Below are positions 1 through 64,000 of a DNA stretch of 64,000 nucleotides, piece by piece. The DNA is from Rickettsia hoogstraalii (GTDB lineage: Bacteria > Pseudomonadota > Alphaproteobacteria > Rickettsiales > Rickettsiaceae). Within the stretch, counting starts at the first letter, position 1. Each line of letters opens with the position of its first letter. The notes beneath the pieces are model-generated. The model saw nothing but the letters and a program-made list of their open reading frames with translations, was not told the origin of the DNA and searched no databases. Both the position numbers and the translations under genes were made by a program. The stretch is from the NCBI RefSeq assembly GCF_000825685.1, contig NZ_CCXM01000001.1, positions 1,139,828 through 1,203,827 of the forward strand, read 5' to 3'.

Positions 1-367
1 AAGTAGTATAGCCTCTAAAAATGCTGATATCGGTAGCCTTGGTTATTTATGTAATGCTGCGTTGCGTGGTCACTTAAAACAAACTGAGAAAGCAGATGGT
101 ACAGCACAATTTATTTGGGAAAGCTATAGTAAAGAGTCAGGGTTCGGCTATTTAAACGGCTATAAAGTCGGTACAACTAACCAAATGCCGGCTGATACTT
201 TATTATTCAGTAATTTTGCTGATTTAATCATCGGTCAATGGGGAGTGCTTGATGTGTTGGTTGATCCATACGCCTTAGGTACTAGCGGCGGCATAAGAAT
301 AAGACTTATGCAAGATATCGACATTGCCATCAGACACCCTGAATCCTTTGCGGTTGCTAAGAAGTAA
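1..367 (+). CDS. Phage/GTA major capsid protein, C-terminal part (HK97 type)
   Basis: The reading frame is open from the window edge, so the gene starts upstream and about 121 C-terminal residues are visible. The segment matches the end of HK97-fold major capsid proteins, including a stretch like GQWGVLDVLVDPY followed by a charged strand with IRIRLMQDIDIAIRHPESF, which is typical of the last part of the fold. It would form the head shell. The next genes on this strand are head-tail joining and tail genes, as expected in a siphophage or GTA module, but a HigBA pair lies between. Family recognition is from the residue pattern; the missing N-terminus cannot be judged. Confidence 0.8.
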   Translation, partial: SSIASKNADIGSLGYLCNAALRGHLKQTEKADGTAQFIWESYSKESGFGYLNGYKVGTTNQMPADTLLFSNFADLIIGQWGVLDVLVDPYALGTSGGIRIRLMQDIDIAIRHPESFAVAKK

Positions 368-679
368 CTAACTTGCTATTTTTGCTACTTCCATAATACG
401 AATACGATTTTTAATATGAGGCCATTCGTTACGCTGTGCAAGCTCTAAATCATAGTGAGATTGTAGGTTGATCCATAACTGAGCTGAAGTTTGGAAATAT
501 TTACCTAGTCGCAATGCCATATCAGCCGTGATTGATCTTCTGCCGTGTACTATAGCATGGATGCGACTAGGCGGCACATCAATATCACGAGCTAACCTGT
601 TTTGACTTATATTTAAAGGCTTCATGAATTCTTCTTCTAGCACCTCACCGGGTGTTACAAGATCAAGTAATTTAGTCAT
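368..679 (-). CDS. higA: HigA-type antitoxin (XRE helix-turn-helix)
   Basis: The 103-residue protein has a helix-turn-helix of the XRE/HigA class: a TPGEVLEEEFMKPLNIS stretch at residues 9-25 followed by NRLARDIDVPPSRI and HGRRSIT. In this family the antitoxin binds and neutralises the HigB ribonuclease and represses its own operon. It lies 12 bp downstream of the toxin gene on the same strand, the toxin-first order characteristic of higBA. The stop codon abuts the end of the capsid gene on the other strand, so the pair has been inserted into the phage module in a convergent orientation. Confidence 0.9.
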   Translation of the reverse strand: MTKLLDLVTPGEVLEEEFMKPLNISQNRLARDIDVPPSRIHAIVHGRRSITADMALRLGKYFQTSAQLWINLQSHYDLELAQRNEWPHIKNRIRIMEVAKIAS

Positions 680-691
680 AAATAATCTCCT

Positions 692-970
692 TTAGTGATA
701 ATCAACAATTTCTACATTATGAGCATTTCCGTCATGCCAAGTAAAACATATACGCCACTGATCGTTAATACGAATACTATGTTGATCTGCTCTATCTCCT
801 TTTAATGACTCAAGTTTATTACCGGGCGGAGAGCGTAAATCATTAATATTACTAGCTGAATTTAACAACTTAAGTTTCCTTTGTGCTGAACGAATAATTG
901 AGTGAAAACGTTTTGCAGATTGGTTGTAAAACAACTTTTCGGTATCAGAACAAGCAAAGGATGCAATCAT
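692..970 (-). CDS. higB: HigB-type toxin (RelE superfamily mRNA interferase)
   Basis: The 92-residue protein begins MIASFACSDTEKLFY and contains the HigB landmarks SPPGNKLESLKGDR, QHSIRINDQWRICF and a terminal VEIVDYH. This matches the RelE/HigB fold, which cleaves mRNA on the ribosome. The full length and all family blocks are present, so it looks intact. It is the first gene of the pair with higA. It sits between a capsid gene and a head-tail gene on the opposite strand, which implies acquisition by the phage relic as a unit. Confidence 0.9.
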   Translation of the reverse strand: MIASFACSDTEKLFYNQSAKRFHSIIRSAQRKLKLLNSASNINDLRSPPGNKLESLKGDRADQHSIRINDQWRICFTWHDGNAHNVEIVDYH

Positions 971-1030
971 ATTGTAATGACTTTAGTATTGTTTTAATAG
1001 TATTAACAAAAACATAATACATCAAATTTT

Positions 1031-1339
1031 ATGTCATTTCAAGAAGATTTAAAAGAGTTTTTAGATATAGAACAAGGATTCGCTATAACTGCAACCTTGC
1101 ATCTTGCTTCAGGCGAGAAATATATGATTACCGGTATTATGAGCGAAGAATATCTAGAAATAGATAACGGAACAGCCGGAGTTTATGGCAGTAAGCCGAT
1201 ATTTGAGTGCAGCGAAGATGATATTTTAGAAGTAGAATACGGCGATTTGCTTCTAGTACATAATAAAGAATATCGAATTGTTGGAATAAAAGTGGATGGC
1301 ACAGGGGTTGCTAGCTTAGTACTTGAGAGAGAACATTAA
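1031..1339 (+). CDS. Phage head-tail joining protein (gpFII-like, tentative)
   Basis: This is a 102-residue protein starting MSFQEDLKEFLD. The predicted pattern is mostly beta strands with a repeated EYLEIDNGTAGVYG / FECSEDDILEVEYGD layout. It resembles small head-tail joining (lambda gpFII-like) proteins in size and position rather than by a diagnostic motif. It lies after the capsid gene and 3 bp before a gpU-like gene, and the following genes are tail tube and assembly chaperone, so a connector or stopper role is inferred from order. It could equally be another small neck protein. Confidence 0.55.
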   Translation: MSFQEDLKEFLDIEQGFAITATLHLASGEKYMITGIMSEEYLEIDNGTAGVYGSKPIFECSEDDILEVEYGDLLLVHNKEYRIVGIKVDGTGVASLVLEREH

Positions 1340-1342
1340 GCA

Positions 1343-1714
1343 ATGCACGCAAGAACTAGAATAAGGCAAACTTTTGTAGAGCTATTACAGGGTAAAACTT
1401 TAGTAGGTACTAAGGTTTATGACAGTAGGCTTTATACTATGGAGTTTACTTCTCTACCGGGCATTATTGTTTTTTCACTTAATGAAGAGGTAGCAACAAG
1501 CACGATAAGCCCGCCACATAGCCAAAAAATAGTTGTAGAATGTTATGCTAAAGCTGCTAAAGACGTAAATGTTACAGTTAATAATATCGCTCTTGAGGTT
1601 GAGAAACTTGTTACAAATAGTTTTGTCTTAAAAAAGCTTTGTAAAGACTGCCGCTTACAATCTACCGACACTAGCCTTAACTATGACGGTAATCAGCCTG
1701 TAGCGGTAGTCTAA
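1343..1714 (+). CDS. Phage minor tail / tail terminator protein (gpU-like)
   Basis: The 123-residue product has the pattern of tail terminators: an N-terminal helix (ARTRIRQTFVELLQG), then a strand with a conserved LPGIIVFSLNEEV segment, then a helix and a final strand pair. Tail terminator proteins cap the tail tube and connect it to the head. It begins 3 bp after the preceding gene, indicating an operon. Assignment rests on general fold pattern, size and place immediately before the tail tube gene. Confidence 0.55.
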   Translation: MHARTRIRQTFVELLQGKTLVGTKVYDSRLYTMEFTSLPGIIVFSLNEEVATSTISPPHSQKIVVECYAKAAKDVNVTVNNIALEVEKLVTNSFVLKKLCKDCRLQSTDTSLNYDGNQPVAVV

Positions 1715-1776
1715 CATTCTCTGTACATTACAGAACAAAAGAAAATAACCCAACAATCATTATTTAAGAGGAAAAT

Positions 1777-2172
1777 ATGTCAACGCATGCAGGATCGGAA
1801 GGGATCGTTAAAATAGGCGATAAACAAATTATGGAAGTTAAGTCATGGTCGCTTGAGGAGGTTTGCGACACGGTAGATGCAAGTATCATAGGTACTCAGT
1901 GGCGAAAGAATCAAGCAACTATTAAGAGCTGGTCAGGTTCTATTGATGCTTTTTGGAACACCGAAGATAATGAGGGGCAAGGCAAATTGGTTATCGGTAA
2001 CACTGTAGAGTTAAGACTCTATCCTGAGGGAGATGAGAGAGGCAAATATTTCAGCGGCACTGCTATTGTTACCGGTATTTCGAGGCAAGCATCATTTGAC
2101 GGAATAGTTGAAAGCTCTTTTACTTTCCAAGGAAATGGCGAATTAAAACAAAATATTAAGGCAGAGGATTAA
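1777..2172 (+). CDS. Phage tail tube protein
   Basis: The 131-residue protein is mostly beta. It starts with GSEGIVKIGD and contains SWSLEEVCDTVDAS, a polar SGSIDAFWNTEDNEGQG block and a closing SSFTFQGNGEL strand. This arrangement is typical of siphophage and GTA major tail tube subunits. An AAGAGGAAAAT stretch precedes the start codon and gives a good ribosome binding site. It is followed after 1 bp by the tail assembly chaperone gene, the usual order. Confidence 0.75.
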   Translation: MSTHAGSEGIVKIGDKQIMEVKSWSLEEVCDTVDASIIGTQWRKNQATIKSWSGSIDAFWNTEDNEGQGKLVIGNTVELRLYPEGDERGKYFSGTAIVTGISRQASFDGIVESSFTFQGNGELKQNIKAED

Positions 2173-2173
2173 T

Positions 2174-2485
2174 ATGCAGGATAAAATTATAGACCGGGTT
2201 AAAGCACATTTTGACGCTAAGGAAATTAAAATAATTGAAGTACCTGAATGGGGTGATGGCGAGCATCCTTTATATATTTATTCCTCGCCTCTAACCTTAG
2301 CTCAAAAGAATCGTTTATATAAAATGGCTAAAGAGGATGATTTAGGCTTAATGGTTGAAGCTTTAATTATGAAAGCTAAATACAAGGAGGGAAACTGTTT
2401 ATTTACTAGAGCTGATAAACCGGAATTAATGCGTAGCTGTGATCCTGATGTATTAATCCGAATTAGCACAAGTATAATGGAGTGA
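2174..2485 (+). CDS. Phage tail assembly chaperone (gpG-like)
   Basis: The 103-residue protein follows the tail tube gene by 1 bp. It contains the block PLTLAQKNRLYKMAKEDD and a later region on pending residues and charged helices seen in tail assembly chaperones, which bind the tape measure protein during tail growth. In lambda-type phages this gene is followed by an overlapping gpT part, and a gpT-like piece is indeed found just downstream. No tape measure gene follows, so the chaperone has lost its client in this locus. Confidence 0.65.
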   Translation: MQDKIIDRVKAHFDAKEIKIIEVPEWGDGEHPLYIYSSPLTLAQKNRLYKMAKEDDLGLMVEALIMKAKYKEGNCLFTRADKPELMRSCDPDVLIRISTSIME

Positions 2486-2527
2486 GAATGATCTTGAGAC
2501 TGCCGAAAAAAACTAATTGCAGAGCCA

Positions 2528-2665
2528 ATGTTATTCAATCAATTTGCACTTGCAGAACATTTGCATAAGACAGTTCACGAGATTGAGCAAATTACAATAG
2601 ATGAATGGCATTACTGGCTTGCATATTTTAAGATTAAAAAAGAAAAACAGAAAAAAATGAATTAA
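2528..2665 (+). CDS. gpT-like second tail chaperone fragment (DUF4035-like)
   Basis: The short 45-residue frame starts MLFNQFALAEHLHKTV and contains DEWHYWLAYFKIKKEKQ. The sequence resembles the conserved part of lambda gpT/DUF4035 tail proteins, in which a hydrophobic-leu start is followed by a trp-rich helix. In phages this part is normally made by a ribosomal frameshift from the gpG-like gene. Here the two are separated by about 40 bp with stops in all direct routes, so it may be translated on its own or be a relic. The tape measure gene that should follow is missing. Confidence 0.5.
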   Translation: MLFNQFALAEHLHKTVHEIEQITIDEWHYWLAYFKIKKEKQKKMN

Positions 2666-2737
2666 TACGAAATAATTATTTGTAATCGATTTGTATAGAT
2701 GCTATTCGTCTATAATTATAATAAAAATAAATAGTAT

Positions 2738-3293
2738 ATGAAAAAATTAATTAATAATATTACTTTCAAAATAATTTTTATATATTGTTACTTTTGTAGT
2801 TCTTTTATTTTAGCTGATAATATAAATGATATTAAAGGTTACAAAGTAAATTTCGATTATACAAAACCATCAAACAGAGCGTGAAATAGTTTATAAATAC
2901 TTAATTGATCGTTATGGAAATGATGAACCAATACTCGAAAAAAATCAAATAGGTATAGATTTATATGATATAAATAATGATGGTAAAAAAGAAATTTTAA
3001 TATATATAAAAAATTCAGGACTTTGCAGGAGTGCAGGTTGTCTTTTTGAAATTTTACAGTTATATCCTAAGAATCATAAATTAAAAAAAGTTGAACGAAT
3101 TTTTAGTATGAATATATATGATGGTATTAAAGTACAAAACAATATTACTTTAGGGTCTCATGACTTATTATTAGACATAAAATTTGATAGATATACAATA
3201 TGGAGATGGAATGGAGAAATATACAAGTTAACCAAAAAGTTAAGTAAAGTAAGTAAAGAAGAATCTTCTAAATCATTTTTCAAAGATATTTAA
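2738..3293 (+). pseudogene. Frameshifted gene for a small secreted protein, unknown family
   Basis: The start at 2738 opens with a signal-peptide-like segment (KKLINN then a hydrophobic IIFIYCYFCSSFILA stretch). The frame stops at 2882-2884 but continues in another frame from about 2883 to 3293, giving a plausible mature domain of about 135 residues. That domain contains DLYDINNDGKKEIL, an EF-hand or repeat-like Asp-rich loop, and a late WRWNGEIYKL motif. A single frameshift near 2880 explains the break. I do not recognise the family. It lies where the phage tape measure gene would be expected. Confidence 0.6.
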
Positions 3294-3575
3294 TAAGCTT
3301 ACTTATCAAAAGTTTTTTATGATTTATATAAATGATTAATATTTAAATAATTTTAGTTTCTTTCAATTCACACTTAATACTAAAAATTAGTACTACTAAG
3401 GAAATTAGAGTAATTTTTTGAGGGATTGATAAAACTAGAGAAGCGTTTGGCAGAGCGTTAAGAGAAGATAGATTTGAAAATTTAACAGTTGTATAGCTAA
3501 TACTAATAGTTGTATTTATTGAGCATACTAATTATAATTACTTAATTAATAATATGATATTATTTAGACTACAAT

Positions 3576-4140
3576 ATGAAAAATAAAATAATTAATTTAT
3601 ATAATAATGAAATTGCTATTTTCTTAGCTCTTAGTTCTTTTATTACTTTAATAATGTGGGTTGCTGCAAAAAATTTTATAGAACCAACTGTAATGTTTAC
3701 TTTTAAATATGTAGCACATAATATATCAACAGATGAGAATGTTAAACGAATGATAAAAATATTGGGATCTAGGTGAACCAGTTAATACACAAATGATTGC
3801 ATTTTTTGTTGTTATACAAAGTTTCATATTAATTCAAACTTATATATACACTATTACAGTTATATCTGCTTATATTGCTTTTACAATAACAAGCTCAAAC
3901 ATAGTTTTAAGAAAATTTAAGTTGAAACATGATATTGGCTTTATCAATAAGTTAAAACTGGTTTCAGTTTGGGTATTTTTATATGGTTGGATAAATTTTC
4001 TACTTTACATTTTGGGGTTACCGGATTTTTGGTATACTAAATTAGCTATTTTATCACAAATAATAGTATTTTTCTTTTTGATATATAATAATTGCTTTGG
4101 TTTTCAACTACAAAAACGTACTAAACCTATCAAATATTAA
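3576..4140 (+). pseudogene. Frameshifted membrane protein, unknown family
   Basis: Two frames together give one protein of about 185 residues. The first (3576-3776) has one membrane segment around FLALSSFITLIMWVAA. The second frame picks up from about 3765 with DLGEPVNTQMIAFF and carries three or four hydrophobic segments. The join near 3765 needs one frameshift. There is no recognisable domain. Codon use is AT-rich like the neighbours. The 280 bp before it (3294-3575) hold no gene that I can support. Confidence 0.5.
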
Positions 4141-4225
4141 TTACACTATCAAAGCCGCAATCAAATTACCGCCGATATGGCAAGGAAAATTTCCCGAAGC
4201 AAACGTAATTTATAATATTATAAAC

Positions 4226-4255
4226 TTGACAAGATATTAGTACGAATTGTACAAT
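4226..4255 (+). promoter_or_regulatory. Sigma-70-type promoter of the RelBE-type operon
   Basis: TTGACA at 4226-4231 and TACAAT at 4250-4255 are separated by 18 bp, a near-consensus promoter. The -10 box overlaps the palindrome ATTGTACAAT, a likely operator since Phd/YefM-type antitoxins repress their own promoters. The antitoxin start codon lies 29 bp downstream. Confidence 0.6.
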
Positions 4256-4283
4256 ATAGTTATAATTAACAATATAGGTTAAT

Positions 4284-4535
4284 ATGAGTAGTATTACTAC
4301 AGCAAGTGCTAGAGAACATTTTGCAGAAATAATAAATCGTAGCAGCTATGGTAAAGAAAGAATAGTTTTAAGTCGTAGAGGTAAAGACCTTGCTGCTATA
4401 ATTCCTATGGAAGACTTAAAACTAATAGAAATGATTGAAAATAAATTAGATTTACAAGAAGCTAAAGAAGCTATTAAAGAATCAAAGCTAAAAGGAACTA
4501 TTTCTTTAGAAGAATTTAAAAAAGAAATATTGTAA
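4284..4535 (+). CDS. Phd/YefM-type antitoxin
   Basis: The 83-residue protein has the Phd/YefM N-terminal DNA-binding pattern: TASAREHFAEIINRSSYG, then RIVLSRRGKDLAAIIPMEDL, followed by an acidic helical toxin-binding tail. It precedes a RelE-like toxin by 2 bp. In this family the N-terminus binds the operon operator and the tail neutralises the toxin. It looks intact. Its promoter is unusually strong for this region. Confidence 0.88.
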   Translation: MSSITTASAREHFAEIINRSSYGKERIVLSRRGKDLAAIIPMEDLKLIEMIENKLDLQEAKEAIKESKLKGTISLEEFKKEIL

Positions 4536-4537
4536 AT

Positions 4538-4831
4538 ATGCAATCTGAATATAAAATTGAGCTTGCTCCAAATGCTCAAAGGCAGCTTAAAAAACTATCT
4601 AAACAACTACAACTTACTATAATCCAAAAACTCGAAGATTTAAAAATTACACCTTTACCTGTAGGGATAAAAAAACTATCCGGTATAAATAATTTATATC
4701 GTTTAAGAATAGGAAATTATCGAGTAATTTATCAAGTAGAACATAAAATATTATTAATTTTAGTACTAAAAATAGGCGATCGCAAAGAAGTTTACGATAA
4801 TCTCAAAGCTTTATCTAATAAGCCATCTTAA
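4538..4831 (+). CDS. RelE/ParE-type toxin
   Basis: The 97-residue protein shows the RelE fold landmarks: EYKIELAPNAQRQLKKLSKQ at the start, GIKKLSGINNLYRLRIGNYR in the middle and ILVLKIGDRKEVYDNL at the end. The conserved basic residues of RelE (K and R in the LYRLRIGNYRVIY block) are present, so an mRNA endonuclease role is likely. It is immediately downstream of its antitoxin. Just after its stop codon begins a 5'-truncated phage gene, so this pair marks the truncation point. Confidence 0.88.
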   Translation: MQSEYKIELAPNAQRQLKKLSKQLQLTIIQKLEDLKITPLPVGIKKLSGINNLYRLRIGNYRVIYQVEHKILLILVLKIGDRKEVYDNLKALSNKPS

Positions 4832-4867
4832 ATAATTCTTTCTTACATATGATTTCTTTTGCCTAGG

Positions 4868-5420
4868 TACAATTCCGCCTGAAATATCATACGGCTCTAA
4901 AGGCGGTCCTGAATTTTCTACGGATATTGTAGCTACCTTTAGCGGTCATGAGCAGTGTAACATTATACTTACAAAAGAAGCAAGAGCTAAATATGACATT
5001 AGTAGCGACATAAAAACCGAAGCTCAATGGCAGCAATTAATAGCTTTTTTCAGAAGCAAAGGAGGTAAAGCAATAGGTTTTCGTTACAAAGACTGGTCAG
5101 ATTATAAGGCTATTAATCAGCTAATCGGCAAAAGTAACGGAACACAGCAAGAATTTCAGCTAGTTAAACACTATTTTAGCGGTGATTATAATTATACTCG
5201 CATTATTAATAAACCGGTCAATAATGATTTCTGTAAAATCTATATTGATAACATCCCCTTAGAAAATTTTGATTTTGTACCACGAAGTGATGAAGAAATA
5301 AGAGCCGATTTTGAGTTTGATGTGCCGGTTCGTTTTGATACTGACCACTTAGACTTGTCAATGGATAGTTTTGCCATAGGCTCATGGGGTAACATTCCTT
5401 TGGTTGAGATTCGTATATAA
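4868..5420 (+). pseudogene. GTA/phage DUF2460 protein, 5'-truncated
   Basis: The frame reads IPPEISYGSKGGPEFSTDI and then a stretch typical of DUF2460 (GTA gp12-like) with EARAKYDIS, FFRSKGGKAIGFRYKDWSDY, and a C-terminus ending FAIGSWGNIPLVEIRI. DUF2460 proteins normally start about ten residues earlier. Here a stop lies just upstream of the open frame and no good start codon exists, so the 5' end was lost, possibly when the RelBE-type pair inserted. In GTAs this protein is part of the distal tail. An RPE lies directly after its stop. Confidence 0.75.
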
Positions 5421-5431
5421 TGTACCCAATT

Positions 5432-5500
5432 GTCATTGCGAGCGACTGCAAGGAGCGTGGCAATCTCAGGAGATTTTGATAAGATTGCTACGTCGCTACC
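5432..5500. repeat. RPE-type palindromic repeat, partial
   Basis: A copy of the CATTGCGAGCGACTGCAAGG ... GGCAATCTCAGGAG repeat used throughout the window. Its right arm is degenerate. It sits exactly between the DUF2460 end and the DUF2163 remnant, so an insertion or deletion here may have removed the front of the latter. Confidence 0.55.
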
Positions 5501-5514
5501 TTAGGACAACAAAA

Positions 5515-5770
5515 TGATTGGTTTACATATGGTTACGTTCTATGGCTAAGCGGCAGAAATATAGGTTTAAAGATGGAAGTAAAAAGTTTCAGCAATAGAT
5601 TAGTCACTTTAGTTTTACCGATGCCTTTTGTGATTAATACAGGCGATGAGTTTACTATAATTGCCGGTTGCGATAAAGCTAGCCGCACTTGCATAGAGAA
5701 GTTTAATAACATTATCAATTTTCGTGATGAGCCTGACGTACCAGGGATTGATAGATTAAACTCTTCATGA
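5515..5770 (+). pseudogene. GTA/phage DUF2163 protein, C-terminal remnant
   Basis: The frame begins within WFTYGYVLWLSGRN and continues LPMPFVINTGDEFTIIAGCDKASRTC and FRDEPDVPGIDRL, the conserved end of DUF2163 (GTA gp13-like) tail proteins. The cysteine pair CDKASRTC and the following FRDEP motif are family landmarks. The first two-thirds of the protein is missing; an RPE lies at the break. In GTAs this gene follows DUF2460, as it does here. Confidence 0.72.
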
Positions 5771-5857
5771 GCTAATAGTTCATTTTAATCTAGACTAATG
5801 ATATATTTTATATAATAATTTTACCACTTTTAGGCTCTGTGAACAAAACTTAAATTA

Positions 5858-6736
5858 ATGGTAAAGATTATGAAAAATTCAAAAGATGATACCTATTATT
5901 TAGAAGTAGGAAAAAAAGGAGAAGAGCGTCTTAATATACTAAATCAATCAATGAATGAGTCAAGCTGTAATTTTTTATTAAAAATGGGTTTGAAGTCGGG
6001 AATGAAAGTTCTAGAGCTAGGATGCGGTACAGGGCAAATGGCTATTTTTCTAGCACAGCAAGTTATGCCTTTAGGCACAGTTATTGCAATAGATAACAGT
6101 GTGCAACAAATAGAAATAGCTCAAAAGTCCGCTCAAGAAGCAGGAGTAAATAATATAGAATTCCATGTAATTTCTGCAAATGATATTAATTCTTTAGGTT
6201 TAAATAATACAATTGATCTAGTTTTTGCTAGATTTTTATTTGCTCACTTAATTGAGCGTCAATCCGTACTAAATACCGTTAAAAACGTTCTCAAATTAGA
6301 AACGGGAGTTATTGTTCTACAAGAGCCTATATCCAGCCAAAAATTTTGTTATCCTGAAAGCCCAGCTTTAAACCAACTAACTGCTTTATCGGTTAAAGTT
6401 AGTAAGTATTTTAAGAAAGACATTAATTTAGGCATGAAGTTAATAGAACTTTATCATAACACAGGATTAAAAGTTTTAGATTATGAATACCATGATCCTT
6501 TATCAAAAACGAAAGATGAAAAACTACAATTTTATCGGGCTCTTGTGGAAGCAGAACCAACGGTTTTAAAACATAATTTAGCTATTGAAGAAGAAATTAG
6601 TAATATAAAAAAAGGTCTTATAGATCTTGCAGAAGATGACAATGTTATGGTAAGCGGTATACCTAACGTAATTATCGGTGGTATGAATATAGAACCAATA
6701 GGCGAACAAAATACACCGGCTACATACTTAGAGTAA
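5858..6736 (+). CDS. Class I SAM-dependent methyltransferase
   Basis: This is a 292-residue protein. Motif I VLELGCGTGQM (about residues 50-60) and a following acidic strand with AIDNS are the SAM-binding signature, and the later DLVFARFLFAHL matches motif IV of the UbiE-like group. The C-terminal half is not a known catalytic extension that I recognise. A second ATG at 5870 has a GGTAAAG stretch upstream and may be the true start. The substrate cannot be predicted. It lies between a GTA remnant and a Gly-rich phage fragment, so it may be a passenger gene. It appears intact. Confidence 0.75.
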   Translation: MVKIMKNSKDDTYYLEVGKKGEERLNILNQSMNESSCNFLLKMGLKSGMKVLELGCGTGQMAIFLAQQVMPLGTVIAIDNSVQQIEIAQKSAQEAGVNNIEFHVISANDINSLGLNNTIDLVFARFLFAHLIERQSVLNTVKNVLKLETGVIVLQEPISSQKFCYPESPALNQLTALSVKVSKYFKKDINLGMKLIELYHNTGLKVLDYEYHDPLSKTKDEKLQFYRALVEAEPTVLKHNLAIEEEISNIKKGLIDLAEDDNVMVSGIPNVIIGGMNIEPIGEQNTPATYLE

Positions 6737-6741
6737 TAAAA

Positions 6742-6879
6742 ATGTTTGGCTTAGGTACAGTACTGCCTGTAGTCGGCGGAGCTTTCGGGCTTATGCTTGG
6801 GGGCTTTGGCGGCGGCATTAAAGGTGCGGTACTTGGGAATGCTATCGATAGTTTATTTTTATTTAAACAGATATATTAA
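6742..6879 (+). CDS. Short glycine-rich phage fragment (tail-protein N-terminus?)
   Basis: The 45-residue frame starts MFGLGTVLPVVGGAFG and continues with GGFGGGIKGAVLG, a glycine-zipper pattern. The gene at 60509 on the minus strand, a GTA TIM-barrel tail protein, begins with a similar Gly-rich MFGSFFSSLGGGIG stretch. This frame may be the detached N-terminus of a comparable tail gene, or a short unrelated peptide. It follows the methyltransferase by 5 bp. Evidence is weak. Confidence 0.35.
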   Translation: MFGLGTVLPVVGGAFGLMLGGFGGGIKGAVLGNAIDSLFLFKQIY

Positions 6880-7000
6880 TTATACCAATTCCAAGCAAAT
6901 TATTGACTTTATAATTAACATTATATAATTTTTTTCATTATATATACTTATTTATAATTAGGTAAAACACTTAAAAGTTTTTTCATAAAAGTAATTTTTA

Positions 7001-9212
7001 ATGTCTAATTCTAACAACAAATTAGATAAAAACTTTGACAAAGCCTTATTATGTCTTGAGGAAGAAAAGTATGAAACGACGATAAAGTATTTTGATAAAG
7101 TTTTAAATCAAGCCCCATCTTTAAGCTCAGCTTATAGTAATAAAGCTTTTGCTTTAAAGTAACTTGATAGAATTGAAGAAGCTTTAGAAGTTTTAGATAC
7201 AGCTATAAAAATCAATCCTAAAATATCAGGTTATTATGATAATAGAGGTATAGTTTTAAGTATTTTAGGTCGCTATGAGGAAGCAATAAAGAGTTATGAT
7301 CAAGCCTTAAAGCTTGACCCGCTGGATGTTCTAACTTTTAATAATAAAGGATGGACTCTTAATAGTTTGGGGAAATATAGAAAAGCACTTAGTGTTTTAG
7401 ATAAAGCTATTGAACTTGATCCTACTGACATTAAAGCTTACGCTAATAAAGCAATATCTTTAGAAAAATTGGGTAAATTTGATGAAATAGTCCAGATGTA
7501 TAATAAAACTTTGGAAATAAATCCCAATTATCCTGAACTATATTTTGATAGAGCTAAGGCTTTAATTGATATAGGTGAAAAAGAAAAAGCACTTATTGAT
7601 ATTAATAAAGCAATTGAAATTAATCCAAATGAGATTGAATTTTATCATAAAAAAGGCTGGATATTATCAGAGCTTTATAAATATGATGAGGCAATAGAAT
7701 GTTGTAATAAAATTATTGAAATTGATTCTCTAGAACCTTACGGTTATTTTAATAAAGGATCAATGTTACGCCTCAATAAAAAATATGAGGAAGCAATTGA
7801 AGCTTTCAATATGGCTATTAATCTTATGCCAACTGAAGCTGAATTATATTATTTGAAAGGAAAATGTTTATATAAATTAGAAAAATACGAAGAAGCACTT
7901 GCAGCTTTTAACATAGCCATTAAATGTACTTTAACTAATTCTGAATTATATTATTTAAAAGGTCGATGTTTATATGAATTAAAAAGATATAAAGAAGCAG
8001 TTAAAGAGTTTAATAAAGCTATTAAGCTTGAACCTGATATTTTAGCTTATCACTATAAAGGTCAGGCACTATATAGATTAAAAGAATATCAAAAGGCAAT
8101 TGAAGCCTATAACCATGCTCTTAGTTACCCTCAATATGATAATTATACTTATTATTTTAAAGCCTTCAGCTTGGGAAAATTAGAACGATATGAAGAAGCA
8201 ATTGAAGTTTTTAATGAAGCATTGAAAATTAATTCTAAGGATGAAAGAACTCTTTATGCTAAGGGGCAGGTTTTGAACGAATTAATGAGATATGAACAGG
8301 CTATTAGAGCTTTTGACAAAGCAATAAGAATTGATCCAAAAAATAGGAATGCTATCTATGCTAAAGGTGAGGCTTTAGCAAAATTAATGAGATATGAAGA
8401 GGCTATCAAAGCTTTCGATAAAACAATAAGAATTGATCCAAATTATTGGAAACCTTATTACGCTAAAGGCTGGGTATATAATAGACTCGCTAAATATAAA
8501 AATGCTATAAATTATTTCAATAAAGTTATTGGATTAGGTAAAGCCAATCCAGATACCTATTATGAAATTGCTCTAGCTTCTTACAATCTTAAAAGGTACA
8601 AAACAGCAATAATAAATTATGATAAGGCAATAGAACTTGGAATTGAAGCACTAGACCTAAAAGTTTCTACCTACTCTACTAAAGGGGATTGCTTATATAA
8701 TATTAAAAACTACGAAGCTGCATTAGAATCATACAATAAAGTAATTGAGCTTGAGCCGGCTAATTATGTTCATTATTATGACAAGGCTTATACATTAAAT
8801 AATTTAAAAAGATATGAAGAAGCATTAGAGAATTATGATAAAGTAATTTTATTAAACCCTTCATATTCGTCAGCTTATATTAACAAAGCTGATATTTTTT
8901 GTAAATTAAAGGAGTATCCTAAAGCTATAGATTGTTCTAATCAAGCTTTAGCAATATACCGATGACGATGCAGCATATTATAATAAGGGCTTAGCTCTAA
9001 TTAAATTGCAGCAGTATGAAGAAGGAATAGAAAATTTGGATAAATCCATAAAACTAGAGTATGCATATTATTATAACGCTATAGCTTTAAATAAACTTAA
9101 AAAGCCTGATTTAGCTGTAGAATATATCAATAAAGCTATAGAACTTGCACCTAAAAATAAAGTTTATCAAAAACTATATAAGGAGTTATTAAATTCAGCT
9201 AGGCGTTCCTAG
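7001..9212 (+). pseudogene. Large TPR-repeat protein gene with in-frame stop and frameshift
   Basis: The start at 7001 gives about 735 codons to 9212 once two lesions are read through. An in-frame TAA lies at 7159-7161 (after NKAFALK), and a frameshift near 8960 joins two frames. The product has about eighteen TPR-like 34-residue units, each with the YxxGxAL and (Y/L)xxALxxFxxAIxLxP pattern, and no other domain. TPR proteins of this kind usually act as protein-protein scaffolds and are common Rickettsia accessory or effector candidates. The largest intact stretch is 7367-8965. Confidence 0.8.
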
Positions 9213-9265
9213 TTGTTTCAATTTCTATATTTTCCACTTTTCTTAAAATCCGACTCTCATAAAGA

Positions 9266-9406
9266 TTACCAACTATCTAGTGTGGTTGGGAGAAGCAGCG
9301 GTACTAATTTTTTCCATTCCTTTTTAGCACTTTCTAAAAAGGTATTAATATTTACCGGTATTTCTTTATCATTTTTACGTTCCTCTATGATTTTGCTTAG
9401 CTCATA
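9266..9406 (-). pseudogene. Short degraded remnant, unidentified
   Basis: On the minus strand an open frame of about 47 residues reads ELSKIIEERKNDKEIPVNIN followed by a tail ending TTLDSW and a stop. It has no start codon of its own and lies between the TPR ruin and an MFS ruin. I do not recognise the family. The rest of 9407-9576 holds nothing I can support. Confidence 0.25.
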
Positions 9407-9576
9407 TCATCAATCATTTCTATCATAACTTCATATAAATCAGCAGAAACACAATAAAAAACCGGTTGATTTCTAAGGTAAATATGCTAATGATGTAGAA
9501 ATTATTCCTAATTCAAGTTAATTCACTATATAATGCATAATATTCAATTTAGAATTACAATTCTTCTATAGCATAT

Positions 9577-10873
9577 TTAATAATAATTTATTTTTTTATT
9601 TTGTATTGTGATAACGGAAATAAGTGAAAGAACTATACTTATTATAAAGAAAATACCTAAAATTAAAGGAGAATTATATTGTTCTAATAAATAAGAAGCT
9701 ATAACCGGAATAAAGCTTGCTACGGAATAAAGCACTATTATAAATTAATGCTATAGCAGTGTAACGCATTTTAGTAGCAAATAAGCGTGATAATATAGGC
9801 ATATAGCTGGTAAAGAAGAGAGAAATAAATAATTGATATATTATAAAAAATATTTGTAATGACCAAAAAGTTCCCTTATTAAGTAAAGCAAATGATACAA
9901 ATAAAAATATGCTAAAAAGTATTAAAGAACATAATAAAATTTTTAGCTTTGAAACATAATCTGACAACCAACCAAAAATAATGGTAAATATAAAAGAGGC
10001 GATCATACTAATTGTCATACTACTATAAATATCAACTAATTCATAATTAAAGTATTTATTGAGATAAACAGGAAAATATAAATTTATAATAACTAGGTTA
10101 GCATGAAAAAATACTAGCCCTAATCCTATAGCTATATTAACTAAGTTTTGTGATAGTAATAATTTCAATGGTATTAATAAATTAGTGTCAGTTTGTTCTC
10201 TATTCTTTTCTTGTAAAAATTCAGGAGTTTCACTAATATTCTTACGAATATAGTAGGAAATTATAGCTAACATCCCCCCGCATATAAAAGGTATTCGCCA
10301 TGCCCATTCAATAATTTCTTGATAACTATAGAGTTTATTTAACGTAGCTACCATAGCTGTAGCCATAAGTGCACCTATACTAATACTTGATAACATTACA
10401 CTACATAAATTTACCTAATTTACCGGTAGGAGCATACTCGCTAATAATGGTAGTAGCCCAGGTAACTCAGCTCCTAAGGATATACCTTGACATAGACGGC
10501 ATACTAATAATCCAATAGGGGCAATAATTCCTATTTGATTATAGGTAGGTAGTAAGCCTATTCCCATTGTTGAAAAACCCATTGTTAGCATAACCACAAC
10601 AAATGTTTTTTTTCGCCCATAAGTATCTGCTATCATTCCTATAATAGTTCCTCCAAACGGTCTGATCAAATAACCTACCGCAAAAACTATAAAAGTTTGA
10701 ATCATACTGCTTATACTATCATTTACAGAGAAGAAAATATCTGATAAATATTTAGCCATCATGCCATATATAACAAAATCGTAATATTCAAGACCTGACC
10801 CTAATGAAGTAAATAAAGCTACTTTTAAAGGGATATTACTATTTACATTCTTTGCGTTTAACATTTTATTCAC
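9577..10873 (-). pseudogene. MFS transporter (ProP/MHS-like), frameshifted
   Basis: Three frames form one MFS protein. The first (10873-10415) has the start MNKMLNAKN and the MFS motif A region GMIADTYGRKKT. A break near 10400 leads into the second frame (10396-9674), and a further frameshift near 9730 leads to a terminal SFIPVIASYLLEQY and SVITIQNKKINYY at 9577. The MHS-type loop G-X-X-A-D-X-X-G-R-K-K is intact. It resembles the ProP-like transporters at 13.3-14.6 and 25.6-26.9 kb and has fallen out of use. Confidence 0.8.
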
Positions 10874-11142
10874 TCTTTATTTTTTATTTAATTTAGTTTT
10901 TTATCAGGATTTTATTATCTCCATAAATCTCTTGAAAAAAGTAATTATTATCATTTATTAAAACGTTCTATTATTTTCTCTAACTCCCTATACACTAATA
11001 AATCCTTTAAATCAATCTCAACTCATTTATTCATACTTTTAGTTAAATTTCTATTGCTTTCTTAAAGCTTCTTACTATGATTTGTCTATAGCTCATTTTT
11101 AACAAAATATTAAAATTTATAGAATTTAATAAGGGTATAGTC

Positions 11143-11713
11143 ATGTTTGAAAAGTTAATAGAAGCAATAAAAGCAGAAAACACGGCAGAAGCACAGAAAT
11201 TAATTGCCCAAATGGATACAAACGAATTAAGCAAAGTTAATAATGATGGGGATACAACTTTAAGCTTGGCTGTTTTGTATCGTTTAGAAAAAGTTTGTGA
11301 GTTGCTGATTCCTAGAATGTCCGAGCAGGCTATTAATCATATTGATAATCAATGGCAACACAGCTTTAAGTATAGCTAAGAATAAAGGCTTTAAAAATGT
11401 ATATGACTTATTGCATAAAATAGATGGTTTTCAAAAGTTGGCTGAAGGAATAAATGATAAAGTAGCTACTAATATTGCAATAAATACTAAAGATAAAGCT
11501 ATAATAAAAGACACTATAGAGAATATAGTAAACAACATTAAAGTCCTTAATAATATAACCGATATAGACAAAATAACTGCTAGTATACAAGAGCTTATAG
11601 TTGATAAATCTACAAAATTTAAAATTATAACTATAGAAAACCAGCTTAACGAAATAATTGATAATCAAAATATAACCGACAATATTAGTGTGCTAGGTGA
11701 TAGTACCTTTTGA
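11143..11713 (+). pseudogene. Small ankyrin-repeat protein, frameshifted
   Basis: Two frames together give an N-terminal segment with MFEKLIEAIKAENTAEAQKL and then NDGDTTLSLAVLY, the typical G-TPL-A ankyrin turn. After a frameshift near 11350 a second repeat follows (NGNTALSIAKNKGFKNVYDLL). The C-terminal part is long, low-complexity and Asn/Ile-rich. Ankyrin proteins in intracellular bacteria are often secreted effectors; whether this one was is unknown. Confidence 0.65.
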
Positions 11714-11824
11714 TAAGTTAGCAAAAGGACAGAGGCAACTTGCCTCCACCCTTTGGGTTTTTGGGCTGCTTGAATACGAGTTTGTTGTGTAAAAAATACT
11801 GGTTGGAATGAGGCTAATATTTGA

Positions 11825-12202
11825 CTAATTAAGGGTAGGGGATAAGACATAACAAGGCTTAAGCGTAGCCTGAATCAAGGCTAATCTGTACTCGTTTAAG
11901 GTTCGCAATACGTACGATACGGGGAGCCATTCCTCGACTTTTGACAAATTCGTAAATCTATCGAACGGCGAATGCAGTATAAAGTCAAGCTTTTTGCCTG
12001 TTAATTTAATTGTCGAAAACACAGTTTTTATTAGGCGTCTTTTTCCTTGGGCATTCGACAAATTAAAATCTTTATTATGCTCTGCTATCTCTAACATTAC
12101 TTTGCTTTGGTGTTTTTTTCGTGATGTTTCCTTCGTCAAATAGAACGTACAGTATTTTAGAGAAAGAGGATTTATTAAATATATAATTATTACAATCAAC
12201 AA
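11825..12202 (-). pseudogene. Possible C-terminal remnant of a serine recombinase
   Basis: The 125-residue minus frame contains KRRLIKTVFSTIKLTGKKLD and then FILHSPFDRFTNLSK. This resembles the extreme C-terminus of large serine recombinases, where a K-R-x-(I/L)-(L/V)-x-x-V-F-S-x-(I/F)-x-L-x-x-(K/R) helix is followed by a P-F-D segment. The first half is AT-rich and may not be coding. No catalytic domain is present. If correct, this is the ruin of an integrase of the accessory island. Confidence 0.35.
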
Positions 12203-12304
12203 TTATAGTTATTGACTTATTTTAATTACTTCTATAGATTACTTCTCTCAGGTGATAATTAAGCTCTATCATTCATATATAAGTTAATTTAAAAGAGTTA
12301 AAAT

Positions 12305-12540
12305 ATGGAAAATAAAGAAGAAATTTTAACCTCTGAATCTTATATTGATGAAGAGGAAGAAAAGAGATTAAAAGCTGAAAACGCAAGGAAAGAGCTTAAA
12401 TTAATATTATAACTTTTGCTATTATTCTTACTAGTTTTTTAACTTTTACTTATTTCTTTTTAAATTACGTAGAAGAAAAAGCAGCAGAGTATAAATTACA
12501 GCAGGAACAAGAAGCTAAAGCAACTAATAAAACAGAATGA
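12305..12540 (+). pseudogene. Small membrane-anchored protein, frameshifted
   Basis: The frame MENKEEILTSESYIDEEEEK runs through an acidic and basic helix and then stops at 12410-12412. Reading the adjacent frame continues into a membrane segment (ITFAIILTSFLTFTYFFLNY) and a Lys/Gln-rich tail ending NKTE and a stop at 12540. One frameshift at a TTAATATTATAA run explains this. The last codons of this gene reappear at 24.83 kb just upstream of the second SpoT gene, which marks a duplication boundary. Confidence 0.5.
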
Positions 12541-12604
12541 AGTTGCTTAAATACAATGTAACCAAAAGTTATTAATACATTTAAAGTTAAAAAGCTATTT
12601 GTTA

Positions 12605-12631
12605 TTGCAATTTTTTAATTTTTACTATAAT
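12605..12631 (+). promoter_or_regulatory. Possible promoter upstream of the first SpoT-like gene
   Basis: TTGCAA at 12605-12610 and TATAAT at 12626-12631 are spaced 15 bp, a little short. The same block recurs before the second SpoT copy near 24.9 kb, where the -10 reads TTTAAT. The start codon lies 42 bp downstream. Confidence 0.35.
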
Positions 12632-12672
12632 TGTAATCAACTATTATTAACAAAAATAAGAAAATAACTTTT

Positions 12673-13404
12673 ATGGAAGATTTAAGCTCTTGGAAAGAAA
12701 AGTTTGAAGTTTGTGTTTACTCTAAAAAACTATTAGATAAAGTCGAATATTTAAACACTAAAGTAAAAAATCCTGTTGATATAGAGGAAGTTAAAAAAGG
12801 TATCTACTACGCTCGTAAATATCATGGGTTACAAATGCGTAAATCAGGCGAACCTTATTACTCTCATCCGATTGAAGTAGCGATTATGTTTGCTGAATTT
12901 GTAGCCGAAGAAGCCCCTAAACTTTATAACGCTATTATGCTGCAAGCTGCTCTACTTCACGATACTATAGAAGATACAGAACTTACTGAAGAAATGATCA
13001 CCGCAATTTGTGGACCGGAAGTGGCAAAGCACGTAGAGGGATTAACGCGAATCAAACCTTATGGTAAAATTACTGCTAAAGAAAGTTTAAATCTATTAAT
13101 TCAGCAAAAAAGATATAATACGGCACTTATAAAATTATTTGATCGAATACATAACGTGCAAACTCTAGGAGCTAAATCTCTTGAAAAAGCACAAAAAATT
13201 ATAGAAGGAACTATAACGGATTTTTTAGTTGTTGCTGCCCGCTTGGAAATACACAGTATAGAAGAAAAATTATTCAATATATGTAATGAATTTATTAATG
13301 GCAACAAAACTAAAACTATTATTAAATTTGATGCTCACTGTTCTTTTCTAAATTCTCAAAGTGACGCAGCCCGAAATGGTAGCCTATTGTTGCCAGTACC
13401 ATAA
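12673..13404 (+). CDS. spoT: HD-domain ppGpp hydrolase-like protein, SpoT N-terminal type (copy 1)
   Basis: The 243-residue protein has only the HD hydrolase region of RelA/SpoT proteins. Metal-binding landmarks are visible: H51, H65, the HD pair H96-D97 in LLHDTIEDT, and D157 in KLFDRIHN. The synthetase, TGS and ACT domains of full SpoT (about 700 residues) are absent, as is usual for the small SpoT genes of Rickettsia. It would hydrolyse (p)ppGpp if active. The C-terminal 80 bp overlap, on the other strand, the end of an MFS pseudogene. A near-identical copy lies at 24972. Confidence 0.88.
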   Translation: MEDLSSWKEKFEVCVYSKKLLDKVEYLNTKVKNPVDIEEVKKGIYYARKYHGLQMRKSGEPYYSHPIEVAIMFAEFVAEEAPKLYNAIMLQAALLHDTIEDTELTEEMITAICGPEVAKHVEGLTRIKPYGKITAKESLNLLIQQKRYNTALIKLFDRIHNVQTLGAKSLEKAQKIIEGTITDFLVVAARLEIHSIEEKLFNICNEFINGNKTKTIIKFDAHCSFLNSQSDAARNGSLLLPVP

Positions 13405-14631
13405 TTATTAATATCCCCCAGTAATCAAAACGCTCAGTCAAGTAAGCAAGACCAAATGAAGTTATTACGAACATGAACGCACGGGACATAGCATATATAT
13501 GACGCTAGTATGCATAAAACGTTTAAATACCGGAAAATGTTTATAAAAAACTGCTTTAGCAGGGGCAGCCGCAGGAGCAAACATAAGAAAATATAATTAA
13601 TTAACATTATGTAAAAGGGCGTTAGATTCTGCATTATAACAGGGAAAAAACAAAGGAATATCACAAGAAATATAAAAGGTAGCTCTTAATATCTTTAGAG
13701 GATAAATTTTATAACTTAAATAGGCTAGTAGTATAGCTGATAGAAGATCGCCGATTGCAATATAAAAGTTATGATTAATAACTTCAGCAGGACTATATCC
13801 AAAATCTTCGGTTAAAATATTTCCGCAATAAAAATAACCAAAGTAATTCCACACAGGATAGGCACATGTAATTAAAAAATAAGATAATAAAGTTTTTAAT
13901 TTTGTTTTTTCATTTACAATATCATTATTCTCAATTTGTTTAGGATCTAAGCCGGTTTTTTCTATAGCCAATTTTATTCGTCTTTTAGCATCAACAAAAT
14001 CAGGTGTTTCTTTTAATGTTGTTCGTGCCATAGTACCGGTAATGGCTACAAATGCTCCAAATAAAAAAGCATAACGCCAATTAAGATTCGTTGAAGTTAC
14101 AAGGGTTGCAACAGCAAGAGCTGCCATTGTCCCTAATGCAGTAGAAACCATAAACGATGTTACCGCAGGATATTGCAGGGGTGGTTTGACCGTTTCTGTT
14201 AAATAAAGTTCAGCACCGGTAACTTCCGTAGTAGATGAAATTCCTTGAATGGCACGGAAAAGTGTAACTAAAACTGTAGCAGTAAAACCTATTTCATCAT
14301 AAGAAGGAAGAATAGCCATACCTATACAAGTACAAGCCATTAACATAGTAGTGATAATAATTGTTGGTTTACGCCCTATAGTATCACCTATCCAACCAAA
14401 AAGAAGAGAATCGAAAGGGCTAAAAACAAAAGTTGAACAATATGCAAAAGCTGTAAGCATTTTTACTGAATAAGTATTATCCGGGGAGAAAAATATTTTA
14501 TTCAAAAGCACCGACATATGCACGTAGAGCATAAGATCAAAATATTCAAGAAATGTACCGATGGATAATAAACCTACAGCTTCTTTTTGTTCCCTTGTTA
14601 AGCTTCTTTGTTCCTTTTCATAGCCACGCAT
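13322..14631 (-). pseudogene. MFS transporter (ProP/MHS-like), copy 1, stop codon and frameshift
   Basis: The start at 14631 gives MRGYEKEQRSLTREQK and an MHS-type MFS protein with motif FGWIGDTIGRKPT. The open frame stops at a TAA near 13604 after ALLHNVN. The same frame resumes to the conserved YKHFPVFKRFMHTS stretch. A further frameshift near 13510 restores SRAFMFVITSFGLAY, and the gene ends at TAA 13322-13324. Compared with its paralogue at 25615-26928 it carries two lesions. Its 3' end overlaps the convergent spoT gene by 83 bp. Confidence 0.82.
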
Positions 14632-14778
14632 AAATTCTTTAATAAAAGTTAAATTGTAAAGAAACCTATACTGTTTTATATAAAAGTCAATAGGAATTTT
14701 CGCTTTACACGATAAATAAGGAAATGAAGTGCAACTTAATACTGTATTGTGCGGCGTTCAAGGTGTTATTCCTGTAGA

Positions 14779-15000
14779 GGTATTGTTGCGTGGATCAGTT
14801 TTTTAGTTGTCATCCCGCGACTTGACCACGGGATGACAGAGGTGAAATTAATTCACGCAATTATGATTTGCGTGGATAGGTTTATCCGTCATTGCGAGCG
14901 ACTGTAAGGAGTGTGGCAATCTCATGAAATAATAACAAACTCCCTGAGATTGCTTTGTCAAAACTTACAGTTTTTCCTCGCAATGACGATTAGGTATCTA
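14779..15000. repeat. Degenerate palindromic element pair with an RPE
   Basis: GGTATTGTTGCGTGGATCAG at 14779 is the left end of the GGCATTGTTGCG element found elsewhere. Inside, GTCATCCCGCGACTTGACCA is a hairpin of the second repeat family. A full RPE of the CATTGCGAGCGACTGTAAGG type follows at about 14890-14988. The right end of the outer element is degraded and I see no clear target duplication here. Confidence 0.6.
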
Positions 15001-15015
15001 CATAATAAGTTAGGG

Positions 15016-15728
15016 TTAACATATTTCGCAGCCCTCTTTTTCTTGAGGATGTTGCCCCATAGGTTTAACAAATTGCTTTGGTTGCTCCGGTGGGACATAG
15101 GTATTAGTTATTGTAGTTGTAGTTTTATTATGATAAGGATCATAATAATTAGCTTGCTTCGGAGCAGGAGGCGGAACAAAAGTTTCAGCTATTTCTGCTT
15201 CTGACTTTGTAACATTAATATTACTGTTATAAGCATTTAATCCGATAGAGTTTTTTATAAGCTCATTTTTTAAGAAAATTTGACTAGCTGCTAACTCTTG
15301 AGTAGTTATTTCTTTGTCTAAATCTCTTTTATATGTATTTATATGATTTGCCCAAATAGTTGCTTCTTTTTCAACATCATAATTATTATTTTGTAGTTGT
15401 GCTAGAGCTTGCATACAAGATTGATTTCCAAGCTTACTACCGATAACTAAAAACAATTTTTCATTATAAGGGTTTTTACTCCCTCCCAATCCTTCTCTGT
15501 TGATGTAAGCAAGACCGGCACAAGCTTCAATCTTACCAAAAAGAAGAGCATTTGTTAACTTGCTTTTACTGTACAATTTGCTATAGCAAGAGGCGTTAAA
15601 TCTCCTTGTTGAGCTTTTGATATAGTTACATTGTTCATATTTTGTAAAGCATATTTGTAATAATTGTTAGCTGTATACAAATCTTTTTTATCATCATCAA
15701 GGTAACGATTAGCATCTGATTTTGACAT
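15016..15728 (-). pseudogene. Hypothetical protein with Cys-rich C-terminus, frameshifted
   Basis: From the ATG at 15728 the frame reads SKSDANRYLDDDKKDLYTAN and then stops after QQGDLTPLAIANCTVKAS. The adjacent frame continues YSKSKLTNALLFGKIEACAG and runs to 15016 with a polar, Gln/Pro-rich region. The last residues read EGCEIC, which is a CxxC and, formally, also a C-a-a-X-like end. The family is not recognised. A one-base shift near 15575 explains the break. It is adjacent to the coiled-coil gene below, with which it may have formed a pair. Confidence 0.45.
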
Positions 15729-15752
15729 ATAGTTAATCTATTAAAGTTGTTA

Positions 15753-17103
15753 TTATCTAGTATGACTTTCATTCTTTTTATTTTGTTGATTAATTCTGTT
15801 TAAATGTTGATTAACCACTGTTTCTTTATTATTTTTTGCAGGTATAGGAGTTTGTTTTTGTAATCCGGTTCTAAGCCCTTGTCTTACACTTTTTTTCTCT
15901 TCTTCAGGTATAGAATTAATACCGTATTTTTCTTTTAATTCCACAATTTTATCACCAAAGCTATTAGTAATTTTTTTAAGTATATTTTCTTGTTGAGTTT
16001 GAGCTTGAATTGGTATCTCTTCTTTTGTAATGGGCGGTGATATTGGCGGAATTTCTATGGGAGATTTTGTCGGTATTTCTTCAGGAGTTTTTACAGCTAT
16101 TTCAGGTTGGTTTTCTTTACCTAAAAATTTATTACGTAATTCACTATCTTTAATTTCACCTGTTTCAGCTGCTTTTGTTTGATTAAGGAGCAAAGTTGAG
16201 AAATCATCAAATGCTGAATTATATTTTTCAGGATTTTTTTCCTTATGTTTTTCTATTTCTTCTCTGATTTTTTTTCTAACTCTATTTCTTCTTTTTTTAT
16301 TTTTCCCAACTCCTCAACTTTCTTATCAATATCATCTTTCATCTTTTTAGCATCTTCCATTTTTGGGTAGATGGCTGCTAATTTAACATCTGTCTGTTGT
16401 GTTTTATTATCAAGTACGGCTAATTTGTGCTGTCCTTGTTCTAATTCTTTACCGACAAGTTTTTCGTTAGCTTTGCGTTGTTCTTCTGCCTGTTTAGCAG
16501 ACTCAGCCCGTTGCTTTTGTAGCCTTTCTTCTTCGGCTTTTAGTTCTTGATAATGTTGTGTGTATTGCTGCTGACGTTTCTTAAGGGCTTGTTCTTTTTC
16601 CCTCTCTTCTCTCATCTGTTCTTCCGTCTTAACGGCAGACTTCAAGCTTTCTGGATCAATTTCTTCACCATTTCTCAGGGCATTTAAAATACCTTGTAAA
16701 TTTTCATTATATTTTTTCTTCTTCTCTATCAGCTCATCGGTATCTTGCATGAATTTATCATGACTCACTTTAAAATTCTCATGTTTTTCATGCAATTCTT
16801 GTTCACGTACAATTTCCGGATCGTGTTGTTGCTGTGGTGCTTCTAAATTCTCGGCAGCTATTTTAGAAGAGATATTCTGCTCGGCAGTTTCTTCTTTTTT
16901 GCTAATTGCAGCTTGTACGCCTTTAATTTGTTCTAGTAGGTCAGGATATTAGTACTTGCTGCTAAACCTGCTGCAGCACTTGCTAAACGTGCAAGTTCGG
17001 CAGGGTTTGCAGTAGCGGTAAGTTGAGCCTTAATTGCTCTAAGCTCATTTTTAACCTGAGCATCATCCTTATTATTCTGTATATCCTCTTTATCGTCTGC
17101 CAT
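15753..17103 (-). pseudogene. Coiled-coil protein with Pro-rich tail, frameshifted
   Basis: The start at 17103 (MADDKEDIQNNKDDAQVKNE) begins a long heptad-rich protein. After AAAGLAASTN the frame shifts near 16950, and again near 16255, with the sense frame 16795-16253 containing EEQMREEREKEQALKKRQQQ-type coiled coil. The tail (16193-15753) is a Pro-Ile-Glu-rich stretch ending in a basic NRINQQNKKNESHTR. There is no conserved domain. Long coiled coils with Pro-rich tails occur among exported Rickettsia proteins, but no signal peptide is visible. Two or more lesions make it dead. Confidence 0.6.
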
Positions 17104-17375
17104 TGGAATAATTTTTAATAGTGTTTTAAAACCTATTAATTATTCTAGAATCTTTGATCTATTGGCTCAAAATATATCAACTGTTAAGAATATTATTAAG
17201 TTGTTAAGTTAAAGGTTAATATTATTTAAACAAACAGTCAAACAATTAACTATTTTTTTCTATTTGTTCTAAACCTTATTGTAAAAATACAATCTTTCAA
17301 TCTAGGCTACCGGACAGTTTTTAAAAATATTATGTTTTTGCACAAGGCTTAAAGCTCTATATGTCATTCCCGCGA

Positions 17376-17537
17376 GGCATTGTTGCGTAGACCGGTAAAA
17401 TCCACTGTGTCACCCCGTGGCTTGACCACGGGGTCTATAAAAACAATAAAAAATACTAATAATTTTAGTATTTTAAACTGGATCCCGTGGTCAAGCCACG
17501 GGATGACAGAGGTGAAATTGATCCACGCAACAACGCC
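17376..17537. mobile_element. Palindromic mobile element (GGCATTGTTGCG type), 162 bp
   Basis: The left end GGCATTGTTGCGTAGACC at 17376 and the right end TCCACGCAACAACGCC ending at 17537 are imperfect inverted repeats. It is flanked by TTCCCGCGA (17367-17375) and TTCCCGCTA (17538-17546), an 8/9 direct match. It contains a GTCACCCCGTGGCTTGACCA hairpin and a matching GGATCCCGTGGTCAAGCCAC. It lies within a CCCGC-type hairpin repeat. No open frame of note. Confidence 0.75.
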
Positions 17538-17616
17538 TTCCCGCTAAAGCGGGAATTCAGAAAAAAGCGAAATAAATTGAGCTTTTAAGATTAAAAATTC
17601 AATATATTTATACCTT

Positions 17617-17660
17617 TTTATTACTGGATCCCCGCTTTCGCGGGGATGACATCGAGGACT
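17617..17660. repeat. CCCCGCTTTCGCGGGG hairpin repeat
   Basis: The sequence GGATCCCCGCTTTCGCGGGGATGAC is a strong GC-rich hairpin in otherwise AT-rich DNA. A related form, CATTCCTGCTTTCGCAGGAATGAC, occurs at 45951-45975. Just upstream (17538-17560) the TTCCCGCTAAAGCGGGAA hairpin belongs to the same family. It lies about 30 bp from the end of a convergent TPR gene and could act as a terminator. Confidence 0.6.
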
Positions 17661-17687
17661 TTATAATTTAATTTTCCTTCACAGAAC

Positions 17688-18742
17688 CTAATATTTTATA
17701 GACGGGAAATATAGTAATTTGCCTTTCTCTTCTATTTCTTCTTTACCGTATAAGGGATTTAATTCCGGAGGTAAAATTTTAACAAGCTCTTTAGCTTCTT
17801 CTATATCCCCAAGGCTTGCATAGCTAAAAGCTTTTGCTGCGAGTATTATTCCTCTGTTTCTCTCTGATATTTGACCTGCTCCGTGCTTTAAAACGTAATT
17901 ACAGCAATACATTGCTTCTTTATATTTTCCTATTAAATTTAGCAATACGGCTTTTTATGTCTATATAAATTTAGTTTTTCATATTCAATTTTAAATTCTA
18001 AAGCCTCATTTATAGAAGCAAGTGCTTCATAGTATTTGTTCTGATCACTTAGATGTATTGCTCTTATAAAAAGATAGCATATTTGTAATTCTTTATTTTT
18101 TATACCTAATCTTTGGATTCTTCTAAAAAATCTTTCTGATTCTTCAATCTTTTTTTCATTTAGTAAACTTAAAGCTTTATCTAATAACATCTCTACGTTA
18201 TTTATATTTCTAGGCAGCTGGTTATTTGCAAAGCCTAATTCTTTTAAACATCTTAATTTAAAATTAATAGCACTAGGAAATTCAGGGTTTAAAGTTAAGA
18301 CTTGATTTAACTTAATAAGTGCCTTTTGATATTTTTTTCTATGAAATAAACATATTCCTGCAAGTGTAAATAAAGTTTCTTTTGTGTAATTATCATTTAT
18401 TTTATTAAATATTTTATCTCTTAATATTCCGGTAGCTTTTTCAAATTGTTGTTTTTCAATAAGTTTGTTAATGATAATTAATAAAGTTGCTCCTTTAATA
18501 TAAATATAATCAGGATTATCAGGATTTAATTTTATTGCTTTATTATAAGCTTTAATCGCTTCTTCGTTTTCATTTAATAATCCTAAAGCTATGCCTTTAT
18601 TAAAGTAGAATAAAGCATCGTCACGTTTTAGCTTTATTGCTTTATTAAATGACTCTAATGCTTTTTCCGGTTCCATATATATTTGAGATTTACCCAACAA
18701 ATACCAGTATTCACTATTATGTGATTCTTTATCAACTTGCAT
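17688..18742 (-). pseudogene. TPR-repeat protein, frameshifted
   Basis: The start at 18742 (MQVDKESHNSEYWYLLGKSQ) opens a protein with several TPR units, for example KALESFNKAIKLKRDDALFY and AIKAYNKAIKLNPDNPDYIY. The frame ends at 17939 after HKKPYC. The neighbouring frame resumes with LLNLIGKYKEAMYCCNYVLK and ends at 17688. One frameshift near 17945 rejoins the two parts. The protein would be about 350 residues. It is one of at least two TPR genes in this island. Role unknown. Confidence 0.75.
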
Positions 18743-18954
18743 AATAACCTAAATATTAAAGACTTTTTAAAGCCTATAATCTGCTTAATTTTTATAAACT
18801 TATAGTTTCATTTTATTAACTTATTACTAGCTATTCAATAATCGCTAACTAAAAAATTAATAAACATTATTAATTAGTTGTATTTTTGTTAACTACATTT
18901 CTTAATAATAGTAAAAATAGTGAAAAAATTATAAAGACTTAGTGTTGGTTATTC

Positions 18955-19392
18955 TTGGAGTTATTATTTAAGAAAAACTCTATGTATAAAAAGTTAAGCA
19001 AAAAATATTATCTCCCTTACTTTACTCATTCCGAACTTGCCTGTAAACAAACCGGTAAAATAGTACTAGCTGAAGGATTCGCAGAGAAATTAATTGAACT
19101 ACGTACTATATTCGGTAAATCCATGCCAGTTGTTTCAGGTTGCAGATCACGTGAGTATAATATCAAAATAAAAGGAGCTAAGAACTCTTTTCATATCTAC
19201 GACTATCCTCACCATAGCGGTAAAGGTTACTGTGCCGTTGATATTGCTACTACAGACTCTAATTATCGAGGTAACCTAACGGCTTTAGCTTGGAGTCTCG
19301 GCTGGTCCGTCGGTATTCACAAAAACTTTCTACATATAGATAGACGTATCGATTATACAACCTCTAACCAAATTATGTTTTTGTATGATTGA
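18955..19392 (+). CDS. M15-type peptidase / D,D-carboxypeptidase-like protein
   Basis: The 145-residue protein has the VanY/endolysin M15 zinc layout: a central SFHIYDYPHHSGKGYCAVDI block carrying the His and Asp ligands, and a later HKNFLHIDRR with the remaining His ligands. The start may also be ATG 18982 (MYKKLSKKYY). This peptidase cuts D-Ala-type bonds in peptidoglycan; such genes occur as endolysins or hydrolases in GTA and phage modules. The gene is complete and I see no lesion. The intergenic stretch before it (18743-18954) holds nothing recognisable. Confidence 0.72.
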   Translation: MELLFKKNSMYKKLSKKYYLPYFTHSELACKQTGKIVLAEGFAEKLIELRTIFGKSMPVVSGCRSREYNIKIKGAKNSFHIYDYPHHSGKGYCAVDIATTDSNYRGNLTALAWSLGWSVGIHKNFLHIDRRIDYTTSNQIMFLYD

Positions 19393-19480
19393 TAAAAAAT
19401 AAGTTGAAAATAAAATAAATCTTACTACTATAGGCTACAATATTTATTACAATGTAATAATTTAAAAAAAGTTTTTAAAA

Positions 19481-19963
19481 ATGACTATTAATAATAATGT
19501 TTATATAAATCAGTTAAAACCAACTGCGAAAGCAGCAATGCTTATTCGTAAACCAATTGACCAAGTATTTGAAGCTTTTATAAATCCTAATATTACTTCA
19601 AAATTTTGGTTTACTAAAAGTAGCGATAGACTAGAAGTTAAGAAACAAATCACTTGGACATGGGAAATGTACGGCTTCTCAGCTCAAATTAACGTGCAGG
19701 AAATTGAAAAAAATAAAAAAATACTTATTGAATGGGATACGTATAAAATCCCAACATTAGTAGAATGGCAGTTTACTTCGATTAGTTCAGAAGAAACTTT
19801 TGTTACTATTACAAATACCGGTTTTATAGGTGATGGTGATGAAGTGATAGAGCAGGCTATTTCTTCAACTGAAGGATTTACCTTAGTACTTGCCGGAGCT
19901 AAGGCATTTCTAGAGCATAATATTATTTTAAATCTTGTAATTGATCGCTTTCCTAAAAAATAG
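19481..19963 (+). CDS. SRPBCC / AHSA1-like protein
   Basis: The 160-residue protein has the helix-grip (START/SRPBCC) layout: AMLIRKPIDQVFEAFINPN, then FWFTKSSDRLEV, a beta region with WTWEMYGFSAQINVQEIEKN and a closing long helix AFLEHNIILNLVIDRFP. The AHSA1 (Hsp90 ATPase activator homologue) type is the best match. These proteins bind hydrophobic ligands in a deep pocket. Function here is unknown. It appears intact, in contrast to most neighbours. Confidence 0.65.
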   Translation: MTINNNVYINQLKPTAKAAMLIRKPIDQVFEAFINPNITSKFWFTKSSDRLEVKKQITWTWEMYGFSAQINVQEIEKNKKILIEWDTYKIPTLVEWQFTSISSEETFVTITNTGFIGDGDEVIEQAISSTEGFTLVLAGAKAFLEHNIILNLVIDRFPKK

Positions 19964-20062
19964 ATTAATAAAAGAATTAAAACTTTAAATTTTCTTTTAA
20001 TAGTTTAATATGCGAAAAAAATAAACTTTAGAGATACGCTTCCCATAGTAGCAGCTAAGAAT

Positions 20063-23000
20063 ATGCAAACTTCAATTCTAAATCCATTAGTAACAAAACT
20101 AAGAACCTTATATAGTTCTCACAATACTTTACCAAAGCTAATAGAAGACGAGAAAATCAAAGCTCAGTCTTTAGAGGAATATTATGTAAAATTACAGATA
20201 TTACTGAGTGAAGATGATGAAGCAGGTAAAGCAGCATTACGTGATAAAGTTATCGGAGAAAAGAAACCGGTAGAAATAGAGAAAATCTTTAAAGCTATAG
20301 ATACGGAAAAAAAGATAAGGGAGTTGCTTAAGAAAGAGCTACCTAATAAGGATGATGAGATTGATAATATAGTTGAGTTACTAAACGAAGAAAAAAATGA
20401 GAAAAAAAAGTTTGATATACTTCGCAGGAATCTACCTAATAAAAGTGAATCGGAAATAAAAAATATAGCTGAATCAATAAACAGAATTCAAGCGGATGTC
20501 GGTAAAGTATTGTTACTCGGTAGTGCAGGAATAGGTAAAACCACGTTAATGCACTATCTATCTTATAAATGGGGAAAAGGAAATTTATGGAACGATAAGT
20601 TTAATTACGTGTTTAGAATTAAATTAAAAGAATTGCTAAGCAATTGGACGGGTACGCTACGGTACTGGTATAGATGACGATATACTAAGTTGTTTTATCC
20701 ATTATTGTCTAGATTCTAAAGATATAAAACTTGAAGATATAAAAAGCATACACGATAAAGATAAAGTATTATTATTACTGGACGGTTATGATGAGGTAGC
20801 GTTTTTATCACAAAGTAATCGTGATTACCGAGATATTATGGATTCGGTATTTCAGTATAAAAATATCGTAATGACTTCTAGATCTAATGCGGTTGTAGAA
20901 GAAATGAGTAACAGGTTTGAGCGGAAAGTAGAAAATACAGGCTGGGATAGTGAAGGGATAGAGCAATATGTAAATAAAAATTTTGAGTATGATAAAGAGT
21001 TAGGAGTGCAATTAAAAAGCTTTTTGGATACTCATAGCCAAATAAAGGAAATATGTGAAGTTCCTATCAATACTGCATTAATATGTTTGGTTTGGAGCGA
21101 TAAAGATATAAGGGATAAATTTCAAAAAAATAGTAATGAAGATTTTAATATAAGTCAACTATATCATGAAGTAGTAAGTTGGCTTAACAATAGGCATTTA
21201 GAAAAAACACAAAATAAATATAAAAATAAAACCGAAGCTAATAATCACTTAAAAAAACAAAATGAGTTTTTTAGAACAGATAGCCTACGAGTCATTTGTT
21301 GCGACAGGGAAGTTAGTAGAGAACAAAGTAGTAGAAGCAAGAAAGATACATTAGATATAGACGAAGTTATAGAACAAGGGCTATTAAGAAGAGAAGGGCA
21401 AAATTTTCAATTTATTCATTTAACATTTCAAGAATATCTAGCTGCATGTTATTTAAAAAATCAGTTAGCAGATAACAACACAAAATACAAAGAAGCGAAT
21501 TTTATAGGTAAGCATAGAAACGACCCAAAATATCTAATGACTCTGAAGTTTTTAGCAGGGATAGTAAATAATGATGATAATCAAGAATTAATAGAAATAT
21601 TTTGGGAAGCAGCCATCTGTAACGTTGACGGAATATTAGAACTCGGAATTGAAAGAAAGATTATATTATTAATGCACTTGTTAGCTCAAAGCAAAATTAA
21701 TGGGAAATTTGATAACAGAATACCGAATTTAAAACAAATCCAAGAGTTAATAGATGAGGTTGTACTAAAAGATATTACAATTTGGGAACAACATATAATA
21801 GACAGCGGCTATTTATCGGAAGAGATTGTTAAAACAGTAAATGAAAAATTACGAAAAAGCAAAACTGATTTCCAAGAATTAAAAACATCTGCGGAAATAA
21901 TAGCCGCTTTAGCAAATAAACATGAATGGGGTAGTAAAACTAAAGTTTATACAAAATTAATCGACCTATTAAAAATTAAAGATCCACAGTTACAGAAAAT
22001 AGTACTACAAAAATTAGCACAAATATTAGATGAGACAATAGATCAAACAGTATTACAAGAAAGTTTGGAAAGGATAATACTATTTACTAAATACTTGGAT
22101 ATTAAATGAATATATAAATATAACATTAGTCAGAATAATAAATGTCAAGCCTAATTTAGAGAAAGAAATATTAAATCAGATACAAAAACTGGATGATGAA
22201 TACTTAATTATTAAGAGCTTAGCTGCAATAGTAAGATTAAGACCTATTATAGCAAAAGAGGCATTTAAAATATCGAAAAAACTTATCAATAATTCTGATA
22301 ATTATTTTAAGTCTGTAATTATTGATAGTTTAATAGAAATAGCAAAAGCAAATACTAATTTAACACAAGAAGCATTTAGCTTATTTAAAAAGCTATTTAG
22401 TGATTCTAACGATTATGTCAAGACAGTATAGTTGCTAGTGGTATAGTTGAGATAGTAAAAGCAAATTCTAGTTTAATAGAAGAAGGGATTAATGTGTTTG
22501 AAAAACTACTTAGTAATCATAATTATTATGTCAAGTATATGGCTGTTAGTAACATAGTTAAAATAGTAAAAGCAAATCCTAGGTTAGTAGAAGAAAGATT
22601 TAGTGAATCTAAAGAGTTACTTAAAAATTCTGAAGGTTATGTCAAGCATATAGTTGCTAATAGTATAGCTAAGATAATAAAAGCAATGCCTGTACAGAAA
22701 GAGTCTACCACATTACAGGAGATAGCTAAAATTCGTAATCATTATGCTAAGCCGGTAGTCGCTAGTAGTATAGCTGAAGTAGTAAAAGCAAATCCTAATA
22801 TAACACAAAACGTATTTATAGGCTTAAAAAATCTACTTAGTGATTCTGATGAAGTTATTAGCTGTGCAGCGGCTCATTGGGATAGCTGAAGTAGTAAAAG
22901 TAAGCCCTGATACAATACACGATGTATTTATAGGACTGAAAAATTTATTTATTGATTCTAACGAAAATATCAGATGTGCAGTAGCTGATAGTATAGTTGA

Positions 23001-24787
23001 AATAGTAAAAGCAATGCCTACACAGGTATCGTTAAAGAACTAAAAGAATTACTTAGTTATTCTAATAAGTATATTAATGGTATAGTTGTTGAGAGTTTAA
23101 TTGGGATAGTGAAAACAAACTCTAGTTTAGTAGAAGTAGCAGTTATCATATAATGAATTATTAAAAATAACTGCTCTAAACAGAACTAACTATGTTGATA
23201 AAGATTTATTTTAGAAATAGAAACAAACACCACCATACACAAAATAACCCACCATCTTACTCAAGAATATGAGAAAAGTAAAAATCCTGAAGTAATAGAA
23301 TGGTTTAATAAATTGTTTTAACGAATTACCGAATATAAGCGAAACACGAATATTTTTAAAAGAAATATGTAAAAGCATATTAAAAGGTGGGGTTATAAAC
23401 GAGTCGGAAAGTAAGTTTATTTTGAGCTGTATAAAGAAATATAATTTTACTTTTACGGTATCGGTTAATAAAGAATCAGAAATAGAAGGCAAGATAATAT
23501 TTGAAGATAGAAACTATGAAATATTTACAACTGATAATTCAGCAAGCAAAATAGTAAGTTTAGAAGAGTTTGCAACTAAATTACTTGCGGAAACAGATGA
23601 TCCGTTAGCAGAGCAATATAAAACGCATACACCTTTATTCTCAAACAAAGGAGTAGGGCTTAAAATAAATAGCGGCAAGTGACATTAATTACGTAAGTAG
23701 TATTACAAATGAAAATACCAAACTTTCCACTGAAAGATATCTTTTATCTTATGCAGGTGATAATAAAGATAAGTTCGTAATGTTGTTAGAAAAAAGAAGT
23801 ATTTTCGGTGATCATCTAATATATAAATTTAGTGAGGATAATTTAAAGAAAATAGCCACTATTTATCCAGCAGAAATTAGCAAAGAACTAAGAGGGCAAC
23901 TATTTAACGAATTAGAATCCAAAGAACAATTTAATTGCTTTATTAAGAATGAAAAGCTTAAGTCTGAAGAAGAAAAACGGATATTTAAATGCCTTAACAA
24001 ACTAAAGTTTGCAACCGAAATAATTCAAGATGCGAAAATAAGGTTGGAAACCAGTAATTTTAAATTACTAGATGCCGGGGCAAATAAAAGATTAGATGCC
24101 CATGAAATTAAGATAGACAGTCATAATAAAACACTAAAAGATAGTGGAACAATACAAAAAGCAGAAATTAAGAGAAAAGTTAAAAGTTTAACACAAGAAA
24201 GCCCATTATTATACGATTACTGTAATACATTTTATTGGAATATAAAAAATATCATAAATGCTTGCTGTATTGCTGAAACTAAAATATTTAAAAATAATAT
24301 TAATGAGAAAGAGGGTATAATAAAAATATTATCGAAAAGTCTAGATTTAATAATGAAAAATCTCTTAATAGATGAGTTAAAAAATTTGGCTTGCAGTATA
24401 GTAGAAGCAAGGCGTGAGAGAAAGCGTGGGAATGAAGTAACTAGTATAAACGATATTATTCGCAATGCAATTGGAATGGAAGATTTAGACGATAGCTTAA
24501 AGAAAATAGCTATTAATAAAACGCAAGAACGTAAAAACGAAATAATAAATCTTTCAAAAGCACCTATATCAAATTCTCCGAAATCTCAAACTACAACACG
24601 AAAATTAGGTAATATGGTTAAAGAATTCGTATTTCCTAAAGCTTTAAAAAGACATGACATGGATAATTTAGATAATTTAGCCGTGCAACTAGCTTTAAAG
24701 GACTCTATTTTATTTATTGAATCTTTATATACAAACCGTGATGATATATTGAATAAAAAAAATGATCTATTTTTTAGAAAAAAATAA
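20063..24787 (+). pseudogene. Giant NACHT NTPase with HEAT-like repeats, multiply frameshifted
   Basis: Ancestrally about 1,550 residues, now in many frames. 20063-20677 has a charged coiled N-terminus and Walker A GSAGIGKTT at residues 153-161. A frameshift near 20665 leads to Walker B KVLLLLDGYDEV (20766-20801), and the NACHT block follows to about 21500. 21500-23150 contains a long run of HEAT-like units such as SIAEVVKANPNITQNVF, broken near 22106, 22425, 22875 and 23038. 23200-23690 and 23780-24787 carry the remaining C-terminus, a helical region of unknown family. The domain plan resembles STAND-class signalling ATPases. Confidence 0.78.
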
Positions 24788-24971
24788 TATAAAGAAGATT
24801 TTTGATAGACAAGCTTAATAATATTAATAAAACAGAATGAAGTTGCTTAAATACCAAAGAGTTAAAATTATCATGCTTCCTTAGGATTAAAAAACTATTT
24901 ATTATTGCAATTTTTTAATTTTTACTTTAATTGTAATCAACTATTATTAATAAAAATAAGAAATGATTTTT

Positions 24972-25700
24972 ATGGAAGATTTAAGCTCTTGGAAAGAAAA
25001 GTTTGAAACTTGTATTTACGCTAAAAAACTATTAGACAAAATCGAATATTTAAACACTAAAGTAAAAAATCCTGTTGATATAGAAGAAATTAAAAAAGGT
25101 ATCTACTACGCTCGCAAATATCACGGCTTACAAATGCGTCAATCAGGCGATCCTTATTATTCTCACCCGATTGAAGTAACGATTATGCTCGCAGAGTTTG
25201 TAGCCGAAGAAGCTCCTAAGCTTTATAATGATATTATGCTGCAAGCCGCTTTGCTGCATGATACTATTGAGGATACAGAACTTACTGAAGAAATGATAAC
25301 TAAGATTTTTGGTATAGAAGTAGCGAAACATGTAGAGGGATTAACTAGAATCAAACCATATGGTAAAATTAGTGCAGAGGAAAGCTTAAATTTATTAATT
25401 AATGAGAAACGACATGATACAGCTCTTATAAAATTATTTGATCGCATACATAACATTCAAACGCTAGGAGCTAAATCACCTGAAAAGGCTAGGAAAATAA
25501 TTGAAGAGACACTAAAAAAGTTTTTAATTTTAAGTATGTATTTAGGAATACCAAAAATAAAAAATAAATTATTAGAACTATGTTTAAAAAAATTAGAAGA
25601 TAATGATGTTATTTCTAAAAGTAGTTCTGACTTTTCTTTTCTAACTGCTCAAAATGCAGTAACCCGTATCCGTAACCTATACTTATCGGAATCGCAATAA
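24972..25700 (+). CDS. spoT: HD-domain ppGpp hydrolase-like protein, SpoT type (copy 2)
   Basis: From ATG 24972 the protein of about 242 residues starts MEDLSSWKEKFETCIYAKKL and closely matches the copy at 12673. The HD landmarks YYSHPIEV, LLHDTIEDT and KLFDRIHN are present. An upstream in-frame ATG at 24963 would add three residues and is less likely, because the first copy begins at the equivalent of 24972. The last 86 bp overlap the convergent MFS gene. It may be active, since no lesion is visible; the first copy is equally intact. Confidence 0.88.
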   Translation: MEDLSSWKEKFETCIYAKKLLDKIEYLNTKVKNPVDIEEIKKGIYYARKYHGLQMRQSGDPYYSHPIEVTIMLAEFVAEEAPKLYNDIMLQAALLHDTIEDTELTEEMITKIFGIEVAKHVEGLTRIKPYGKISAEESLNLLINEKRHDTALIKLFDRIHNIQTLGAKSPEKARKIIEETLKKFLILSMYLGIPKIKNKLLELCLKKLEDNDVISKSSSDFSFLTAQNAVTRIRNLYLSESQ

Positions 25701-26928
25701 ATAATACTCCCCAGTGACCAAAATAATTTACTAAATATATCATACCAAACGAAGTAGCCACATGTATTAAAGCACGAGATAAGGTGTATAAAAAGCTCGA
25801 ATAAGTGAATCTTTTGAAAACCGGAAAATGTTTAAAGAAAATTGGTATAGCAGGAACATCCCCTAAGCCAATAACAGCTAGTGTTAACTGAATAATAAAT
25901 AATTCTGTAGGAGAAGTGATATTATTTAGTAAATGCGGAACAATAACAATAAATAATGAAAAGGTAGCTAAAAATCCTTTAAGAATCTTTAAAGGATTTA
26001 TTATACCACTTAAGTAACATCTAAGGACTAAAGCTAATCCAAACTGTATTATAGATACAAAGAAATTATGAGTTATAACTTGTTCAGAAGTATAATGAAA
26101 AGTATCTTTCAAAATATTGCTACAATAGAAAAATACAAGATAAAAAGTGACAGGCCATGAGCATTGAATTAGAAAATATGATAAAGATGTTTTCCAGTTA
26201 ACTTTTTCTTTCCAAATCGGATCATTTTCCAGTAATTTTATATCCATATTAGCTTTACTAAAGCTATTTTTAACTTGTTGTTTAGCATCTATAAAATCAC
26301 GAGTTTCGCGTAAACGTGTTCTAGCATAAATTCCTGTTATAGCAATTACTGTTCCTATAAAAAAAGCTATACGCCAGTTAAATCCAAAGTGAGTAATTAA
26401 TGAAGCCAGTCCTAATGCTGCAACCCCTCCAAGTACTGAAAAACAAGCGACCAATGCTACAATTGGATATTGTTTAGGAGGTGATATTATTTCTGTAAGA
26501 TAAAGCTCTGCTCCTATTAACTCGCCTAGAGACGATATACCTTGAATAATACGACATATTGTAACGATCCAAGTAGCAGTAATTCCTATTTGAGCATAAG
26601 TAGGTAACCCAGCCATAATAGCACAAGAAATAGCCATTAAAATTGTAGTTATAATTACTGTAGATTTACGTCCATATTTATCGCCCATCCACCCGAACAA
26701 TAAAGCACCAAAAGGTCTAAAAACAAATGTAGAGCAAAAAGCACTAGCAGAATATATAGCAGCAGTTTTGGTATCAGCTTTTGGAAAAAATAACTCATTA
26801 AGCAGTACTGTCATATGTACATAAATCATTAAATCGAAATACTCAAGGAAAGTTCCTAAAGATAATATTCCAACAGCTTCTTTTTGTTCTCTTGTTAACT
26901 TTCTCTGTTCTTTTGCATATCCTAGCAT
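25615..26928 (-). CDS. proP: MFS transporter (ProP/MHS-like), copy 2
   Basis: The 437-residue protein starts MLGYAKEQRKLTREQKEAVG, as its paralogue does, and has 12 hydrophobic segments. The MHS motif A region FGWMGDKYGRKST is intact and the second half has the usual charged loop. The ProP/MHS group carries zwitterionic osmolytes or dicarboxylates by proton symport, but the substrate here is not determined. A longer frame with ten extra residues exists; the paralogue supports the shorter start. The 3' end overlaps spoT by 86 bp on the opposite strand. Confidence 0.85.
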   Translation of the reverse strand: MLGYAKEQRKLTREQKEAVGILSLGTFLEYFDLMIYVHMTVLLNELFFPKADTKTAAIYSASAFCSTFVFRPFGALLFGWMGDKYGRKSTVIITTILMAISCAIMAGLPTYAQIGITATWIVTICRIIQGISSLGELIGAELYLTEIISPPKQYPIVALVACFSVLGGVAALGLASLITHFGFNWRIAFFIGTVIAITGIYARTRLRETRDFIDAKQQVKNSFSKANMDIKLLENDPIWKEKVNWKTSLSYFLIQCSWPVTFYLVFFYCSNILKDTFHYTSEQVITHNFFVSIIQFGLALVLRCYLSGIINPLKILKGFLATFSLFIVIVPHLLNNITSPTELFIIQLTLAVIGLGDVPAIPIFFKHFPVFKRFTYSSFLYTLSRALIHVATSFGMIYLVNYFGHWGVLFIAIPISIGYGYGLLHFEQLEKKSQNYF

Positions 26929-27032
26929 CGTTTCTTTACTGTTTAAAATAAAAGTCAATAAGAAATTTCGTTTTATACGATAAATAGAAAAATGAAGTGC
27001 AACTTATTATCAATTTTATAAATATAATTGAA

Positions 27033-28133
27033 CTAGTTTAAAGTGGTATGCCCGTGTACTTGAGCATTCATCACAAGCCCAAAGCCTATTAGCATAGAGG
27101 CGATCATTGTTCCGCCGTAAGAAATAAACGGTAAAGGTACGCCTACTACGGGAAGCAAGCCCATAACCATAGCTATATTAATAAATACGTGACTAAATAA
27201 AATCGAAGTAATACCTATTACCATTAATTTACTAAAAATCTCTCGGCAATTTGCAGCAATTAATAAAGAAATAGTTATAAGTGCAAAATATAATATTAGT
27301 AAAAACATTCCTCCTATAAAGCCGAACTCTTCAGCAAAGGTAGCAAAGATAAAGTCGGTTTGATGTTCGGGAAGAAAATCCAAATGGCTTTGGCTCCCTT
27401 GATTTAAACCGCGTCCAAATAGGCTACCTGAACCTATAGCGATTTTAGACTGAATAATATTATAGCTAGCACCGAGCGGATCATGTTCAGGATTTAAAAA
27501 AACCATTACCCGTTTTTTTTGATAATCATACATCATATTCCAAGCGATAGGCAGGCTAATAAGAGCAGCAAGACCTAGTATTATAAAATATTTTATTCTA
27601 AAACCTGCTGCAAAAAATATAATTGCCGAAACAATTAAAACAATCATTCCCGTCCCTAAATCAGGTTCTCTAATTATTAGAAAAGCCGGTATTAAAACTC
27701 CGATAATTGGTATGATAACTTTATGGAATTTTGTTAGATCATCAATTGTTAGTGAATGGAAATATTTAGCAAGCATTAGTACAACGGCAATTTTTATCGG
27801 TTCGGAAGGCTGAAGCTTAACTATACCGATATCAATCCATCTTTTACCGCCCATGGCAGTTGAGCCGAAAAGCTCCACGGCTACTAGTAAAGCCAGCACG
27901 CAAAAATAGAAGATATATGATAACCTAAATATTATTCGTAAATCAATTAATGCAATAATAATGGCTAAAGGCAAGAATATACAAAAATTTATAATTTGTT
28001 TGTAAGCCCAGGGTTGTAAATTACTATTCGCTGCAGAATAAAGCACAATGAAACCAATACAGCAAATTAAGCTAATTAGTAAAATTAAAGTAATCGGTAA
28101 TTTTTGTAATTGTTCTAGATAATTTTTATGCAT
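27033..28133 (-). CDS. rodA: Rod-shape protein RodA (peptidoglycan glycosyltransferase, SEDS family)
   Basis: The 366-residue protein starts MHKNYLEQLQKLPIT. It has ten or so membrane segments and the SEDS landmarks VGVPLPFISYGGT near the C-terminus and DFIFATFAEEFG in the fourth quarter. RodA polymerises glycan strands in the lateral wall with PBP2. A longer frame upstream to 28274 encodes translated repeat sequence, so ATG at 28133 is chosen. It looks intact, as expected for a core gene. An RPE lies 60 bp upstream of the start. Confidence 0.93.
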   Translation of the reverse strand: MHKNYLEQLQKLPITLILLISLICCIGFIVLYSAANSNLQPWAYKQIINFCIFLPLAIIIALIDLRIIFRLSYIFYFCVLALLVAVELFGSTAMGGKRWIDIGIVKLQPSEPIKIAVVLMLAKYFHSLTIDDLTKFHKVIIPIIGVLIPAFLIIREPDLGTGMIVLIVSAIIFFAAGFRIKYFIILGLAALISLPIAWNMMYDYQKKRVMVFLNPEHDPLGASYNIIQSKIAIGSGSLFGRGLNQGSQSHLDFLPEHQTDFIFATFAEEFGFIGGMFLLILYFALITISLLIAANCREIFSKLMVIGITSILFSHVFINIAMVMGLLPVVGVPLPFISYGGTMIASMLIGFGLVMNAQVHGHTTLN

Positions 28134-28194
28134 TTGGTTTTTTATATTTATTCTGTCATGCCGTGGAGGAGGACAGCATTGTTTGTGTAGATAC

Positions 28195-28306
28195 CTAATC
28201 GTCATTGCGAGCAGCCGTAGGCTGCGTGGCAATCTCATGAAATAATAACAAAACTCCTGAGATTGCTTAGTCAATTGCTATGCAATTTCCTCGCAATGAC
28301 GATTAG
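28195..28306. repeat. RPE palindromic repeat between rodA and ptrB
   Basis: Arms CTAATCGTCATTGCGAG and CTCGCAATGACGATTAG are perfect inverted repeats. The centre contains GGCAATCTCATGAAATAATA and CTCCTGAGATTGC, the usual family layout. It lies between ptrB (ending 28320) and the rodA start. Confidence 0.85.
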
Positions 28307-28319
28307 TTATCCAAAGTCT

Positions 28320-30521
28320 TTAAACCTCCACATTAAATATATTAAAAATAAATACTAATTCGTCGGCTATCTCTTTCAAATAATCAAAGCGACCGGCAGA
28401 ACCCTTATGTCCCGTATCCATATTCGTTTTTAATAATAAGGGATTATTATCCGTTTTTAGTTCTCGTAATTTTGCTACCCATTTAGCAGGTTCCCAGTAA
28501 CCTACACGTGGGTCGGATATACCGCAAGTAATGAATAGAGCAGGATAGTTTTGTGCTTTTACGTTATCATAAGGAGAATATGATTTAATATATTCAAAAT
28601 ATTCTTTCTCTTTCGGATTACCCCATTCATTATATTCTAAAAGAGTTAGCGGTAAGCTTTCATCAAGCATGGTATTAAGTACGTCTACAAATGGTACATG
28701 AGCAACGGCTAATTTATAGAGTTCAGGTTTTTCGTTTAGTACGTAACCGATTAACATACCGCCGGCACTACCGCCCATTATTACTATATTGTTGTTACTT
28801 GTATATTGCTCATTAATTAAAGCTTTACTACAAGCTATGAAGTCTTCAAAGGTTCTTTTTTTGGTTAAAAACTTAGCAGCTTCATACCAGTCATGACCTA
28901 GATCATCGCCACCTCTAATATGAGCAACCGCGTAAATAAAACCACGATCAGCAAGTGTCACTGCCGTATTTCTAAAATTGACAGGCATGCTAATCCCGTA
29001 AGCTCCGTATCCCATTAGATATAAAGGATTTGAGCCGTCTTTTTTAAATAAAGATTTTTTGTAGAATAAAGTAATAGGTACTTTTACGTCACCATTATCT
29101 GCAAATATTCTCTCTACTTTATACTCTTCAGGATTAAAGCCTGAAGGTATTTCTTGGGTCTTTAATATCGTTAATTTATCACTAGACCTCTTCGGAAACT
29201 CTACTTCTAGGGGTAATTGGGACAATGATCCGGTACTCGCATCTGCGCGATCGCTTTTGTACGCTGCGGTGCTGTGTTCCGTGTCTCCTTCAAATTCCTC
29301 CCTATAAGCGAATTTCTGAAGAGGTCTACTATCAAAATCGTAGCTATAAGTAGTATTTGGTCTTGCTAGAGAAGAGTAATCTATTCTGATATCGTCTTCC
29401 TCAAAGTTTGTAGAAAAGCTACTTGCTTGGAAACTTTCGTCAGGAAAATGAATTGTTTTTTCGTGTAGATCTTTAAATCGCTTTATTTTAATAAGTGGTA
29501 ATCCGTTATCACGATAATTTAAGATTAAATAATTATTTGTAAAATCAAAGCTTTTTAAATATTTGTCCTGTTCTTCTTTAATATAAATATCATCCCAGCT
29601 AGTATTTTCAAAATTATTTATCGGCAGTTTTACAACATGGAAATTTTTAGCTTTAAAATTAGTTTTAATATAAAAATAATCGCCATTATGTTCTATTTCA
29701 TAGAATATTTTATTTTCTGCGGCTCGTACTAATTTAGGAATGAAATTATCATCCTGCATAGAAATTACATAAATTTCATTTTCATTATGATCGCCTGAAT
29801 TTATAAAAATATATTCGTTACTTGCAGATTTCTCACAGCTGATAAAATGAAGAGGGTTTTTTACCTCAAATATTAATTTATCCTGAGTAACATCTTCACC
29901 TAGACGGTGAAACATTACCTTATCCCAGCGTTGATTCTCATTAATAGTAATATAGAAAAAGCCGTTTAATTTTTCATGCCAAATCACAGTAGGAGCTATA
30001 TCCGTTACATTATCAGGTAAGTATTTTTGCTCTTTAAGATTGTATATTTTGATATTATATTGCTCATTGCCTGTAAAATTAACGCTATAAGCCATTAAAT
30101 TTTGATTAGGTGACATTGCGACTTTGGCAACATCGGTAAAACCGCCGTTTGGAGTAAGAAGGTTGACGTCTAATATTACTTCTTCAGCAGCATTCATATT
30201 ATTATGCTTTCTGCAATATATCGGATAATTTTTATTACCCTCTACTCTATGGTAATAGTAATAATCTTTTTTCTTAACATAAACTGATTCATCGTCTAAT
30301 TTGACCCGTCCTTTTAATTCCTCAAAAATCTTTTCTTTATCTTTTTGTAAATCAGCAAAGAAATTTTCGGTATATTTATTTTCAGCCTTTAAGTAGTCTA
30401 GAATTTTAGAGTCTTCTACATTTGGCCATTTAGGATCACGTAGCCATTGATAATCATCGTTTATTGTTGTTTCGTGAACTTCAAAGCTATAATTTTGTTT
30501 ATTTGCGATTGGTGGTTTCAT
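28320..30521 (-). CDS. ptrB: Oligopeptidase B (prolyl oligopeptidase family)
   Basis: The 733-residue protein starts at [15 protein letters not shown] (ATG 30521). The N-terminal propeller is followed by the alpha/beta-hydrolase domain, with nucleophile motif GGSAGG near residue 585, the Asp region [11 protein letters not shown] and the His in TGHKG. It cleaves short peptides after basic residues. The frame extends upstream through repeat sequence, which is not coding. An in-frame RPE adds about 48 residues (399-446). Otherwise the gene looks intact. Confidence 0.9.
29184..29327. repeat. RPE-1-type palindromic element inserted in frame in ptrB
   Basis: The 144-bp block has ends AGACCTCTTCGGAAACTC and GAATTTCTGAAGAGGTCT, an imperfect inverted repeat. 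On the coding strand it translates to [17 protein letters not shown] followed by [17 protein letters not shown]. This is the known RPE-1 peptide pattern described for Rickettsia genes. The reading frame is preserved across it. Confidence 0.85.
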
Positions 30522-30554
30522 GGTTTTTATTTTTTGTGTTGTTATTCCTAAAGT

Positions 30555-30654
30555 CGTCATTGCGAGGAGGCGTAGGCGACGCGGCAATCTTATGAAATAG
30601 TAACAAACTCCTGAGATTGCCGCGTCGCTGCTAACGCAACTCCTCGCAATGACG
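30555..30654. repeat. RPE palindromic repeat upstream of ptrB
   Basis: Arms CGTCATTGCGAGGAG and CTCCTCGCAATGACG are inverted. The central part carries GGCAATCTTATGAAATAGTA and ACTCCTGAGATTGC. It occupies the gap between ptrB and the antiporter gene (from 30660) and may supply a transcription boundary. Confidence 0.82.
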
Positions 30655-30659
30655 TTGAG

Positions 30660-32177
30660 TTACTGTAATGTTAAAATCAAACTAATTAATAGGAATAATA
30701 TAATAAATATAGCAGTTTGCTGATTATGCCAAGCAGATATTTTACCTAAAATATTATCCCAAATAACCTTAAAATTAAGATATTCTTCTGTATCTTCGGT
30801 ACTGTCTGTCCTTTCTTTATATTTATCGATACTGAAATATATAAATTTTTCAATATATTGGTATAGGTCAAGGTTTATGTTTTCTGTCGAAATGCGTGGT
30901 ATTTTTCTAAATATTAAAGCCAATAATACTGAGATTGCAAGGATAACTAGCTTAAAATTAGCAGTATGTGATATTTGAATAGGGTAGAATAAACATACGC
31001 ATAAAGTTATGATGCACGAGGAGAGGTAGATTAAGTCCCTGAACGTTATTGCGAGGAAAAACTGTAAGTTTTGACGAAGCAATCTCAGGATATTTGACGA
31101 GATTGCCATGCTCCTTTTAGTCCCTCGCAATGACGATAGCAAACTCTCCATCAACAACCCAAATAACACGGTACAAGTTGCTATCTTGGAAAATATAATA
31201 ATATTATTTGCATCTAAAAGATTGGCAATTCCGTCTTTGATATAAGAAGAATTAATAGGCAGTATAAATGTATATATTAATATGCTAACTACAAACCCGC
31301 CTAATAAAATAAAATTAATTTGAGTATTCTGAAGATCTTGGTAATTTTTAATACTGTATTCATCTTCTATATAGGTAAAATATAAAGCAAATAACCCATT
31401 ATATAGTATATGTATGAATATAAAGCTTGTAATAAGATAAGCTATGTTTGGAGAATTTATACTAATAGCTGCTAATATAAAACCAAGCTGCGAAACTGTA
31501 AGATAGCATATTAATCGTTTAAGGTTTTTCTCAATTAGAGAAAATACTAACCCGTAAATAATTATTGATATTCCAAAAAACTTAAGTATCTCAAGACCGC
31601 TAAATAATTTTAAAATGATAATTAAAGTAACTTTAGTAGTAAAACTTATTAAATATACAATACCGCTACTTGAAGCTGCAGGATAGCAATTAACTACCCA
31701 GCCGTTTACAAAAATAGCTGAAGCATTAATCAAACAACCTGCAAGTATGAATATTGCCGGTAACTCAAAATTATATTCCGTTAAAGAAATAAAAGCTGTA
31801 TTACCTGTTGCTTGGATTAGAAGAGTCATGCCAATTAAAATTAGCCCGCTGCTGAATAAATGAGTGAGGAAATATTGACGTGCCGGTTTTATCTTTAATT
31901 GGTCACAAAAAATAATTATGCAGGCAAAAATCGTCATGAATTCAAGCGAGATTATCATAGAAATAAAATCAGCCGCAAATACGCATATAATAGAGGATAA
32001 ACAGTATAAACTACCTATTAACGTCTCTAACTTTCTATTTTGAGAAATTGTATAAAGACTTAAGATAGCAGTAATAATTAGAAATGCGAGAGCTATTAGC
32101 TGATTTTGTGGGTTAAAATCAAACATAAGCTCAAAATTAGTAAGCGGAAATGTAAATCTGGTATTTTGAATAAACAT
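30660..32177 (-). CDS. Proton-conducting membrane transporter, NuoN/MrpD-like
   Basis: The 505-residue protein has about 14 hydrophobic segments of the Proton_antipo_M type, with the charged helix EFMTIFACIIIFCDQLK and a conserved SSSGIVYLISFTTKVTL stretch that includes the Lys of the channel family. It belongs to the group of Complex I N/M/L-like and Mrp antiporter subunits. An in-frame RPE inserts about 30 residues (SLRGTKRSMAISSN...). Its neighbours on the same strand are other antiporter subunits, with a VapBC pair between them. Confidence 0.82.
   Translation of the reverse strand: MFIQNTRFTFPLTNFELMFDFNPQNQLIALAFLIITAILSLYTISQNRKLETLIGSLYCLSSIICVFAADFISMIISLEFMTIFACIIIFCDQLKIKPARQYFLTHLFSSGLILIGMTLLIQATGNTAFISLTEYNFELPAIFILAGCLINASAIFVNGWVVNCYPAASSSGIVYLISFTTKVTLIIILKLFSGLEILKFFGISIIIYGLVFSLIEKNLKRLICYLTVSQLGFILAAISINSPNIAYLITSFIFIHILYNGLFALYFTYIEDEYSIKNYQDLQNTQINFILLGGFVVSILIYTFILPINSSYIKDGIANLLDANNIIIFSKIATCTVLFGLLMESLLSSLRGTKRSMAISSNILRLLRQNLQFFLAITFRDLIYLSSCIITLCVCLFYPIQISHTANFKLVILAISVLLALIFRKIPRISTENINLDLYQYIEKFIYFSIDKYKERTDSTEDTEEYLNFKVIWDNILGKISAWHNQQTAIFIILFLLISLILTLQ
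31045..31134. repeat. RPE inserted in frame in the antiporter gene
   Basis: The block GTTATTGCGAGGAAAAACTG ... CTCGCAATGAC is a member of the same repeat family as the intergenic elements at 34.6 and 28.2 kb. It is 90 bp, a multiple of three, so the frame stays open. It translates to SLRGTKRSMAISSN and on to RQNLQFFLAITF in the protein. The insertion is in a loop region between two hydrophobic segments. Confidence 0.82.
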
Positions 32178-32178
32178 T

Positions 32179-32583
32179 TTAATCTTTAGAAGAAACTGTT
32201 AAAACCTCTAGTCCTTGAATCCTTTTAAAGTCTTTTACATTTAGAGTTAATAAAGGATAACCATGCGTTATTGCCGTTGTTGCAATTAGCATGTCATTAG
32301 TATCGATAGTTATCTTTTCTTTACGTAAATTGTCTATAATTTTTGCATATATACGGGCTTCTTCAGTCTTAAAAGGTATTACTATAAGTGAATTGATTAT
32401 ATATTCGATAAAAACTAAACGTTTAATACGTCTATTTTCATTATCGGCCCTATCCACACCTATTAATAATTCCGTTAAAGTAATAGGACTAATATAGCAT
32501 TGTTCATATTCTTCTAGTACCTTATAGGCTAATCTACCTCTCTCTAAATCCACTAATATAGAGGTATCAATAACTACTTCCAT
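32179..32583 (-). CDS. vapC: VapC-type toxin (PIN-domain ribonuclease)
   Basis: The 134-residue protein starts MEVVIDTSILVDLERGR and has the PIN pattern with the first Asp D6, the Glu in ITLTELLIGV, and the C-terminal Asp in DTNDMLIATTA. The catalytic acidic set looks intact. VapC toxins cut specific tRNA or rRNA sites. The gene overlaps the end of vapB by 10 bp. It is followed after 1 bp by the antiporter gene at 30660-32177, so the pair interrupts the antiporter cluster. Confidence 0.9.
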   Translation of the reverse strand: MEVVIDTSILVDLERGRLAYKVLEEYEQCYISPITLTELLIGVDRADNENRRIKRLVFIEYIINSLIVIPFKTEEARIYAKIIDNLRKEKITIDTNDMLIATTAITHGYPLLTLNVKDFKRIQGLEVLTVSSKD

Positions 32584-32849
32584 TTATCATCTCTTTTAAA
32601 ATCATATTTTTGACGTGCTTCATACACGACTTTTTTAAATTGTGCGGCATCATCATGGTCTAATATAGGTGCATGCTCAAAAAACTCTTTTAACGTTTTT
32701 TTTGGTTTGTCAGCTGCATGTACAGGCGTAATTCTTGCTACGATATGGTTACCTTTTTGAACATCAAAACTCTCTCCTTTATAGTAAACTCTGTTCATAA
32801 TATCTGAAAAAGATCGTACAAATTCTGTTGCTCTAATAATTTGTGCCAT
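32574..32849 (-). CDS. vapB: VapB-type antitoxin (Phd/YefM-like)
   Basis: The 91-residue protein starts MAQIIRATEFVRSFSDIMNR, with an AGGA ribosome binding site 8 bp before it. A longer frame with eight more residues exists but has a worse site. The N-terminal part is the DNA-binding region of the Phd/YefM type (FDVQKGNHIVARITP), and the tail HDDAAQFKKVVYEARQKYD probably wraps the toxin. It precedes vapC with overlap. Confidence 0.85.
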   Translation of the reverse strand: MAQIIRATEFVRSFSDIMNRVYYKGESFDVQKGNHIVARITPVHAADKPKKTLKEFFEHAPILDHDDAAQFKKVVYEARQKYDFKRDDKWK

Positions 32850-32888
32850 ATTTATCCTCAAAAATAATTGCATATTGTATGATTATAA

Positions 32889-32927
32889 GTAAATACATAA
32901 ATTATGTAAATACATATTTATGTAATG
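32889..32927 (-). promoter_or_regulatory. Inverted-repeat operator upstream of vapBC
   Basis: Two overlapping palindromes, ACATAAATTATGT and ACATATTTATGT, lie 40-75 bp upstream of the vapB start codon. Such a pattern is typical of antitoxin autoregulation. Part of the block lies at the end of the antiporter gene. Confidence 0.4.
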
Positions 32928-34381
32928 TAAGCTAAAAATTCTCTAATTAAGATTTGGATAAAGTAAAATAATGTTATAGCTAAAGCACAAATTATTATAC
33001 TAATTTGCATAGAGTAGGGGAGTGGTTTTGTTACGCTAGATTCTATAAAAGAAGGTTTATAAATAGAGCTTAATATTTTGAGAAGGTAAAGGCTTGAAAA
33101 TATGCTACTAGCTATTACGACAATCATAACTATGATTTGGTTCTGCTCGCTTGCAGCAAGCAATATTGAGAATTTGCTGATAAATCCGCTAAAGATGGGT
33201 ATACCGATTAATGATAATGAAGAGATAAATATAATAAAAGAAATTAAAGGAAATTCTTTGGATGTACCATGTAAATTCTGTACTTGATCGGCTTTCTTTA
33301 AACTGTAAATACTTCCCATACTATAAAATAAGCAGATTTTTGTAAAAGAATGCGAAACCAAATGTAAGGTGGCAGCTCCAAGTGCTTTAGGTGTTAACAT
33401 GAAAGCACTAAGTAAGGCAAGGCTTAATTGGTTCATAGTGGAGTAGGCGAGTATTTTTTTGATATTATCCGTGCCTAGTGCTTTGAGTGAGCTGTAAAAT
33501 ATACTCACTATCGGTATAAAAATTAACCAGTTAAACTCGGCAAATATCATTTGTAAATACGATAAACCGAATATATATAATAGGATTTTGTAAATACAAA
33601 ATAATCCGGTTTTAACAACTATTACAGCGTGCAATAAACTACTAACGGGGTAATGGGCAACCATTGCGGCGGGAAGCCATGAATGTACTGGAAAAATTGC
33701 AGTTTTAGCAATACCAAAAATAAACATTAATAATAAGATAATGGATTGGCTTTGAGAAAAATAATTTTCTACTAGGCTGCCGCTTGCAAAATCTCCGTTA
33801 CCGGTTTTAGCATAAATAATTATCACTGCCGGTAAAAATAATATTGTGGCAGAAATCATCAGAATTTTTAGATATTTATATAACCCACTAAGTACTATAT
33901 TATTTTTAGTATGTCCTACTAAAAAAGCTGTAGAAATAGTTAAAAGCTCATAGCAAATAAACATCGTGAATAAATTGCTAGATAAGGCAATAAAAACACC
34001 GATTAGAATAGTTAAATTAAAGAAAAATAAAAATCTAGAAGAGTTTTCTATATTATTAATAGCAAGATATTTAGGAGTGTAAAGTAAAGCACAAATCCAT
34101 AAAAAGCCTATTAAGCTTAAGAATATAAGCCCTAAAGGTTCAAGATGGAATCCTATAGAGTAATTACCGAATATATTAAATTCAAAGCCTGCTCTAATAC
34201 CTTTTAAAAACAACCAGTCTATAATTAAAATATTACCGAAGAAAAAAATAGCGATAGTAATAAGTAAAAAATTACGTATAAAGCTATCTTTTTTAGTGGC
34301 ATACGGACTAGTTAAGTTTAATGCACCAACTAGCAAAGTTGATAGAATCAAAAGACTCGGAGTAGTAAATTGTGTAATCAT
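32918..34381 (-). CDS. Proton-conducting antiporter subunit, NuoL/MrpD-like
   Basis: The 487-residue protein starts MITQFTTPSLLILSTLLVGA, has about 14 hydrophobic segments, and bears the PF00361 landmarks: SVGHTKNN-like start of the core, GIAKTAIFPVHSWLPAAMV with the Lys of the channel, and PVSSLLHAVIVVKTG. This is the strongest antiporter match of the set. It lies upstream of the VapBC insertion in transcription order, downstream of the 34763-36049 gene. It appears intact. Confidence 0.85.
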   Translation of the reverse strand: MITQFTTPSLLILSTLLVGALNLTSPYATKKDSFIRNFLLITIAIFFFGNILIIDWLFLKGIRAGFEFNIFGNYSIGFHLEPLGLIFLSLIGFLWICALLYTPKYLAINNIENSSRFLFFFNLTILIGVFIALSSNLFTMFICYELLTISTAFLVGHTKNNIVLSGLYKYLKILMISATILFLPAVIIIYAKTGNGDFASGSLVENYFSQSQSIILLLMFIFGIAKTAIFPVHSWLPAAMVAHYPVSSLLHAVIVVKTGLFCIYKILLYIFGLSYLQMIFAEFNWLIFIPIVSIFYSSLKALGTDNIKKILAYSTMNQLSLALLSAFMLTPKALGAATLHLVSHSFTKICLFYSMGSIYSLKKADQVQNLHGTSKEFPLISFIIFISSLSLIGIPIFSGFISKFSILLAASEQNQIIVMIVVIASSIFSSLYLLKILSSIYKPSFIESSVTKPLPYSMQISIIICALAITLFYFIQILIREFLAYIT

Positions 34382-34439
34382 GTTTTCCCTTGTTACCTAG
34401 TTCGCTTGACCTTATAGTATCGGATAGTTTTGAAAAGCC

Positions 34440-34760
34440 CCGTCATTGCGAGCCAGCATTTATGCTGGCGTGGCAATCTCAGGAGTTTTTTTATCTTATT
34501 AGATTGCCGCGTCGTTGCTAACGCAACTCCTCGCAAGGTATTGTTGCGTGGATCAATTTCGCCTCTGTCATCCCGTAGTCAAGCCACGGGGTGACACCGA
34601 GCCGTCATTGCGAGCGACTGTAAGGAGCGTGGCAATCTCGTCAAATATCCTGAGATTTGCTTCGTCAAAACTTACAGTTTTTCCTCGCAATGACGGATAA
34701 ACCGGTCCACGCAACAATGCCTCCTCGCAATGATGAGGGATTTTCATAATGTCAAAGGTT
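34440..34760. repeat. Repeat cluster: RPE interrupted by a palindromic mobile element
   Basis: An RPE starts at about 34442 (GTCATTGCGAGCCAGC) and would end at about 34736 (CTCGCAATGATGAGG). Between them the 34537-34721 element has inserted at TCCTCGCAA. This gap lies between the two antiporter genes, about 380 bp in all, and contains no other gene. The short open frames here are repeat translations. Confidence 0.8.
34537..34721. mobile_element. Palindromic mobile element (GGTATTGTTGCG type), 185 bp
   Basis: The left end is GGTATTGTTGCGTGGATC and the right end GGTCCACGCAACAATGCC. The flanking 9 bp are TCCTCGCAA on both sides (34528-34536 and 34722-34730), an exact duplication. It contains a CATCCCGTAGTCAAGCCACG hairpin of the second family and a full inner RPE (about 34604-34696). 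It splits the right arm of an older RPE. Confidence 0.8.
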
Positions 34761-34762
34761 AA

Positions 34763-36049
34763 TCAATTCTTCCAAAAAGTAACTTTCACCATTTTATAAT
34801 GATAAAATAGTGATCCTACGGAGCTTAGTAAGATTATAACAAAATCTAATAATAGTTTTTGTCTAAAAAATAATTCGAGAATATTTATTTTGATAAAAAA
34901 TAATGGGCTGATAGGTAAGCCGCAGCTGCAAATAATAATAATTATGGTTAAAACTTTGTTAGAATTCTTTTTATAGCTTTCATTATAAGCATCTATCAAG
35001 AAAAGAGCTATTTTATTTATACTGTCCGCAAGTAATAAGCTCGGTAAAATTGTTATACCGCCCTCAGTAACATATAATAGAAATACATAACCTATTTGAG
35101 TGAAACATGAATAAATTATAATATTCTTGAAGTCTTCTGCTCGGTAAGCAAAATACGGAGCTATAATAAGAGTAGCTAAAGCAATAGGTTTTATAAAATT
35201 TGTAATAGAAGTTTTAATCGTCTCATAGCCTATAATAATATAAGTAAATTTATATATTATATATATTCCTATTATAGTAGAAATCCCTGCTAAATATACT
35301 AAAGTGACTGAAGCCGTGTTATTATAAGCTCTCATCATCCAAAAATGCATAGGGAAAAAAGCTGTTTTTAAAATAGCTCCTGTTAAGAAAAAACCGATAG
35401 CTATAATGATTATACGGGAATTGGTATGTTCCTGTAAATAAGCTGCAACATCATACATATTTAAGCTACCCGTAATGCTTAGCAAAAATCCTATGGCTAT
35501 AAGAATAAGAGTTGCACCAATACTACCCATTATCAAGTAGTCAAAAGCTCCGATTAAAGATTTTGGGTTATTACCTGAGGCTATCAATACATAGCTACTA
35601 AGTGCCGAAATTTCTATAAACACATATAAATTAAAGAAATCATTAGTACTAATCATTCCTAAATAGCCCGTATGAGCGAATAATAATATACCGTAAAATA
35701 AAGATTTTCTATTATTGTTGATATATTTTAAGATTGTTCGATTAGTAATCTTATGACAAAAAACTAAAAAGAATAATAAAACCAAGTTAAGATAAATAAT
35801 AATAGCTTGATTTAGTGAATTTAGCCGATATTCTATTCCTATTTTTGAACTCCATCCTCCCATGGTATAAGATAGCTCCGTATTTTGTATAACACTATAT
35901 CCATAAACACTGACCAAAAGACTAGATAAAATGCAAATCGTAGTAATTACTCGTGCAAAGGTAATAAAGCGAAAAGATATTATTGAGAGTAAAGCCCCGA
36001 ATAAAGGCAATAATATTTGTATGATAGGGAAATGGTTAGCTAGGATCAT
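34763..36049 (-). CDS. mnhD: Antiporter subunit MnhD/MrpD-like
   Basis: The 428-residue protein starts MILANHFPIIQILLPLFGAL and contains the MrpD core: NDFFNLYVFIEISALSSYVL, followed by a GAILKTAFFPMHFWMMRAY channel block. It is shorter than the usual 480-500 residues, mainly by losing part of the C-terminus. The start codon overlaps the mnhC-like stop by 4 bp (ATGA), indicating co-translation. Mrp systems expel Na+ in exchange for H+. Confidence 0.82.
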   Translation of the reverse strand: MILANHFPIIQILLPLFGALLSIISFRFITFARVITTICILSSLLVSVYGYSVIQNTELSYTMGGWSSKIGIEYRLNSLNQAIIIYLNLVLLFFLVFCHKITNRTILKYINNNRKSLFYGILLFAHTGYLGMISTNDFFNLYVFIEISALSSYVLIASGNNPKSLIGAFDYLIMGSIGATLILIAIGFLLSITGSLNMYDVAAYLQEHTNSRIIIIAIGFFLTGAILKTAFFPMHFWMMRAYNNTASVTLVYLAGISTIIGIYIIYKFTYIIIGYETIKTSITNFIKPIALATLIIAPYFAYRAEDFKNIIIYSCFTQIGYVFLLYVTEGGITILPSLLLADSINKIALFLIDAYNESYKKNSNKVLTIIIIICSCGLPISPLFFIKINILELFFRQKLLLDFVIILLSSVGSLFYHYKMVKVTFWKN

Positions 36050-36381
36050 TTATCAAAATTAATTTCATTTTCTGATATTGTACCAAAATGTTTATAAATT
36101 TGATATATTAAACTTAAAGCTACGCTAAGAGTAGCAAACCCAACTACTATAGCAGTTAGCATTAATACATGAGGCAAAGGGCTAGTGTAAGTAGTTAGCC
36201 CATCTTGTAAAATAGGTACACCGCCTGTTTTAATTTTTCCGATACTTAAATAAAATACTAACACCGAACTTTGAAATATTCCAAGCCCGATAATTTTATG
36301 AATATAATTACGGCTTGTAAGCATTATAAATAAGCCGCTAGTTAGTAACATCAAGGTAAAGAAATATATTAAATGTGACAT
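36046..36381 (-). CDS. mnhC: Antiporter subunit MnhC/MrpC-like (NuoK-like)
   Basis: The 111-residue protein starts MSHLIYFFTLMLLTSGLFIM. The NuoK/MrpC pattern is visible: three hydrophobic segments, GIFQSSVLVFYLSIG in the second, and DGLTTYTSPLPHVLMLTAIV in the loop and third helix. It overlaps mnhD by 4 bp. No MrpA or MrpB gene is in the window on this strand, so they are either upstream elsewhere or lost. Confidence 0.85.
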   Translation of the reverse strand: MSHLIYFFTLMLLTSGLFIMLTSRNYIHKIIGLGIFQSSVLVFYLSIGKIKTGGVPILQDGLTTYTSPLPHVLMLTAIVVGFATLSVALSLIYQIYKHFGTISENEINFDK

Positions 36382-36430
36382 AATTATATTGTTATTGTAA
36401 GAAAAGCATTGTTACGTGAATCAGTTTCAT

Positions 36431-36548
36431 CGTCATTGCGAGAAGAAACTGTAAGTTTCGACGAAGCAATCCAGTAAAAAATTCTGTAAATCAGAATTTT
36501 TTTAATTATTTTCTGGATTGCCACGCTGCTTCGCTCCTCGCAATGACG
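36431..36548. repeat. RPE between the antiporter cluster and the rvh locus
   Basis: The arms CGTCATTGCGAG and CTCGCAATGACG are inverted. The centre holds a smaller AT hairpin (AAAAAATTCTG / CAGAATTTTTTT). It follows the 3' end of rvhB9 and precedes mnhC in transcription order. The 'gene' sometimes readable across it is repeat translation. Confidence 0.8.
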
Positions 36549-36561
36549 TTGGTAGACATTA

Positions 36562-37314
36562 CTAGTACGCTTTGAAAGACTGATTAAATACGCATGTGAC
36601 TTTTTTACCCTTACGTATAGCGAGCTTAGGAAAAACCTGTTCAAGGATCACCATATTAGGATTATCTTGAGCAAGGCGATAATTTACTAAAGATTCTCGA
36701 AGTGAATCATCTACAGCAAAAATACCGGAAATTTCAGCGTTTTTATCTCTAAATTGTAGATAAGTAAACTCGCCGTCGTCAAAAATTTTAATAGGAGCTA
36801 TTTCTTCGCTGCCGCTAATATAATAATTAAAGTTATATTTTTCAGGATGAGTAAGATCGGGACTGGCTAGGGAAGCAGAAAAAGTTTGCATATGACCGCT
36901 CATATTGTCATTTTCGTCATCCGGGTAAAGAAACTTTACGTTAAAGACCATTTCAGGATCACGCATATCAAGAGTTTCGGCGGCATATAGTTCAAAGAAA
37001 TAAGTCCGTTTATTAGTAATTAAAGTCATATTAGTAGTAGCATCCGGTTCCATCGGTTTAATAAAAATCCTATGACCGGCAGGTACTATTTGCCATGAAG
37101 TAGTATCTCCCATAGAAATACTGACTATTTCCTCATCTCTTGCTAGTTCTATACTTGCTTGATAGCCGTAATATCCTGTGAATTTGAAAACATCGTCAGG
37201 GTTATAAGTCATAACTCTTAGACGCGGGTCTCGACCTAGAGGTCGTGATATAGTAAGAGCAAATACATCTAATGTAAGTATTATAAAAGTACAAAATATT
37301 ATTAGTTGCTTCAT
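36562..37314 (-). CDS. rvhB9: RvhB9 (VirB9-like), first copy
   Basis: The 250-residue protein starts with a signal peptide (MKQLIIFCTFIILTLDVFA). The N-terminal VirB9 domain follows, with PRLRVMTYNPDDVF and TNMTLITNKRTYFFEL as the family marks. The C-terminal domain, which binds VirB10 and VirB7 in the outer-membrane core complex, is present, ending with KLAIRKGKKVTCVFNQSF. It follows rvhB8 with 1 bp spacing. This is the full-length copy; the second at 39438 is short. Confidence 0.92.
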   Translation of the reverse strand: MKQLIIFCTFIILTLDVFALTISRPLGRDPRLRVMTYNPDDVFKFTGYYGYQASIELARDEEIVSISMGDTTSWQIVPAGHRIFIKPMEPDATTNMTLITNKRTYFFELYAAETLDMRDPEMVFNVKFLYPDDENDNMSGHMQTFSASLASPDLTHPEKYNFNYYISGSEEIAPIKIFDDGEFTYLQFRDKNAEISGIFAVDDSLRESLVNYRLAQDNPNMVILEQVFPKLAIRKGKKVTCVFNQSFKAY

Positions 37315-37315
37315 A

Positions 37316-38014
37316 TTATTTCTGATTTTTATTCCTTAATAACTTTAGCTTGTAACTAGTAACGGTAAAATTGAAGGGCATATCAGGTGATGTACTTGTA
37401 CTGATAGAATCCATTATAAATCCGATTCTTGCTTCCCATACCATATTTTCTAAAATTTCACCCGTACTATTTTGTGCCAATGATTCAAAAGTAACAACTG
37501 CCTCGTTATCGTTTATATTGTTAATTGATAATATATTAATTGAGCGTCTATATAGTTTTTGATATCTTATGACCGGTGATAATGAGTTATCAATATTCAT
37601 AAAATTAGCAAATTGCATATAAACAATACTCGTAGAAGCATTTTTGATAAAGGTAAATTGTTCTTTTAATATATCGTAATTATATTCTTCCCGTTGTTTT
37701 ACATAATTCTGAAGCATAATATTTGCAACAAAGATATAAGGATTTGCTAATGTTGAATGTTTAGTATTAGTAACGGTAGCTTGTTTTTCGGCATCATCTT
37801 TTATTAAATAACTTACTTTTTCGTTTATTGGTAGCAATATGTTGATATTTATACAAATTAAGGTTAATAATAAGGTAAAAATCGTGCATATTAAAAGCAG
37901 AAGACTTCTATGACTTAACGGTAAGATATACTTAAAATTATACCATTTTCTTGCATCAATAAAATATTCGCCGGATTTTATATATTCTTGTATTGCGTTG
38001 GTTAATGGGTCCAT
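37316..38014 (-). CDS. rvhB8: RvhB8 (VirB8-like), first copy
   Basis: The 232-residue protein starts MDPLTNAIQEYIKSGEYFID and has one membrane segment at about residues 37-60 (LLLICTIFTLLLTLICINI). The periplasmic domain is typical of VirB8, with VIRYQKLYRRSINILS. VirB8 is an inner-membrane assembly factor. The gene is divergent from rvhB7 (38476) with a 460 bp gap that contains an RPE-like repeat. Its product probably pairs with the rvhB9 product next to it. Confidence 0.88.
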   Translation of the reverse strand: MDPLTNAIQEYIKSGEYFIDARKWYNFKYILPLSHRSLLLLICTIFTLLLTLICININILLPINEKVSYLIKDDAEKQATVTNTKHSTLANPYIFVANIMLQNYVKQREEYNYDILKEQFTFIKNASTSIVYMQFANFMNIDNSLSPVIRYQKLYRRSINILSINNINDNEAVVTFESLAQNSTGEILENMVWEARIGFIMDSISTSTSPDMPFNFTVTSYKLKLLRNKNQK

Positions 38015-38224
38015 AATTACTAGATTAATATCTAATTTTATTCTGTTTTAACTCTATCATAATTATTATAATATGATTATGATTTGTTAATTTAATGTTA
38101 TTTAAGCTATAAAATAAGTTTATATTGTTGCTACAATACCAAATTTGTTTAACTTTAAAATTAAAATAAATAAATTATAAATTAAAATTATACAATAACA
38201 ATTATTGATGGTAGTTATTATGCT

Positions 38225-38330
38225 ATACTCGTCCCACTTGAAAAATTGGCGACAATATATTTATAAGTCCGCAGGTAGCCACGTATTAAGTATACGCTCT
38301 GCTCTCAAGTTGAACTTCGTATAACTACTC
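38225..38330. repeat. Palindromic repeat, second family (ATACTCGTCCCACTTG type)
   Basis: The sequence ATACTCGTCCCACTTGAAAA with a right end CAAGTTGAACTTCGTATA resembles the block at about 60.56-60.69 kb: both carry CACGTATTAAGTATACGCTC in the middle. It is located in the 460-bp divergent region between rvhB8 and rvhB7. The rest of that region is AT-rich and holds no further gene. Confidence 0.65.
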
Positions 38331-38475
38331 TTTATTTACTTCAGAGTATAATAGTTTACAATCTTTTTAATATTTTTTTATATTTATAAATAGATTTTTT
38401 CAAAAAATGCTTGTGAACTATTGTATAGTAAGGTAATTTTAAAATAGTAACAAGATAATTTAATAATGTATTAGA

Positions 38476-38655
38476 ATGTTAAAATCATTAAAGTTTCTAT
38501 TAGTATTAATTATGCTTGCTCAATTGTTGTCATGTACCCCTTCAGCTCCTTATGAAATTAAAAGCCCGTGCGTTTCTGCTGATATAGATGATGGATCGAG
38601 TTTAAGCGTAAATCCTTGTATAAGAAGACCGGTTAATTCAGTAAATATAGCATAA
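38476..38655 (+). CDS. rvhB7: RvhB7 (VirB7-like lipoprotein)
   Basis: The 59-residue protein is MLKSLKFLLVLIMLAQLLSC followed by a Cys-containing mature part. The lipobox LLSC at residues 17-20 marks lipidation on Cys20. VirB7 is the outer-membrane lipoprotein that disulfide-links to VirB9. The mature part carries two more cysteines (KSPCVS, VNPCIRR). It lies directly before rvhB8 on the plus strand in the usual rvh order. Confidence 0.88.
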   Translation: MLKSLKFLLVLIMLAQLLSCTPSAPYEIKSPCVSADIDDGSSLSVNPCIRRPVNSVNIA

Positions 38656-38719
38656 AAGTAATAGTTTTATACAATAACAATGTAATAATAAAAATAGTAA
38701 TAATAAAAATACCTTTGAT

Positions 38720-39451
38720 ATGAATAATATATTTGGCTTCTTTAAATCAAGTAACAACTCGAAAAGCGGTTCAGGAGATACACAAAATCAAGAAAGTATT
38801 AAATCGGCTAATCCTTTAAAAATTACTCAGAATTGGTATGAAGAGCGATCTGATAAGTTAATTGTTCAACGTAACTTACTTATCATATTAATAATACTAC
38901 TAACCATTTTTATGGTTATATCAACTTTAGTAATAGCATTTGTAGTAAAATCTAAACAGTTTGATCCTTTTGTTATTCAGCTTAATAGTAATACAGGGCG
39001 TGCCTCGGTGGTAGAACCTATTTCATCACCGGTATTAACGGCGGATGAGTCTCTTACAAGGTATTTTATAAAGAAATACATAACGGCACGGGAAACATAT
39101 AATCCAGTTGATTTTGCGACGCTAGCTCGTACGACAATAAGATTATTTTCAACAAGTGGTGTTTATTATAATTATCTTGGCTATATAAAAAATAAAGATT
39201 TTGATCCTACGATAAAATATAAAGAAGATAATACTACATTTTTAGTAATAAAATCATGGTCAAAAATCGCAGCAGATAAATATATAGTTAGATTTTCCGT
39301 AAATGAAACATCAGGAAGCCAATTAATTTATAATAAAATAGCGGTAGTAAGTTATGCTTATGTGCCTATGCAATTAACAGATTCAGAACTTGACATAAAT
39401 CCGGTAGGGTTTCAAGTTAACGGATATAGGGTAGACGATGACAATAGTTAG
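38720..39451 (+). CDS. rvhB8: RvhB8 (VirB8-like), second copy
   Basis: The 243-residue protein has a long charged N-terminal cytoplasmic segment, one membrane segment near residues 54-75 (LLIILIILLTIFMVISTLVI), and a VirB8 periplasmic domain with PVDFATLARTTIRLFSTSGV. It overlaps the second rvhB9 start by 14 bp. It is more VirB8-like in its periplasmic part than the first copy, so this may be the core subunit. Confidence 0.9.
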   Translation: MNNIFGFFKSSNNSKSGSGDTQNQESIKSANPLKITQNWYEERSDKLIVQRNLLIILIILLTIFMVISTLVIAFVVKSKQFDPFVIQLNSNTGRASVVEPISSPVLTADESLTRYFIKKYITARETYNPVDFATLARTTIRLFSTSGVYYNYLGYIKNKDFDPTIKYKEDNTTFLVIKSWSKIAADKYIVRFSVNETSGSQLIYNKIAVVSYAYVPMQLTDSELDINPVGFQVNGYRVDDDNS

Positions 39452-39914
39452 ATTTTATTTTTTAGTTTTTATATTATTAAGCGGTTTTACAGTACAACGA
39501 GAATGTCCGCTTGTAGATGATCCGTGTAATAATAGTAGTAATAATTATGTAGATGATTTATCTATAACTAAAGATAATAGGATAAAAACTTATATATATA
39601 ATCCAAATGAAGTTTATTTATTAGTTTTGCATTTTGGCTTTCAATCGCATATAGAATTTGCTAAAAATGAAGAAATCCAAAATATAATTCTTGGGGATGC
39701 TTATGCTTGGAAAATAACTCCTTTGGCAAATAGATTATTTATTAAGCCTCTTGAAAAAGATATTCGTACAAATATGACTATTATAACTAATAAAAGAACA
39801 TATGAATTTGATATCGCTTCTACGGAACTTATGATGGGTAACGAAAGGGATTTAGTATATGTAATTAAATTTTACTATCCTAAGAAAAATAGTAATTACA
39901 TGGCAAGGTTTTAA
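39438..39914 (+). CDS. rvhB9: RvhB9 (VirB9-like), second copy, short
   Basis: The 158-residue protein has a signal-like start (MTIVRFYFLVFILLSGFTVQ) and only the N-terminal VirB9 domain. The markers KTYIYNPNEVYLLVL and TNMTIITNKRTYEFDI match the first copy. The C-terminal domain that binds VirB7 and VirB10 is absent, so the product is unlikely to complete the core by itself. A truncated second VirB9 is known for Rickettsia rvh. It overlaps rvhB8 by 14 bp. Confidence 0.9.
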   Translation: MTIVRFYFLVFILLSGFTVQRECPLVDDPCNNSSNNYVDDLSITKDNRIKTYIYNPNEVYLLVLHFGFQSHIEFAKNEEIQNIILGDAYAWKITPLANRLFIKPLEKDIRTNMTIITNKRTYEFDIASTELMMGNERDLVYVIKFYYPKKNSNYMARF

Positions 39915-39937
39915 TCGATGTCATTGCTGTGTAGATA

Positions 39938-40036
39938 CGTCATTGCGAGCAGCCGTAGGCTGCGTGGCAATCTCATGAAATAATATAACTTCTGAGATTG
40001 CTTCGTCAATTGCTATGCAATTTCCTCGCAATGACG
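39938..40036. repeat. RPE between rvhB9 and rvhB10
   Basis: Arms CGTCATTGCGAGCAGCC and TCCTCGCAATGACG are inverted, with GGCAATCTCATGAAATAATA in the centre. It interrupts the otherwise close-packed operon and could act as a terminator or mRNA processing site. Confidence 0.85.
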
Positions 40037-40081
40037 GGGCAATAATGACAACAAGAACACTTTAACTAATATAATTTAGAT

Positions 40082-41530
40082 ATGGCTGAAGAGCAAAATA
40101 ACAATAATAATACCGGTTCTTTATCAGGAGCAGATGCTCCTGAAGTACAGAGAGAATTATCAAAAGTTTCAGTTAGCTTTAATAAGAGTATTGCGATAGT
40201 AGTCGTAATTTGCGGTATTTTTATATATATTTTTTATACTCTTTTTTTTGGTACTAAAAAAGAAGAAATACCGGAGACTCAAGTGCCGACTAATATTGTA
40301 AAACCTGTTACTGATGTTGATGATAATATTCCGGAGATTCCAAAGTTACCTGATCCGCCTAAGCTTGAGACGCCTACTGCTCCTTCACCACCGCCGCCTC
40401 CGGTAGTAGAAGTTCTCCCGGTCTTACCTCCTACTATTCCTGTAGAAGAGAATAAAGACAAAACGCTTCCATTGCCGCCGGTTTCGTTGCCTTCGACTTC
40501 AGGAACGTTAGTTGAGAGTGATGCAGAGAAGCAACGTCGTGAAGCAAAAAGAAAATCAGCTATAGTATTAGTTGGTGGTGTAGAGCCTAAAAAAACACCG
40601 GAACAGATTACGGCAGAAGCGACCTTTAAAGATCGTGGTGATATGTCTTTGGTTCTCGGACGCGGTAAATTAATTGATGCAGTACTTGAGACGGCAATAA
40701 ATAGTGATCTCGGCGGTGAAATAAGAGCCATTATTAGTAGAGACGTATTTTCTGAGAAAGATAAAGTTATATTAATACCGAAAGGGTCAAAAATATTCGG
40801 TAAATATGCAACCTCAACCTCATCAGATAGTTACGGTAGAGTTTCTATAATATGGGATAGAATCGATTTAACTAACGGTTATACTATAGAATTCGACTCA
40901 CCTGCAGTTGATAATTTAGGTAGACCGGGACTACAAGGGAGAGTCGATAATAAATATAAAGAACAATTTGCAAATGCCGTATTACAATCCGGCTTTAATA
41001 TAGGTCTTGCTAAAGTCCTTGATAAGTTAGTGCCGCCTCCTATAGATTCGCAGGCAGCAGCTACCAATAGTGCTACGGCAACGCAATTGTTAAATACTGC
41101 TCAAACTATTGCGGCTAATACCGCTATGGATGCAAATACTAGGATAGTTACAATTTGTACTAATATACTTGCTGCTATTACCGATAAAACTTCGACTGCT
41201 TATACTACTATGACTCAAGCATGTACAACAGCACAAACTGCTTCTTCAGCGAATACTGCTGAGCAGAGACTTCAAACCTTAGTACAGGCAGTTAATACGG
41301 CAGCTTCAAGTTTGCTTACTACTACCTCTATAGCATTGACTCCGACACAAGCACAACAAGCTTCTACTCAAGCTTTTACGGATGTGACGAATGTTGTACA
41401 AAATATGATAACGCAGCAGCAGTTTAAGCCGACGACAACGGTTAATCAAGGTACGCCGGTTAGAATATACGTTAATAAGGATTATAAATTCCCAAAAGCC
41501 GTTTTATTAAAATCGAAGGTAATGAAATGA
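40082..41530 (+). CDS. rvhB10: RvhB10 (VirB10-like)
   Basis: The 482-residue protein starts MAEEQNNNNN and spans the envelope. It has a cytoplasmic tail, one membrane segment at residues 37-57 (IAIVVVICGIFIYIFYTLFF), a proline-rich linker at about 80-150, and a TrbI-type outer core with DVFSEKDKVILIPKGSKIFG. A long Ala/Thr-rich stretch at about residues 325-450, between two conserved outer blocks, is larger than usual. The terminal block VRIYVNKDYKFPKAVLLKSK is conserved. Its stop codon overlaps the rvhB11 start. Confidence 0.93.
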   Translation: MAEEQNNNNNTGSLSGADAPEVQRELSKVSVSFNKSIAIVVVICGIFIYIFYTLFFGTKKEEIPETQVPTNIVKPVTDVDDNIPEIPKLPDPPKLETPTAPSPPPPPVVEVLPVLPPTIPVEENKDKTLPLPPVSLPSTSGTLVESDAEKQRREAKRKSAIVLVGGVEPKKTPEQITAEATFKDRGDMSLVLGRGKLIDAVLETAINSDLGGEIRAIISRDVFSEKDKVILIPKGSKIFGKYATSTSSDSYGRVSIIWDRIDLTNGYTIEFDSPAVDNLGRPGLQGRVDNKYKEQFANAVLQSGFNIGLAKVLDKLVPPPIDSQAAATNSATATQLLNTAQTIAANTAMDANTRIVTICTNILAAITDKTSTAYTTMTQACTTAQTASSANTAEQRLQTLVQAVNTAASSLLTTTSIALTPTQAQQASTQAFTDVTNVVQNMITQQQFKPTTTVNQGTPVRIYVNKDYKFPKAVLLKSKVMK

Positions 41531-42531
41531 ATGAAGAATTTGCAGCCTTAGAGACGTTTTTACTTCCTTTTAAAAATTTATTTGCTGAAGACGGTATTAA
41601 TGAGATTATGGTTAATAAGCCTGGAGAAGCATGGGTTGAAAAAAAAGGCGATATATATTCTAAGCAAATACCGGAATTAGATAGTGAACATCTACTTTCA
41701 TTAGGGCGTTTAGTCGCTCAATCTACCGAACAGATGATTTCGGAAGAAAAACCTTTACTTTCTGCAACTTTGCCGAATGGCTACCGTATTCAAATAGTAT
41801 TCCCTCCCGCTTGTGAGATAGGACAAATCATTTATTCTATAAGAAAGCCTAGCGGTATGAATCTAACTTTAGATGAATATGCTAAAATGGGAGCATTTGA
41901 TGATACTGCAACGGAGAGTTTAGTAGATGAAGATGCAGTAATTTTAAATAATTTCTTAGCTGAAAAAAAGATTAAAGAATTTATTAGACATGCAGTTGTT
42001 TCAAAGAAAAATATCATAATTAGCGGCGGTACTTCAACAGGTAAAACTACTTTTACTAATGCGGCACTTACTGAAATACCTGCAATAGAAAGATTAATTA
42101 CTGTAGAAGATGCTCGTGAGGTTGTGCTATCAAGCCATCCTAACAGAGTGCATTTACTTGCTTCCAAAGGAGGACAGGGACGTGCAAATGTTACTACTCA
42201 AGATTTAATAGAGGCATGTTTGCGTTTAAGACCGGATAGAATTATAGTAGGTGAGCTTCGAGGTAAGGAAGCTTTTAGTTTTTTGCGTGCTATTAATACA
42301 GGTCACCCCGGTTCAATATCAACGCTGCATGCGGATAGTCCCGCTATGGCTATTGAGCAGTTAAAGCTTATGGTTATGCAAGCAGATCTTGGTATGCCGC
42401 CTGAAGAAGTAAAGAAGTATATTTTAACCGTTGTAGATATCGTTGTGCAGTTAAAACGCGGTAGCGGTGGGAAAAGATATGTTTCGGAAGTGTATTATAA
42501 GAAGAATAAGAACGCCGAGGGGATGATTTAA
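41527..42531 (+). CDS. rvhB11: RvhB11 (VirB11-like ATPase)
   Basis: The 334-residue protein has the VirB11 set. Walker A GGTSTGKTTF is near residues 166-175. A LITVEDAREVVL Asp box and Walker B with PDRIIVGELRGKEAF follow, with the His box NTGHPGSISTLHADS near residue 262. It is a hexameric ATPase at the inner-membrane base. It starts 4 bp inside the rvhB10 stop (ATGA), so the two are co-translated. Confidence 0.95.
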   Translation: MNEEFAALETFLLPFKNLFAEDGINEIMVNKPGEAWVEKKGDIYSKQIPELDSEHLLSLGRLVAQSTEQMISEEKPLLSATLPNGYRIQIVFPPACEIGQIIYSIRKPSGMNLTLDEYAKMGAFDDTATESLVDEDAVILNNFLAEKKIKEFIRHAVVSKKNIIISGGTSTGKTTFTNAALTEIPAIERLITVEDAREVVLSSHPNRVHLLASKGGQGRANVTTQDLIEACLRLRPDRIIVGELRGKEAFSFLRAINTGHPGSISTLHADSPAMAIEQLKLMVMQADLGMPPEEVKKYILTVVDIVVQLKRGSGGKRYVSEVYYKKNKNAEGMI

Positions 42532-42535
42532 AAGT

Positions 42536-42627
42536 GTCATTGCGAGGGAATTACAAAGTAATTGACGAAGCAATCTCAGGCAAAATTCCTGAGATTGCCA
42601 CGCTCCTTTTAGTCGCTCGCAATGACG
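42536..42627. repeat. RPE between rvhB11 and rvhD4
   Basis: Arms GTCATTGCGAGGGA and CTCGCAATGAC are inverted. The centre GAAGCAATCTCAGG ... CCTGAGATTGCC is itself a long palindrome. It lies in a 152 bp gap between two close secretion genes, otherwise free of coding. Confidence 0.85.
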
Positions 42628-42683
42628 TAAAAATTACTTCACGCAAAAACTAACATATAAGTAAAAACTAGGAATATCAATTC

Positions 42684-44459
42684 ATGGAATGGCATAAGAT
42701 ACTTAAAGTTACTAGGAATATATTCGGTCATGCTATAATTTATCCGGTTGTTATTTTTTGTACCATTTGGATAAGCGGTGCATTTGTTGCAATTTTTACT
42801 AATGAGGTTGGAGCTTTAGGTGTAGATATAAATGCTATAAATATTGCTTATAAGTGGGCTTACTGGCTTATTAAAGTTTGGGGGCAGTTAAAAATTGCCG
42901 ACTATAATTATTTAAAATTGAAGCTACTTGCATCTCTTCTTGGTCCCGCTATTGTTGTCATAATATTTTACATTAAAAATTTTGAAAGAATAAAATCATT
43001 ACAATTTTTTGAGCAACCGGAAAAAGTATATGGAGATGCTAGCTGGGCTAATCCGTCAGATATAGAGGCTGCTGGTCTTAGATCCAAAAAAGGTATGTTA
43101 ATAGGTGTTGATGCCGGTGGATATTTTGTTGCAGATGGGTTCCAGCATGCTTTATTATTTGCTCCTACAGGTTCAGGTAAAGGTGTGGGTTTTGTGATAC
43201 CTAACCTGTTATTTTGGAGTGATTCGGTAGTAGTGCATGACATAAAGCTTGAGAATCACGGTTTGACGAGCGGTTGGCGTGAGAAACAAGGTCAGAAAGT
43301 TTTTGTATGGGAGCCTTCTAATCCAGACGGTATTACGCATTGTTACAATCCGATTGATTGGGTTAGTACTAAGCCCGGGCAGATGGTTGATGACGTGCAG
43401 AAAATTTCAAATCTTATAATGCCGGAAAAGGATTTTTGGAATAATGAAGCACGAAGTTTATTCTTAGGTGTAACTTTATATTTAATAGCCGATCCTACTA
43501 AAACTAAATCTTTCGGTGAAGTAGTGCGTACCATGAGAAGTGACGACGTAGTTTATAATCTAGCGGTCGTACTCGATACGCTTGGCGGTGTAATACATCC
43601 TGTTGCATATATGAATATTGCTGCGTTTTTGCAAAAAGCCGATAAAGAGCGTTCGGGTGTAATATCTACAATGAACTCATCGCTTGAATTATGGGCAAAC
43701 CCGCTTATTGATTCAGCTACTGCATCTTCTGATTTCAACGTACAAGAATTTAAAAAAGTAAAAACAACCGTATATGTAGGGTTAACACCCGATAATATAC
43801 AGCGTTTACAAAAATTAATGCAGGTGTTTTATCAGCAGGCTACAGAGTTTTTAAGCCGCAAAATGCCGGATTTAAAGGAAGAGCCGCATGGGGTAATGTT
43901 CTTACTTGATGAGTTCCCGACACTTGGAAAGATGGATACTTTTAAAGCCGGTATAGCTTATTTTAGAGGTTATAGAGTTCGGTTATTTTTGATTATTCAA
44001 GATACGCAGCAGTTAAAAGGAACATATGAAGATGCGGGGATGAATTCTTTCTTATCTAATGCAACATACCGTATTACTTTTGCTGCTAATAACTATGAAA
44101 CGGCAAATTTAATATCGCAGCTTGTCGGTAATAAGACGGTAGAACAAAGATCATTTAGTAAACCTTTATTTTTTGACCTTAATATTTCTACTAGAACCCA
44201 AAACGTTTCTCAAGTTCAAAGAGCTTTACTTTTACCTCAAGAAGTAATACAGTTACCGAGAGATGAGCAAATTGTTTTAATAGAATCCTTTCCGCCTATA
44301 AAATCTCGTAAAATTAAGTATTACGAAGATAAATTTTTTACTAGTAGATTATTACCGCCGACTTTTGTACCTACTCAAGTACCTTTTGATCCTAGGGCAA
44401 ATAATAATGAGGCTTCTGAAGAGACTGAAACAACAACTGCTCCGGAAAATAATGAGTAA
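42684..44459 (+). CDS. rvhD4: RvhD4 (VirD4-like coupling protein)
   Basis: The 591-residue protein starts with two or three N-terminal hydrophobic segments. It carries Walker A APTGSGKGVG near residues 158-168, and Walker B GVMFLLDEFPTLGKMD near residue 405. Landmarks WREKQGQKVFVWEPSNP and SKVGVMFLL-like regions support the TraG/VirD4 group. It delivers substrates to the secretion channel. It ends with a polar tail of about 25 residues. A ppx/gppA-like gene follows after 9 bp. Confidence 0.95.
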   Translation: MEWHKILKVTRNIFGHAIIYPVVIFCTIWISGAFVAIFTNEVGALGVDINAINIAYKWAYWLIKVWGQLKIADYNYLKLKLLASLLGPAIVVIIFYIKNFERIKSLQFFEQPEKVYGDASWANPSDIEAAGLRSKKGMLIGVDAGGYFVADGFQHALLFAPTGSGKGVGFVIPNLLFWSDSVVVHDIKLENHGLTSGWREKQGQKVFVWEPSNPDGITHCYNPIDWVSTKPGQMVDDVQKISNLIMPEKDFWNNEARSLFLGVTLYLIADPTKTKSFGEVVRTMRSDDVVYNLAVVLDTLGGVIHPVAYMNIAAFLQKADKERSGVISTMNSSLELWANPLIDSATASSDFNVQEFKKVKTTVYVGLTPDNIQRLQKLMQVFYQQATEFLSRKMPDLKEEPHGVMFLLDEFPTLGKMDTFKAGIAYFRGYRVRLFLIIQDTQQLKGTYEDAGMNSFLSNATYRITFAANNYETANLISQLVGNKTVEQRSFSKPLFFDLNISTRTQNVSQVQRALLLPQEVIQLPRDEQIVLIESFPPIKSRKIKYYEDKFFTSRLLPPTFVPTQVPFDPRANNNEASEETETTTAPENNE

Positions 44460-44468
44460 GATCCAAAA

Positions 44469-45881
44469 ATGCGTTCAGCTATTATTGATATCGGTTCAAA
44501 TGCTTTAAGAGCTGTAGTTTATGAAAGTGATGAGCTTGGAGCTCCGGAAATTTTTAATTATAAATTTAGAAATTATCTTACAAATTTACTTAATTTAGAT
44601 AATTTAGACGTAAAACATCAAACATATTTATCTCTACAATATCTTATCCATATTTTTACCAAACTGTCCGTTACTAATATTAGATGTGTTGCAACAGCTA
44701 TACTTAGGGGGCATCCTAAAGCAGATGAATTCAAAGCTATAATTAAAAAGAGATTCAATATTGATATTGAAATTATCTCAGGTGAACGCGAAGCTTATTT
44801 AACTGCTGCCGGATTAATTTCCGGTATTAGTGATGCTTTCGGTATTGTGGCCGATCTTGGCGGTGGAAGTCTTGAGCTTGCACAGATTGGAAATAAAAAA
44901 GTCGGTAAATTAAAATCATTGCCGCTTGGTACAAAAATTATTGCTAGTAGCAATTTTGGTGATGTTGGACTGATTACTAAAATGCTAGAGGAAGAATTTG
45001 GAGCTGCACATCATCCTAATTTATATTTAATTGGTGGTGCATTACGTCTAATGAGCCGTATATATATGGAGTCTATAAATTATCCCCTTAAAAATTTACA
45101 TAATTTTGAAATAAATCGTGTAGAGTTTGAGTTATATTTAGAGAAATTATCGCAAATCGATAAATTAAAGCTGAGTTATTACGAGCAGAAAGCCATAAAT
45201 TATAATGCAGTTCTAGTAATAAAAGCGATGATTAAGGTATTTTCACCGGAAAAGATTATTATCTCAAATTACGGTTTAAAAGAAGGAGTAAGATTTGACT
45301 CGTTGCCGTCTCATGAAACAGAAAAAGATATTATTTATGAGAGGGTGAAGAGATTAGTAAAATTTGATAGAAATATATGTAAAATTGAAAAATATATTGA
45401 AGCAGTACAATATCTTTTAATTAATTTCGATGCCACGACTCTTATTATTATTGAACTCGCTATAATGCTAGCACAATATAATAAAAATATTGATAAAACC
45501 CTCAGAGCAAATTTTGTTTCGGAATTTATACTATCTTCAGACATTCCTTTTAGTCATAGACAGCGTCTTATGCTCGGCATTGCTCTTACGGTTACTTATA
45601 CTGCTAAAACTGACATGCAGATTAATAAAATAGCTAAGAAAATGATTAGTAAAAGTGATTATTATAACAGTCATATAATCGGTTATTATATAAAAATTGC
45701 TAGAGAAATTGATGGACCGGAATTCCAAGAACCTTCTTTTTCGATTAAATTAAAAGACGATAAATTTTTACAAATTAATGCTTCAAATATCTTGCCTAAA
45801 CAAGTTTTTGAAAAGGTTTGTGAACGTTTAAAAGATATAAGTTCTGCTAGAAAAAATATTAGTTATAATTTTAGTGATTAA
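44469..45881 (+). CDS. Ppx/GppA-family phosphatase
   Basis: The 470-residue protein has the sugar-kinase-fold landmarks: AIIDIGSNALRAVVYES at the start, GEREAYLTAAGLI in the middle of the N-terminal half, and FGIVADLGGGSLELA. The enzyme group hydrolyses polyphosphate or pppGpp. The C-terminal half is a helical domain, HD-like in Ppx relatives, but without obvious HD residues here. It lies 9 bp after rvhD4, suggesting an operon link of unknown meaning. Confidence 0.85.
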   Translation: MRSAIIDIGSNALRAVVYESDELGAPEIFNYKFRNYLTNLLNLDNLDVKHQTYLSLQYLIHIFTKLSVTNIRCVATAILRGHPKADEFKAIIKKRFNIDIEIISGEREAYLTAAGLISGISDAFGIVADLGGGSLELAQIGNKKVGKLKSLPLGTKIIASSNFGDVGLITKMLEEEFGAAHHPNLYLIGGALRLMSRIYMESINYPLKNLHNFEINRVEFELYLEKLSQIDKLKLSYYEQKAINYNAVLVIKAMIKVFSPEKIIISNYGLKEGVRFDSLPSHETEKDIIYERVKRLVKFDRNICKIEKYIEAVQYLLINFDATTLIIIELAIMLAQYNKNIDKTLRANFVSEFILSSDIPFSHRQRLMLGIALTVTYTAKTDMQINKIAKKMISKSDYYNSHIIGYYIKIAREIDGPEFQEPSFSIKLKDDKFLQINASNILPKQVFEKVCERLKDISSARKNISYNFSD

Positions 45882-45890
45882 TTGTTTTTT

Positions 45891-45975
45891 GGATCCCGTG
45901 GTCAAGCCACGGGATGACATCGAGTGCGTTTTCCGGTCTACACAACAAGACATTCCTGCTTTCGCAGGAATGACA
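45891..45975. repeat. Two hairpins of the palindromic repeat families
   Basis: GGATCCCGTGGTCAAGCCAC at 45891-45918 is the second-family hairpin. CATTCCTGCTTTCGCAGGAATGAC at 45951-45974 is a second hairpin. Between them, TCTACACAACAAGAC resembles the right end of the GGCATTGTTGCG element. The block lies between ppx/gppA and the portal gene. Confidence 0.7.
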
Positions 45976-46076
45976 TCGAAATCTTTTTAAAAACTGTCCG
46001 GTACTTATTTTAAGCTCTCTTAGTCTACCTCCTAAATCATTATATAATCCTGAAAACAACAAATATATTAGGATAT

Positions 46077-47234
46077 ATGATAAAAAATTATTGGAAAAAG
46101 TTTTGGAAGAATAGTACTACCAAATCACAAAATTTTATTGAACTAAACGACATTGCATACGGGAACTTAAAAAGAGTTAAGGTAGGCATAGAAGCTTATC
46201 GTGAAAATGTTATAGTATATAGATGTATTAATTTAATTGCCCAATCGGCGGGACATGTGCCGTGGAAAGTGCTTAAAAGTAGAACCGGAGAAGTAATATC
46301 AGACCATCCGGTACATTATTTACTAAAAAGACCGAATCCTGAAAAAGCCGGAGCGGATTTTTTTAGTGAGCTAATTGCAAGCAAATTATTATTCGGTAAT
46401 AGTTATATTTTATCAACTCTGGATTCATATCCTAAAGAAATTTATTTACTACCGGCTCTTGCTACTGAGCTTGTTATAGAACATAACAATTTAGTTGCTT
46501 ATAGATATAAAAGTAGCAAAGGTGATAGGATTTATAAGATTGACCATATAGCTAAGATGAGTAGAGTCTTGCATTTAAAAAACTATCATCCTCTAGATCA
46601 GCATTACGGATTATCTTGTTTAGAAGCTGCTTCTCTCCCTATAGATTTACATCAGCAATCTTCTTATTGGAATCATTCATTATTACAAAATGGAGCAAGA
46701 CCTTCCGGTGCATTAATAGTAAAAGATAGTAACGGCTATCTTAGCGATGAACAGTTTGAAAGATTGCAAGCTCAATTATCAGAGAAATTTAGCGGTAATA
46801 GTAATGCCGGTAAGCCTTTGTTGCTTGAGGGAGGGCTTGGCTGGCAAGAAATGAGTATCAACCCAAAGGATATGGATTTCATTGAATCTAAAAACTCTGC
46901 GGCAAGAGAAATAGCTTTAGCCTTTGGAGTGCTGCCGCAGTTACTAGGTATTAACGGCGATAACACCTATAGCAATATGCAGGAAGCTCGTCTTGCTTTA
47001 TGGGAAGAAACGCTAATCCCTTTACTTGATAAAATTGCGGATAGTATGAGTAATTGGTTTTCATATCTTTTTAAGGAAGATATTATTATTGATTTTGATC
47101 GTGATTCTATATCTGCATTAACCGAAAAGCGTGAAAATTTATGGGCTAAAATCTCTAATGCTAATTTCATGACTTTAAATGAAAAAAGAGCTTTTGTCGG
47201 ACTTCCACCGGTTATAAACAGTGATAGATTATGA
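46077..47234 (+). CDS. Phage portal protein (HK97 family, GTA-like)
   Basis: The 385-residue protein starts MIKNYWKKFWKNSTTKSQNF. It shows the HK97 portal pattern: VYRCINLIAQSAGHVPWKVL, then HPVHYLLKRPNPEKAGADFF and a later AREIALAFGVLPQLLGINGD with TYSNMQEARLALWEETLIPL. The portal is the ring through which DNA enters the head. It stands alone here, far from the tail genes at the window start. It is intact and just upstream of a small gene that overlaps it by 4 bp. Confidence 0.92.
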   Translation: MIKNYWKKFWKNSTTKSQNFIELNDIAYGNLKRVKVGIEAYRENVIVYRCINLIAQSAGHVPWKVLKSRTGEVISDHPVHYLLKRPNPEKAGADFFSELIASKLLFGNSYILSTLDSYPKEIYLLPALATELVIEHNNLVAYRYKSSKGDRIYKIDHIAKMSRVLHLKNYHPLDQHYGLSCLEAASLPIDLHQQSSYWNHSLLQNGARPSGALIVKDSNGYLSDEQFERLQAQLSEKFSGNSNAGKPLLLEGGLGWQEMSINPKDMDFIESKNSAAREIALAFGVLPQLLGINGDNTYSNMQEARLALWEETLIPLLDKIADSMSNWFSYLFKEDIIIDFDRDSISALTEKRENLWAKISNANFMTLNEKRAFVGLPPVINSDRL

Positions 47235-47452
47235 CTAAAGATATTAGCGATACGTTAAATAATTTGTATGACCTTATAATGAGGCTCATTATTCTACTCG
47301 AAGATGAATTAGTACGTATTACATTGCATAAAAATAAAAATAATATAATAGACACTAAAAACCTTACTGAAACCTTAAATAAACTAGTTAACTTAATAGT
47401 ACAGTTAAATAAATTATCTAATAGCCGACAAGCTCGGAAAATTCAAAAATAG
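47231..47452 (+). CDS. Small helical protein following the portal gene
   Basis: The 73-residue frame overlaps the portal stop by 4 bp (ATGA), a sign of co-translation. It is a mostly helical, Leu/Asn-rich protein (MTKDISDTLNNLYDLIMRLI). GTA clusters often have a small gene between portal and protease. I do not recognise a family. After it, 47453-47708 contains no coding region that I can support, only AT-rich DNA before the autotransporter. Confidence 0.55.
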   Translation: MTKDISDTLNNLYDLIMRLIILLEDELVRITLHKNKNNIIDTKNLTETLNKLVNLIVQLNKLSNSRQARKIQK

Positions 47453-48610
47453 ATGAAAAAGATAAAATGATAATAGATAATTTTTTAGAAAATTATAATT
47501 TAAAAAATCTTTTTTAGAAATGTTCACAGAACCTAATATCTTATCTAATTTTAACCTCCTGATTAATATATTAATAGCCTAAAAACCTAATGTTGTAAAA
47601 ACGCCTCATCAATTCAATAAATATATCATTACTTTATACAAAAATTAATAAATTAAAGAGTTTTAATATAAAGTTTTAGTCAATAAATCAACTATAAGGT
47701 TAAGAGTTATGAGGAAAAAATCTAGAATATTAAAAAGTTTTCTAGCAACCGCATCAATATTAGGTCTGTCATTGACCATGCCGGTAAATGAAATATATGC
47801 AGCAGCTGTTAGTCAAATGGTCGGGGATGTTAATCTTAATAATCCGAATACTAATTTTAATCCACCATTTGGTGATGGTAATACTATTGAAGTGATTAAT
47901 TCCGGTAATATAACTGTATCAAATAGCGGTACTTACAATATAGGTGCTATACGGGCTGATCAAGAAGTAACTACAATGTCGGTCGGTAGCGGTAGCACGG
48001 ATCTAGCTATAAATCTTACAATTGGTTCAATGTCCGGTGTTGTAAAGAGTTTGAATATTACAAGATTTAATAATGCTACTAATATAAATATTACTTTAAA
48101 TGGTAGTGCAGGGGTCGGCGATATTCCTTCAGTAAATGATTATAGTGCATTACAACAGGTATCATTTACACAGATGGGTGGCGAATAGTATTAATTTGAA
48201 TATTAATGCCCCAGTAACTCTAAATAGCACCTTTTACACTAGTGCATCCTCAGAAACAATAAATGTAAATAACGATGTTATAATAACTAAGACTACTACA
48301 GCTAATGGTGCAGGAAATATGAATTTTAATATTGCCGGAGATAAATCGCTTACTTTATCTGCTCCCAATTCGATTCAAGATGGAACAGGTGCAGGGAGAG
48401 TAAGGTTTAATTTTACAGGTGCAAATTCTGTCCTAAATATAGACGGTACTAATACTACAATTAGAGGAGCAATAACTAACGGAGCAAATGGAACATTAAA
48501 TGTAAATGCCGGAGTTACTACGGCTACTGATTCAACTGTTACTAATATTCAAAAGACGAATATCGCCGATAACACTACTTTTGATATTGATAGTGTTAAT
48601 AGTAACATGA

Positions 48611-48957
48611 ATTTATTAAATAATGGAACAAGTATAGCGTTTAAAGGAGCAAGTTCAGAGTTAGGTTTAATAAATACCGGTAATACGGATAAGCAGTTTA
48701 CGTTATATGCTAACTTAAATCCATCAGATGCGGAAGATGAATATGGGATAGTACGAGTAGAAGCAACTACAAATAATCTTAACTATAGCAAATAATGGAG
48801 GACCATATACGATAGGGCAGGACAATACGCATCGTCTTAAAGAATTTGAAGTTAAGGGAGCAGGAAATATTGTAATTGATAATACGCTATTTACAAAGTT
48901 ACTAAGTATGAATAATACCGGACAGGTAACTCTTAATCAAATCTTAGATTTAGGAGT
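48611..48957 (+). repeat. Autotransporter passenger repeat, copy 1
   Basis: This is one of three long repeats inside the passenger, with copies at about 49440-49788 and 51309-51656. It contains AACAATCTTACTATAGC-like sequence in a form with one extra A (AATCTTAACTATAGC at 48776-48790). That insertion breaks the frame. Confidence 0.75.
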
Positions 48958-49439
48958 AGGCGGTAACATCGCTTTTGGAACTGATGGTACGCTAGTGTTA
49001 AACAGGGGGATAATTGGGGATGTTGATTTTAATGATGGTGCTGGTACGTTAGTAATGGCTAGTAACTTTAGAACTGGTAGTAAGTTTAGTAATGCGGCGA
49101 ATGCTACAGTGCAAATATTTAGTTCTTTAATATCTTTAAGAGATTCAAGTGCAGGAAATATAGGGAATATTATAATTGGAAATGATAATGGCGGTGCTAC
49201 GCTTCAAGCGAATGGTGGAATAAATTTTATGAGTAATATGAGGTTTGGTAACAAAGGTGGGACACTTTTGATTACTAATAGTCAAGTTTCATTCTCAGGA
49301 AAGATTATTAACGGTGAACAAGGTCGGTTAGATATAAATGCTAATTTTACAGCTTTAGATCCAACGATTTCTACTATTCAAGAAACTAATATTGCAGATA
49401 ATGTTGCTTTTAATATAGATGCTAAAAACGGCAACGTAG

Positions 49440-49788
49440 ATTTATTAAATAATGGAACAAGTATAGCGTTTAAAGGAGCAGATTCAGAAGTAGATTTAGT
49501 AAATACAGGGAATGCAAATAAGCAGTTTACGTTATATTCTAATTTAAATCCATCAGGTGCAGAGGATGAATATGGTATAGTAAGAGTAGAGGCAACTACG
49601 AACAATCTTACTATAGCAAATAATGGAGGACCATATACGATAGGGCAGGACAATACCCATCGTCTTAAAGAATTTGAAGTTAAAGGAACAGGTAATATCG
49701 TAATTGATAATACGGTATTTACAAAGCGATTTAACATGAATAGTACCGGACAGGTGACTCTTAATCAAGTATTAGATTTAGGAGCAGA
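49440..49788 (+). repeat. Autotransporter passenger repeat, copy 2 (intact)
   Basis: This copy keeps the frame throughout: it reads TTNNLTIANNGGPYTIGQDN and ends NMNSTGQVTLNQVLDLGA. It serves as the reference for the lesions in the other two copies. Confidence 0.75.
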
Positions 49789-51308
49789 AGGAGAGGTATT
49801 ATATAATCAGCCCGGTACATTAAATGTTAGTGGTGATAATCCTATTATAGGAAAGGTTAACTTTCAAAATGTTGATGATATTCTTAAGGTAAGCATAGGT
49901 TCTAATCAAGTTTTCGCAGCTAATATAGATAATATAAATAATGCAGATAATAATGGTTCAGTTATTATATCGCAAGGAGGAAATAATATAGCACAACCTT
50001 CTATTATAAATAGTGCTATAGGTATGACTAATCCTATAAAGGAATTAATAATAAATAATGCAAATGAATATAGTCTTAATATTGTATTAAACGGGGAGGT
50101 CAAAGCGTCTAAGATTCAAGTAAATCGTACTAGTGGCAGTAACCCAAATATGCGAATGACTATAAATAATGATGTTACTGCTGATATAGAAGGTGTTAGC
50201 AATGGTAGTAATAATTTTGTATTAACTATTAATCAAGGAAAGACAGTTACCGGTGCAATAAATTCTATAAATACCGCTTCAACAACTATAAATTTGAGAG
50301 GTAGCGTTACGGGTCCAATAACCAATGCCACTACTATTAATTTCGATGGTACAGGAAATACAAGACTAGGTTCTACTGCAAATACTACAGATTTTATAGT
50401 AGCTAATGCTAAAGCTAATGTAACTGCCGATGGTCGTATGATTGGTAATTTAAGTTATAACGCAGCAGGTACGGTAGCAGCTACTAAAGGGATAACAGGA
50501 GATATTAACTTTAAAGGTAATGATGGAGTATTTAATTTAGGTAATGGTTCTACGATTGATGGGGCAGTGACCAGTACCGGCTCCGTTGCCGGTAGCTTGT
50601 ATTTTATAGGTGATGGAGAGGTTACCGGTGGAGTAGAGGCAAAAAAAGTAGTGTTTAACGGTGTAGATAATATAGATGGGGCTGCAAATGCAGAAATATT
50701 TATTGTGGCAAATGTTAATACAAAAGCAGATATTACCGGAAAGATGGTAGGAAATATAGAATATACTGCTGCAGGTGCTTTACTTGCAAATGGAGGGCTA
50801 ACAGGAAATGTTAACTTTAATAATAGAGGAGGTACATTTTATTTAGAGGAGGGAGCTAAGATTATCGGTAGTGTTACTAGTACCGGCGGTATAGCCGGTA
50901 CTTTAGTGTTCATAGGTGATGGAGAGGCTACGGGAGATATAGGTACGGATGACGAAAATAAGCCTGATATTATAGAGATTGCGGGTGATAATACAAAACA
51001 AGTAGCGTTAAGAGGAAATGTACTTGTAAATGATTTAGTTTTTGTTCAAGGTGTTGATTCTTCAGGTAAGGCAAATATTGAGAGGGGTTTAGTTGCAAGA
51101 AGAGTAGTTTTCAATAATGAGAATGCAGATGGAGGTACATTAGTAATAAATGCACCATCTGCAGTTAATGCTATAGTAAATCCTAATAACGGTATGATAG
51201 TTCTGAATGCTGATTTTACAATTAGTGACCCAAGTGCCGGAGATATAAGAGAGATAAAAATAGCTAATAACATAAAATATACGATTGATGCTAAAAGTGG
51301 AAATGTAG

Positions 51309-51656
51309 ATTTATTAAATAACGGTGCAAAGATAATATTTGAAGGGGCAGGCTCGGAATTAAATTTAATAAATACCGGTATACGGATAAGCAGTTTACGT
51401 TATATGCTAACTTAAATCCATCAAATGCAGAAGATGAATACGGTATAGTAAGAATAGAGGCAACTACGAACAATCTTACTATAGCAAATAATGGAGGACC
51501 ATATACGATAGGGCAGGACAATACGCATCGTCTTAAAGAATTTGAAGTTAAGGGAGCAGGTAATATCGTAATTGATAATACGGTATTTACAAAGTGATTT
51601 AATATGAATAGTACCGGACAGGTAACTCTTAATCAGGTCTTAGATTTAGGAGCAGG
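51309..51656 (+). repeat. Autotransporter passenger repeat, copy 3
   Basis: Compared with copy 2 it has a one-base deletion near 51380 (GGTATACGG against GGTAATACGG of copy 1) and a CGA-to-TGA change at 51595-51597. Both disrupt translation. Confidence 0.75.
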
Positions 51657-54600
51657 CGGTGAGGTAGTGTTTGCAGCAGATGGCAAGTTAACGGCAAGTA
51701 ATGGGATTAGCGGAGCGGTTACAACGGCTACAAATGATACAGGAACATTGACGATAGGAGCAGGGAATGTAACCGGTACGATTGGTACTAATGGGAAAAG
51801 TTTAAAATTAGTAAATATCGGAGCAAATCCTATTACGTTCTCATCTAATGTATTTGCTCCTGTTGCTTTAACTGATCAAAATTCACAATTAACATTAGCA
51901 GACGGTATTGTAGTTACCGGATCAGTAACCACAAAAAACAATACAAGAGGAGTATTATCGCTTGGAGTCGGAAGTAGCATAACGAACGGAATAGGAGCAA
52001 ATAACTTCAACTTAGAAAGAGTAGAGCTTAGAGCTGGAGTGAGCAGTCTTGGCGGTAATATATATGCTGGAGCGGTGAAGCTTATGGCCGATACTTCAGT
52101 CTTAACGCTTGAGGATAATGCAAAGGTTTATGGCAGTGTAACAACGAAGATGGACACAAAAGGTATATTAGTACTTGGCCGAAATAGCAGCGTTGCGGGT
52201 ATCGGAGCAAACGGGTTTGCTCTTGAAAGAGTAGAGATAGGAGTGGGAGAGGGCAGTTTAAGAGGTAATATATATACGAGAACAGTGAAGCTTATGGCCG
52301 ATGATTCAGCTTTAACGCTAGAAGATAATGCAACAATTTACGGTAGCGTAACAACGAAGACTAATGAGAAAGGCATATTAATTTTCAGCCGGAACGGTAG
52401 TGTAACGGATAATATAGGAGAAAATGGAGCAGCTTTAGAGAAAGTAATATTTAAAGGTGTAGATACTATAGAAGGTGCGGCTTATGCTCAAACTTTTACT
52501 ATAGCAAATGCTAATGTCACGGTTAAAGGATTAATGACCGGTAACGTAAATTATGAAGCAGACGGTACATTAGCACCTGAAGGTATAATAGGAGATATCG
52601 ACTTTAAAGGGACTAACGGAACGTTTAGTATAAATGACGGTCGTGCAATTGATGGAGCTGTACTTAATACCGGCGGGATTGGCGGTATTTTGAATTTTAA
52701 AGGAACGGTACTGTAAGTGGAAGTATAGGTACGGATGCCGAAAATAGCCCTGCTATTATAAATATCCAAGGAGATGATACAACAAATGTATCTCTAGCAA
52801 ATGATGTATTTGTAGGTGGTGTTAATTTTACAAACGGTGGGAAACTACAACTTAATAAAAATCTCACGGCAAAGAATGTTGATTTTGGAGCAAAAGGCGG
52901 TACTTTAGAGTTTAACGGTAATGATAAATATATTTTCAATACCGTTATAGCAAACGGACAAACCGGTATATTAAACGTTTTAACTACCTTAACGGCTACG
53001 GATGCAAGCGTTGGTACGCTTAAAACAATAAATATAGGGAATGCTAATGCAGGACAGAGTTTTTTAATTGTAGTAAATAATGCTAACTTAGCTCTACTAA
53101 CTAGTCAAAATAGCAGTATTAATTTTGGCAATGCAAATTCAAAACTAACATTAACCGCTCCTGTAGATCAAATTGTTACATTTGCGGGTAGCTTATTAAA
53201 AGGTACTGCTGGTGGTGGCGGTATTGTTCTTTTGGATGGTAACGGTCATAATTTAGTTGTAGACGGTAAGAATGAAGCAATGCTCGGTACGGTAGGTAAT
53301 GAGTTAGCTGAATTAAATATTAAGGGGGACGTTACTATTACAGGTGAATTAAAAGCCCAAGCTATTAACTTCTCAAATGCAGGACAAGAAGCGATATTAA
53401 CGCTACAAGCGGCAGGTGGAGTTACTAATATTACTACAGCAGGAAATAATCTTCACACTTTAGCAATAACGGATTTTGACACCGGTAACGGTGCTATTGG
53501 GACTGAAGATCACAGATTAAAAGCAATAGAATTAACAGGAAACGGTTTAGTTACGGTAAATACTAAGAATTTTTATTCAGATGTAACTACCGCGAATAAC
53601 GGGCAAGGTAACGTAAAACTTAATATAGAGGGTGGTACTACTTATAATTTAGGAAGTAAAAATAATAGTTTAGCAAGTGTACAAGTTAGTGAGAATAGTA
53701 CTATTAAAGGTGATGTATATTCTAAAGAGATTAACATTGATGCAGGTAAGAATATGGATTTTGAACGAGGTAATAATAGAAATGCTAAAAATATAATTAT
53801 ACAGGATGTTTTAGTAGATAGAGATCTCCTTCCTCGTTCGCTTCAGTTATTTACTTATTTAACTGATATTAAAGTAGATAAGCTGAATTTTGTAGATGCT
53901 GCTGCTTCTGTACATTTTAAAGATGCGGTTTTAGTAAATGCTGAGATTAATGGTGGCGGTGCTATAAAATTTGATGAAAATGTTTGGTTAAAAGAAGAAA
54001 TCAAAAATGTAGAGCGTTTAGAGTTTGGTCCTGAGAAATTTGCTATTCTTGAGAAAAATATTAAAGCAGCTAATTTAGTAGCAAATAAAGCAAATATAGT
54101 ATTATTGGATAATTTAGGAATAGATGCTGATTCACAATTTACGGATATTGCTTTAGATTTAGCTACTTACGAATTAAAGCATACAGGAAATGTTACATAT
54201 AACGGTACTCTTGAGATTATTACATATTTTGATGTGACTGTGAAATCGGGAGGCATATATTAGTCGGTAACGGGGCTAATGTTGATATGTCGGCTTTAGC
54301 TTTAGATAGTTTAGTAATTAAAGTCAAATCACGCTCTGATATTACTAAAATTACTCCTGATACCAAACATGAAGTAATACTAAAAGAAGCAGGTGGAAAT
54401 TTTACTCCTGTTGCTCAAAATAAAGTTACTGTTGATACAGGTGGAGAATTAAACAGGTTAATAAGATGGGTAAGATGGGTAAGCGATGAGAATGGAGTTG
54501 TATTACTGAATAATAATGATAACGGTGGCGGTAATCCCGAAAATCCTGATCCAGGAGGTGGTGATCCAGAGAACCCAGGTGACGGCGATAACGGTGGAGG

Positions 54601-55896
54601 AAATCCTGGAGACGGAGAAGGTGGTGTAATAGTGCCTATTTTTGATCCAAAACCGATAAGAGATGAGGTTACGGGTCCTATAGCTCCCGGTCTTGTAGAG
54701 CAATTAATTGGTATTGGCATTGGTAATGAGAGTGATGCAGGTAAAGTATTAAATGATTTAGGATCAACAAAAAATGTTTCAGAAACTTTAAATCGGTTAG
54801 GTGGAAGAACAGATGTACGAGAAGTGAGTGAGGGACTTGGAGAGTTTAATATAGAAGAAATACAGGACATATTAACAGATATTTCGGTAAATATGGACAG
54901 CGTTGTTTCTTCGGGGATTAATGCTAGACTAGGTGAAGTAAATAATAAAGATGAAAGTACATTTAAGCTAAACGGTTTAAATAAACCAAATGCTAGTGAA
55001 AGTCTTACTAATCAAGCGGCAGTAGCTGCCGGTGATGAGGATAATATCGGTACGGGTATCTGGGGCGTTCCTTTTTACGGTAAGGCTACACAAAAATCCC
55101 GTAATGATGGGGCAAGTGGGTATAAGTCTAAATCTCAAGGAGGAATAATAGGTTTTGATTATGCTCTAAGTGACAGTGTAATAGTTGGAGCTGCTTACAC
55201 TAGAGCCTATAGTAAATTACGCCATCAAAATTATAAAGTCGGTGATAAGACTAAAGCTATAAGCGATATATATTCTATCTACCTACGGGCTTTATAATTG
55301 TGGGACAAGTAATTTCTTTGTTGAGGCTATAGGCTCATACGGTAGAAGTAGAGTTAAGAATTATGAAAAACGTAAGGTTTATACGGACGATCAAACTGCA
55401 ATCGGTAAATTTAATAACACTTCTTATAGTGGTGAATTACTTGGCGGTTATAATTATTTAATATCTAACTTTACTGCTATAACACCGATGATCGGAACTC
55501 GTTATGCTACATTTAAAAATAATAGTTACAAAGAAACAGGTACTACTTTCCAAAATTTATCCGTTAGAAAAAAATCATATGATAGATTTGAAGGCATAGC
55601 TGGATTAAAAGGTGTAACTAACTTCTTTGTAAAAGACGTAAAAATGAAACCGGAATTGTATGGTTTTGTAAATTATGATTTTAAAGGAAAATTACCGAAT
55701 ACCGATGCACGGCTTGATGGAATAGATGAGCCGCTTACAACAGTTAAATTTAAACCTACAAAACTAAATTATAATTTAGGCGGGAGTCTTTCTGTTCAAT
55801 ATAATATGATGGAGTTTGGTATTAGATATAATTTATCCCTTGCGCAGAAATACATAGCTAATCAAGGTTCTTTAAGGCTTAAGGTAAATCTGTAAG

Positions 55897-56114
55897 TTTA
55901 TTTAATGCGAACTATGGACAAGGAACTTATTTATGGCACTGTTAACAAAATAATTTTAATGGATAATTAAAAAGAATTTTTAGCGAAAATTAATAAGATT
56001 TTTGAAGTAATAGTTATTCATATTTCAAAAAAATCTTACAATTTGCAGCAAAAAGTGATTTAATTACCCTTGAAATTTATTTTGTTAACAGTGCCATAGT
56101 TTGCATTAAGTAAA
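55897..56114. mobile_element. MITE-like inverted-repeat element
   Basis: The 165-bp core has terminal inverted repeats ATGGCACTGTTAACAAAATAA (55933-55953) and its exact complement at 56077-56097. Further out, TTTATTTAATGCGAACTATGG (55897-55917) pairs imperfectly (19 of 21) with CCATAGTTTGCATTAAGTAAA (56094-56114). The inside is AT-rich with no gene. It lies between the autotransporter end and mazF and overlaps the last codons of mazF. Confidence 0.65.
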
Positions 56115-56429
56115 TATAGCCTTTAAAGTCTTAAAAACTAAATTTATAGTTTCATTGTCTAAAGTTCCAAGTTTTTTTATAATTCTAGATTTATCTATAG
56201 TATGAATTTGATCTAATACGATATTGCCTTTTTTACCATCAAAAGTAACCGTAACACGAGTTGGATAGTTTTTAATTTTACTCGTCATAGGAGCAACAAT
56301 AAGAGTATTAATATACTTATTCATTTCATTAGGAGAAATAACAACGCAAGGTCTAGTCTTATTTATTTCCGTTCCTTTAGTCGGAACAAGAGAAATAAGT
56401 AATATATCGAATCTGTTAATATTTACCAT
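56106..56429 (-). CDS. mazF: MazF/PemK-type toxin (mRNA interferase)
   Basis: The 107-residue protein starts MVNINRFDILLISLVPTKGT. The MazF markers KTRPCVVISPNEMNKYINTL and VTFDGKKGNIVLDQIHTID are present. It cleaves mRNA at specific short sequences. The gene overlaps the mazE end by 7 bp. It appears complete, although the outer inverted repeat reaches its last codons. Confidence 0.9.
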   Translation of the reverse strand: MVNINRFDILLISLVPTKGTEINKTRPCVVISPNEMNKYINTLIVAPMTSKIKNYPTRVTVTFDGKKGNIVLDQIHTIDKSRIIKKLGTLDNETINLVFKTLKAIFT

Positions 56430-56668
56430 TCCCAGCCTTCTGTGTCTAAGTCTATATAATCTTCATCTAAGAGTTGGTCATCTTTCTTTTTAACCATAGT
56501 TTTAAAACTTTCTTCCCATCCTTCTCTTATATTTTCATAAGGAGTTATTATAAGAGAGTGATTTTTTACCGTTAAATTTACTGTACTTTTTATTTTACAT
56601 TGTTCAAGAAAAGCTTTAGGAATGCGTAAGCCTCTTGAATTACCGATTTTAATAATTTCTGCGTGCAT
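56423..56668 (-). CDS. mazE: MazE-type antitoxin (AbrB/SpoVT fold)
   Basis: The 81-residue protein starts MHAEIIKIGNSRGLRIPKAF, the classical MazE/AbrB strand, and continues LEQCKIKSTVNLTVKNHSLI. The acidic C-terminal tail DYIDLDTEGWEW wraps MazF. The toxin follows with overlap. Complete. Confidence 0.92.
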   Translation of the reverse strand: MHAEIIKIGNSRGLRIPKAFLEQCKIKSTVNLTVKNHSLIITPYENIREGWEESFKTMVKKKDDQLLDEDYIDLDTEGWEW

Positions 56669-56830
56669 GTTTATTACCGATATAAATGTCTTAATACAGT
56701 ATAATTACTTTGTATATACATATCAAGCGATTTTTTTATAATACTACATTATTTTAAAAATATAAATTTCAATCTTGGGTTGTTACATTTTTTCTGCTAT
56801 TGTGCAAATATACTACTCATAAATAACATT

Positions 56831-57538
56831 ATGTCAGAAAAAATAAAGCATGATAAGTTTTTTCAAAAAGCTTTAGCAAATCCTTTTGTTGCTAGAGAAT
56901 TTTTTAATATGCATTTACCGCCGCATATAAAAGCTTTATTTTCCCCTACTACCTTAACACTGGAAAATGATAGTTTTATAGAGCCAAACCTTAAAGAATC
57001 TATCACGGATGTTTTATTTTCTGTTAAAATTAATAACAACGAAAGTTATTTATATCTACTACTGGAACATCAAAGTAGCTCCGATCACTTGATGGCTTTT
57101 CTCTTGTTTAAGTATATGTTAAATATCGCTGAACGACACTTGAGCTTGTATCCTAACCCCAAGAAATTTCCTTTTATATATCCGTTAGTATTTTTTAATG
57201 ATAATCAAAAATATACCGCTCCTTTAAATTTATGGGATTTATTTGAAAATAGTGAGTTAGTAAAAGCTACTTGGAGCAATGATTATCAACTTATAGACTT
57301 ACAAAATATAGCTGATGAGAAATTAAAACAAAATCCTTGGCTAGCTATTTTGCAAATTCTAATGAAATATATTCACAAACCTAATTTATTTAATAAATGG
57401 TAAGAAATATCTAACTGTTTAACAATAGTTGCTAATTCTAATACCGGTGTTGATTATATAAAGAGTGCTTTGAGTTACTCTTTGACTAAAGTAGAACAAA
57501 CTAATAAAATATACCGGTTTAACAAAAGGAGAGATTAA
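56831..57538 (+). pseudogene. Rpn/YhgA-like PD-(D/E)XK nuclease, truncated by stop
   Basis: The likely start is ATG 56831 (MSEKIKHDKFFQKALANPFV). The Rpn family (recombination-promoting nuclease, Transposase_31) marks are ADVLFS-like ITDVLFSVKINN followed by LYLLLEHQSSSD, where D-E-Q are the nuclease residues. A TAA at 57401-57403 ends the frame after LFNKW. The following sequence continues in the same frame (EISNCLTIVANSNTGVDYIK) to 57538. The protein is thus truncated by a single stop. Confidence 0.75.
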
Positions 57539-57561
57539 AAAATTAAATTAAAATTTTCTAT

Positions 57562-60509
57562 CTATAATCCCGCTTTGTTTTGGAAAGTAATTTCTATAGA
57601 TGATAGGTTGCCGACTTTAAAATATATTTTTTTACCTTTTAATTTTTTAGCTACAGGAATGATATTAAAATTCTTTTTAAGTAAAATAAAATTTTCGTGT
57701 TGAAGATGAGAGCGAATTAAGTTTTGGGTGGCAAATTCGCCTCTAATTATTTCGCTTATTTTATAAGTATCAATATCTAATTTTTCCCATCTTTTGAATT
57801 TTATAATTTCTAGACCGAAAGCTGCCAAATTCCAATCATCATTAACTAGCGTTTCAAAACTTTTACAATTAATAGTAAGAGAGTTTGAAGTAAAGCTGAT
57901 AACGCTTCCTATAAAAGTCCGGTTAGTTAAATTTGCTATTTTGGTATAATCTCTGCCGTCTGTAGACACATATAAGGCTTCATTAACATTACTCTGTAAT
58001 AAACAGCTAGATAAGGCTGATCATTTCCTTCTACCACATTAAAAGGTAAATCAAGTATAACACATTTAACTTCGGTCTTTATGGTTTTCTCAAAACCGGA
58101 TAAAATATTTGCAGCTGGCAAATAATAAGAAGATAAATTATCTATAACGCCTGTAACATAAGAAGTTAGGGAAAGTAGTTGTATATTTACTATTCTAATT
58201 TGATATTTAAGTTTGTTATAATGCAGTATTAAAAAATCGCCTGGCTTAAAACCCATGAAAGACGGAAGGTATTAGGAATTTAATTACTTTGCTCTCAATA
58301 GAAGCATTTTTTGATTAATCCTCCTATTTTCTCTATTTCGGGTAGGGATAAAATAATAGGAATTTTGACGTTAAGGGTTGGACTATTTGAACCTGTTTCA
58401 TTGCTTATGTAACAATAGGAATTAGTATAATTATTAAACCTATCGATAAAATTAATACTAAGCTTGCTAATAATATTTTCTTCAGGTATTTCCGTTTGCT
58501 TTAAATAACTATTATCTGAAATTTTTATTAAGCTCTCACTGCTTAGATGCTCTAAATTACCTGCTCCTCGCTTCAGAAATTTAATTTTTTCACATTCGCT
58601 TGCTATCACATCAAAAAAGTAAAATATTCTATAAATCCTTTAATAGCCGTACGTTGCACTGAGAAATCCGTGCCTGCCGAGGAATATTTAGGACTACCGC
58701 CGTCCGTGCATTTAGGATCAAAGAACACGTTTGGTTGATTTGGAGCTTTATCTATTGACGGAAAGCCAAACTCAGTAAACCATATTTTTTTCATTTTTGG
58801 TTCCCAAGCCGTTCGATTTTCATCAGGATTATAGTGATGGTTTTTCCACCAATACTCTACGTTTTTCCAAGCATAAGCAGCAGATAGAGGCTGTTTATTA
58901 CCATTACCGTCTAAATAATAATCATACCCTTCACCGGTGTGGCAACCTTTCATAATTTCTTCTTTAGTTATCTGAGAACTTAAAGAACTAGTTAAAGGGA
59001 AATAAGCATCTATCCCGACAAAATCGATATAAGGGGAGGCAAATAACGTATCTAGATTATACCAGCCACCGCTAGTGTGATGATATTCTGACCAATCGGC
59101 AGCATAAGTAACTTGTACATTACTTCCTAATATTTCTTTTACTAAACGAGCAAGATTTATAAGTTCTAGCACTGCCGGAAAATTATTTGCTGAATCTTTT
59201 ATAGAAGTTATGCCGATTAGTTCCGAGCCGATTATAAAGGCATCAACGTAATCTTTAACAAGCCTTGCATAGTGAAGAATGAAGTTATTATAACCATCCG
59301 CTTTATGAAAAAAATTACTTACTGCATTTGCAGAACCTGTTACATGCCCACGCCATGGTTTACCTGATAGATCCATGAAAAACATTGGATAAAACATAAT
59401 TTTTAAATTACGTCTTTTTAGCTCAGCTAAGTAACGCACTAAACTAGCGTCATTAACCGTGTCGCCGTAATGAGGGTTGTCATGCTCATCTTTAGAGATA
59501 ATTTTAGCATTTACTCTATTATAACGACCGACTTGCCAAGTACATGAATATGAGGTTAGAGGGTCGTTAAACTCTATAGCCGGTTTTATGCTGCAATAGC
59601 CTATATCTAAACTATCGCCAAACCAAGAAACTACCGGTGCTATCCATTTAATATTAGGGCAGGTATTTTGTAGCTGATTGAGACTAAATACACTATCCGC
59701 AATATTATAATGATTATGGGAGTTAATAGCCTCATGGCTTATAATGCCGCCGTAAGAACTTTCCAAAGTTTTATATTGTACTTCCGTATCGTAAACAAAT
59801 TCGCCTGAGCCAGGGATCATGTTAATGCTACTAATTAGATTTTCAACTTTTGCATAATTATTAGGCAGATAAATATTGGGTTTTCTTGTTACTTCAAATG
59901 AGAAATTTGGAATAATATTGCTGAAATCTTCTAGGGGTAGTTCTTCAAATACTATATAGCTAAGCGATCTAAAAGCAGGAGTTTTGCCGTTGCCGAGATA
60001 GTTTTCAATTAAAGGATCGGGTAATTGTGTTTCTGAGCCTTTATATAATCTAAAATTATACTTACCTAAATTTATTACCTCATCACCTGCCCATACTCTG
60101 TTAATCTTGGTAATTTTTCCCTCGCAAATACTAACTGCAAAAGAAAAGAAATAGCTATATTCAGTGAAATTAGTAACGGATTTTAAGTTATGAAAATAAG
60201 GAAATATTCTTTATGACGGGTACTATTTGCTACTTCTTTTATTGTATCTGCCCAAATTATTTTTCCGTTAACTCTTGTAGTACCGAAAATTAACGGTATA
60301 GCTTCGCCGTAATTAGCTGTTATATATTTAAAACTTTCTTTGAAATTTTTAATATTGTCATATTCTATCGGTTCGTGATTTAATTGATCTAAATACTCAC
60401 CAAGCATTTTACCGGCAAATCTTCCCACGCTTGAAAATATGCCGCCTCCAAATGTATTTCCTATGCCGCCGCCAAGCGAGCTAAAAAAACTTCCAAACAT
60501 ATTTACCAT
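57562..60509 (-). pseudogene. GTA TIM-barrel host-recognition tail protein (gp15-like), frameshifted
   Basis: From ATG 60509 (MVNMFGSFFSSLGGGIGNTF) the gene continues in several frames to 57562. Breaks lie near 60190, 58612, 58270 and 57960. The middle part (59820-58606) has the TIM-barrel segment with KIMFYPMFFMDLSGKPWRGH, YVDAFIIGSELIGITSIKDS and a KKIWFTEFGFPSIDKAPNQP end, characteristic of GTA gp15-type proteins. The C-terminus is the usual tail domain. Total length would be about 980 residues. It is a GTA structural gene out of place. Confidence 0.85.
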
Positions 60510-60560
60510 ATTATAGTTTAATATGGATTGATATTAGCACTATGATGTGGTAACACTAAT

Positions 60561-60686
60561 ATATACTCGTTTAATTTGAAAAATTGGCTACGTCGTCTTA
60601 TAAGTTCTGTGGTGCTCACGTATTAAGTATACGCTCCGCTCCTCGCCTTATAGACTCCTTGCTCTTTTCCAAATTAAACTTCGTCT
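60561..60686. repeat. Palindromic repeat, second family, copy 2
   Basis: The block ATATACTCGTTTAATTTG ... CCAAATTAAACTTCG has inverted ends. The centre CACGTATTAAGTATACGCTC is shared with the copy at 38.2 kb. It lies upstream of a DUF2608-like gene and may hold its promoter. Confidence 0.65.
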
Positions 60687-60716
60687 ATCCTATACAATAA
60701 TAAAATTTAAAAAATT

Positions 60717-61607
60717 ATGATGATATTCAAAAAATCTTTATTTATCTTACTATTACTTATTACTTCCTTAGTTAAAGCAGAGATTATCGAAGTAGATAAC
60801 TTAGATAAAATAAAACAAGATTTTAAAGAAAATTATAATAAAAATTATGTACCTCAGGATTTATTAGTAGTAACGGTTTTAGATGAATTTTTGTTTAAGT
60901 CTTTAGTGCCTATAGGTGAACAAATTGACAAAGATATTTATCTTACACTAACTCCTCTTTTGCGTAATATTAATAAAAATTCAAAAGCTATTTATATAGA
61001 TCAATTGATTTTAACTAATGATAGTTATAAGAAAGAATTACAAGAATCTGATTTTCCAAATTTTGTAAATGAAATGAGTAATAGTAAAATCCCTATAATA
61101 GCAGTAAATGATGGATTTACCGGTAATTTTAATAATATTCCTAAATTTGAAATATGGTTTGCCGATTATTTAAAGAAAAATTTCAATATTGATTTTTCAA
61201 ATAGTTTTCCAAACAATAATTATGTTATTTTTAACAATTTAGACAGTTTTGCTAATACTTATCCGGTATTTTATAAGGGTATATTGACGAGTAATAATAT
61301 ATCGGAAGCGGAAATGATACTCAATTTCCTTATTCAAATGGGATTTATGCCTAAAGCTTTTATAATAATTAGCAGTAACATAGAATTATTAAAATCAATG
61401 GAGTTTCAACTTAGTAGTTATAGTTCTAATATATTATTTATTGGTTATCATTATAATAATAAAAATACCCCGGAAAATAAAGATGCTGCATATTATACTA
61501 AACTGATTAATGATTTAATACCTCAAATAAATAAGATAAAAAGAAATAATCCGCCTCTAAAAACTAACAAGATAAAAGATAAAAATCCTTATGATAAAAA
61601 TCAATAA
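60717..61607 (+). CDS. Secreted DUF2608-like protein, copy 1
   Basis: The 296-residue protein begins with a signal peptide (MMIFKKSLFILLLLITSLVKA) and continues EIIEVDNLDKIKQDFKENYN. The DUF2608 family contains HAD-fold-like proteins of intracellular bacteria. Here QDLLVVTVLDEFLF is at the motif I position, but the usual D-x-D is degenerate (LDEF). The later part has NDGFTGNFNNIPKFEIWFAD and AEMILNFLIQMGF. The paralogue begins 17 bp before its stop. Confidence 0.6.
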   Translation: MMIFKKSLFILLLLITSLVKAEIIEVDNLDKIKQDFKENYNKNYVPQDLLVVTVLDEFLFKSLVPIGEQIDKDIYLTLTPLLRNINKNSKAIYIDQLILTNDSYKKELQESDFPNFVNEMSNSKIPIIAVNDGFTGNFNNIPKFEIWFADYLKKNFNIDFSNSFPNNNYVIFNNLDSFANTYPVFYKGILTSNNISEAEMILNFLIQMGFMPKAFIIISSNIELLKSMEFQLSSYSSNILFIGYHYNNKNTPENKDAAYYTKLINDLIPQINKIKRNNPPLKTNKIKDKNPYDKNQ

Positions 61608-62436
61608 AGTTTTATTGAGCTTACTTTGCTTAGTTATTTCGTGTGTAAGTTATGGTCAAATTATTCCTACTTACTCTGTAGATTCGGTAACAATGAAAAA
61701 TTTATTACCGAAGATAGATGCAGATACGCTGGTACTTATAAATATAGATAATACTATTATAACACCGAAATCCAAATTATTTCGATACCGGGATAATTCT
61801 TATATAAATTTTACTAAATATTTATATAGTCTTGCAGCGGATAACGCATCAGTTAATAAAACTATTGCAAAATTGATAGTGCAGCGTCAAATGATGCTTG
61901 TTGAATCTAAATGGGTAGATTTAATTAATAAGATGAAACAGCAAGGTGCAACAGTTTTAGGTCTTCAAGAAATAACTGCTCCATGTAATTTAATTGAAAA
62001 TTATGAAGGATGGTTATATACCTTACTTTACGGACTCAATATTAATTTTACTAATAAAGTTAATGATAAAGATGTATTTAGATTTAATCCAAGCGATGCT
62101 GGAGCCCCTATTTTTTATTTAGGTATAATATTTACCGGTAATATAAATAGAGTAAAAACTCTTATAGAGTTCTTAAAAATTATACCAAAACAACCTACAA
62201 AAATAGTAATTTTTGCAAATAATAAAAAAGATTTAGAAAATATGGACTCTTATTTAAGCATGGTTGATATAGGATATTATGGAATTGAATATTTGGGGTG
62301 GCAAATGTTACCGGGATCACCTGATCATCAAATCGCTGAGTTGCAGCAATCTACGTTTTTAAATACCGGTCAGTGGTTAGAAGATGATGTAGCTAGCGAG
62401 ATGTTAAACATTCCCGATAACAAATTACAAAAGTAA
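61591..62436 (+). CDS. Secreted DUF2608-like protein, copy 2
   Basis: The 281-residue protein begins MIKINKVLLSLLCLVISCVS, a signal peptide. It has DTLVLINIDNTIITPKSKLF at the motif I position of the HAD-like fold (NIDNT, close to D-x-D-x-T). It shares FTGNINRVKTLIEFLKIIPK with the first copy (TSNNISEAEMILNFLIQMGF). It is in tandem, overlapping by 17 bp. Whether it is active is not known. Confidence 0.6.
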   Translation: MIKINKVLLSLLCLVISCVSYGQIIPTYSVDSVTMKNLLPKIDADTLVLINIDNTIITPKSKLFRYRDNSYINFTKYLYSLAADNASVNKTIAKLIVQRQMMLVESKWVDLINKMKQQGATVLGLQEITAPCNLIENYEGWLYTLLYGLNINFTNKVNDKDVFRFNPSDAGAPIFYLGIIFTGNINRVKTLIEFLKIIPKQPTKIVIFANNKKDLENMDSYLSMVDIGYYGIEYLGWQMLPGSPDHQIAELQQSTFLNTGQWLEDDVASEMLNIPDNKLQK

Positions 62437-62453
62437 TCTACTATTGAAAGGAC

Positions 62454-62757
62454 AACGTTGTTGCATGGCTAGTAAAACGTCATTGCGAGGAGCGAAGCGA
62501 CGCGGCAATCTTGTCAAATTTCCTGAGATTGCCACGCTCCTTGCAGTCGCTCGCAAGGCATTGTTGCGTGGACCGGTAAAACCCACTGTGTCACCCCGTG
62601 GCTTGACCACGGGGTCCATAAAAACAATAAAAAATACTAATAATTTAGTATTTTTAACTGGATCCCGTGGTCAAGCCACGGGATGACAGAGGTGAAATTG
62701 ATCCACGCAACAATGCCCGCTCGCAATGACGGAAAAACCGAACCATGCAACAATGAT
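62454..62757. repeat. Nested (stacked) palindromic repeats
   Basis: Outermost ends AACGTTGTTGCATGGC and GCCATGCAACAATG-like at 62741-62757 enclose an RPE (CATTGCGAGGAGCGAAGCGA on the left, CTCGCAATGACGG on the right). The 62557-62717 element has inserted into it. Inside that is a second-family hairpin. All are in the gap between DUF2608 and cysQ. No gene is present. Confidence 0.75.
62557..62717. mobile_element. Palindromic mobile element (GGCATTGTTGCG type), 161 bp
   Basis: Ends GGCATTGTTGCGTGGACC and TGATCCACGCAACAATGCC; flanked by CGCTCGCAA on both sides (62548-62556 and 62718-62726), an exact 9-bp duplication. The interior is nearly identical to the copy at 17376-17537, with the GTCACCCCGTGGCTTGACCA hairpin, an AT-rich stretch and GGATCCCGTGGTCAAGCCAC. 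Confidence 0.82.
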
Positions 62758-62777
62758 ATTCGCATTTAATAAATAAT

Positions 62778-63554
62778 ATGAATAATAACTTAATAGCCGC
62801 TTTAAAAGATTTAATTATTAATACCGGTAAGGTTGCACTAGATATAAAAAAGGCAGGAATATTGACTGATATTAAATCAGATGGGTCAGTAGTCACTAAT
62901 GCCGATAAGGAAATTAGTAAAATAATTTATCAAACTCTACGAAGCTTAACCTCTCAAATAGCTATAGTATGTGAAGAGCAGCCGCTACCTATATTAAGCA
63001 ATGATACTTTTTGGTTAATCGATCCTATTGACGGGACACGGAGCTATGTAAACGGTAAAAGTACATATACGGTAAATATAGGGCTTATTGAAAACGGTCT
63101 TCCAACTATCGGCTTGATATATCACCCTGAAACAGCAAAGCTATATTATACCGATGTAAACGGTCGGTTAAAAATCGAACAGAATTCTAAAGAAATATTT
63201 GTTAATCATGAACCTAAACATGAAGAGCTTAATGCGGTAATAGGTTTTTATAATTCAAATAAAGCTACTAAAGAATTTTTAAGTAAATATTCATTCGGTC
63301 AAATAAATGCAATAGGTAGTTCAATTAAACTATGCTTAATTGCTGAAGGAGCAGCTGATATATATCCAAAATTCGGTCAAACTATGGAATGGGATATAGC
63401 GGCAGGTCATGCTTTAATTAAAGCCGGCGGCGGTAATATTTTAGATACACATGGACAAGAAATTACTTACGGTAAAGAAAATTTTGCTAACCCCAATTTT
63501 TTCGCCTGTAGTAAATATTGGTTGGAAAGGGAGGCTGTGTTTCGTGAATACTAA
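62778..63554 (+). CDS. cysQ: 3'(2'),5'-bisphosphate nucleotidase CysQ-like (inositol monophosphatase family)
   Basis: The 258-residue protein shows the Li-sensitive phosphatase landmarks: an NADKEISKIIYQ start, EEQPLPIL, WLIDPIDGTRSYVNGKSTYT, and a C-terminal EWDIAAGHALIKAGGG. These bind the metal ions and phosphate. CysQ removes PAP from sulfate assimilation, and in Rickettsia the role may be more general. Complete length. A repeat follows the stop. Confidence 0.88.
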   Translation: MNNNLIAALKDLIINTGKVALDIKKAGILTDIKSDGSVVTNADKEISKIIYQTLRSLTSQIAIVCEEQPLPILSNDTFWLIDPIDGTRSYVNGKSTYTVNIGLIENGLPTIGLIYHPETAKLYYTDVNGRLKIEQNSKEIFVNHEPKHEELNAVIGFYNSNKATKEFLSKYSFGQINAIGSSIKLCLIAEGAADIYPKFGQTMEWDIAAGHALIKAGGGNILDTHGQEITYGKENFANPNFFACSKYWLEREAVFREY

Positions 63555-63570
63555 ATCGTCATTGCGAGCA

Positions 63571-63730
63571 GGCATTGTTGTGTGGATACTGGATACCGCC
63601 CCGTCATTGTGAGCAGTCGTAGACTGCGTGGCAATCTCATGAAATAATAACAAACTCCTGAGATTGCTTCGTCGAATTACTGCGTAATTCTTCTCGCAAT
63701 GACGAAAAAATCGAGCCATGCAATAATGCC
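63571..63730. repeat. Palindromic element enclosing an RPE
   Basis: Outer ends GGCATTGTTGTGTGGATAC and GCCATGCAATAATGCC at 63571-63730 match the mobile element. The inside is a complete RPE (GTCATTGTGAGCAGTCG ... CTCGCAATGACG). I see no 9-bp duplication at its ends. It lies between cysQ and mutS. Confidence 0.65.
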
Positions 63731-63738
63731 AACCCACA

Positions 63739-64000
63739 TCAAACTAACTTCTTCAACTCATAAATCAACTCAAGTGCTTCTTTAGGAGATAATTTATCAG
63801 GGTCGATAGTTCTAAATTGTTCATCTAATTTGCTGCTTATAGTAGTTTTACTAGGCTCAAGATTAAACAAACTCAAATTATTTGATTCCGTTGATAAGAT
63901 ATTTTTTCCTTTACCGGTAGAAGTTTTCTCAAATTTAAGCAGAATCTGCTCAGCTCTATTTATGACACTGGCAGGGAGTCCTGCTAAAGCTGCAACATGA
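63739..64000 (-). CDS. mutS: DNA mismatch repair protein MutS, C-terminal part
   Basis: Read from the window edge on the minus strand the last 86 residues begin HVAALAGLPASVINRAEQIL, the signature near the MutS C-terminus, and end KEALELIYELKKLV before the stop at 63739-63741. The ATPase and mismatch domains lie outside the window. MutS starts mismatch repair. Core gene, apparently intact in the visible part. Confidence 0.9.
   Translation of the reverse strand, partial: HVAALAGLPASVINRAEQILLKFEKTSTGKGKNILSTESNNLSLFNLEPSKTTISSKLDEQFRTIDPDKLSPKEALELIYELKKLV

Follow-up and report, generated by a model that had tools for sequence, protein, structure and literature searches.

A 161-bp sequence at positions 62557–62717 of the window (the whole 64,000-nucleotide stretch of Rickettsia hoogstraalii DNA analyzed here) is very probably a non-autonomous, IS903-like miniature transposon (MITE) of the IS5 family, moved in trans by an IS5-type transposase, judging from the sequence of its ends, flanks, and relatives. 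We take these IS5-type elements and their ends to resemble IS903. The terminal inverted repeats, located by inverted-repeat comparison, are GGCATTGTTGCGTGGA on the left (62557–62572, plus strand) and TCCACGCAACAATGCC on the right (62702–62717, minus strand), forming 16-nt arms that are 100% complementary. An exact 9-bp direct repeat, CGCTCGCAA, is read directly on either side (62548–62556 and 62718–62726). As DNA, the element folds at −63.4 kcal/mol, vs. −23.2 ± 3.3 kcal/mol for 200 shuffled sequences, none of which folded as well. There is no gene in the interior: the reading frames are short, and the matches are of the RPE4 type, apart from a single weak match without meaning. An earlier note, made from the letters of the window alone, had described a short palindromic element with an exact 9-bp duplication and a gene-less, non-autonomous interior, and this description is borne out on each point. 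The element thus has the features of a MITE (short length, no transposase gene, terminal inverted repeats, a fixed-length duplication, and multiple copies). Its core is a palindrome dimer of 98 bp (62590–62687) that reaches at best 23.7 bits against the NCBIfam RPE-4 model (TIGR03777), below the curated cut-off of 23.95, and is therefore referred to here as RPE-4-like. The evidence supports confining the RPE-4-like part to these inner ~98 bp, with the larger, end-to-end shell as the mobile unit.

The element is the youngest layer of a nest, with a DUF2608 gene (61591–62436) on one side and a CysQ-like member of the inositol monophosphatase family (62778–63554) on the other. The host palindrome (62478–62731, by inverted-repeat comparison) has the arms CGTCATTGCGAG (62478–62489) and CTCGCAATGACG (62720–62731), of which the right is broken by the element; the duplicated 9-mer belongs to an arm, so the proposal in the earlier note that the element had landed inside an older repeat holds. 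This palindrome lies in turn within an older shell (62454–62757), the ends of which, AACGTTGTTGCATGG and CCATGCAACAATGAT, are of the element's type but degenerate; no 9-bp duplication is seen there. The host palindrome has the CGTC tip and the dimer in inverted orientation (CGTCATTGCGAG/CTCGCAATGACG) that characterize CGTC-tagged REPs, and palindromes of the CGTCATTGCGAG class may represent the published class RPE-6 or RPE-7. At the site as a whole (62409–62765), the relatives G006, G007, G003, and G010 have different RPE-type repeats, and in G017 it is nearly empty; this intergenic site is a local repeat hot spot. No orthologous empty site for the window copy is demonstrable among the relatives compared, because they carry other repeats or none at this position.

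Copies of the element are widespread in the R. hoogstraalii genome (1.48 Mb, two contigs). The end motif GGCATTGTTGCRTGG (15 bases, up to two mismatches allowed) occurs 132 + 137 times (269), compared with 1 + 0 for the reversed motif, and a search with the element itself identified at least 40 places with whole or partial copies (40 of 213 candidates scored). A consensus was drawn from the end pairs of 158–166 bp, of which there are 27; 22 could be aligned to the window copy, and five were dropped. Divergence from this 22-copy consensus is 0.6% for the window copy, between 2.5 and 27.3% for the rest, and 9.8% on average over all of them. Elsewhere in the window there is a copy of 185 bp (34537–34721) with the exact duplication TCCTCGCAA (34528–34536 and 34722–34730), a copy of 162 bp (17376–17537; L032) whose duplication, TTCCCGCGA/TTCCCGCTA, agrees at 8 of 9 positions, and an end pair of 160 bp (63571–63730) with no 9-bp duplication. 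The 185-bp copy and a copy at a further locus, L061, are 97.8% identical across 185 bp, and each is flanked by an exact TCCTCGCAA duplication; the flanks are unlike apart from the palindrome arms. From this comparison, the composite unit itself appears to have moved.

The ends were paired over part of the genome, with 100 of the 269 motif matches listed: the 118 loci comprise 30 that came from searching with the element, the 30 motif matches at the head of the list, and 58 stretches around listed forward matches. Among the matches listed, 121 distinct end pairs (including some mispairings of nested ends) have 9-bp flanks that are identical in 13 cases, differ by one mismatch in 13 and by two in five, and differ by more in 90; the corresponding counts in a first run of 62 pairs were 10, 7, and 4. 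Swapping flanks between copies yields exact agreement in 0.88% of combinations and agreement with up to one mismatch in 2.6%. For these same 121 pairs among the matches listed, repeat lengths of 4–8 and 10–15 together give a single exact case, of length 8. These repeats, together with the empty sites described below, argue for real transposition, as the earlier note had held. Some of the non-duplicated pairs among the matches listed have flanks from two palindromes, and pairs flanked by two different palindromes may be recombined. Considering the 26 insertions with a duplication of at most one mismatch (among the matches listed), GTCA or TGAC exactly adjoins 14 (background 0.44%), and the same motif within one mismatch adjoins 19 (background 7.8%). 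IS903 is known for a flank preference.

Empty sites are found for two other copies. The first, L042 (contig C1, 277482–277643), was aligned with seven relatives: it is filled in G006 and G007 and empty in the other five (G003, G017, G021, G008, and G018), where the ends and the dimer are both absent and a single 9-mer is found (TAATGAGCT, or TAATGAACT in G017). The match coordinates of G001, which lies outside the alignment, also fit an empty site. Degeneration of the left end (GAGCTTG) makes the boundary of L042 less well defined than those of other copies. For L061 (contig C1, 3858–4041), the joined R. hoogstraalii flanks were aligned to nine relatives. In three of them (G003, G021, and G008), the host palindrome is present but not the element, and there is a single copy of the corresponding 9-mer (TCCTCGCAA, TGCTCGCAA, and TGTTCGTAA). 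G018 lacks the palindrome as well, and the remaining five relatives have other, uninformative sequence. The comparison of flanking 9-mers with empty sites that the earlier note had called for thus gives a single 9-mer, at copies other than the one in the window. Two further loci were rejected as empty-site cases: at L035 the relatives bear different repeats and no empty site is clean, and L164 likewise has no clean empty site.

Neither PF13737 nor PF01609 nor the IS5-family transposase of the congeneric genome G011 has a match in the R. hoogstraalii genome; a partner transposase would not be needed there had it since been lost. The IS with matching ends that the earlier note had suggested seeking do occur in Rickettsiaceae. 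In G011, an IS of ~1.15 kb with the ends GGCTTTGTTGCATGGCT/GGCGTTGTTGCATGGCT is present twice and encodes an IS5-family transposase of 321 aa (228 bits against NF033579; cut-off 140). No 9-bp duplication is seen at either copy; the two have one flank in common, so rearrangement is likely. This common flank (L091/L095) is inverted in arrangement and encodes, by eye, an apparent Tn3-type transposase. In G082, a member of another Rickettsiaceae genus, an IS of 1,122 bp with the ends GGCTTTGTTGCGTGGATA/GGCTTTGTTGGGTGGATA and a 323-aa DDE transposase is flanked by an exact 9-bp duplication, GGCTCGTAT. Identity to the G011 protein is 31% for the G082 transposase and 64% for one from G078. Ends of the form GGCNTTGTTGC(A/G)TGG are found at the IS5 genes of G011, G082, and G103. 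Across the family, 16 of 30 transposase loci have an end pair: the duplication is exact in one (G082), agrees at 8 of 9 positions in another (G072, where the IS is 596 bp and probably truncated), and is absent from 14 (both G011 copies included), some of which are the same site twice, have the GTTCGG end type, or are rearranged. G003 was rejected as a holder of the partner IS: the IS5 copies read in it (L147 and L160) have GGCTTTGTTCGGAAGG ends and no 9-bp duplication.

Relatives of the transposase also occur beyond these genomes. A contig search with an alignment as query identified 35 loci, some of them in Rickettsiaceae MAGs and in the Rickettsia endosymbiont of Pyrocoelia pectoralis. Many of the 35 stop at contig ends; the contig search with a single transposase protein as query found no relative. 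On plasmids, there are at least 5000 records of relatives, of which five were read. Matching ends accompany an exact 9-bp duplication in three of the five (ISAha2, ISAcma6, and a Kozakia IS) and an 8-bp repeat in a fourth (ISRta5); for a Leptolyngbya plasmid IS, the right end was looked for and not found. Among 85 genomes, end motifs on both strands number 26 to 920 in the 23 genomes of the genus (reversed controls 0 to 4) and 0 to 49 in 62 other family genomes; of the latter, G078 and G028 rank highest, and both also yield transposase matches. Within the genus, end motifs are most numerous in G011 (462 + 458), the genome whose IS copies are intact. Its genus mate G015 has 333 + 302 end motifs and no match to the G011 transposase, a case of heavy amplification with no partner found. 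Another genus mate, G002, has 86 DDE_Tnp_1 matches, most of them nearly identical copies of a different kind of IS (frame of ~351 aa), and only 36 + 38 end motifs.

The content of the shells was assessed in a 214-kb sample consisting of the window and ten 15-kb stretches chosen regardless of repeats. This sample has 16 end pairs (two of which overlap in the window), and an RPE-type palindrome arm lies inside all 16, with two or more arms in 15; among 1500 random pieces of 175 bp, 7.7% have an arm and 4.1% two or more. Conversely, CGTCATTGCGAG-class dimers (n = 47) have ends on both sides in 10 cases and on one side in 21 when up to two mismatches are allowed (0.5 and 7.8% at random), and in 7 and 14 cases with up to one mismatch; 16 to 26 of the 47 have no end motif. 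For GTCATTCCCGCG-class dimers (n = 10), the counts are two on both sides and one on one side (0 and 2 with up to one mismatch), and 7 to 8 have no end motif. RPE-4-like dimers (n = 6) have ends on both sides in four cases and on one side in two (4 and 1 with up to one mismatch; 3 and 2 of five under stricter pairing). In ten hand-picked copies, the same ends surround different dimer classes. Furthermore, most of the supported insertions fall in RPE-type palindrome arms; TAATGAGCT and GATTTATTC are duplicated 9-mers outside such arms. Given arms in all 16 pairs and this preponderance of insertions in arms, the palindromes serve as cargo and as target alike; this link between what the shells carry and where they land is a statistical association. 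We propose that shells landing at both tips of a palindrome capture it.

IS5-type transposition in trans best accounts for the ends, the duplication length, the empty sites, and the existence of IS relatives. By this mechanism, a DDE transposase of the IS5 type, working in trans, would recognize GGCNTTGTTGC(A/G)TGG ends, cut the target with a 9-bp stagger, and insert the unit there; repair would leave the 9-bp duplication. The unit would consist of a palindrome dimer (RPE-4-like in the window copy, other RPE-type elsewhere) enclosed by a shell of ends that varies rather little, and its preferred targets would be arms of the same palindrome class, adjoining GTCA. Palindromes would thereby be carried along as well as landed in, giving rise to nests. 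We infer the action in trans, the choice of transposase, and its loss from the lineage or its action from elsewhere.

The principal alternative is that the palindrome dimer (RPE-4 and its kin) moves independently, by some other mechanism, and that the outer ends belong to older repeats that it entered. The dimers without recognizable ends (the 16 to 26 of the CGTCATTGCGAG class) are in keeping with this, as is L061, where the dimer present in G003, G021, and G008 is missing from G018, so that dimers come or go as units. We nevertheless consider it improbable, because the 9-bp duplications abut the outer ends rather than the dimer, different dimer classes lie within the same ends, and the empty sites of L042 miss ends and dimer together. 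Less probable still is homologous recombination or gene conversion among repeats, with the direct repeats as a by-product of palindromic surroundings. Many copies are indeed flanked by two palindromes and have no duplication, and the repeats at one site vary between relatives. However, exact repeats cluster at length 9 against 0.88% for swapped flanks, the duplicated TAATGAGCT and GATTTATTC are not palindrome arms, and empty sites have a single 9-mer.

IS families other than IS5 also make 9-bp duplications, and a MITE moved by a transposase of such a family would be compatible with the lack of an IS5-type gene in the R. hoogstraalii genome and with the Rickettsiaceae IS copies, most of which have no visible 9-bp duplication. 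Against this stands, in a comparison centered on IS5-type genes, the GGCNTTGTTGC end, which is present at IS5-family genes both of Rickettsiaceae and of distant plasmids, and we regard this explanation, too, as very unlikely.

MITEs and IS5 elements are known kinds of element. Among IS elements of the IS5 family (NCBIfam NF033579), ISAcma6 and ISAha2 share the GGCNTTGTTGC ends and 9-bp duplications with the 161-bp element but encode a transposase, in place of which the latter carries a palindrome. Other bacterial MITEs (RUP, NEMIS/Correia, and ERIC) are likewise short, gene-less, and multi-copy, with inverted ends and a target duplication; the element described here differs from them in its 9-bp duplication, IS5-type ends, exchangeable palindrome cargo, and palindromes as preferred targets. 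Insertion of IS into REP palindromes, cited in the relevant section of PMC3733652, also has palindromes as targets, but here the same palindrome class is also the cargo, so that copies nest. Among the palindromic elements of Rickettsia (RPE-4, RPE-6, RPE-7, and CGTC-tagged REPs), the core is RPE-4-like and the host palindrome has CGTC tips; RPE-4 is given as ~95–100 bp in the part of PMC2267715 concerned, vs. the mobile unit of 161 bp here, with its IS-type ends and duplication.

The mode of RPE movement had been left open. The 2007 review PMC2229807 enters the RPE target duplication as “?” in its pertinent entry. As far as the pertinent sections of the 2013 survey PMC3733652 go, CGTC palindromes apparently have no dedicated transposase, CGTC-1 and CGTC-4 of R. 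conorii equate to RPE-6 and RPE-4, and REP dimers enclosed in larger palindromes are noted for A. variabilis, T. roseum, and H. neapolitanus (palindromes of 41 bp in the last). The 2013 genome paper PMC3767692, in its sections on these repeats, reports that the same sites hold different RPE groups and favors a common origin of RPE-4/6/7, still allowing for insertion hot spots; the loci seen here favor repeated insertion. PMC10969869 treats RPEs among MITEs and, in the parts concerned, does not name a partner IS. No report of a coupling of IS5-type shells with palindromes was found in the literature searched, most subscription papers lying outside the search. The shell, the duplication, the empty sites, and the palindrome preference together make a specific mechanism that can be tested; a transposon that has no gene, contains an RPE of one kind, and has landed in an RPE of another would explain both the spread and the nesting of these repeats. 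More tentatively, and with the odds somewhat against so broad a claim, RPE-type (CGTC-tipped) palindromes of Rickettsia, and perhaps of other bacteria, might spread in shells of DDE-transposon ends whose transposase prefers them, being captured when shells land at both tips; such a cycle would account for how RPE-4/6/7 spread and nest and for their apparent hot spots, landings in other RPEs such as RPE-1 among them.

Rfam matches to the window element are all below gathering score. The RPE-4-like dimer (62578–62702) scores 48.6 bits against RF02625 (Wolbachia sRNA 46; gathering score 65.3), and this family may be a related palindromic repeat. The copy at L200 lies in RPE-1 (TIGR01045, 47.3 bits; cut-off 30), with a duplication of 8 of 9 positions. 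It was rejected as an empty-site case: G003, G017, and G013 are missing the entire nest, RPE-1 with it, and thus offer no basis for judging the MITE by itself. At L200 positions 281–610 (contig C1, ~274.8–275.1 kb), G017 is without RPE-1 and reads through TTAGATATCTATT, and the two edges of the filled site read AGGTGTC and AGATATC; from these edges and the G017 sequence, RPE-1 itself may leave a short duplication.
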